29,265 nucleotides of DNA from a virus. The stretch's first letter is position 1. Each line of letters opens with the position of its first letter. Both the position numbers and the translations under genes were made by a program. Location: positions 1-29,265 of IMG/VR virus record IMGVR_UViG_3300032331_000664. The stretch is one strand, 5' to 3'. The notes under the pieces are model-generated. The model ran no database searches. It had not been told where the DNA came from and was given only the letters and a program-made list of their open reading frames with translations. This document shows positions 1 to 29,265 of the stretch, piece by piece.

Positions 1-110
1 AATTGTTGATGGAAATAATAAGGTCTTAAACCATTTGCTATGCAATAAAGTATTTTGTTTTTTAAGAAAAAAAGTCTTTTCTCTATTTTCCATGACTTAT
101 CTTGTTTCAT
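1..110 (-). CDS. Small basic hypothetical protein, runs off the left edge
   Basis: An open frame starts at the ATG at 110-108 and is still open at base 3 (36 codons seen). The product begins MKQDKSWKIEKRLFF and is rich in Lys, Phe and Tyr. The start overlaps the TGA of the MITKQQEQ mini-ORF in leader repeat copy A, an ATGA junction like many others here. If the two window ends are joined, the frame continues through TTG ACA CCC and stops at 29238-29240, giving 45 residues, followed 7 bases later by another ATG. I recognise no family. That the frame is real is likely from its position directly after the conserved leader. Confidence 0.5.
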   Translation of the reverse strand, partial: MKQDKSWKIEKRLFFLKNKILYCIANGLRPYYFHQQ

Positions 111-135
111 TGTTCTTGTTGTTTAGTTATCATTT
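106..135 (-). repeat. Leader repeat, copy A (mini-ORF MITKQQEQ)
   Basis: A 30-base direct repeat shared with copy B at 440-469. Its core on the minus strand is AACAACAAGAACAATG, whose last three bases are the start codon of the gene at 1-110. The repeat also contains an eight-codon ORF, MITKQQEQ, at 107-133. Its ATG overlaps the TGA of the upstream gene, and its own TGA overlaps the downstream ATG. Confidence 0.85.
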
Positions 136-444
136 TACTTCTAGTTTAAAGTTATCCCACACCCATTGTGCTCCTTGTTCAAAACCTTGAGTTAATCCAT
201 CATTAAAACCACCATCATCCAAGCCTTGGTGATACGGTAGCTTACCTATTTCTATCTGTAACTTTCTTATAAAAGATAAGTCCCAAGCATTTGGCGTCAT
301 GCCTACTATAAATTCAGGGTCAAGTAAGTCAATGATTGTATCCATTGCCAGTTGTAAGTCTTCTGTGCTAATCTTTACAATGTCTACACCTTTTTCCCAT
401 TTTCTGTGTAGTCTCAATATTCCTATTGCTTCTGATATATTCAT
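130..444 (-). CDS. Hypothetical small early phage protein
   Basis: A 104-residue protein with no recognised family. The N-terminal part (about 1-45) looks helical and charged, and the C-terminal part is acidic with a Gly/Asp/Gln-rich stretch (about 73-95). There is no signal peptide or membrane segment, so it is probably cytoplasmic. The start at 444 follows leader repeat copy B directly. The stop at 130-132 overlaps the mini-ORF ATG of copy A. Its place downstream of the recombination genes suggests an accessory early gene. Function is unknown. Confidence 0.75.
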   Translation of the reverse strand: MNISEAIGILRLHRKWEKGVDIVKISTEDLQLAMDTIIDLLDPEFIVGMTPNAWDLSFIRKLQIEIGKLPYHQGLDDGGFNDGLTQGFEQGAQWVWDNFKLEVK

Positions 445-469
445 TGTTCTTGTTGTTTAGTTATCATTT
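440..469 (-). repeat. Leader repeat, copy B (mini-ORF MITKQQEQ)
   Basis: Identical to copy A over 30 bases. The mini-ORF at 441-467 reads MITKQQEQ and its TGA overlaps the ATG of the gene at 130-444. The A-rich stretch just before the start codon fits translation initiation in Bacteroidota, which depends little on Shine-Dalgarno pairing. Confidence 0.85.
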
Positions 470-499
470 CTATTTAAGATATGTGGTAAAAATTGGGAC

Positions 500-709
500 T
501 TATTCTTGTTCGATTGTACCATCTCTGTAATGGGTTGTCACTTGACTAAACTCTGTACTATCATCTACTATATCAAGGTGTCCACTGAATACATAGCCAG
601 TAGCTTGTAGCATTCTTTCAAGTATTTCTAACATCTCATCCATTGAAACATCGTTGTGTTTGACTGAGTAGGTTACCGTGTGTTCGTATTGTTCGATTGT
701 TATTTTCAT
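500..709 (-). CDS. Hypothetical small acidic phage protein
   Basis: A 69-residue acidic protein starting MKITIEQYEHTVTYSV. It has a predicted beta-rich N-terminus, a helical stretch MDEMLEILERML (about 23-34) and a beta-rich C-terminus. This layout resembles short proteins of unknown function in other Bacteroidota phages, but I know no function. The ATG at 709 overlaps the stop of the upstream nuclease gene (ATGA, 706-709), so it is translationally coupled to the recombination genes. Confidence 0.75.
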   Translation of the reverse strand: MKITIEQYEHTVTYSVKHNDVSMDEMLEILERMLQATGYVFSGHLDIVDDSTEFSQVTTHYRDGTIEQE

Positions 710-1323
710 TTCGCTTCCAATAATTTATAATACTCATTATAATACTCAGTACACAATTCCAATCTCTCAACCATCTCCTGCTCCTTAGCCTCATCACGAT
801 CAAACGAAAGTACGGTGATTCTCTTCTCCGGTGCGATGTGGTCAACGCGATGTATATCTAAGTTCTCCCACTCGTTTAGTAGCTCGTTGGATGTTGTTAC
901 CATGCAGTAGATTAATTCTGCCTTAGGTTTGTCGTATAGCCTCATGTAAGCTCTCAACTGCCACTCATAGATTGCATCGTATCCATCCTCTGCCATCACT
1001 GGAAAGGTATCCAATGACCAGGATGTCTTGATGTCGATGATTGAATCGTTTGTGATGATATCTGCTTCGCCTGTCATCAGCTCGTCAACCATTCGCACCG
1101 TGTTCTTGACGTATCCCTCGAATCGCACGGTGTTAACCAGGTCAATTGAATCCTGCTCTTGACTCAATCCCTTCTCAATGTACTTGGAATTGATTTGACT
1201 GCGGTATCCGTAGAAGTTTTCCTTAGCAACTTGCTTGATGTAAGTTTTTGCAGTTTGTCCCATTTCATTCTTTCCTCGGCCGTTGGTCATCAACTTACCG
1301 ATGGAGGATGGATGCCATTTCAT
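706..1323 (-). CDS. PD-(D/E)XK nuclease, YqaJ/lambda-exonuclease-like
   Basis: A 205-residue probable nuclease. Visible motifs are the G-E-A-D segment at about 85-88, followed by the I-D-I-K strand (Asp97, Lys99) and a QLRAYM helix near 122. This is the usual order of acidic residue, Asp-x-Lys and Gln-containing helix in PD-(D/E)XK exonucleases. An upstream K-G...E patch (about 51-56) could supply another metal ligand. It follows the ERF-type annealing protein with an ATGA overlap (1320-1323). Such exonuclease and annealing protein pairs perform phage single-strand-annealing recombination. Inferred role: resecting DNA ends for the ERF protein. A Cas4-like or plain degradative role cannot be excluded. 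Confidence 0.72.
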   Translation of the reverse strand: MKWHPSSIGKLMTNGRGKNEMGQTAKTYIKQVAKENFYGYRSQINSKYIEKGLSQEQDSIDLVNTVRFEGYVKNTVRMVDELMTGEADIITNDSIIDIKTSWSLDTFPVMAEDGYDAIYEWQLRAYMRLYDKPKAELIYCMVTTSNELLNEWENLDIHRVDHIAPEKRITVLSFDRDEAKEQEMVERLELCTEYYNEYYKLLEAK

Positions 1324-1841
1324 AATTCTAATGCTTTAAGTTGTACCTCAGTCAATGTCCATTTCTCAATCAATTGCTCCTTTGTGTACTTTCCTGCTTG
1401 AATGGATGCCACTGCGGATTCGAATCTCGCATTGTCCAACGCAGGTTTAACGGGTGCGACTGCAATCGATGCTGCCTTTCCATCATCATCCACCGCCTGA
1501 AGCGATAACAATGATTGCAATGTTCCTCTTCGGAAGTAAGTCACCGCACTCAATACCTTTTGTGGATCAGTTATAATCGGCAAGGTCATGAATGACTCAA
1601 CCATCTCACCCGAATCGATGTCAATGATTCTCGTCACGACATCATTTCCAACAATTGGTTGAAGCAATATCAATCCATTCTCCAAAAGAATTGGCTCGAC
1701 TGCGGTGAGCAGTGCATTGATGTCGGCATATGACTTTTTGAAATGTGGATTCGTTGCATTCTTTGCTACCTTTCCAATCTGCTGTTTAGCAAGATGCAAC
1801 TTTTGATACAGTGTTGCGACTGTTTTTGTGTTCTTTTCCAT
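1320..1841 (-). CDS. erf: ERF-family single-strand annealing protein
   Basis: A 173-residue protein. Its N-terminal half matches the ERF pattern: helical start, then NPHFKKSYADINALLTAVEP, then a hydrophobic ENGLILLQP strand and a beta sheet. ERF proteins bind single-stranded DNA and anneal complementary strands, often helping to circularise phage DNA. I chose the ATG at 1841 (MEKNTKTVATL) over the ATG at 1862. It leaves exactly 21 bases between a TAnnTTTG-like box (1863-1870) and the start, the same spacing as at the primase gene, and the leader contains AACACGC. The C-terminal segment (about 145-173) is a separate helical tail. Confidence 0.8.
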   Translation of the reverse strand: MEKNTKTVATLYQKLHLAKQQIGKVAKNATNPHFKKSYADINALLTAVEPILLENGLILLQPIVGNDVVTRIIDIDSGEMVESFMTLPIITDPQKVLSAVTYFRRGTLQSLLSLQAVDDDGKAASIAVAPVKPALDNARFESAVASIQAGKYTKEQLIEKWTLTEVQLKALEL

Positions 1842-1862
1842 AATTAGCGTGTTAATTTTCAA

Positions 1863-1892
1863 TAAAGATAATAAACTATTTTAGATTGGCAA
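1863..1892 (-). promoter_or_regulatory. Early promoter for the ERF/nuclease unit
   Basis: On the minus strand TTG (1892-1890), a 19-base spacer and TATCTTTA (1870-1863) fit the Bacteroidota consensus TTG-N(17-23)-TAnnTTTG with one mismatch in the last base. The ERF start codon is 21 bases downstream through a leader containing AACACGC. The same box and leader layout occurs at 5098 and 7346. Confidence 0.62.
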
Positions 1893-2334
1893 TAAAATTA
1901 TCATAAAATTCAATGAAATCATCAAAAGTTCTTGAGATATAGTACACTCCTCCAGCATCTTCAATCATTTTTTGATATACTTTTTGTGCATCTGATTGCC
2001 TATCTTTACCATACTTCACCTCAATCTTGACTGAGCGACCTCGAATGGTTGCCGAGATATCTGCGGAACCTGGTGTTCCAGTTCCTTTGGTCCATTGTCC
2101 TCCCATCTCAACTCCATCAGTACGGTACTTCTTGCGATAAACTCCCATCGTATTGATTCGCTCCGCTTGGCATCCACTCATCTGAAGGAATCCACATATG
2201 GATTTGGTGAGTGCATTCGCTGAGTTATCCTGCCAATTAGTGAGGAATGAATCCACATATGGCATCTTCGGATACTTCGCTCGTGTGAGAGCTCTTTCGA
2301 GGTCTTTGATTCGTTCTTTGTTTTGTTTTGTCAT
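1876..2334 (-). CDS. VRR-NUC-like nuclease (Holliday-junction-resolvase-like)
   Basis: A 152-residue protein with a PD-(D/E)XK core of the VRR-NUC type: GTPGSAD (about 85-91) followed by the strand RSVKIEVKYG, giving Asp then Glu-x-Lys, and a helix with a conserved-looking Gln (DAQKVYQKM). The C-terminal end is VYYISRTFDDFIEFY. VRR-NUC proteins cut branched or flapped DNA. Inferred role: resolving recombination or replication intermediates before packaging. It lies between the primase-helicase genes and the ERF promoter. The start overlaps the previous stop as ATGA (2331-2334). Confidence 0.72.
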   Translation of the reverse strand: MTKQNKERIKDLERALTRAKYPKMPYVDSFLTNWQDNSANALTKSICGFLQMSGCQAERINTMGVYRKKYRTDGVEMGGQWTKGTGTPGSADISATIRGRSVKIEVKYGKDRQSDAQKVYQKMIEDAGGVYYISRTFDDFIEFYDNFIANLK

Positions 2335-2474
2335 TTGATAGATTTGATTATATAGTAAATAATAATAGCACTAACTAATAAAAAAAATAAAGGAAGCATA
2401 AAATCGTAATAAATTGATTCCCTCAATTTTCTATATTTTCTTGCTTGTTTAATGTAATATTCTTTATTTCTCAT
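2331..2474 (-). CDS. Small single-pass membrane protein
   Basis: A 47-residue protein. It has a strongly basic N-terminus (RNKEYYIKQARKYRKLRE) followed by one hydrophobic segment at about 26-44 (MLPLFFLLVSAIIIYY). By the positive-inside rule the N-terminus should be cytoplasmic. It is joined to both neighbours by ATGA overlaps (2471-2474 and 2331-2334). I see no family and would not assign a role. Confidence 0.65.
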   Translation of the reverse strand: MRNKEYYIKQARKYRKLRESIYYDFMLPLFFLLVSAIIIYYIIKSIK

Positions 2475-2677
2475 AACTTTATTATTTCGTTTTTCACTTC
2501 ATCTAATAAATTATGTAAAGCACATAGTTGATTTGAATGATGCCAACATTCATCCATTCCTGAAGTTTTAACAAATGGAATCCAATTAGCTTTTATTCCA
2601 AATGGAGTCCATGTGAAATCTTGAATTTCAACAATATATCCTTTTGGCTTTTTTATTATTCTAAATTTTGAAGTCAT
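2471..2677 (-). CDS. Hypothetical small protein
   Basis: A 68-residue protein with a beta-rich N-terminus (FRIIKKPKGYIVEIQDF), an aromatic central part with a Cys/His pair (MDECWHHSNQLCAL) and a short C-terminal helix. The C-W-H-H...C arrangement might bind a metal, but with only two cysteines this is speculation. The start overlaps the primase-helicase stop as ATGA (2674-2677), so it is co-translated with the replication gene. Confidence 0.65.
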   Translation of the reverse strand: MTSKFRIIKKPKGYIVEIQDFTWTPFGIKANWIPFVKTSGMDECWHHSNQLCALHNLLDEVKNEIIKL

Positions 2678-5076
2678 ATCTCCTTTGCTTTATCGTTTAA
2701 CTCATCCCAAATATCATCCTTTGGTTTCTCAACTTTCACACCTGGTACGGTCAACTCAAAGTACCTTCCATTGTGATTCCTTCCTTTATTCAAGTTATAT
2801 CCTTTGTAGTTAGCATATTCAGCTACCCACTTGAGGAACTTCCTTGATTCCAATTCTTTGTATCCATTGAATTCGGATGTGAATTGTTGCATCACTCCAC
2901 TATTGTAATGGAAGATGTTGAGTGCAAGATTCCCCTCCTCAGTCCAATCATAGAAATCTTTCGATGTCGATTGAATGAATCTCTTCGCATCTGCATTGAT
3001 TGAGATTGATTTGGTCAATCCATTGGATAGGAAAGATTGAAGATTCTTAATCATGTAATTGTCAAAGCGAATCCAATCATCATCCCCCCATGAGTCAAAG
3101 AGCAATCTACCATACTCATCCAATGGTGATCGTCTTGAATGGAAGTATTGAAAGAATTCAAGTTCATGCCTTCTTCGGTCATGAGAGCTTCCTGCTCCAC
3201 TTATCACATAGTTGGTTGTGATGACAATCTTTGGTGACCTTTCAAATGGGATAAATATCTCATCCTTATTTTTTCGGTTGACTGTGATTCCTTCCGAGAT
3301 GATTGAGAATAATTGCTCAAAATCAAAGTTCCGTTTCACATCATCGAATGCAAGAATTTGAGAATCCAAGTTAACTCGCTGATAAACGAAATCACTCTTT
3401 CCAGGATTGAATGCCTTTCCATCAATCTTCACGACTCTTCGGAAGTATCCGAGAGCTGCCAACATCAACGACTTCCCACTCCCTCCATTTGGATTGTCAT
3501 CAATCTCTTGGTCATTGAAGATAATTGCCTTTTGGTCGGTCTTATCTTTGAAGGAATGGATGAGATATCCCAAGGTTGTTTCAAGCGACATGATTCTCAC
3601 ATCATCATTGGCTGATACCTTTTTAACGAAATCCTCAAAGTCATTTGTTGAGTCCTTGATTGGAGTGAAGTCACGTTGAATGATTTGATTCTCCCAAATG
3701 TATCCATCCACATCAATATAACTCATGACCTTGACATCATTCTTGGATACTTTCACCACTCCATTCTTGAAAGGGATGAATGATGAGTCCTTTGTGTCCT
3801 GGAGCATGAAGATATCAATCGAGTCAATCATGTTCAGGTGATTCTCATTGAAGAGATATGGTGATCGTGAACAATAGTTCCATACATTAACCTCATTCTT
3901 ATCGAGAAGGTAGTTCAAAACATAATCTTTGATTTGCTCAGTGGAACTCAATCGAACTTTGTTCTCTTTCACCCTCACAAATGTCGGTCGTTCAGCATTC
4001 TCCGGATAGTATTTGTTGAATCCACTCTTCACCAGGAACTCACTGTACTTAATCGGCTCTATTTGTATTCCTTTTTTTGAGTCAACCATCCAAAAAACAT
4101 CATCACCGGATGCAATCTCTTCCTTAATATCATCGATAATGTCATCAGCGACTCCAAGTTGTTTCTTGATGTCATCCTTAGTGATTCCCGACTTGAGTTT
4201 TTGTTTGACCTTGTGGAAGGTATCCTTATCTTCAAAGTATTTTGTTGAGAATGTAGCTTTTTTATATGCTGAATTGATGGATGTTACCATCTCACCATGG
4301 TTGAAGCTCGTCCCTTGACAATACTTGGTCCATATGTACTGTTCAGTGGTTGCCTTATCAATGCCATATTCACACATCACACAAGCCAACTTGAAAACAA
4401 AGTGATTTCGGCTACCTTCCTCAAATCTGCATCCATGGTCGAATCTTTCAATCAATGAGATAATCTTATCCTCATCATTCAAGACACAAGTTGGGGTGCG
4501 TTCAGTGTAATTGTATCCCTCATCGGTTTCAATTCCCTCCCATACTTGACAGAACTCATTGAAGTATATTTTCGGATCGTATGATTCAAAACAAACGCGA
4601 GATACATTTGAATTCTTAACATCAAAATAGTCCGATTGGAAGTATTTCCCAAATGCGGTGAATCTTCTCTTGTGTTCTAACTTATCTGATTTGGGAATGC
4701 TGATGACCGCCTTCAATCCATTTCCACCTGGAGAGGTGAATACCATCATGACGTGCTTATCATCAATCAATCGAGCTCTCTCCTCATTCATTTTTGTTTT
4801 GGAAGGATATTGGTCAAAATCCAATACGCATAATCCCGAATGCTCAACCAATGAATTGTCGTTCCTTTCCGAGAAGATACCATTGAACATGATTGCATTC
4901 AATGATGACTTCAATCGGTCATGCTCATCATCACTCTTGTCGAGTGCTCTGATTTTTGTTATTTTGGAAATCAATTCAGGATTCCCGACCTTGATTCGGG
5001 TATAGATATCTTGAATTGTGAGCTCATACGGTGTATCTTTTGAGCTAAAAAGATTCTTAAATACTGATACTTTCAT
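2674..5076 (-). CDS. Primase-helicase: VirE-N/BT4734-type N-terminus plus SF3/D5-like helicase
   Basis: About 800 residues. The N-terminal 250 resemble the BT4734/VirE N-terminal domain found in Bacteroidota mobile elements (HSGLCVLDFDQYP, then FTSPGGNGLKAVISI), a primase-polymerase-like fold. The C-terminal part is an SF3/D5-type helicase: Walker A GGSGKS at about 531-536, Walker B ILAFDD at about 574-579, sensor TTN at about 620 and an Arg-rich segment DRRRHELEFF just after it. It should prime and unwind DNA at the phage origin. I chose the ATG at 5076 (MKVSVFKNLF). The longer frame from 5151 would cover the promoter box at 5098-5105 and has an unlikely N-terminus. Confidence 0.85.
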   Translation of the reverse strand: MKVSVFKNLFSSKDTPYELTIQDIYTRIKVGNPELISKITKIRALDKSDDEHDRLKSSLNAIMFNGIFSERNDNSLVEHSGLCVLDFDQYPSKTKMNEERARLIDDKHVMMVFTSPGGNGLKAVISIPKSDKLEHKRRFTAFGKYFQSDYFDVKNSNVSRVCFESYDPKIYFNEFCQVWEGIETDEGYNYTERTPTCVLNDEDKIISLIERFDHGCRFEEGSRNHFVFKLACVMCEYGIDKATTEQYIWTKYCQGTSFNHGEMVTSINSAYKKATFSTKYFEDKDTFHKVKQKLKSGITKDDIKKQLGVADDIIDDIKEEIASGDDVFWMVDSKKGIQIEPIKYSEFLVKSGFNKYYPENAERPTFVRVKENKVRLSSTEQIKDYVLNYLLDKNEVNVWNYCSRSPYLFNENHLNMIDSIDIFMLQDTKDSSFIPFKNGVVKVSKNDVKVMSYIDVDGYIWENQIIQRDFTPIKDSTNDFEDFVKKVSANDDVRIMSLETTLGYLIHSFKDKTDQKAIIFNDQEIDDNPNGGSGKSLMLAALGYFRRVVKIDGKAFNPGKSDFVYQRVNLDSQILAFDDVKRNFDFEQLFSIISEGITVNRKNKDEIFIPFERSPKIVITTNYVISGAGSSHDRRRHELEFFQYFHSRRSPLDEYGRLLFDSWGDDDWIRFDNYMIKNLQSFLSNGLTKSISINADAKRFIQSTSKDFYDWTEEGNLALNIFHYNSGVMQQFTSEFNGYKELESRKFLKWVAEYANYKGYNLNKGRNHNGRYFELTVPGVKVEKPKDDIWDELNDKAKEI

Positions 5077-5097
5077 TTGCGTGTGTGTTATTTGTGA

Positions 5098-5105
5098 CAA
5101 AGATA
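5098..5105 (-). promoter_or_regulatory. Promoter -7 box upstream of the primase-helicase
   Basis: TATCTTTG on the minus strand matches TAnnTTTG exactly and lies 21 bases before the ATG at 5076, with an AACACACACGC leader between. No TTG sits at the normal -33 spacing. That position (about 5124-5134) is instead occupied by a CGTGACGATGT element of the repeat family described for 5124-5285, so regulation by a bound protein is plausible. Confidence 0.58.
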
Positions 5106-5123
5106 GGTAAAAAAATGTCAATC

Positions 5124-5285
5124 CGTGACGATGTTGAAATGTTATTGTCACGCCTATATCCTATACTGGTGTTGACTTTCAGCAAAAGCGTGACGATGTG
5201 ACGATAAAAAAAACTCGATGCCCATTCCTAAAAAACGACTTGTTGTATAGAGTAGGTATATAAGAGCATCGTCATATCGTCACGC
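5124..5285. repeat. Repeat cluster GCGTGACRAT, candidate replication origin or operator
   Basis: Four copies of a motif close to GCGTGACRAT: 5124-5134 (plus), 5144-5153 (inverted), 5188-5205 (plus, with a second TGACGAT half) and 5268-5285 (inverted, also with a second half). The last two form an 18-base inverted repeat with one mismatch, GCGTGACGAT[G/A]TGACGAT, about 60 bases apart. The cluster lies between a DnaA domain-IV-like gene and the primase-helicase gene and reaches into the stop of the former. Origin iterons or an operator are the likely roles. Confidence 0.7.
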
Positions 5286-5684
5286 ATCACTGCTCAAGAG
5301 CTCCTCATATTCATTCCTCAACACTCTCCTTTTGATTGATTTGAGCTGATTGTACGACTTACATTTGAGAATCTCATCACGAAGAAATCGCATTTTTTTC
5401 ACATGAGCATTCCCAAGAAGCTCATCGATATCATCCTGGATAACGGTGATGTAATATAAATCACCACTCTCAATTGCCCAATTGTGTAGCTTGATGTTGT
5501 GCATCACTGTTGCATGACCTCGATTGAAATACTCACCAATCGCATGAAATGGGATGTTCAACCCCCTCAGCTCTGCCATTAGATATCTTCTCCTCATTGT
5601 CAATACCTGGTGTCTACTTATTACATCCAATTTATCACGTTGGATGATGTGTTTAATTGCTTTTATTTTATCTTGTTTTGTCAT
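5280..5684 (-). CDS. Stand-alone DnaA domain-IV-like DNA-binding protein
   Basis: A 134-residue protein. Residues about 28-72 resemble the C-terminal DNA-binding domain of DnaA: an Arg-rich helix (RRRYLMAELRGLN), an IGEYF helix, then RGHATVMHNIK, comparable to the DnaA signature R-D-H-[ST]-T-V-x-H. No AAA+ ATPase domain is present. The rest (about 75-134) is helical and charged. It directly precedes the repeat cluster and the primase-helicase gene, so it may bind those repeats as origin-binding or regulatory protein. That link is inferred from position only. The start overlaps the upstream gene as ATGA. Confidence 0.68.
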   Translation of the reverse strand: MTKQDKIKAIKHIIQRDKLDVISRHQVLTMRRRYLMAELRGLNIPFHAIGEYFNRGHATVMHNIKLHNWAIESGDLYYITVIQDDIDELLGNAHVKKMRFLRDEILKCKSYNQLKSIKRRVLRNEYEELLSSDA

Positions 5685-5869
5685 TTTATAAAGTATTTCT
5701 TGTTTTCATTCTTCTCAACCTGGTATCCTAACTGTTCATACATCTTGAGGTATCGATACACTGACCTCTCACTGATTTGAAGATATCTGCCCATCGTGTG
5801 GATGTGTCGAGGTTTCTCTTTGAGGAAATCAATGAGCTTGATCACTCGCATGATTCGATGCTGATTCAT
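5681..5869 (-). CDS. Winged-helix DNA-binding protein
   Basis: A 62-residue protein resembling a minimal winged helix-turn-helix of the HTH_11/DeoR type: a first helix RVIKLIDFLKEKP, then IHTMGRYLQISERSVYRYLKMYEQLGY, where ISERSVYRYLK is the recognition helix, and a short wing ending in KKYFIK. There is no effector domain. Met7 is an alternative start, but Met1 overlaps the upstream stop as ATGA (5866-5869). It is a candidate early transcription regulator, co-translated with the DnaA-like protein. Confidence 0.75.
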   Translation of the reverse strand: MNQHRIMRVIKLIDFLKEKPRHIHTMGRYLQISERSVYRYLKMYEQLGYQVEKNENKKYFIK

Positions 5870-6009
5870 ATCGGCTCAACTTTAAACTTCCCAACCGTAC
5901 ACAATCCTTGATTCAATAGCTCCGATTTTTTCCAATAACACAATGCCTTGGATGGGAAGGTCCAGGATTGGATGACTGTTTTCCCTGAGCAATAACTTAA
6001 TTTATACAT
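5866..6009 (-). CDS. Hypothetical 47-residue protein
   Basis: A frame from ATG at 6009 to TGA at 5866-5868, with the product beginning MYKLSYCSGKTVIQSW and containing two further Cys. It is preceded by a TCACGCT leader like those of other early genes here, and its stop overlaps the winged-helix gene start as ATGA. The upstream membrane-protein gene overlaps its first bases. No family is recognised. Position and coupling support it being translated. Confidence 0.55.
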   Translation of the reverse strand: MYKLSYCSGKTVIQSWTFPSKALCYWKKSELLNQGLCTVGKFKVEPI

Positions 6010-6110
6010 AGCGTGATAATTTTAATGATTCCTAAAACTGCTACCATTGCCAAACTTATGGCAATTCCAAGCATTGATGCTTCGTAGTTTTCTTTTCTTT
6101 TGTAGCTCAT
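5997..6110 (-). CDS. Tiny single-pass membrane protein
   Basis: A 37-residue protein: a basic N-terminus (MSYKRKENYEAS) and one hydrophobic segment, MLGIAISLAMVAVLGIIKII. The ATG at 6110 overlaps the preceding stop (ATGA, 6107-6110). Function is unknown. Similar tiny membrane proteins recur in this window. Confidence 0.55.
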   Translation of the reverse strand: MSYKRKENYEASMLGIAISLAMVAVLGIIKIITLCIN

Positions 6111-6490
6111 AATTTTAATTTTTCAAAATCAACACTCTCTGAATAGTATCCATTACTATCACCATACCATCTGATATCAACATATCCTTTGATGGTTGCT
6201 AACTTATAAAATGTCCAAGTAAATGACTCCTGATATTCAGGTATTGTAAAATCAAATGGATTTTCATTTTCATTGGTTGATTCTTCTGCAATCAAAATAG
6301 GTGATCCAATCAAATCATTGATATCACCATTTATATCATCAATTATAACTGATTCACAACAATCTTGAATGTGATACATTTTGTACTTATCACCATTGTC
6401 ACAAGTGAAAGTGATTTCATCTTGCTCCATGTCGACATCTATTTTTGTTAATGTATTTCCAATTAATTCTTTTACTTCTAAGTAGCTCAT
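6107..6490 (-). CDS. Conserved phage protein, DUF7448-like
   Basis: A 127-residue acidic protein. It contains YHIQDCCESVIIDDINGDINDL (given here only as landmarks: QDCCESV and GDINDL, about 41-59), then FTWTFYKLATIKGYVDIRW and GYYSESVDF near the C-terminus. These stretches match my memory of a phage family called DUF7448. The name is from memory, and the function of the family is not known to me. It is coupled by ATGA overlaps at both ends. Confidence 0.7.
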   Translation of the reverse strand: MSYLEVKELIGNTLTKIDVDMEQDEITFTCDNGDKYKMYHIQDCCESVIIDDINGDINDLIGSPILIAEESTNENENPFDFTIPEYQESFTWTFYKLATIKGYVDIRWYGDSNGYYSESVDFEKLKL

Positions 6491-6615
6491 AACGTCTGAT
6501 TAAATTTAATTTCACAAATTCTTTTATACAATTCCTCATTGAATGTACCTCTAATGTGTTCGTGTGATGATTTGGTTGTCCAAAACCGTTTCATCCTTTG
6601 CAGTTTAAATACCAT
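6487..6615 (-). CDS. Small basic hypothetical protein
   Basis: A frame ending at 6487 with possible ATG starts at 6615 (42 residues) and 6594 (35 residues, MKRFWTTKSSHEHIRG). The inner start lies 10 bases after the upstream stop and just behind CAAAGG. The outer one overlaps the upstream gene. The product is basic and aromatic with no membrane segment. The stop overlaps the next ATG as ATGA, which supports it being real. No family is recognised. Confidence 0.5.
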   Translation of the reverse strand: MVFKLQRMKRFWTTKSSHEHIRGTFNEELYKRICEIKFNQTL

Positions 6616-6955
6616 ACTCTTCCCAATCAATATCATCGTTATCATTTCCCCAAGTGTATTCGTTGAGGAAATCTCTCTCATCCATCAAGCACTCAATCAT
6701 GGATAACATCCATTCCTTGTATCCTGGACCAAACTCCATGACCTTATCGGTTGGCTCCTCATCAGTCCACCATACTCCATCCACCATCTTGATGTCAATG
6801 TCATATCGAGCGGTTTCAAAATCGTAGTTGTTTTTCCACCAATCAATCTGAACGATAAAGTATATATTTCCAATCTTATAATGAGCTTCCATTGAATCGT
6901 GATTAACTTCCATGAAGTCCAAATCAATTCTCTCTACTTCTTTTTTCCAATTCAT
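6605..6955 (-). CDS. Hypothetical acidic protein
   Basis: A 116-residue protein, very rich in Trp, Asp and Glu (IDWWKNNYDFE, VWWTDEEPTD, ending DDIDWEEYGI). It is strongly acidic with no signal or membrane segment. The size, charge and early position recall phage inhibitor or DNA-mimic proteins, but no specific family is visible, so that is only a possibility. The start overlaps the preceding stop (ATGA, 6952-6955). Confidence 0.7.
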   Translation of the reverse strand: MNWKKEVERIDLDFMEVNHDSMEAHYKIGNIYFIVQIDWWKNNYDFETARYDIDIKMVDGVWWTDEEPTDKVMEFGPGYKEWMLSMIECLMDERDFLNEYTWGNDNDDIDWEEYGI

Positions 6956-7155
6956 TTCGCTGAGTGTTTAGTTATTAATTCCCCATACTTCTCTAATACT
7001 AGGCTTTGGGTTTGTTTTTTTACGTTTTGAGGGACTTTATTGGTTTGGCAATAGTTTCCTTGGTTAATCGAAAGATAACCGATTACAGCCCAAAATAATG
7101 ACAATGCCACAACAGTGCCAAGGATGTCCTTTTGATTTTCGTTTAGTGTTCTCAT
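6952..7155 (-). CDS. Small membrane protein
   Basis: A 67-residue protein with a hydrophobic segment at about 12-29 (LGTVVALSLFWAVIGYLS) followed by a polar, basic tail. It is likely anchored in the inner membrane. ATGA overlaps link it to both neighbours (7152-7155 and 6952-6955). No family is recognised. Confidence 0.6.
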   Translation of the reverse strand: MRTLNENQKDILGTVVALSLFWAVIGYLSINQGNYCQTNKVPQNVKKQTQSLVLEKYGELITKHSAK

Positions 7156-7319
7156 TTGATATTGAATTTTATTTTTAAATCATTCATAACTGACCAACGT
7201 GTGACTGCGGATTGAGTCACCTCATCATCAATTCCTAATAATTCCATTGAGCGTTGTACTGCATCCCATAATCTTTTCTCCTCCTGGATAATAAAATCAA
7301 TCATTTCTTGTTTTTTCAT
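7152..7319 (-). CDS. First gene of the early operon, hypothetical
   Basis: A 55-residue, mostly helical and charged protein, MKKQEMIDFIIQEEKRLW then AVQRSMELLGIDDEVTQ. It looks like a small helical cytoplasmic protein. The start at 7319 follows the leader AACACGCT and lies 26 bases from the TATCTTTG box at 7346-7353, so it is the first gene of an early transcript. Its stop overlaps the next ATG as ATGA. Confidence 0.65.
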   Translation of the reverse strand: MKKQEMIDFIIQEEKRLWDAVQRSMELLGIDDEVTQSAVTRWSVMNDLKIKFNIK

Positions 7320-7345
7320 AGCGTGTTTTTTAATTGTTTACTCCA

Positions 7346-7375
7346 CAAAGATATAAAAGGTTTCATAACTGCAAA
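7346..7375 (-). promoter_or_regulatory. Strong early promoter
   Basis: On the minus strand TTTG (7375-7372), 18 bases, then TATCTTTG (7353-7346): a full match to the Bacteroidota vegetative consensus. It lies 26 bases before the first early gene (ATG at 7319), directly after the gene-free control region. Confidence 0.8.
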
Positions 7376-7424
7376 ACTTTTTCAACTTTTTTTTCACTTT
7401 TCAACAAAATTAATTGTGAATGTT

Positions 7425-7440
7425 ATACCCGATGGGGTAT
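7425..7440. repeat. Perfect palindrome ATACCC-GATG-GGGTAT, candidate operator
   Basis: Six-base perfect arms around GATG. A partial copy, ATACCC-GATA-AGGTGT, begins 42 bases further on (7467-7482). This spacing is close to four helical turns and puts both copies on the same DNA face. They lie 50-110 bases upstream of the early promoter boxes. Confidence 0.6.
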
Positions 7441-7602
7441 TCATGTAAAGGAATTGATGTTATTTATACCCGATAAGGTGTAAAAACACATTATACTATG
7501 TATTTATCCTTTATATAGCCATTTATGTATATTAAAATATACTTTTGGCCACGTATACAATTGACAATAAATCCAAATAGTGTCAAATGTTTGTCACAAA
7601 AT

Positions 7603-7648
7603 AAGGGTAAATGTCCGATAAAATAAACAGAACAAGGGTAAATGTCCG
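7603..7648. repeat. Two direct copies of AAGGGTAAATGTCCG
   Basis: Identical 15-base copies at 7603-7617 and 7634-7648, 31 bases apart (three helical turns), flanked by TTGTCACAAA elements. They look like protein-binding sites in the control region. Confidence 0.7.
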
Positions 7649-7693
7649 TTAGAATGTCAAGTTACTTGTCACAAATACTTGCTAAATATGTGA

Positions 7694-7722
7694 CAAAAAA
7701 AAGAGGTACCGTTTCCGATACC
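7694..7722 (-). terminator. Rho-independent terminator ending the late region
   Basis: On the minus strand the stem GGTATCG / CGGTACC (one G-U pair) closes a GAAA tetraloop and is followed by TC and eight T. It lies about 30 bases after the metallophosphoesterase stop, so it should end the late transcript before the early control region. Confidence 0.88.
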
Positions 7723-7752
7723 CCCAATTACACACGCTAATGATTCGCTAAT

Positions 7753-8664
7753 TTACAAAGGAAATTTGATTGAATCGATACTTTTGTACATTTTTTTTAT
7801 GCCTTCCTTCTTTATTTCTTTGGCATTTATCTTCAGTATTCTTCCACCCGTTGGTTTGATGGGAGCTCCACGCTCAACATGCCATCCTTTAGATCCATCA
7901 CCGTACTCCTCTTTGTATGTTCCAGTGAGCATGAGGTGAATGTTTTTGTGATGGTTGATATATCCATGCTTCGGTGAATGAGTTACTGTATCTCTCACAT
8001 CATTACGACACGCATTCTCATGGATGTGGCCCATTGAGAAGATATCGAAATCCTCATACGTTTCCAATGCCCTGGTCAAGTTGATTGCTCCCTTGGTCAC
8101 AATTCCTCCCCCACCTGAGCCATGGAAGTATTTCAATTTGGTTGTAGTGATTGAGTTGGTATCATATGCCTGGCGAAGTATCAACCATCCACCATATCCT
8201 CCGGTCATTACGTTGCTACCATTCTTGTAATTAAGCAGGTCAACAAATCGTTGAAGGATATCCGTTTCTTGATACTTGATGATCGCTGTTTCATGATTCC
8301 CGTATCCGATGACAGTAAGGATGTGAGCATATGGACTAAACCATTCAACCGCAGTTTCAACGATTGAATCCAAATACTTTGCGTTGTTGTGTTCAGGTCG
8401 GATGTCGGATTTGTTACCTCGTTTATCACCTTTCCCCTGCATCAAACAAAAGAAATCACCATTCACCATCACTTTGATATCATTTTGAAGGCAGTAATCA
8501 AAATCACGTTTCAATAAATCCCAATCGCATTTCGGATTGTCCCAGTGAAGGTCGGACATCATTGCAAGTTGTGCGGTTGCTCCATCAAGGTGAAGCTCGT
8601 GAATGTTTTTAGAGTGCTTTTTTAGCATATTGGAAAAGGTATTTTGTGAATAATCCGAGTCCAA
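7753..8664 (-). CDS. Calcineurin-like metallophosphoesterase
   Basis: A 303-residue protein with all the metallophosphoesterase motifs in order: D38-L-H40, G69-D70, G122-N123-H124-E125, H181 and G212-H213-I-H215. These bind two metal ions and hydrolyse phosphodiester or phosphomonoester bonds. The substrate cannot be read from sequence: DNA ends, nucleotides and cyclic signalling nucleotides are all possible. It is the last gene of the late region, after the lysis genes. Met1 overlaps the preceding gene by 56 bases, while Met13 (8628) would overlap it by 20 and may be the true start. Confidence 0.88.
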   Translation of the reverse strand: MDSDYSQNTFSNMLKKHSKNIHELHLDGATAQLAMMSDLHWDNPKCDWDLLKRDFDYCLQNDIKVMVNGDFFCLMQGKGDKRGNKSDIRPEHNNAKYLDSIVETAVEWFSPYAHILTVIGYGNHETAIIKYQETDILQRFVDLLNYKNGSNVMTGGYGGWLILRQAYDTNSITTTKLKYFHGSGGGGIVTKGAINLTRALETYEDFDIFSMGHIHENACRNDVRDTVTHSPKHGYINHHKNIHLMLTGTYKEEYGDGSKGWHVERGAPIKPTGGRILKINAKEIKKEGIKKMYKSIDSIKFPL

Positions 8665-9052
8665 ATCCTATGACAAACAACCAAATATTCGCCTTCCCCT
8701 TTTTCTCGCTCTTATATTTGGCAACTTCCACCTTTTGAATTTGGCGAATAGTATCTCTTTTCAATTTATACTCGATTTTTTTCTCCCATCTTGTCATGGG
8801 AATGTACTGAGTTTTCCAAAGTACAACCGTATCCTTTTGAGTGATGAATTTCTCCCACACAATTTCGTTGTTTACGATCACGGGAAATGAATCAACCGAT
8901 GTGATTTGGATGGTATCGGATACCTCCTCACATTTGTATCCTTTTTTGATTGCCTTGTTGAGATGGTACTCTGCTGAACACGATACCAATAATACACTAA
9001 TGAGTATTAAGGTCTGAAGGTTTTTTGATAATCTGATAATCGATTGAGCCAT
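8609..9052 (-). CDS. Spanin-like lipoprotein (candidate u-spanin)
   Basis: A 147-residue protein. The N-terminus has a hydrophobic signal with lipobox LLVSC-S (Cys25), which should be lipidated and sent to the outer membrane. The middle is a charged periplasmic region (about 30-118). A C-terminal transmembrane segment at about 123-141 (IWLFVIGFGLGLFTKYLF) ends in basic KKAL. One protein bridging outer and inner membranes is the layout of unimolecular spanins such as T1 gp11, which fuse the two membranes in the last step of lysis. It follows holin and endolysin, overlapping the endolysin by 46 bases. Alternative: an Rz-like protein of another type. Confidence 0.72.
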   Translation of the reverse strand: MAQSIIRLSKNLQTLILISVLLVSCSAEYHLNKAIKKGYKCEEVSDTIQITSVDSFPVIVNNEIVWEKFITQKDTVVLWKTQYIPMTRWEKKIEYKLKRDTIRQIQKVEVAKYKSEKKGKANIWLFVIGFGLGLFTKYLFQYAKKAL

Positions 9053-9570
9053 CCGTTCAAAAATTTAGCGTTTTTTCCTGTTGATATTTCATAAAAGAAT
9101 CGTTTTCTTTCGTTGATTAATTCATCAAATAATATAGTTGGATTGATAGCATTCGCAGCGTTAATCGTTTTATTTCCGATTACTCCATCTATACTGCACA
9201 ATAACCCACAGTGATTGATTGCTACCTGAAGCGACTTTCCTGCTTGTTTTGCACCACTTCCCCACGCCATCCCTGTAACAAATATTGCAATGTTTTGTGA
9301 TGTAAATGAATCACCATGAACGCCATCCCAATATCCTTTTTTAAATATCTTAAACCAATCAGCAGAATTCATAGCAAAGAATCTTGCATCGTTATCAGTT
9401 CCGTAAAACGAAACCCACGTTTTGTATGTGATTCCTGCGTTCGTATGCCAACCACTTTTACCATTGAATGGTGTTGGACATGGATAGGATGAAGCTGAAT
9501 CTGATTTATCTCTTGATAGTCCACCTTCCCATTTCTTCACGAACTTAACGTACTTTTCAATCAATGTCAT
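9007..9570 (-). CDS. Endolysin, glycoside hydrolase family 108
   Basis: A 187-residue muramidase-like endolysin. Near the N-terminus is the GH108 catalytic Glu15 in KWEGGLS, followed by an aromatic segment (NAGITYKTW) and, in the C-terminal half, the PG_binding_3-like part: a segment resembling MAWGSGAKQAGKSLQ, then GVIGNKTINAAN. It has no signal peptide, so it needs the upstream holin to reach the peptidoglycan. ATGA overlap with the holin gene (9567-9570). Confidence 0.88.
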   Translation of the reverse strand: MTLIEKYVKFVKKWEGGLSRDKSDSASSYPCPTPFNGKSGWHTNAGITYKTWVSFYGTDNDARFFAMNSADWFKIFKKGYWDGVHGDSFTSQNIAIFVTGMAWGSGAKQAGKSLQVAINHCGLLCSIDGVIGNKTINAANAINPTILFDELINERKRFFYEISTGKNAKFLNGWLNRLSDYQKTFRP

Positions 9571-9992
9571 TTGAATTCGTCTAAGTTTGTTTTGGTCCTG
9601 GTGATAAATTTGCGAAGAGCTGCGAGTACATTCTTTCCCGTTACACTCTCATATGATTCGTTGATTGACTTTATCTCAACCATCACACAAAAGAACGCGA
9701 ATACTTTGGTCATTATAAGCTCAATTGAGATGAACTGAGCGATGATATCCCCTGCGATGTACTTCTCAATCAAGAAGGTGAACATAATCGCTCCACCGTA
9801 AAGTAATGACTTGGAGATTGTGTCTGATAATCTGCGAGATTGGAATGCTTTCCATCCTCCCTTTTTTACTGATCGCCAAATGCCAAAGCAAGTATCAATT
9901 GTGATTGCTAACATAGCCAAGTATATCATCGGCATGACCGGTGAAAGTACAGTCCAAAAAGCTATAATCATTATAACAATATTCTGCCTCAT
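9567..9992 (-). CDS. Holin, Phage_holin_4-like (TcdE/UtxA type)
   Basis: A 141-residue membrane protein with hydrophobic segments at about 4-33, 62-82 and 86-106 and a charged C-terminus (KFITRTKTNLDEFK). The N-terminal pair of segments followed by IDTCFGIWRSVKKG resembles the Phage_holin_4 family. Holins form pores in the inner membrane at a set time and release the endolysin. It directly precedes the endolysin and overlaps both neighbours by 4 bases. Confidence 0.85.
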   Translation of the reverse strand: MRQNIVIMIIAFWTVLSPVMPMIYLAMLAITIDTCFGIWRSVKKGGWKAFQSRRLSDTISKSLLYGGAIMFTFLIEKYIAGDIIAQFISIELIMTKVFAFFCVMVEIKSINESYESVTGKNVLAALRKFITRTKTNLDEFK

Positions 9993-10555
9993 AATACTAG
10001 GATTGAATTGTTATATCCGTTATCGGTTGGATATCCGCAAGTCCATGTACCGTTCATGAAGCAATTCCCGACACACATATGACAATCAATCTGAGGTCTT
10101 AAATCCGTATCGCGATTCTCATGGGATGTGAAGAGTGGAAATTCCGCTTTGTTTTTTACCAGGTACCGAATCAATCGCATCTCAAAGAATGATGCTTTCT
10201 GAGCATAGTGTTCCATGCCGAATGCAACCTCTGAACGCGATACACTCGATGAGTTATCACCGAACTGCGTTTGAAGTCCTTTGTTTTTCAATTGATAAGT
10301 CAATCCGAAGATTGCATCCTCAGCTGAACGCCATGCGACAACCGGCTGAATGAATAGAACAAGAGCTTCCTCTTCCGGTGTCAATGTTTGGTCGTTGTAT
10401 GCCTCAAGTAAATGGTCATAGAATACTGTTCCAAGTATCGGCATCACTCTCAATTGTGCTTGAGTTGCAATGTATGGAGTCACATCAGTCACATCCACAT
10501 TGGCAGTGATTGGTGTGTTTGTTTTGAGGTAGGTTTCAGTGATAAAATACAACAT
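9989..10555 (-). CDS. Probable head-tail connector protein
   Basis: A 188-residue protein immediately after the portal. The N-terminal helical part (VTPYIATQAQLRVMPILG, then LTPEEEALVLFIQPVVAWRSAEDAI) resembles adaptor or connector proteins of Bacteroidota phages; DUF6712 is the name I recall, from memory. The C-terminal end has four Cys in CHMCVGNCFMNGTWTC, unusual for a connector, which might bind a metal or form disulfides. Inferred role: completing the head at the portal vertex. Confidence 0.55.
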   Translation of the reverse strand: MLYFITETYLKTNTPITANVDVTDVTPYIATQAQLRVMPILGTVFYDHLLEAYNDQTLTPEEEALVLFIQPVVAWRSAEDAIFGLTYQLKNKGLQTQFGDNSSSVSRSEVAFGMEHYAQKASFFEMRLIRYLVKNKAEFPLFTSHENRDTDLRPQIDCHMCVGNCFMNGTWTCGYPTDNGYNNSILVL

Positions 10556-11874
10556 TATGCTTGAGGTGTTTGTGGTTGATTACTTGCAATCACATCCCCT
10601 CCCTCCAATGGAGGTAACGATGCCAATGCTCTCACTTCGTTTGGTGTCATGGTATCAAGGACCTTAGTCGCAACCAATGGACTCATAGCATTCAATGCAT
10701 CTTGAGTTTTGGATGCATCACCTTCTACCTCAACGATTGTTTCATTGATGATTTGGAAGTTGTTGATTGTGAAATCTGCATTGATTTTTGCAATACGAAG
10801 TATCTCATTGAAGATATCGGATACCTGCTCTCTCAATGGCATGACCACGTTCTTTTCGAATATCACATATGCTTGTTTGATGTCACTTCCTGAGCCAAGT
10901 GAACCCGTTGTGCGTACTCCCATCAGTATTGGATCTATTGTGTGAGCAAAACAAATCTGCTCAGTATTCAATCCGGATGCTTCCTGGAATAGTTTATCGT
11001 TCTGATTGGTTGGAATACTTTCAATCTTCGGCAATTGGTCTTGAGAATTGGCAAAAAATGCGACCGCTTTTCCTGCGTTGGCAGCTCCTTTCATCTTGTC
11101 CATTGTGGACCGAAGAACATTTTTCTCCTCTTCCGACTGCGGTCGTTTCGGGAACATCATCGCGAATGATGGGAACACACTGTTCTGAATGTTGGATTTT
11201 GCGAAGTAACTTAACTCACCTGAAAGGTAGGCAAAGTTCAAAGCTGATGTATATTTTGGAAGCGGATACCAATCTTGGCCCAAACACTCAACCTCATAAA
11301 CAAATAATTGGCATCGGTCTGAGCAAGTTGGATGATATCTTGGAATGTCACGCACATCGATTCTACTCGCCCAATCATCACAAATAAAATAGTTGTTAGG
11401 ATTTTGTCCTCTTCTCACTTTGTCTGGAGATACGTTCTTCATGCGTGTGAGCTTCATCTTCTCATCGAAGTACAACTCAAAGTAAACACGATTGTGGACA
11501 ATCAATTGTTCGGTTGTAATCCGAACTGTCTTTTTTAGGTGAGATTTCTTTTCAAATGTATATAAATCAAGAAGCTCTTGAGGTGTTGAGGTCGTTGCTC
11601 TCAATTCAATCCCTCCACCAATTACTGCATTTGTTTTGTAATCCACAATGGAACCATGGAGAGGTGATGAGTATACCAATTGATTGAGGACGGAAGGAAA
11701 AAGATTGCCCTCACCAAATGGAATCCATCCACTTGTTTGATGCCTCCCATTCACATATGGAAGAGATAAATTCCCTGAGCCAATTCTTCCGAATGGTGTA
11801 CTGAAGGACTGATATCCTTCCACCACTTCAGGTGATTGTTGTTTTGTTCCAATAAATCGGTCGTACCAAGCCAT
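10555..11874 (-). CDS. Portal protein
   Basis: A 439-residue portal. The evidence is length, an N-terminal segment typical of phage portals of the PBSX/HK97 kind (PLHGSIVDYKTNAVIGGG), a central stretch with LNFAYLSGELSYFAKSNI, and a C-terminal part with TIDPILMGVRTTGSLGSGSDIKQAY, which matches the end of the portal crown and stem region in that family. Portals form the dodecameric ring for DNA entry. Unusually, it follows the capsid genes rather than the terminase. It is separated by 2 bases from the upstream gene. Confidence 0.88.
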   Translation of the reverse strand: MAWYDRFIGTKQQSPEVVEGYQSFSTPFGRIGSGNLSLPYVNGRHQTSGWIPFGEGNLFPSVLNQLVYSSPLHGSIVDYKTNAVIGGGIELRATTSTPQELLDLYTFEKKSHLKKTVRITTEQLIVHNRVYFELYFDEKMKLTRMKNVSPDKVRRGQNPNNYFICDDWASRIDVRDIPRYHPTCSDRCQLFVYEVECLGQDWYPLPKYTSALNFAYLSGELSYFAKSNIQNSVFPSFAMMFPKRPQSEEEKNVLRSTMDKMKGAANAGKAVAFFANSQDQLPKIESIPTNQNDKLFQEASGLNTEQICFAHTIDPILMGVRTTGSLGSGSDIKQAYVIFEKNVVMPLREQVSDIFNEILRIAKINADFTINNFQIINETIVEVEGDASKTQDALNAMSPLVATKVLDTMTPNEVRALASLPPLEGGDVIASNQPQTPQA

Positions 11875-11876
11875 GT

Positions 11877-12218
11877 TTAATCGTAGATTGAGTTTTGTAT
11901 TGCACCACTTACAACCATTCTGCCCTCTTCAATGACGATTCCCGTCGTGTCCTGGATAGATGTTGGTGGAATTGTTGATTCATACACTTGATATCGGTAT
12001 TGTCCTTTGACCAATGTCACGTCAACCGGCTCATCCAATAGGAACATATTAAATCTTTCCTTCCAAGTGGAGATGTCAGCGGTGGTGAATAGGATTGGAG
12101 CATCGGTGACATCCATTTCATTCTCAAAAACGAACAAATAATACGGATTCGAGAGAGTGCTCACCTCAGTTAAAGTCAGCACAATGGAATTCACCTCACC
12201 TTTATCAATGTAAATCAT
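11877..12218 (-). CDS. Hypothetical virion-region protein
   Basis: A 113-residue protein predicted to be nearly all beta strand (GEVNSIVLTLTE, YYLFVFENEM, QYRYQVYES). A beta sandwich of this size beside the portal gene could be a head decoration, head completion or tail component. I cannot choose. It starts 36 bases after the terminator at 12254-12281, so it is reached by read-through or by an unseen promoter. Confidence 0.6.
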   Translation of the reverse strand: MIYIDKGEVNSIVLTLTEVSTLSNPYYLFVFENEMDVTDAPILFTTADISTWKERFNMFLLDEPVDVTLVKGQYRYQVYESTIPPTSIQDTTGIVIEEGRMVVSGAIQNSIYD

Positions 12219-12253
12219 ACTATTATATTATAAAAAGTAAGAAAAATGTTTAT

Positions 12254-12281
12254 AAAAAAAGCCCACCCGAATGGATGAGCT
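12254..12281 (-). terminator. Rho-independent terminator after the probable major tail protein
   Basis: On the minus strand AGCTCATCC, loop ATTC, GGGTGGGCT (nine pairs, two of them G-U) is followed by six more T. Together with the hairpin at 12846-12875 it brackets the probable major tail protein gene. Confidence 0.82.
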
Positions 12282-12301
12282 CTCTCTTTTTCTAGGTAAT
12301 G

Positions 12302-12826
12302 TTAAGCAATTACATCTAATACTGCACTTTCAAGAATCTCGTATGCAAGGAAATCATTCTCCGCGATCAATGTCACTGAGTATTTGCTACCATCTGCACG
12401 AGCAGTTCCCGAACCTTCACCAACTGCACTCAATTGTAAGTATGGGAAGTACCAATATTTACCATTCGCATCTAAGATGATTGCGTTCAAGTATTGTTGT
12501 CCTGCACCAAGCACTTTGATTGCTTGTGACTTAGATTGGTCACGGCGGTGGAACATCAAGCTGATTGTTGCGGTTACATATGAGCTACCATTGACAAGGT
12601 CAATCGCTGCATCTTCGGTGTAACTTCCGGTGTTTCTGCGGATTTCAAATTCAGTGTATAAATCACCACCAACGATCAAGTTAATTGTATCGATTGTCCA
12701 AGTATTTGGTGCACCTGCGAATTCGATGCCATCGATGTTATCTTGTTGGTTGATATATACCTTGAAAATCCCACCACTGTTATTGTCACACGACTTAACT
12801 ATGGATTCTAAATTTTCACAAGCCAT
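12302..12826 (-). CDS. Probable major tail protein
   Basis: A 174-residue, mainly beta protein (NTWTIDTINLIVGGD, YVTATISLMFHRR, KYSVTLIAENDF). Size, beta content and placement right after the major capsid gene, with its own terminator on each side, suggest an abundant tail tube protein. No specific signature is visible, so a head protein remains possible. The leader before the ATG is A-rich (AAAACAACAAAAA), as at the capsid gene, which fits strong translation. Confidence 0.55.
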   Translation of the reverse strand: MACENLESIVKSCDNNSGGIFKVYINQQDNIDGIEFAGAPNTWTIDTINLIVGGDLYTEFEIRRNTGSYTEDAAIDLVNGSSYVTATISLMFHRRDQSKSQAIKVLGAGQQYLNAIILDANGKYWYFPYLQLSAVGEGSGTARADGSKYSVTLIAENDFLAYEILESAVLDVIA

Positions 12827-12845
12827 TTTTTGTTGTTTTAAATAT

Positions 12846-12875
12846 TAAAAATAGAGGGGAGTATTTCATCCCCTC
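12846..12875 (-). terminator. Hairpin terminator after the major capsid gene
   Basis: On the minus strand GAGGGGA / TCCCCTC (seven pairs) encloses an eight-base loop and is followed by TATTTTT. It lies 17 bases after the capsid stop and 20 before the next start. It may act as a partial terminator that raises capsid mRNA over downstream genes. Confidence 0.72.
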
Positions 12876-12891
12876 AAGGATATTTTGTTAA

Positions 12892-13827
12892 TTACGCAGC
12901 TGAATTGTAGAATACAATCTCGTTACCATTAACGTGAGTGAATCCAACTTTCATGTTAGCACGAGTACGGATAACCGGCTCAGCAACTGTATCAGCTAAG
13001 TTGATAGCTCTTAACGCTTTACCATCTCCTTCAGCATCGAAGGAATAGATAAGATTTGAACGTAACGTAGCGACAATTTTGGAAGTTGTTCCCATTCCTG
13101 GACACATAACCATCTTGATACCTAAGTATGAGAAATCCAATGCTTGAGTCAAGTTGGCTTGAGTATTCGCAGCAGCAACCGCAGCACGATATGCCATAGC
13201 TACCGGTGTAGATACATAGATTCTCAACTCTTCTTGGTTAGCGATAACCGCAGCAGGAATAGCAGCATAAACCAATGCTAATTTAGCAAGTACGTTTGAT
13301 GCGTTGATAGCAACTGGAGATGCAATGTCAATCACGTTAGCTGAATCAGCAACTAATCCTTTTACATAACCATCACACAATGCGTATGCAGCAACCTCAG
13401 AATCCGTATCACCTAACCAACGTAATTTCTCTACGTTCTCAGCGATTGTTTTCGCCATTTCTCCCCAATAGTAATCCATAAAAGATGCAACAGTGAAATC
13501 ACCATTTGAACCTTTTGTCATTTGCAATGAAACAAATGATTGCTCCAATTGGAATTGACAAATCTCAGCCATTGCGGATAATCCACATACGTCAACTTCT
13601 ACTGAAGCAAGTTCGTCATTTGATGCGTTCCATCCACAGTTCTCAGCTTGTAAAACTTGACCAAATGTTACATTGGAAATTTTAGTTTTGTATTTGATAC
13701 CTGGAAGTGTACGGTAATTGTCAACCGTTTCCTCTTGTAAATACGCACGAGAATAGAATGCCTCGCTGTTTGCTTGCAATAACGCTGATGCGTCAATGTC
13801 TAAGTCGAATTTTAATTTTCTGCTCAT
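12892..13827 (-). CDS. Major capsid protein (HK97-fold)
   Basis: A 311-residue protein beginning MSRKLKFDLDIDASALLQ. Composition (Ala-rich, no long hydrophobic segment), length, the acidic helical region in the middle (ESMAKTIAENVEKLRWLGD-like, about 131-150), a later A-domain-like part with Ala-rich helices, and position directly after the protease-scaffold gene all point to an HK97-fold capsid protein. The leader is very A-rich (AAACAAAACAAAATG), typical of highly expressed Bacteroidota genes. A hairpin terminator follows. Confidence 0.85.
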   Translation of the reverse strand: MSRKLKFDLDIDASALLQANSEAFYSRAYLQEETVDNYRTLPGIKYKTKISNVTFGQVLQAENCGWNASNDELASVEVDVCGLSAMAEICQFQLEQSFVSLQMTKGSNGDFTVASFMDYYWGEMAKTIAENVEKLRWLGDTDSEVAAYALCDGYVKGLVADSANVIDIASPVAINASNVLAKLALVYAAIPAAVIANQEELRIYVSTPVAMAYRAAVAAANTQANLTQALDFSYLGIKMVMCPGMGTTSKIVATLRSNLIYSFDAEGDGKALRAINLADTVAEPVIRTRANMKVGFTHVNGNEIVFYNSAA

Positions 13828-13851
13828 TTTGTTTTGTTTTTGTTTTGTTTA

Positions 13852-14832
13852 TTAATTATTAGAATTTAAAAATTTACTAACCGCACTGAACTTTTCATGT
13901 GTGGATAATTTTGTTTCAGTCATTTCAACCGCTTCATCTTCAGTTTCAGTGACTAACATTTCTTCCATTTGGTTGCGAAGGTCAGCGATCAATGCGATGA
14001 TTGCTTTCTCTCTCTCCTCAAGAATCGGTGTAACGATTGCAAGGATAGCCTCTGAATCCATTGCAGGATCAATTGCCATTTCTTCGTTTACTGCATCTTC
14101 AACAACTGGAGCTTCTTCCTCAACAACTGTTTCTTCGAGTGCAACTTCTTCCATTGCAACCTCTTCCATTGCCTCTTCGGCAACCGGTGCATCCTTAATC
14201 TCAATGATTTCGCCATCTACAACAACGTAGATTTTGCCATCGATTAAGTGCTCCCCATCAGGTAATTTGTTCATGTTATATTTATTTAATTGATTACTTA
14301 ATTTTAAACCAAGGAATCCTTCAATTGAGAATCCCACCTGGTCATTGGCAACCAATTCAGCATAATACTCTTTATCAGTTATCTGAGCAGTCACCATCAA
14401 CGTACCTTTTGGAACTTCAATACCGAATGTTGAATATGATTTGTCCTCCATTGGTTGGTCCACAATCCATGTTTCAAGGATATAGGCAGGAACGGTCTTG
14501 GATGTATCATGCTCCAGGTTGAATAGGTCACGATTGCGAAGGTCACTCATAAACTTCTCGTGAATCTTTGCGATTGTTTCCTCAGTGAACTGAACGTAAT
14601 ATTCTCCCTCCTGGTCATCCTTGCGATATATCTCCATCGGTATCATGGCAGGTGCAGTGATTCGATACTTTAAGTCATCAGCGAACACCATTCGTTGAGC
14701 TTGGTTGAACGCCATTCCTTTTACCTTAATTGCAGGTTGAGAGGTGAATGCAATCTGCTCAATACCCAAATCTTCTCCATCGGAGTATTCGGGATCAATA
14801 GTGATTTTGTAAATTGGCAAATCTTTGGTCAT
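13852..14832 (-). CDS. Prohead protease (XkdF-like) fused to an acidic scaffold-like region
   Basis: A 326-residue protein. Residues 1-200 resemble XkdF-type serine proteases: His108 in FNLEHD and Ser169 in VGFSIEGF are the likely catalytic pair. Residues about 225-275 are almost entirely Glu, Val, Ala and Met in near-repeats (EEAMEEVAMEEVALEE). The final part (about 280-326) is helical, as expected for a capsid-binding scaffold. Combined protease and scaffold genes are known in tailed phages. I chose the ATG at 14832 (MTKDLPIYKITID). The longer frame to 15087 runs antisense through the plus-strand gene and has a low-complexity N-terminus. Confidence 0.82.
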   Translation of the reverse strand: MTKDLPIYKITIDPEYSDGEDLGIEQIAFTSQPAIKVKGMAFNQAQRMVFADDLKYRITAPAMIPMEIYRKDDQEGEYYVQFTEETIAKIHEKFMSDLRNRDLFNLEHDTSKTVPAYILETWIVDQPMEDKSYSTFGIEVPKGTLMVTAQITDKEYYAELVANDQVGFSIEGFLGLKLSNQLNKYNMNKLPDGEHLIDGKIYVVVDGEIIEIKDAPVAEEAMEEVAMEEVALEETVVEEEAPVVEDAVNEEMAIDPAMDSEAILAIVTPILEEREKAIIALIADLRNQMEEMLVTETEDEAVEMTETKLSTHEKFSAVSKFLNSNN

Positions 14833-14851
14833 GTATATATTAAGAAAATTG

Positions 14852-14859
14852 TATATTTG
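14852..14859 (+). promoter_or_regulatory. Plus-strand promoter -7 box for the tail chaperone pair
   Basis: TATATTTG matches TAnnTTTG exactly and lies 16 bases before the ATG at 14876. A TTTG at 14824-14827 could be the -33 element, though the 24-base spacer is slightly long. The box sits in the 43-base gap between divergent genes. Confidence 0.6.
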
Positions 14860-14875
14860 TTCATAAATCACACAT

Positions 14876-15430
14876 ATGATAAAAATTTTTGAGAGGGAAA
14901 TCCCCAACAAGATGGATGAATTGACCATTGAACAATTCGAGAAGGTAACTGAAATCACCAACAACAAAGAACTTGATAACATCGACCGATACATCAAGAT
15001 TTTTGAATACTTCGGTGTTAAGGAATCCGAATGGGATGACAATGATGTTGAGCTTTCTGACTTTATTGAGATAGTGAAGGAATTCAATTCTAATAACTAT
15101 GAGAAAAAAGAGCCGATTGAATCAATTGAATTGGATGGATATACCTATGAGGCGAAGATGAAGCTCTCGGTGAAGGATACCAAGATGATTGAGAAACTAA
15201 TCAATCGTAAATCGCACAATTGGATAAGTGATTTGTTGGCATTGATGTTCAAACGAACTGACCTCAGCCAAGTGGAACACTACACTGAAGCACATTTGAA
15301 ACACAAAGCGAAGTTATTCAAACAATTGAAAGCGGAAATCGCAGTGCCTTACCTGGTATTCGTTACTGAAAAAATCTCAAGCCATGCAAAATCTGAAGCT
15401 ACCGAAAGCGTGGAGCCAAATAACGATTGA
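14876..15430 (+). CDS. Probable tail assembly chaperone (upstream member)
   Basis: A 184-residue charged, helical protein. Its N-terminus contains the motif LTIEQFEKV shortly after the start, also found in the next gene (ITIEQFIEI). Sequences of this kind, followed by short helices and D/E-rich stretches, are typical of tail assembly chaperones, which hold the tape measure protein while the tail tube forms. Small size and position in the tail-neck gene block fit. Unlike its neighbours it is on the plus strand with its own TAnnTTTG box. It overlaps the next gene by 47 bases in the +1 frame. Function is inferred. Confidence 0.55.
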   Translation: MIKIFEREIPNKMDELTIEQFEKVTEITNNKELDNIDRYIKIFEYFGVKESEWDDNDVELSDFIEIVKEFNSNNYEKKEPIESIELDGYTYEAKMKLSVKDTKMIEKLINRKSHNWISDLLALMFKRTDLSQVEHYTEAHLKHKAKLFKQLKAEIAVPYLVFVTEKISSHAKSEATESVEPNND

Positions 15431-16115
15431 GCAATTCATTGAGATAAGGTCATTAAACATTGAGGATGGAGCATTGCAGTACAATACCGATGTGCTCTCC
15501 ATCCTCTCCGACCTACCCATTGAGGACTTCGATGATATAGAACTTGACGAACTTCAGGACATCACCAAGCAATTGAAGTGGATGACATCGGAGCCATCCA
15601 AAAGATATCAGCATCAACTCGGTGAATTAAAGCTCAAGCCATTTGTTGATATCACTCTCGGTGAGTTTATAACACTGGAGGCATTCGTGACCGATGACTA
15701 TATCAAGAATCTCCGCAACATATGTGCGATTCTATACCGAAAGACATCCACTGATGAATGGGGGAATGTTATCACCGAGCCATACAAATTCAAATCAAGT
15801 GATCGTGTTCATTTATTTGATGACTATCCCATCACCTCAGTATTCGGATTGATACCGGAGTACCTTCAGTTCAGACAATCGTTCTTGGATAGCCATGCTA
15901 ATCTAATGACTGAATCATTCCAGGATGATGAGGAAGTAACCGATGTCGAGGAACGCAAAGAGCAGGAGGAAGAAAAGAAATCTTCCAAGTGGGGATGGGA
16001 GCAATTGATATGGACAATGTGCAATGGTGACCTCTCAAGATTCGATGCAATAACCGACACCAAATTGGTGTTGATTTTTAACTTCCTTGCAATGCGAAAA
16101 GAGTTGGAAATTTAG
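15384..16115 (+). CDS. Probable tail assembly chaperone (downstream member)
   Basis: A 243-residue protein starting MQNLKLPKAWSQITIEQF, so it shares the TIEQF start with the preceding gene. A second similar motif, DITLGEFITLEAF, follows at about 90, suggesting an internal duplication. Residues about 175-205 are a Glu/Lys-rich linker (EERKEQEEEKKSSK), followed by a compact C-terminal domain (WGWEQLIWTMCNGDLS). Two chaperone genes before the tape measure gene, the second often made by frameshift, are common in long-tailed phages. Here the second has its own start. Its TAG overlaps the TAA of the convergent gene at 16112-16115. Confidence 0.55.
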   Translation: MQNLKLPKAWSQITIEQFIEIRSLNIEDGALQYNTDVLSILSDLPIEDFDDIELDELQDITKQLKWMTSEPSKRYQHQLGELKLKPFVDITLGEFITLEAFVTDDYIKNLRNICAILYRKTSTDEWGNVITEPYKFKSSDRVHLFDDYPITSVFGLIPEYLQFRQSFLDSHANLMTESFQDDEEVTDVEERKEQEEEKKSSKWGWEQLIWTMCNGDLSRFDAITDTKLVLIFNFLAMRKELEI

Positions 16116-16534
16116 TAATCCAATGCATCCCAAAACTCTCCAAATAGAGGATTGAAATCATAAATGACTTTTACTTTTTTACGAAGCAATCCACCAAGCT
16201 CCAGGATAGGGAACTTTTGAGCCATGTTTTGAACGTATTGTCCGTACATCTCGGATATCAATCCACTTTGCTCAAGTTGAGTATTGAATTTACGCACTAA
16301 ATGATAAGGTGCAATAGTAATTGTACCGTTGTTTAGGAATCCAAAGTAATATGCTGCAAGTATTTCAATACGAAGATTGCCTTCGGTAGTTACTTTGGCG
16401 TTGATACGGATGGAATCATATAAGGTTGACGTGTCAATCAATGCCTCATCCTTGATAATCTTTTTTAATACATTAGCCACCCTCCTTCTCGTTGGGTATT
16501 TGATGTTGAATTCGCCTGTGTTCTTATAAGCCAT
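16112..16534 (-). CDS. Probable HK97 gp10-like head-tail or tail completion protein
   Basis: A 140-residue protein with a basic N-terminus (YPTRRRVANVLKKIIKDE), then TSTLYDSIRINAKV, and a beta segment NLRIEILAAYYFGFLNNGT. The TSTLYDSI...YFGFLNNGT layout resembles the core of HK97 gp10-type proteins, which join head and tail. It lies next to a probable tail terminator and close to the tape measure gene. Stop codons overlap with the convergent plus-strand gene. Medium certainty. Confidence 0.5.
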   Translation of the reverse strand: MAYKNTGEFNIKYPTRRRVANVLKKIIKDEALIDTSTLYDSIRINAKVTTEGNLRIEILAAYYFGFLNNGTITIAPYHLVRKFNTQLEQSGLISEMYGQYVQNMAQKFPILELGGLLRKKVKVIYDFNPLFGEFWDALDY

Positions 16535-16549
16535 ACTTATATATTAAGA

Positions 16550-16999
16550 TTAATCACCAATTTGTTCAGGAATTTGGCAATCAGTCCACGATGGAAGTAC
16601 AAAAGTAATGCTCATCAACCATCCTGCTGCGTAATCCAAGAGGTCATTGTTCAATGGTGTGAATGTTGGAAATCCTTCCACATCGAAATCAGTGTCAGTC
16701 AATGAGAATGTATAGTTGAGATAAAGGTCATTCAATATCTGCTGACAATCCGAGAGAATTGTGGTGATATTTGCACGGTCTTTTTGGATGATGTCAAAGC
16801 AATATATCTCAAGGTTGAATAAGTTCACGTTATCACCTGCAATCACATCCACAGGGACCACATACACGAGCGGATATTGCTCATTTTTTGTGGCGAAGTT
16901 GAATAACTGCTCCTTAAAATCAGTGCCTACCTTTTTAACCTGGAGGTGTGCATTGTAGAAAGCGATAATTTCATCGGTTAATGCTTGATATGATATCAT
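16550..16999 (-). CDS. Probable tail terminator/completion protein
   Basis: A 149-residue protein starting MISYQALTDEIIAFY, followed by beta strands (YPLVYVVPVDV, LFNLEIYCFDII), a helix (NITTILSDCQQILNDLYL) and a final beta stretch. This alpha-beta layout and size resemble tail terminator proteins of the lambda gpU kind. It directly follows the tape measure gene (ATGA, 16996-16999). Function is inferred from fold pattern and place. Confidence 0.45.
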   Translation of the reverse strand: MISYQALTDEIIAFYNAHLQVKKVGTDFKEQLFNFATKNEQYPLVYVVPVDVIAGDNVNLFNLEIYCFDIIQKDRANITTILSDCQQILNDLYLNYTFSLTDTDFDVEGFPTFTPLNNDLLDYAAGWLMSITFVLPSWTDCQIPEQIGD

Positions 17000-19071
17000 A
17001 ATTGTGCTGATTTTTGGATTTTCAATATGTTGTTTTGTGTCGAAGTTATTTCCGTTTCACTTACCACCGCAGTCACTGTGATATTTTGACTTGTATCTTG
17101 AGAACCTCCGACATTGTTTTGGTTGTTATTCTGACCGAATAAGTTACCAGGTGTGAATGATGATACTGATGTTTCCGCTCCCATTGTTCCGCTTGGTGTG
17201 GATGGTGGTGCCGGTGCTGATGTTGATGTGAATTGTGTTGCTGCTATCTTTGCGATGTTAGCCGCGGACATTGCTGCGGTTGCCACGAGGTTGGCAATAC
17301 CAACAGGATTCGGTACGACTCCGATTGCTAATGGTGCAGCTGCTAATGATGCGTTGATTGCCTTACCAGCATCCACTACCGCACCTGCTAACTGCATTGA
17401 CTTGTTAAACTTAAATTGTTTCTTTGCAAGTTCTTCCTCTGCTTTTCCTCCCTTTTGTATGTTTTTCATTTTACCAAGGAATGCAATATCACCAAGAGCC
17501 TGAATTGTATTCACGCTATCTTCAGCAATCTCAAGTGCATCATTTGCAGTTTTGAGTTGTGCATCGCGTTTCTTTTTCTCCTCTTCCTCTTTTGTGAGTA
17601 CTCTCTCCGCTGCTGCATCCTTTTCAATTTTTGTGAGGTCCTTTTGAAGTTGAGTAGTGAGTGCCTTAACAAGTTCCTCATTGTCACCGGCAGCTGCAAT
17701 CTCCTCATCAAATTTTTGTTGAGCTTGTAACTTCTCAAATTCAGTTGCCGACAATGTAAGCTCTTGCAATCTCAACCATTTCGCATCCTCGATTGAAATC
17801 TTTTGCTCTGATTCCTCCTTAGCTTTCTTTGCTCTCTCTTTTGCTGCGTCCTCTTCGGTCTTTGTCAACTTAGCTTGGAAATCTTTCTCCGCTTGAATCT
17901 GAAGGTCTTTGCTTTGTTTTGTGAGTGTAGCTTTTTCAGATGCGGTGAGTTTCTCATTTAACTTGATATCCTCCAATTGTCTGCGATACTTCTCTTGAAT
18001 CTCTTGCAATTCTCTTGCACTCTCATCAGCAACCAATGCAATTCGGTTGTCAATGATTGCTCTCTCCGCTGATAATCGATTTGCTGCGTTTTCTTTTCGC
18101 TTATCTGCTGCGGTTTTCGCTGCTGCTGCCGCTGCCGCTGCATCTTCTTTGACATCATTGATTGCCAATACTTGACGACTGACTCTTTCGTTTCCGATTA
18201 TTGTCCTTTCGTCTGCAATTTGCTTTCTTAGCTCCTTAATTTTGGCAGCATCCGCATTCTTTCCAAGAGCCATCTCAGCATCGAATGCAGCCTTCGCCTT
18301 ATCATATCTTAATTGAGCTTCAGATGCTTTTGCTTTGGATGCCTCAACCTCAAGTTTGTAGGTGTCCTCTCCATTGGCTTTGGCTAATGCAATCTCATTG
18401 GCGTACATATTCGCCTGAACTGCTTCGCGTTCCTTGGAAGATTCCTGCACCTTTTTGTTGGCATCGTACATTTTTTGTGCATTCTCTTCCGCAGCATATG
18501 ATGTCAATCCCAACCAATCGGTCATGTCTTTAAATCCTTGAATCAAGGCATTGATGGGAGCCATGAGTGCAGCAAGTACCTGGTCAAGTACTCCAATCTT
18601 TTTCAAGAATAAAACAACCGCAACCACGATTGCAGTAATAACCGCAACCAAGAGGAAGATTGGATTCATTAATATCTGAGCTCCGAGCTTCATGAATGTG
18701 GCACCGAGTGTCGATACTGTTTTACCAATACCTTTGATTGCAGTTGTTATCTCAGCTTTACCGATGGAACCCATTACTTTTTGGAAGGTCTGAGCTTTGG
18801 TTGCAGCTTCCTCAAAATCCAATGACATGATGGAATCCTTGATGCCTCCAAATGATGAAGATATCTGCTCAAATTTGGAACCTGAGGCGAATACATTCAC
18901 CGCATCATTAGCATCCTTAATCCTATCCGATACCTCTCCCGCTTTTTTTGCGAGTGCATCCATTTGTGCGGGATCACTAGCCTCAGCAATTGCAGCCTTT
19001 AATTGTTTTAACTGCGACTTGAGGGAGCCTACCCCGTTTAACGTTAAGTCAATCGCTACCTCATTACTCAT
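16996..19071 (-). CDS. Tape measure protein
   Basis: A 691-residue protein. The N-terminal part (about 1-110) is helical; about 120-165 is strongly hydrophobic (FLLVAVITAIVVAVVLFL); about 200-500 is a long Lys/Glu/Ala-rich coiled-coil stretch; about 530-620 is hydrophobic with Gly and Pro; and the C-terminus is Ser/Thr/Asn-rich. This is the usual tape measure layout. If the whole protein spans the tail at about 1.5 angstrom per residue, the tail would be near 100 nm. It is also ejected with DNA in many phages, and the hydrophobic parts could cross the host membrane. The start overlaps the tail tip gene by 8 bases. Confidence 0.88.
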   Translation of the reverse strand: MSNEVAIDLTLNGVGSLKSQLKQLKAAIAEASDPAQMDALAKKAGEVSDRIKDANDAVNVFASGSKFEQISSSFGGIKDSIMSLDFEEAATKAQTFQKVMGSIGKAEITTAIKGIGKTVSTLGATFMKLGAQILMNPIFLLVAVITAIVVAVVLFLKKIGVLDQVLAALMAPINALIQGFKDMTDWLGLTSYAAEENAQKMYDANKKVQESSKEREAVQANMYANEIALAKANGEDTYKLEVEASKAKASEAQLRYDKAKAAFDAEMALGKNADAAKIKELRKQIADERTIIGNERVSRQVLAINDVKEDAAAAAAAAKTAADKRKENAANRLSAERAIIDNRIALVADESARELQEIQEKYRRQLEDIKLNEKLTASEKATLTKQSKDLQIQAEKDFQAKLTKTEEDAAKERAKKAKEESEQKISIEDAKWLRLQELTLSATEFEKLQAQQKFDEEIAAAGDNEELVKALTTQLQKDLTKIEKDAAAERVLTKEEEEKKKRDAQLKTANDALEIAEDSVNTIQALGDIAFLGKMKNIQKGGKAEEELAKKQFKFNKSMQLAGAVVDAGKAINASLAAAPLAIGVVPNPVGIANLVATAAMSAANIAKIAATQFTSTSAPAPPSTPSGTMGAETSVSSFTPGNLFGQNNNQNNVGGSQDTSQNITVTAVVSETEITSTQNNILKIQKSAQL

Positions 19072-21838
19072 ATACTCGGATTTCTAAAGGTGAATAGTTA
19101 AGCCTTCCATCGGTATGTTGATGGTTGGATGTATTGGTTGTTCTCACCACCACATTGCCATCGGTGTTGATGTATGCGGTTGCAAGATAATCGTGTTCAG
19201 TGTTTCCAATAGTTACAAAGGTAGTCAATGTATCCAATGGAATCAATGGTGTTCCAAGATACTCACCTTGAGCAGTGCGAGTCCAGGTGATTGCAGTCAA
19301 AGCATTCTCAAATATGATTGCGGTTGGTGCTGATGTACTCACTTGATTCAAAAGAGCAGTATATTTTTTGTATTGAATCAGTGCATCCGATGCCAATATA
19401 CCATTGATTCGAGGTGTGATGATTCCATCCTGGTCTAATGTTTGACCATCTCCGATGATTAACCCTCTCACATTGGGAAGAGCTGAATTGCCTTGACCTC
19501 TGATAATGACATCTGCTCCATTCAACACGGTGTTGTTGTTTGTCGTTGCTGATCGTAGCACATTGGTGATTGCATCATTGATGACATTGCCTCCCGTTGT
19601 TGTTCCTGGTCTTGTTTGGAATGGTGCCAATTCGATATCCGAATCAACTGAAATCAATTCGACTTTTGTTGGAGCTGATGTGTTCGCATCATAGTCAATC
19701 ACCTTGTTGATATTCCACCATGAGTTGTCGATGCGAATCTTGTCATTCAATAGCAATGTTTGGATGTCATCTTCTCTCAAATCGAAGTATGCGGTAAGCA
19801 TTTTTCCGACATTGATTTGGTTGACTGTTCTCCTCCAATACAAATTGTAAAGGTTGTTCGCGGTTAATGTTGGAACTTGGTAAAAATAGTAATCACAAGT
19901 ACCGAAGTTAATATCAAAGGTTGGTGTCAATGGATTGTCAAAGTGACCAATAGCAGGATATTCCTGAATGCCATACAATCCAGTGCTTCCATATGCAATC
20001 AGATTCCATGAGTTACATGACTGTTGTCCTCCATCGTAAAGGATGCGGATGTTCATGCTTGGCGATTGACCATTAATCATTGGCACAATCGCACCGAATG
20101 GTGTTTGTGTCACCGGTGTTGGTGAGAATATCAACTCCTTGGTATCGGTATCCTTCACATATTCATTGTCAAAGGTATACTCAATTTGCCCATATATCTC
20201 ATCAGTCATCTGAGTGTATACCACATTGGCTGAATCGGTATCCGCTTTGTATGTGAGCTTTAATTTCTTGTTAGTTACATCCGGAAGGAACATCAAATTC
20301 TGCTCTTTATCCTTCATCAATTTGTAGGTCCAATCCTTTTCAGCTCCATTATCATAAAACTCATCACGATGTCGGAATGTCAATTTGTTAGGTTGATCAG
20401 TATCCACCTCAACATAAAGATTGTACATCTGAAAGATTGACTTCACGAAATCAGATTGCTTAATCTTGAGAGGTATGAAGTCATTCACCTCTTGGATTCC
20501 ACCTGTCACTTGGATATTGTCTGATGGAAGGACCTGAAGGTTGATTGAGGTCAAGTCAAGGATAACATTCACTTGAGCAAATCCCGAAGTGCTACCCACC
20601 CAAGAATTAATCAAGTTGCTTGGGATGGTACCCGCAGCATCAAGGCATGGAACAACCTCAACTCCAATGCTCATGATTTGAATATCCGAAGCATTGATAA
20701 CCGGTGTTCCCACTGCGGTATTAAAGAACGCACCAAAGTCCAATGTCGCTGAAAGTGATTGAATCACCGTGTTGCCAATTGGAAGAGGTGAGCCTGGTGT
20801 ATATTCGATTGTTACTCCCTCGCTATATACTGCACCATTTCCATATCCTGCCACATTTACATTGGCGAATACTCGATATCTATTGAATGCAGCTGAGCCA
20901 CCAACTAATGGAGCCAATACTGCGGTCTGAGTGTAGTTGTTATCGAGAGTCAATGTACCCGCAAGAGATATCTTCCACTGATAGTATTGTCCTGCTACCG
21001 GATTAGATGTGAATGGTGTGGAGTATTCTGCGGTTGTTGGATTGAATAATGATTGTACATCGGTTATCTCAGTCCATCCGGTGATTGGCTCTGAGAAGGT
21101 CACGTTCAATCCACTCGGTTGAACATATGATGTGGTCCAGGTATTGGATGCCTCAACCAAGTAATCGTTGTAATCAAAATTGTTTACATCCCCATTGTAA
21201 GGGATGAGTAATTTGTCGAAATGTGCAGCACTCAAGCCACTCCACTCGTATGTGAATCCTGCATTTGAGAAGATGCGGTCAAAGTATGTCTTTGCATATA
21301 TCGCAGGTTTCAGCTCGTTCACTGAATACTCTGCTGAATTCTTGTATGGGAGAAGGTATTTGTACCCATCTGCCACGGTATTGTCAAATGAGTCGTATAT
21401 CGTACCGGTACCGAAGATGTGATTCAAATCACTGAAATCCAAATCAGTCAGCTCCTTGTTGGTGATGGCGGTGTAAAACTCGCACTGAGTATCTTTCACC
21501 AATACATCATACTCAACAATCTGCTCATGTGCATCGGTCATCTGAGATTTGCGAACATTGACCAACTGAAGCAATGCATCCTCCATGATTGGCACATCGT
21601 TCTGAAGCACGGTGCATTTCGTGATCGTGTTGATGTTGAATGTACCCTCTTCGATATTTACATCGTAATGGTGTCCAAGGAGGTTGTGGTTGTTCTTGCT
21701 TCCAACCAATGTGATTGTCTTGGAGAAGGTACCGGTACGCTTCGTGAGGTCACGGATATCACCGATTGAGAAGTTCAATGGGAATGCAGTACCTTCCTTT
21801 ACGTCAAGATAGCCGGTTGATAGTTGAATTCTAACCAT
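19064..21838 (-). CDS. Large tail tip/baseplate protein
   Basis: A 924-residue protein. The N-terminal 110 residues (VRIQLSTGYLDVKEG, then RTGTFSKTITLVGSKNN) resemble the start of tail proteins that I have seen in other Bacteroidota phages. The remainder is mainly beta strand with many Thr, Asn and Tyr, and there are no long coiled coils. Its size and place just before the tape measure gene suggest the hub or tail-associated protein at the tail tip, which may contact the host surface. No enzymatic motif (lysozyme or peptidase) is visible to me. Confidence 0.65.
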   Translation of the reverse strand: MVRIQLSTGYLDVKEGTAFPLNFSIGDIRDLTKRTGTFSKTITLVGSKNNHNLLGHHYDVNIEEGTFNINTITKCTVLQNDVPIMEDALLQLVNVRKSQMTDAHEQIVEYDVLVKDTQCEFYTAITNKELTDLDFSDLNHIFGTGTIYDSFDNTVADGYKYLLPYKNSAEYSVNELKPAIYAKTYFDRIFSNAGFTYEWSGLSAAHFDKLLIPYNGDVNNFDYNDYLVEASNTWTTSYVQPSGLNVTFSEPITGWTEITDVQSLFNPTTAEYSTPFTSNPVAGQYYQWKISLAGTLTLDNNYTQTAVLAPLVGGSAAFNRYRVFANVNVAGYGNGAVYSEGVTIEYTPGSPLPIGNTVIQSLSATLDFGAFFNTAVGTPVINASDIQIMSIGVEVVPCLDAAGTIPSNLINSWVGSTSGFAQVNVILDLTSINLQVLPSDNIQVTGGIQEVNDFIPLKIKQSDFVKSIFQMYNLYVEVDTDQPNKLTFRHRDEFYDNGAEKDWTYKLMKDKEQNLMFLPDVTNKKLKLTYKADTDSANVVYTQMTDEIYGQIEYTFDNEYVKDTDTKELIFSPTPVTQTPFGAIVPMINGQSPSMNIRILYDGGQQSCNSWNLIAYGSTGLYGIQEYPAIGHFDNPLTPTFDINFGTCDYYFYQVPTLTANNLYNLYWRRTVNQINVGKMLTAYFDLREDDIQTLLLNDKIRIDNSWWNINKVIDYDANTSAPTKVELISVDSDIELAPFQTRPGTTTGGNVINDAITNVLRSATTNNNTVLNGADVIIRGQGNSALPNVRGLIIGDGQTLDQDGIITPRINGILASDALIQYKKYTALLNQVSTSAPTAIIFENALTAITWTRTAQGEYLGTPLIPLDTLTTFVTIGNTEHDYLATAYINTDGNVVVRTTNTSNHQHTDGRLNYSPLEIRVYE

Positions 21839-23300
21839 TGATGTTGTCTTGATTTGATAATTTGATGGTAATGCTTTGCTTGATTAGATTCTTGTTTCGT
21901 TGTTGGTATACCTCATAGGCGTTATTCTGAACGATGCATGGTTGATATGCGGTTGACTCAGCGATGTGAATCGGACAACCATCCTCTCCAATGATTGGAA
22001 GGCCATCCTCAGTGGTATTGTACTGCACAATCTTCACGAATGTCTGAGGTGATGTCAATAGCTCTTCGAAGTATTGTCCTGCACTCTCTTCCATCCAATT
22101 GGTATTGAGGTCAAATGACTTGGTCACGTTGATGCTGGACTGCATGAATCCCATGTCCTCGGTGCGGTAGTTCCATGAAGCTCCACTCACATAACCTTCG
22201 ACATCCTTGTTGAATATCTCGCGAGTGATTTCACCTCTCTCATATGATTTCAATTGGAATGCGAATGATGAGTACGAACCTAATCGGTCAAGGAATAGCA
22301 TGTGATACTCCGAGATAGTTGTTCTCCTATCCAGGTTGATTCGGTACTTCTTGGAATCGATACCTAATGCAGTGCGATACCAAACATCATAATGAGTTAC
22401 CGTGTTGCTGATAAGGTCACCCGTTCCAACCAATACACCGAAGTTATTCGGACCAACAGGAACTTGAGATATCTCATCTGCGTTGTTAATGTCTTTGTAG
22501 AACGAAGCTCCAAGGCTATTAACAAATATGATTCGGTCATGTCCTTTTGGACTCCAAAGATTCAAATATAAATCCTGACCTAATGTGCAACTGAACTCTT
22601 GAGGTTGATTGGTCAACCAATAACTATCTGCGAAGGATAGCTTATAATCACTGTTATCGTACACGCTCCAATCCAACCATCTGAATGCTCCATTGAAAAC
22701 AACGTAATCCTCAAATGTAGTGACGTCCAACGTAATCAATTTACGGTTATCAGCGTAACAAACATCTCCATTGATTGTTACATCGGTGATGGAGCTGAAT
22801 AGCACATTGACCGTGAAGTTAGATCCCGTTGCACTGAGCACGGTGTGAAGGCCTTCGAGCTGAGGATTCGCCACTCCACCATCTGCTTGTGTGATGACTA
22901 CCTGGTCACCAACCGCGAACGTGTTGGTCACGTTTATTCTTGCATTCCCTCCATTGTTGGTGATGTTGGAAGTCCATGAGTATTCAGCCAATTGCTCCTC
23001 ACCGACTTTGACATCGTAAAGGTATCTCGAATTCGGTGCGTTGTACCATGATGTGCTCAGTGTGTTGAGGTCCCATGATACTTGGCTCTGAAGGAGCTTC
23101 GATAAATCAATCTCACCATATCCATCAACGTAGGTTGGAAGCACTTTATACTCCGCAATTTTGTTTGCAGTTCCTGCCTCGAATACTTGGAATATGTATT
23201 TGAATCCAGTGTTGTTCTTGTTGGTTGAATCAACGATGAACTTCAAAGGATTGTATGCCGGACTGAATGCCTGAGGTGATGCAATGGTTGTTTGACTCAT
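21831..23300 (-). CDS. Tail tip structural protein, function unassigned
   Basis: A 489-residue beta-rich protein starting MSQTTIASPQAFSPAYNPL. An inserted-looking module at about 115-185 (VGDQVVITQADGG, then EGLHTVLSATGSNFTVNV) has the look of a small beta domain. It lies between the fibre genes and the tail tip protein, overlapping the latter by 8 bases, so a distal tail or receptor-binding adaptor role is plausible. I recognise no named family. Confidence 0.6.
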   Translation of the reverse strand: MSQTTIASPQAFSPAYNPLKFIVDSTNKNNTGFKYIFQVFEAGTANKIAEYKVLPTYVDGYGEIDLSKLLQSQVSWDLNTLSTSWYNAPNSRYLYDVKVGEEQLAEYSWTSNITNNGGNARINVTNTFAVGDQVVITQADGGVANPQLEGLHTVLSATGSNFTVNVLFSSITDVTINGDVCYADNRKLITLDVTTFEDYVVFNGAFRWLDWSVYDNSDYKLSFADSYWLTNQPQEFSCTLGQDLYLNLWSPKGHDRIIFVNSLGASFYKDINNADEISQVPVGPNNFGVLVGTGDLISNTVTHYDVWYRTALGIDSKKYRINLDRRTTISEYHMLFLDRLGSYSSFAFQLKSYERGEITREIFNKDVEGYVSGASWNYRTEDMGFMQSSINVTKSFDLNTNWMEESAGQYFEELLTSPQTFVKIVQYNTTEDGLPIIGEDGCPIHIAESTAYQPCIVQNNAYEVYQQRNKNLIKQSITIKLSNQDNING

Positions 23301-23431
23301 TCTTCTTCGCTTGGTTTCTCAGCTTGTGCAGCTTCGTTTAAGATGTTCAAGATAGGAACTCCGAACTTCATCGGTAACTCACTTAAGATTGCTTCTAATT
23401 GCTTTACTTGTTCTTCTGATAATGTTAACAT
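23297..23431 (-). CDS. Tiny acidic helical protein in the tail block
   Basis: A 44-residue protein, MLTLSEEQVKQLEAILSEL, then FGVPILNILNEAAQ and an acidic end. It looks like two amphipathic helices. The start is 10 bases after the previous stop, and its TGA overlaps the next ATG (23297-23300). Such small acidic helical proteins beside fibre genes can be fibre chaperones, but here that is only a guess. Confidence 0.6.
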   Translation of the reverse strand: MLTLSEEQVKQLEAILSELPMKFGVPILNILNEAAQAEKPSEEE

Positions 23432-23441
23432 AGTCCGTGTT

Positions 23442-23714
23442 TTAGATGATTACTACTCCCAAATATTCCGCAACGTAATCGTCAACGACTGAGTTGTCAC
23501 GTCCCCATTCTGCGAATTGTTCTTCCGTCATTTGGTAGCGTCCATCGGTTAGGATTTTGCCATCATCGGTAAGCAATCTGTAATAGGTACTCGCGGTTGT
23601 TGCATCCGTTAAGAATGCTTCTACTAGTACTGTTAAGAATGTTGCAGTACCTTCGTTAAGTGGATAGACGATAGGTTGTATCGCTACTCCGTTTGTTGTT
23701 AAAGTGTTGTCCAT
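23442..23714 (-). CDS. Small protein downstream of the tail fibre
   Basis: A 90-residue protein. The N-terminal half is beta-rich (NGVAIQPIVYPLNEG, FLTVLVEAFL), the second half acidic (TEEQFAEWGRDNSVVDDYVAEYLG). The start overlaps the end of the fibre gene by 16 bases. Its place suggests a role with the fibre, such as tip or assembly helper. No family is recognised. Confidence 0.6.
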   Translation of the reverse strand: MDNTLTTNGVAIQPIVYPLNEGTATFLTVLVEAFLTDATTASTYYRLLTDDGKILTDGRYQMTEEQFAEWGRDNSVVDDYVAEYLGVVII

Positions 23715-25090
23715 ACTGTTCCGTTATATAAAGCCATTAAGTTTAAAGTTGTATCATATACCATTAGTCCCGTTGCGGGTGAAGCAATGGCGTTCTTTTG
23801 TGTGGTTGTCATTCGTGGAGGAAGAAATCCTAATGTTGTGCTTTGTACATCTAAAATTGCTGATGCTGTAATAGTACCTGAACTTGTACCATTCCCTGTT
23901 GTATTGGTAATAACTGTTCTTCTATTTAATCCATTAATCATTTGAGTACCGTTCCACATTGAAGATATTACAGTCCCTGTATCAGAACCCGTAGCCATTA
24001 TTCTATAATAAAACGGTACATTGAATACCAAGTCATTAGTGCTACTATTAATTGTAACTCCTGCACTAAAAGGTAATGTTATTCCACCACTCACCCTCGC
24101 AGTACCATTAACGTCAAGCTTGTATCCTGCGTCTGTGGTTATGCCTACACCTAAACTTCCGTTGACACTTAAAGTAACGGGAATTGATGAAGTACCCGCG
24201 CCATATCCGACACCCCACTTACCTTTTAAAATACCACCTAAACCACTATTAGAGCTACCTAATTCTAATCCGTAGGCTTGCATAATACTACCAGTTTGAG
24301 TTGTTCCTCCGTCTTTTAAGTTAATTATCCAAGAATTTCCAAACGCGTATTTACTTACAAATATTGATGCTCCCGATACCGATGGGGATGACATGTTTAT
24401 TAAGTAATTGCTAACTCCTGTAAACGCTCCATTTGTGAAAGTTGGAGTAATGTCCAAGCCAACCAAGACATCGTTATTAGCCGATGCTACTAAAGTGTTA
24501 TTAAAGAAGTTCGCTCTTGCAATTAAACCCGAAGCTGTAACCGAACCAACTGAATGTATAATCGCTGAAGGCGTTGAAGTCCCAACTCCAAACCTTCCAT
24601 TGGTAACATCAAAGAACAAGTTTGCCGACTGACTAACTACGCCACCATTTTGAAATAAAACGCGCCCATCGGTTCCGGATGTAATTGCAGTCGTACCGAT
24701 TGTTATTCCCGTTGATATAGTGAATGTTCTATCTGCTGAAAGGTCTTGTGTAGTTCCGTTTATTGTTAGGGTGCGAGTCGTTGGGACTTTGTTATTAAAC
24801 GTATTCCAATCAGTCGATGACAATGCACCCGTTGTGGTAGTGTTCGCAGTTGCAATGCTTAACGTTCTGTTTGCGGAAAGGTCACCTCCTCCACTCAATG
24901 GCGATGTCGTTGATATTGTGCGAGTCGTTGGGACTAATCCCGTTGTGGCACCCGCGACAATCTCAGCTCCCGTGATTGACTTGGTTACATAGCTTCCACT
25001 AACCAATTCAGATATCTCCAATAAATCGGTCGATGCAAGGTTGGCTCCTTTCGGATCCATCTGCGATATTTTCTTTGTTCTAAATGCCAT
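23699..25090 (-). CDS. Tail fibre protein
   Basis: A 463-residue fibre-like protein. The start MAFRTKKISQMDPKGANL is an attachment-type N-terminus. The shaft (about 60-150) holds near-repeats with the pattern TRTLTING/SADRTFTIS and LSSTDWNTFNNKV, common in fibre proteins of Bacteroidota phages. Later parts resemble the GRFGVGTSTPSA and GYKLDVNGTARVSGG units seen before endosialidase-type chaperone ends, but no such chaperone domain follows. The protein ends with TGLMVYDTTLNLMALYNGTVW, a typical fibre terminus. Probably host-binding. Confidence 0.78.
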   Translation of the reverse strand: MAFRTKKISQMDPKGANLASTDLLEISELVSGSYVTKSITGAEIVAGATTGLVPTTRTISTTSPLSGGGDLSANRTLSIATANTTTTGALSSTDWNTFNNKVPTTRTLTINGTTQDLSADRTFTISTGITIGTTAITSGTDGRVLFQNGGVVSQSANLFFDVTNGRFGVGTSTPSAIIHSVGSVTASGLIARANFFNNTLVASANNDVLVGLDITPTFTNGAFTGVSNYLINMSSPSVSGASIFVSKYAFGNSWIINLKDGGTTQTGSIMQAYGLELGSSNSGLGGILKGKWGVGYGAGTSSIPVTLSVNGSLGVGITTDAGYKLDVNGTARVSGGITLPFSAGVTINSSTNDLVFNVPFYYRIMATGSDTGTVISSMWNGTQMINGLNRRTVITNTTGNGTSSGTITASAILDVQSTTLGFLPPRMTTTQKNAIASPATGLMVYDTTLNLMALYNGTVWTTL

Positions 25091-25101
25091 ATATATATTA
25101 A

Positions 25102-25109
25102 CAAAAATA
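25102..25109 (-). promoter_or_regulatory. Possible promoter box before the tail fibre gene
   Basis: TATTTTTG on the minus strand matches TAnnTTTG, 11 bases before the ATG at 25090, in the 29-base gap after the terminase gene. No TTG is found at the right spacing upstream, so it may be chance in AT-rich sequence. Confidence 0.3.
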
Positions 25110-25119
25110 GTTATTATGT

Positions 25120-26271
25120 TTAGAAGGCGAAGTATGAGTCATCGGTATAGTATTCCTTTCGGATGTAAGTACCGGCATATCGCACCGCATCCATGGCATC
25201 ATCCCACAGCTTCACCGGCTCATCAGTGATTTGGTCACCAATCTTCTTCCACTTATAATTCTCGTACTCTTTTTTTATCCTGGACTCATCCTCGCAGAAC
25301 ACTCCGAAGGTCTTGATGTTGTCGATGCCTTTCTTCACAACCTTGTTAGCATTCTGCACATCGTATCCTGCATTGTTCATCTCCGCGATTATCTCCGGTC
25401 GTGCGTAATCTGCTACGATCGTGATGTTCTTCTCCACTCCAAGTTGCTCACACTTCTCGATGAGGTTGGTCGTGGTGAGGTAGCTCTCATAGATGACCGG
25501 CTCGATGTAGATGTCATCCTCACACCAATACACTCGCATGAGAGCTGTGGGGTGATTGTATCCGAAGTCCAACCCATAGACGTAATTGACGAACCGAGCA
25601 GGTCGATGCTTCACGAATGTCCAATTCGAATATATGTTGGATTTGCTGATTGCCTTCTCACCGAGTGCGTAGATTTGATACAGTGATTCATCAGTTCGCT
25701 TCAAGTCCTCGATTTGTCTACGGATGGAATCGGGAAGGAATGGATTGTCGCGATACGTTGATTTGATGAGGATGCTTTCCTCCTTCGGTAGTTCATACAA
25801 CCAGGATGCCGATTCACTTGGATTGTAATCGAAGATGAGCTTCCATTCAGTTCTCATGTTGAGTTGAGTGAAATCATCATAGAAGAGCTCATTGGCCTCA
25901 TTACACCATGCGAGGTCGCGTTTCCTTCCTCGTATCTTTTGCTCATCATCCACACTAAAGAACTCCACGATGCTTCCATTGGGGAATGTGTAGATGTGTT
26001 CACTCTTGTTATGAGCATTGACATCATACAAGTCCATCATCTTCATGATCTCAAGGAAATCCCTCATGACTGTTGCTCTGAGAGCAGGAAACGTTTTTCG
26101 GATAATAGAGGTAACCTTCCCCCTATTTTGTAGAGAGTAGACAATTATCATTTGACAAAGGGAATATGTCTTGGATGACCTACTTCCTCCCTCATTAATT
26201 ATAAACCGTATATCCTTATCCTGGAGAGCTGAGTAGTTCTTCTCAAAGATAACGGTGCTATTTATTTCCAT
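25120..26271 (-). CDS. terL: Terminase large subunit
   Basis: A 383-residue packaging motor. ATPase part: Walker A G28-G-S-R-S-S-K34-T35, and Walker B-like DLAWCNEAN (about 119-127) with catalytic Glu125. RNase H-like nuclease part: Asp235 in YGLDFGYNHP, Asp288 in VADYARPE, and an acidic patch LWDDAMDAV near 360. This matches PBSX-type terminases. It cuts concatemers and pumps DNA through the portal. It follows TerS with one tiny ORF between, and the start overlaps that ORF by 14 bases. Confidence 0.93.
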   Translation of the reverse strand: MEINSTVIFEKNYSALQDKDIRFIINEGGSRSSKTYSLCQMIIVYSLQNRGKVTSIIRKTFPALRATVMRDFLEIMKMMDLYDVNAHNKSEHIYTFPNGSIVEFFSVDDEQKIRGRKRDLAWCNEANELFYDDFTQLNMRTEWKLIFDYNPSESASWLYELPKEESILIKSTYRDNPFLPDSIRRQIEDLKRTDESLYQIYALGEKAISKSNIYSNWTFVKHRPARFVNYVYGLDFGYNHPTALMRVYWCEDDIYIEPVIYESYLTTTNLIEKCEQLGVEKNITIVADYARPEIIAEMNNAGYDVQNANKVVKKGIDNIKTFGVFCEDESRIKKEYENYKWKKIGDQITDEPVKLWDDAMDAVRYAGTYIRKEYYTDDSYFAF

Positions 26272-26419
26272 TTGCTATCTCATAACAGTGAGCCAACATA
26301 CTGAATTGGCGTTGGTCACTCATGACTGCTATTCGATTGATTCTAACATTCACTCCCTTCTTGAAATGGATGTATCTCTCAACCACCTGGCACATCATAT
26401 CGATTATATCATTTGTCAT
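26258..26419 (-). CDS. Small ORF between TerS and TerL
   Basis: A 53-residue basic frame, MTNDIIDMMCQVVERYIHF, then KKGVNVRINRIAVMSDQRQF and HCYEIANGNK. It overlaps the end of TerS by 11 bases and the start of TerL by 14. No family is recognised. That it fills the gap exactly suggests it is translated, perhaps coupling the two terminase genes. Confidence 0.5.
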   Translation of the reverse strand: MTNDIIDMMCQVVERYIHFKKGVNVRINRIAVMSDQRQFSMLAHCYEIANGNK

Positions 26420-26831
26420 CCGGTTTGATGATGTTCACCTTAATTTCGTTGATGTCCTTCCCGTTGGTCGTGATGTCCGACTTCTCAGTGAGTCCATTCA
26501 AGCGTTGAGTGATTGATGGATTGTAAAGTCCTGCCAACCCGTTCTCAATCTGATTTTGACGAATCACTCGCTTAATGCGTGTACAGATATCCACGTATGT
26601 TGAATACCTCCCTTCACGATTCTCAAAGTATTGATGAACTAAACAAACCTTCTCTTCAGCAAAGTTAAGGAATCCTTCCAAGGTATATGGTCTTGGAATC
26701 AGCTCATAGTCATGCCTTCCATCCTTACCAACAAACACTTGTTTCTTGATTGGATTGTTCTCAATGAATTGCTTCCATTCAATGAATAGAGCTTCGAATT
26801 CTTCTTCAGTTAGCATTTTGTGTTTTGGCAT
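26409..26831 (-). CDS. terS: Terminase small subunit
   Basis: A 140-residue protein. The helical N-terminal part (LTEEEFEALFIEWKQFIEN) is followed by RPYTLEGFLNFAEEKV, a helix-turn-helix-like region with TYVDICTRIKRVIRQNQIENG, and the end LYNPSITQRLNGLTEKSDI, a pattern I know from small terminases of Bacteroidota phages. TerS recognises the packaging site and recruits TerL. It lies directly before TerL, as usual. Confidence 0.78.
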   Translation of the reverse strand: MPKHKMLTEEEFEALFIEWKQFIENNPIKKQVFVGKDGRHDYELIPRPYTLEGFLNFAEEKVCLVHQYFENREGRYSTYVDICTRIKRVIRQNQIENGLAGLYNPSITQRLNGLTEKSDITTNGKDINEIKVNIIKPDDK

Positions 26832-27097
26832 TATTCCTCTCCTTTCCCTGGTGTTGGTTTAGTTCTCCTTTTTCTCTTCGGAATCGGTTTTGCGCTCACT
26901 TCCTGCTCGATGCCCTCATATTTGATTGGCTCCGGTGCAGTCGTTGTTTCTGATTCCTTCTCAAATAAATATCCCATGCCAATTGACACATAATATTTGT
27001 ACTTTGATACATCTATATTATCAACAACAATGATTATGTTTCGAACCGTTGTATGCTTGACAATAGTTTTGCCTTTATATTCTGCTTTTATTCTCAT
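26831..27097 (-). CDS. Hypothetical basic protein before the terminase
   Basis: An 88-residue protein. It has a beta-rich N-terminal part (KGKTIVKHTTVRNIIIVVDN, YKYYVSIGMGYLFEKE) and a disordered, Pro/Lys/Arg-rich C-terminus (PIPKRKRRTKPTPGKGEE). The basic tail could bind nucleic acid. It overlaps the sigma-like gene by 23 bases and TerS by one. No family is recognised. Confidence 0.65.
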   Translation of the reverse strand: MRIKAEYKGKTIVKHTTVRNIIIVVDNIDVSKYKYYVSIGMGYLFEKESETTTAPEPIKYEGIEQEVSAKPIPKRKRRTKPTPGKGEE

Positions 27098-27614
27098 CTT
27101 TTATCTTATTTAGATCGTGTTTAATGTCCCTAATATAGTAATGAGCTGAGGTGACTGGAATGTCAAAATACTTAGCCATTGACCTGGCGGTCGTGTATCC
27201 CTTCTCATAATATGCATCAAAGATTATCAACTTGATTCTATCCTTGACCTCTCTCTTATATATCTCAATGCATGACTTGTGGTCATGGTATTTCTTTTCC
27301 TCTCGAATCTTGTGTTCCAAATCTTCCTCATCATCGCAGTCATTCGGAATATCAAGCTCGTTGGCACCCACTCTCTCCTCAAGTTGACTGATTGAAGTGG
27401 ACCACAATATTTGCTTTTTAATCGTATTCAATAAGTAACTCTTGACCTTATTCTCATCCTTTGTATCATCACTTATCTCAGCCACATAAAGATAACTATT
27501 GTTGATGACCACATCGGCAATCATGTTGGCTTTGAATTTAGCGAGGAAATACTCAGTGTACGTCCTCACCTCATCATAATGCCTTGAGATATATCGGTCA
27601 AGTGTTCGCTTCAT
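27075..27614 (-). CDS. Sigma-factor-like / HTH transcription regulator
   Basis: A 179-residue protein with a layout like a small ECF sigma factor. Residues about 20-75 (MIADVVINNSYLYVAE, then NKVKSYLLNTIKKQILW) resemble region 2. An acidic linker at about 85-115 follows (PNDCDDEEDLEHK). Residues about 130-172 (FDAYYEKGYTTARSMAKYF, DIPVTSAHYYIRDIKHDL) resemble a region-4 helix-turn-helix. It precedes the terminase and late genes, a natural place for a late-gene activator. Key sigma residues cannot be confirmed by eye; it may be only a DNA-binding relative. Confidence 0.55.
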   Translation of the reverse strand: MKRTLDRYISRHYDEVRTYTEYFLAKFKANMIADVVINNSYLYVAEISDDTKDENKVKSYLLNTIKKQILWSTSISQLEERVGANELDIPNDCDDEEDLEHKIREEKKYHDHKSCIEIYKREVKDRIKLIIFDAYYEKGYTTARSMAKYFDIPVTSAHYYIRDIKHDLNKIKDENKSRI

Positions 27615-27801
27615 ACCATTCCATGAATTGCTTATAGTATATCTTCCTCACTGTCCTGGCACAAAAGCAATCGGTTGTAATTTCTCCGGTGTGCTCATCA
27701 TATATTCGGTACAGTGCTTTAAGCGTAATCTTGGCATACTTAGATGCATCAGTTGACCTGACAATCTCATTGATATATTTTACTTGAGCTTCGCTAAACA
27801 T
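27598..27801 (-). CDS. Hypothetical small protein
   Basis: A 67-residue basic protein (SEAQVKYINEIVR, KITLKALYRIYDEHTG, RKIYYKQFMEWYEANT) with two Cys in DCFCAR. Mostly helical, no membrane segment. It overlaps both neighbours (17 bases with the sigma-like gene, 22 with the membrane protein gene). No family is recognised. Confidence 0.6.
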   Translation of the reverse strand: MFSEAQVKYINEIVRSTDASKYAKITLKALYRIYDEHTGEITTDCFCARTVRKIYYKQFMEWYEANT

Positions 27802-28028
27802 TCCTCAATGATAAACGCAATAAACGAAACGATGGTTGCTTGGATAAAGTCACCAGTGATAATCCATGTGGACCACAAGCTCATGCACTTCCAACAACCA
27901 AGTCCGGCATGGATGTAGTTGACCAGGTGATTCGGTCGGATTCGCACTGCGATGTTATCCCATAACAACTGAAGTGGCTCGAATGATACCAGGAACCAAC
28001 TGAGTGCGAGTGAAGCTAAGTAAGTCAT
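27780..28028 (-). CDS. Small membrane protein with a CWKC motif
   Basis: An 82-residue protein with hydrophobic segments at about 2-22 (TYLASLALSWFLVSFEPLQLL) and 50-75, and a C-W-K-C motif at about 45-48 between them. It resembles small phage membrane proteins in which a CxxC lies beside a membrane helix. A redox or metal role is possible but unproven. Overlaps the MazG-like gene by 4 bases. Confidence 0.62.
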   Translation of the reverse strand: MTYLASLALSWFLVSFEPLQLLWDNIAVRIRPNHLVNYIHAGLGCWKCMSLWSTWIITGDFIQATIVSFIAFIIEECLAKLK

Positions 28029-28234
28029 ATCTCTTGCTTTAATTTTTCAATATACAAGGTCGCATCCATCAATTCCTCTTGGAGATGATTCAACCAATCG
28101 AGTAAAGGTAATGAATTATTTTCCAATGTGGTACCATATTTTTTGATTCCCATCTCGGAACGCTCATAATACTTGGTCATGACCTTCATTAGGATTGGAT
28201 CTATTTGTTTTTCCATAATTAATTCATTTGACAT
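28025..28234 (-). CDS. MazG-like nucleotide pyrophosphohydrolase, short form
   Basis: A 69-residue helical protein with YERSEMGIKKYGTTLEN, then WLNHLQEELMDATLYIEKL. The YG-x(n)-HLQEELMDA pattern resembles the Glu/Asp-rich helices that bind metal in MazG-type or all-alpha NTP pyrophosphohydrolases. The protein is shorter than full MazG domains (about 90-100 residues), so it may be a trimmed or non-catalytic relative. Possible role: altering nucleotide pools or ppGpp during infection. Confidence 0.55.
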   Translation of the reverse strand: MSNELIMEKQIDPILMKVMTKYYERSEMGIKKYGTTLENNSLPLLDWLNHLQEELMDATLYIEKLKQEI

Positions 28235-28413
28235 TTAACTTCATCGAATGCAGCTGCATCCACTTCTTCGATATATACCTCATCATCTTCCATAGTCAAC
28301 ACGATGCAATAATTGACATTCATTCCATTAAACACATCCTGGAATCGGTTGATGATCATATGTGGCTCATCATTCTTGGTCCCGACATAAGCAATGAAGT
28401 ATCTATCTCTCAT
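28219..28413 (-). CDS. Hypothetical small acidic protein
   Basis: A 64-residue beta-rich, acidic protein starting MRDRYFIAYVGTK, with YCIVLTMEDDEVYIEE and ending FDEVKCQMN. I chose the ATG at 28413 over 28446 because the longer form overlaps the upstream HTH gene and adds a low-complexity Ser-rich start. No family is recognised. Confidence 0.6.
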   Translation of the reverse strand: MRDRYFIAYVGTKNDEPHMIINRFQDVFNGMNVNYCIVLTMEDDEVYIEEVDAAAFDEVKCQMN

Positions 28414-28615
28414 AATACTTGAAAAATTTGATATAGAACTCCTCATTCACTGGATGACCTTTCAAGAATCTCCACAACTGAAGGTAAGTGATTCCCATAT
28501 CTTCAGCGATATGTGCTAATTTGTATCTCTTGGATACCCGTGACCTCATCTCTCGATCGATGAAGTCACGAATGGTTTCCCCATCAGAAAGGTGAATCGT
28601 CAAAGCTCTCATCAA
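28403..28615 (-). CDS. Small helix-turn-helix protein
   Basis: A 70-residue protein. The C-terminal half, KLAHIAEDMGITYLQLWRFL then KGHPVNEEFYIKFFKYYE, has the form of a lambda-repressor-like helix-turn-helix. The N-terminal half is a short strand and helix (RALTIHLSDGETIRDFI). Met2 (28612) is an alternative start. It overlaps the DUF3127 gene by 32 bases. Probably a small regulator. Confidence 0.6.
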   Translation of the reverse strand: MMRALTIHLSDGETIRDFIDREMRSRVSKRYKLAHIAEDMGITYLQLWRFLKGHPVNEEFYIKFFKYYER

Positions 28616-28886
28616 CTACCGGCATTGAGTTAATATTCCACACATCCAAAGTATTATAATACTTCCCGTTGTATTCTCTCCCTCTCAGATTGAATTTCAC
28701 GGTGATATCGATACCAGGTGAATACTCGTTGAGTAGTTTACACTTATCTTGAGCCAATTGGAAGATGACATCCTGAGGATAATCTCCATTCGGTACGGTT
28801 AGGACAAACATTCTCACTGAGAACTTGTCGCTGATTTGTTTGATTGGCTCAATCATCTTGATTGTACCTGTTACTTGTAATTCCAT
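28584..28886 (-). CDS. DUF3127 protein, SSB-like
   Basis: A 100-residue protein that fits DUF3127: MELQVTGTIKMIEPI, YPQDVIFQLAQDKCKLL, VKFNLRGREYNGKYYNTL. This family is common in Bacteroidota and their phages and looks like a single OB-fold domain. The C-terminus is acidic and ends DESFDDSPF, much like the protein-binding tail of bacterial SSB (DDDIPF). Inferred role: a phage single-stranded DNA-binding protein. No other SSB is visible in this window, which supports that. The leader has repeat copy C upstream. Confidence 0.78.
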   Translation of the reverse strand: MELQVTGTIKMIEPIKQISDKFSVRMFVLTVPNGDYPQDVIFQLAQDKCKLLNEYSPGIDITVKFNLRGREYNGKYYNTLDVWNINSMPVVDESFDDSPF

Positions 28887-28909
28887 TGTATATTTATTTA
28901 ATTATTACT

Positions 28910-28936
28910 ATTGTTCTTGTTGTTTAGTTATCATTT
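28910..28936 (-). repeat. Leader repeat, copy C (mini-ORF ends in TAG)
   Basis: Shares 27 bases with copies A and B. The mini-ORF MITKQQEQ at 28908-28934 is intact but ends in TAG rather than TGA, and the next gene starts 21 bases later (28886) behind an AT-rich leader, so the stop/start overlap is lost here. Confidence 0.85.
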
Positions 28937-28951
28937 TGTTGACTCCAACAA
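28936..28951 (-). other. Small hairpin before leader repeat copy C
   Basis: TTGTTG / CAACAA perfect six-base arms around a four-base loop. No T-run follows on either strand, so it is not an evident terminator. It could be an RNA processing or regulatory hairpin, or chance. Confidence 0.4.
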
Positions 28952-28965
28952 TATGATTATTTTGA

Positions 28966-28980
28966 TTTAAAGGTTAATTT
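28966..28980. repeat. 15-base repeat at gene 3' end, copy 1
   Basis: TTTAAAGGTTAATTT is identical at 28966-28980 and 29143-29157. Each copy encodes the last residues (I-N-L) and the stop codon of one gene, so two unrelated neighbouring genes end in the same sequence. Confidence 0.75.
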
Positions 28981-29131
28981 GTATTAAAGTTCCTGCAATA
29001 ATCATCATACCAATTATTGCAAACCAAAGAGTTGAATAAGATTCTATTATTGTTTCTCTTTTATAGTTTACCGCATGCCATATAATAGTAAATCCTATTA
29101 CTTTAAGTATAAATTCTAATATCTCTTTCAT
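28967..29131 (-). CDS. Small two-pass membrane protein
   Basis: A 54-residue protein, MKEILEFILKVIGFTIIW, then YKRETIIESYSTLWFAIIGMM and IIAGTLIQINL. Two hydrophobic segments at about 5-20 and 35-51. It starts directly at leader repeat copy D and its stop lies in the 15-base repeat. Function is unknown. Confidence 0.6.
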   Translation of the reverse strand: MKEILEFILKVIGFTIIWHAVNYKRETIIESYSTLWFAIIGMMIIAGTLIQINL

Positions 29132-29146
29132 TGTTCTTGTTGTTTA
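29126..29146 (-). repeat. Leader repeat, copy D (short form)
   Basis: Shares 21 bases with copy A, from the TAA that here is the stop of the upstream gene through AACAACAAGAACAATG and the next two A-rich bases. It lacks the ATGATAAC part, so there is no mini-ORF in this copy. The conserved element is therefore the stretch directly before the start codon. Confidence 0.8.
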
Positions 29147-29157
29147 AAGGTTAATTT
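29143..29157. repeat. 15-base repeat at gene 3' end, copy 2
   Basis: Second copy of TTTAAAGGTTAATTT, covering the end of the right-edge gene and adjoining leader repeat copy D. Confidence 0.75.
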
Positions 29158-29265
29158 TGTTTATGTAACTTGTGCCGATGCTTTCTTCAACACCATCAAG
29201 TTTGTAGTAATAAACAACACCATAATCCATATCAACTTTATGAGTTGTAAATACTCTTGGGTGTC
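29144..29265 (-). CDS. Hypothetical protein, cut by or starting near the right edge
   Basis: Open from the right edge to TAA at 29144-29146, 39 residues seen (ending with GVVYYYKLDGVEESIG then TSYINKINL). An internal ATG at 29230 would give a 28-residue protein. If the ends are joined, the frame is closed by a TGA just upstream of the visible part, so the 29230 start would then be used, 7 bases after the stop of the junction-spanning gene. No family is recognised. Confidence 0.5.
   Translation of the reverse strand, partial: HPRVFTTHKVDMDYGVVYYYKLDGVEESIGTSYINKINL

Follow-up and report, generated by a model that had tools for sequence, protein, structure and literature searches.

Why does an uncultured phage carry one short sequence at the starts of several of its small genes? 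We followed this question in a 29,265-bp linear viral record (IMGVR_UViG_3300032331_000664; "the window" below means this whole stretch). It comes from an uncultured tailed phage with most of its genes on the minus strand, and includes homologues of portal, large terminase, Erf, exonuclease, a primase-like protein and SSB. A preliminary description had reported four copies (A to D) of a 30-base repeat, linked to gene starts and carrying an eight-codon mini-ORF, MITKQQEQ. The copies and their surroundings are as follows.

1–110, minus strand: cassette gene MKQDKSWKIEKRLFF... (MKQDKSWKIEK...), truncated by the contig end; opened by copy A
106–135, minus strand: junction copy A, linker end AAATGAT followed by AACTAAACAACAAGAACAATGA
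130–444, minus strand: cassette gene MNISEAIGILRL... (MNISEAIGI...), 104 aa; opened by copy B
440–469, minus strand: junction copy B, identical to A (30/30); opens the cassette gene at 130–444
470–499, minus strand: linker 1 (AATTTTTACCACATATCTTAAATAG...), source of the mini-ORF ATG in most mini-ORF copies
500–709, minus strand: recurrent gene MKITIEQYEH..., the last gene ahead of the array in the closest relatives
706–1323, minus strand: exonuclease (phrog_5715, 4.5e-59), between Erf and the array
1320–1862, minus strand: Erf-family single-strand annealing protein (PF04404, 9e-16; phrog_2324, 2.5e-32), upstream of the array
28584–28886, minus strand: single-strand DNA binding protein homologue (phrog_4932, 1.1e-20; DUF3127), first gene past the array
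28907–28936, minus strand: junction copy C, a partial match to A/B in the array-end form, reading AACAATAG
28937–28966, minus strand: linker 2, with the hairpin TTGTTG-GAGT-CAACAA; source of the ATG in mini-ORF C
28967–29131, minus strand: cassette gene MKEILEFILKVIGF... (MKEILEFIL...), 54 aa; opened by copy D
29127–29156, minus strand: junction copy D, a partial match to A/B reading TTTAAACAACAAGAACAATGA
29144–29263, minus strand: cassette gene ...HPRVFTTHKVD...INKINL, truncated by the contig end; of the family starting MKTKQSEISD

All four copies were recovered at these positions and on the same strand, and the number of matches in the window is beyond chance: there are 9 sites at three or fewer mismatches against 1.1 expected, a count that none of 100 shuffles reached. 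As described earlier, MITKQQEQ is encoded in A, B and C, its TGA overlaps the next ATG in A and B, and in A its ATG overlaps the TGA of the 104-aa gene. Copy A closes that gene with the TGA of ATGA, holds the mini-ORF and opens the cassette gene at 110. The repeat is real, but the 30-mer is not its unit. The consensus over the collected copies is TAAACAACAAGAACAATGA, which defines a conserved unit of about 19–22 nt with an invariant part of about 17–19 nt; we call it the junction. A second common form is TTTAAACAAC, and copy D, previously taken for a shortened repeat, is an example of it: its TAA ends the upstream gene and its ATG opens the 54-aa gene. With ATA where the ATG would be, copy C starts no gene, contrary to the earlier assignment; its stop is retained as TAG, and the SSB gene opens a short distance further on behind a leader of its own.

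Erf and the exonuclease lie just before the array and ssb just after it, with copy C closing the array. The copies at the two contig ends belong to one array, and the contig break falls inside it. A direct circular joining of the window ends was tried and rejected: the two truncated cassettes are out of frame with each other there, which means that the window lacks at least part of the array. Two sibling contigs, the window (at both ends) and G033 (L105/L117), share a break inside the cassette array, as if array variation within the sample had halted their assembly. Sibling arrays, from phages with terminases of 98–99% identity, carry different cassettes between the exonuclease/MKITIEQYEH region and ssb. 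In 10 stretches elsewhere, copies of the C type (ATA with the stop retained) stand ahead of a conserved leader, GTAACAATTAAA, indicating that the array keeps its last repeat even though no gene starts there; exchange between direct repeats would be expected to give N cassettes flanked by N+1 repeats. As for the cassettes themselves, the gene cut at copy A is 57 aa long and ends in KQQEQ* in G034/G011, a PHROG search with the 104-aa protein returned zero matches, and a close relative of the 54-aa gene (MKEMLEFILEVIGF...) follows a junction in the 65-kb contig L149.

The sequences bordering the junctions have peculiarities of their own. Linker 1 (window 470–499 and many loci, among them L096 and L042) contains a near-palindrome found in both orientations, AAGTGGCAATTTTTACCACAT and AAGGGGTAAAAATTGCCACAT, with a junction following it in 59 of 85 occurrences; its stem is broken in the window. 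The linker 2 hairpin sits directly before the junction (−9.4 kcal/mol, z −2.2) in the window (28937–28966) and in L109, L117, L144, L149 and L150. T-arm-like tRNA letters (GGTTCGAATC...ACTACT) immediately precede some junctions (L104, L017, L094, L010); ARAGORN found no tRNA there, and these letters may be tRNA fragments or unusual tRNAs.

The preliminary description had proposed searching related phages for the repeat, and far from being absent there it is carried by more than 100 uncultured viral contigs, ranging from 4-kb fragments to 174 kb. An exact 22-mer of the first form matches at least 120 stretches in viral_contigs, as does a 22-mer of the second form (CTTTAAACAACAAGAACAATGA; at least 120 stretches, contigs up to 174 kb), and the reversed 22-mer matches none. 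The 16-mer core AACAACAAGAACAATG was counted over 155 loci, which gave 348 exact occurrences, 56 with one mismatch and 27 with two (reversed core: 0, 0 and 6). Forty-four whole records hold 1–8 copies each, usually clustered (control 0), and all on one strand per record with the sole exception of G018. The terminases of these 44 records range from 99% identity to that of the window down to about 30%, and 20 of them give no detectable match; the junction is thus far better conserved than the phages that carry it. The same cassette families were seen in 65–120-kb contigs and in 30-kb phages (L093, L053, L149), which suggests exchange between very different phages. Records of cultured phages gave no convincing match to a 31-mer (best E about 0.2) and zero matches to the window's 924-aa protein. 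A host origin of the junction was rejected, the exact 16-mer occurring in 3 of 296 Bacteroidota genomes against 2 for the reversed control, and a 20-mer has two single matches in bacterial genomes, both at Bacteroidia gene starts (gltX and a protein with a signal-like N-terminus). At the sensitivity of these searches the junction is essentially absent from cultured phages and from Bacteroidota genomes.

The ATG of the junction opens a short gene (ORFs of at least 30 aa in 230 of 243 cases, median 66 aa), and the overlapping TGA of ATGA ends the frame that reads KQQEQ. In 108 of 255 distinct copies the upstream gene runs in frame through the junction and stops at this TGA, its protein finishing in KQQEQ (QQQEQ in one); in another 39 it ends at a TAA fifteen bases ahead of the ATG (−15), and other upstream genes end shortly before the junction or before a linker. 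The TAA lies in the frame of the ATG, the TGA in the KQQEQ frame, and a linker TGATAA supplies a stop in the third, with the result that all three frames are closed where the linker ends in TGATAAC. Stops in all frames together with a start codon make the junction a combined gene end and gene start. Base +3 is A in 129 of the 130 copies in which the search left that base free (56% at control starts), so that the overlapping stop is retained even where the present neighbour ignores it; copies at array ends have lost the ATG and kept the stop (TAA/TAG).

The KQQEQ frame raises two peptide-based explanations. One casts MITKQQEQ as a leader peptide with a regulatory role, or as an attenuator, an option already raised in the preliminary description. 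We fetched 66 intact mini-ORFs from the loci, always just ahead of the next start or the array end as a leader peptide would be, using a search that permitted every synonymous codon of MITKQQEQ*. Yet 62 of them are identical, the other 4 differ only by TAG for TGA, and the number of synonymous variants is zero; it is the letters that are conserved, not the peptide. Changes in variant copies fall on first codon positions (87) more than on third positions (39), which likewise speaks against a conserved peptide. The mini-ORF is a special case in which a linker happens to put an ATG in the KQQEQ frame: 55 of the 66 take it from linker 1 and 8 from linker 2, another version of the linker reads ATGTAA, and the mini-ORF is lacking at most junctions. 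A leader peptide or attenuator is therefore highly unlikely. The other explanation, that KQQEQ* is a functional C-terminal tag (a degron or localisation signal) of many small phage proteins, can point to the 108 of 255 upstream genes that end in it. Members of single families occur with and without the tail, however (NGII* and NGITKQQEQ*; ...YYNETFS* and ...YYNETFKQQEQ*), and the letters are equally conserved where the upstream gene uses another frame or ends earlier. We find this reading harder still to credit than the leader peptide.

The other side of the junction bears on translation initiation. In F. johnsoniae, As at −3, −6, −12 and −13 favour initiation (Baez et al., PMC6847099), and the junction consensus has A at all four positions and lacks the Shine-Dalgarno core AGGAG. 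Control starts on the same contigs peak in A at two positions, −12 (69%) and −3 (51%), and likewise lack a G-rich Shine-Dalgarno sequence. The predicted folding energy around the start has a median of 0.0 kcal/mol at the junction compared with −2.15 kcal/mol at control starts. Among copies with three or fewer mismatches, 87 changes fall on 4 C/G positions and 74 on 9 A positions (p = 1e-9), the C/G positions being first codon positions; that they are freer to vary than the As fits an A-rich initiation region. The fixed position of the ATG, the lack of a Shine-Dalgarno sequence, the unstructured RNA and the near-universal ATGA overlap all bear out the earlier suggestion of an A-rich initiation element. 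With its stop-start coupling it is one half of the picture, the half that was missed being a widespread junction for cassette exchange. Judged from these sequence features, the junction probably drives translation, and the host of these phages is probably a Bacteroidota. These As, together with the absence of a Shine-Dalgarno sequence and low structure, are shared with the Kozak-like A-rich regions of Bacteroidota (PMC6847099); theirs is a compositional preference, whereas the junction is a fixed sequence of 16–19 nt.

Homology between genomes changes at the junction. An all-against-all blastn placed 6,610 of its 55,675 alignment ends within the 2% of sequence around it; upstream homology stops just past the ATG, and downstream homology begins mostly 10–25 nt before it. 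Homologous partners are broken at the junction in 81%/82% of cases against 30%/40% at control starts and 30%/36% at controls within 1.5 kb, and in small ORFs close to arrays the break fraction on the upstream side declines from 0.82 through 0.76, 0.68 and 0.35 to 0.29 with mismatch classes of 0, 1–2, 3–4, 5–6 and 7 or more, these per-start fractions not being independent because the contigs are related and the loci were picked for carrying the motif. In 283 pairs of copies (119 sites) the 101 nt upstream are at least 90% identical, yet different genes follow; 128 pairs show the reverse situation. Matching of flanks gave 34 clean cassette indels (24 intervals) and 76 replacements. Near-identical pairs contributed only 6 distinct clean indels, of which 2 had an exact junction on either side. 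The clearest single case is L096 versus L049, identical over 6,708 nt before and 369 nt after (to the contig end), where the sole difference is one 206-bp cassette between two 19-bp TAAACAACAAGAACAATGA copies; a second such case, L040/L060, involves 579 bp and a 20-nt repeat. A collapse during assembly is unlikely in L096/L049, since a 19-nt repeat is shorter than the usual assembly k-mers. The 316 proteins that start at junctions form 121 families, the largest of which (TAVEW...YYNETF) has 47 members in 32 upstream contexts. Proteins of this commonest family (L168:2750-3022 and 46 others) share the TAVEW start and the YYNETF end around a variable middle, and the member tested had no match in Pfam and PHROG searches.

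Could initiation by itself account for these patterns? The junction might be only a strong A-rich initiation/coupling element that spreads with its genes, the breakpoints then being borders where viable exchanges survive. The fixed ATG, the Bacteroidota-type context, the low structure, the greater freedom of C/G over A and the location of both bacterial 20-mer matches at Bacteroidia gene starts all agree with this. However, homology is broken far less often at ordinary starts 0–1.5 kb away, and breakage falls off by degrees as likeness to the motif is lost; most copies (130 of 212 non-seed ones) match all 16 letters, beyond what A-richness needs; and array-end copies retain the sequence without the ATG. 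We therefore regard initiation on its own as unlikely, though less so than either peptide reading. A binding site for a phage or host regulator (RNA or protein) on mRNA or DNA, as suggested for the SAS of mycobacteriophages, would be in keeping with near-exact conservation of 16–19 nt in unrelated contigs. It is set against the low conservation upstream, where positions beyond −18 stay under about 0.5 bit and no promoter element stands out, the many copies within the upstream coding region, the absence of any match in an Rfam search of the window, and the breakpoints, which a regulator alone leaves unexplained; we consider it about as improbable as the leader peptide.

Our preferred explanation, which we hold to be probable, is that a hypervariable small-gene array is joined throughout by this repeat, which combines an initiation site of the non-Shine-Dalgarno type and a stop with homology for exchange. 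The junction, about 20 nt long, would end the upstream gene and give the next one a place to initiate that is A-rich and unstructured, as in Bacteroidota. As all junctions share the same letters, two of them could recombine, within one phage or between phages, and one or more genes would be inserted, lost or exchanged in a single step with correct stop and start. The anatomy, the conservation at the nucleotide level, the breakpoints at the junction and the precise cassette indels were observed directly. A pure recombination site would need no ATG, and a pure initiation site would need no 16 fixed letters; evolvability, rather than translation by itself, may be what keeps the junction identical.

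The likely machinery for such exchange is phage homologous recombination or annealing. The recurrent genes ahead of the array are Erf, the exonuclease and MKITIEQYEH; of the 44 records, 25 have Erf, and the junction lies 1.3–2.6 kb downstream of it in 23 (one distance counted across contig ends). De Paepe et al. (PMC3945230) showed efficient recombination of both identical and diverged homologies by Rad52-like enzyme pairs, Erf/exo among them, which outperformed the RecA pathway 20- to 100-fold in their assay; Erf may well act on these junctions. No Erf was found in the other 19 of 44 records, which are mostly larger contigs and of which many are fragments, so another recombinase or that of the host must act there.

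The nearest published element is the SAS (with ESAS) of Cluster K mycobacteriophages (PMC3203893); in the open-access literature we found no paper with the junction sequence and, apart from SAS, no similar element. Both are short asymmetric multi-copy repeats, mostly in one orientation, which lie just before the starts of non-structural genes of different families, are absent from host genomes and sometimes contain the upstream stop; the junction is near starts in 230 of 243 ORFs and on one strand except in G018. SAS differs in its 13-bp consensus (GGGATAGGAGCCC, as opposed to TAAACAACAAGAACAATGA), in having a Shine-Dalgarno core where the junction lacks AGGAG, and in sitting mostly in gaps of more than 50 bp within a single phage cluster. 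The junction, unlike SAS, holds the start codon and overlapping stop within the repeat, crosses unrelated phages and has documented gain and loss of cassettes.

In mosaic lambdoid phages, boundary (linker) sequences are short homologies at gene borders where modules exchange. The junction is like them a short gene-border homology used as an exchange site, and unlike them in that one sequence marks every border of the array, which leaves the cassettes free to stand in any order. Integron cassettes, too, are small genes strung together at a common joining sequence and gained and lost singly. The imperfect inverted repeats of a folded attC were not found at the junction, however (median folding energy 0.0 kcal/mol), which relies on direct homology with no integrase invoked. 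We are tempted to speculate, with rather less than even confidence, that the junction is an integrase-free platform for gene capture: a stop-start connector spread across unrelated, probably Bacteroidota, phages, at which annealing enzymes would gain, lose and swap small genes in a fixed slot with expression built in, by analogy with an integron and its attC.

Phage genomes are mosaic and rich in tiny accessory genes. The junction looks like a plug-and-play connector for phage genes, and since one identifiable sequence marks the joints, the question of how genes are swapped while expression is spared comes within reach of tests: read data allow exchanges of cassettes to be counted, and the connector lends itself to being moved and mutated. 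Bacteroidota genetics could also adopt it as a standard translation start. In uncultured phages the connector could predict accessory-gene arrays, which are a likely place for host-takeover and anti-defence genes.
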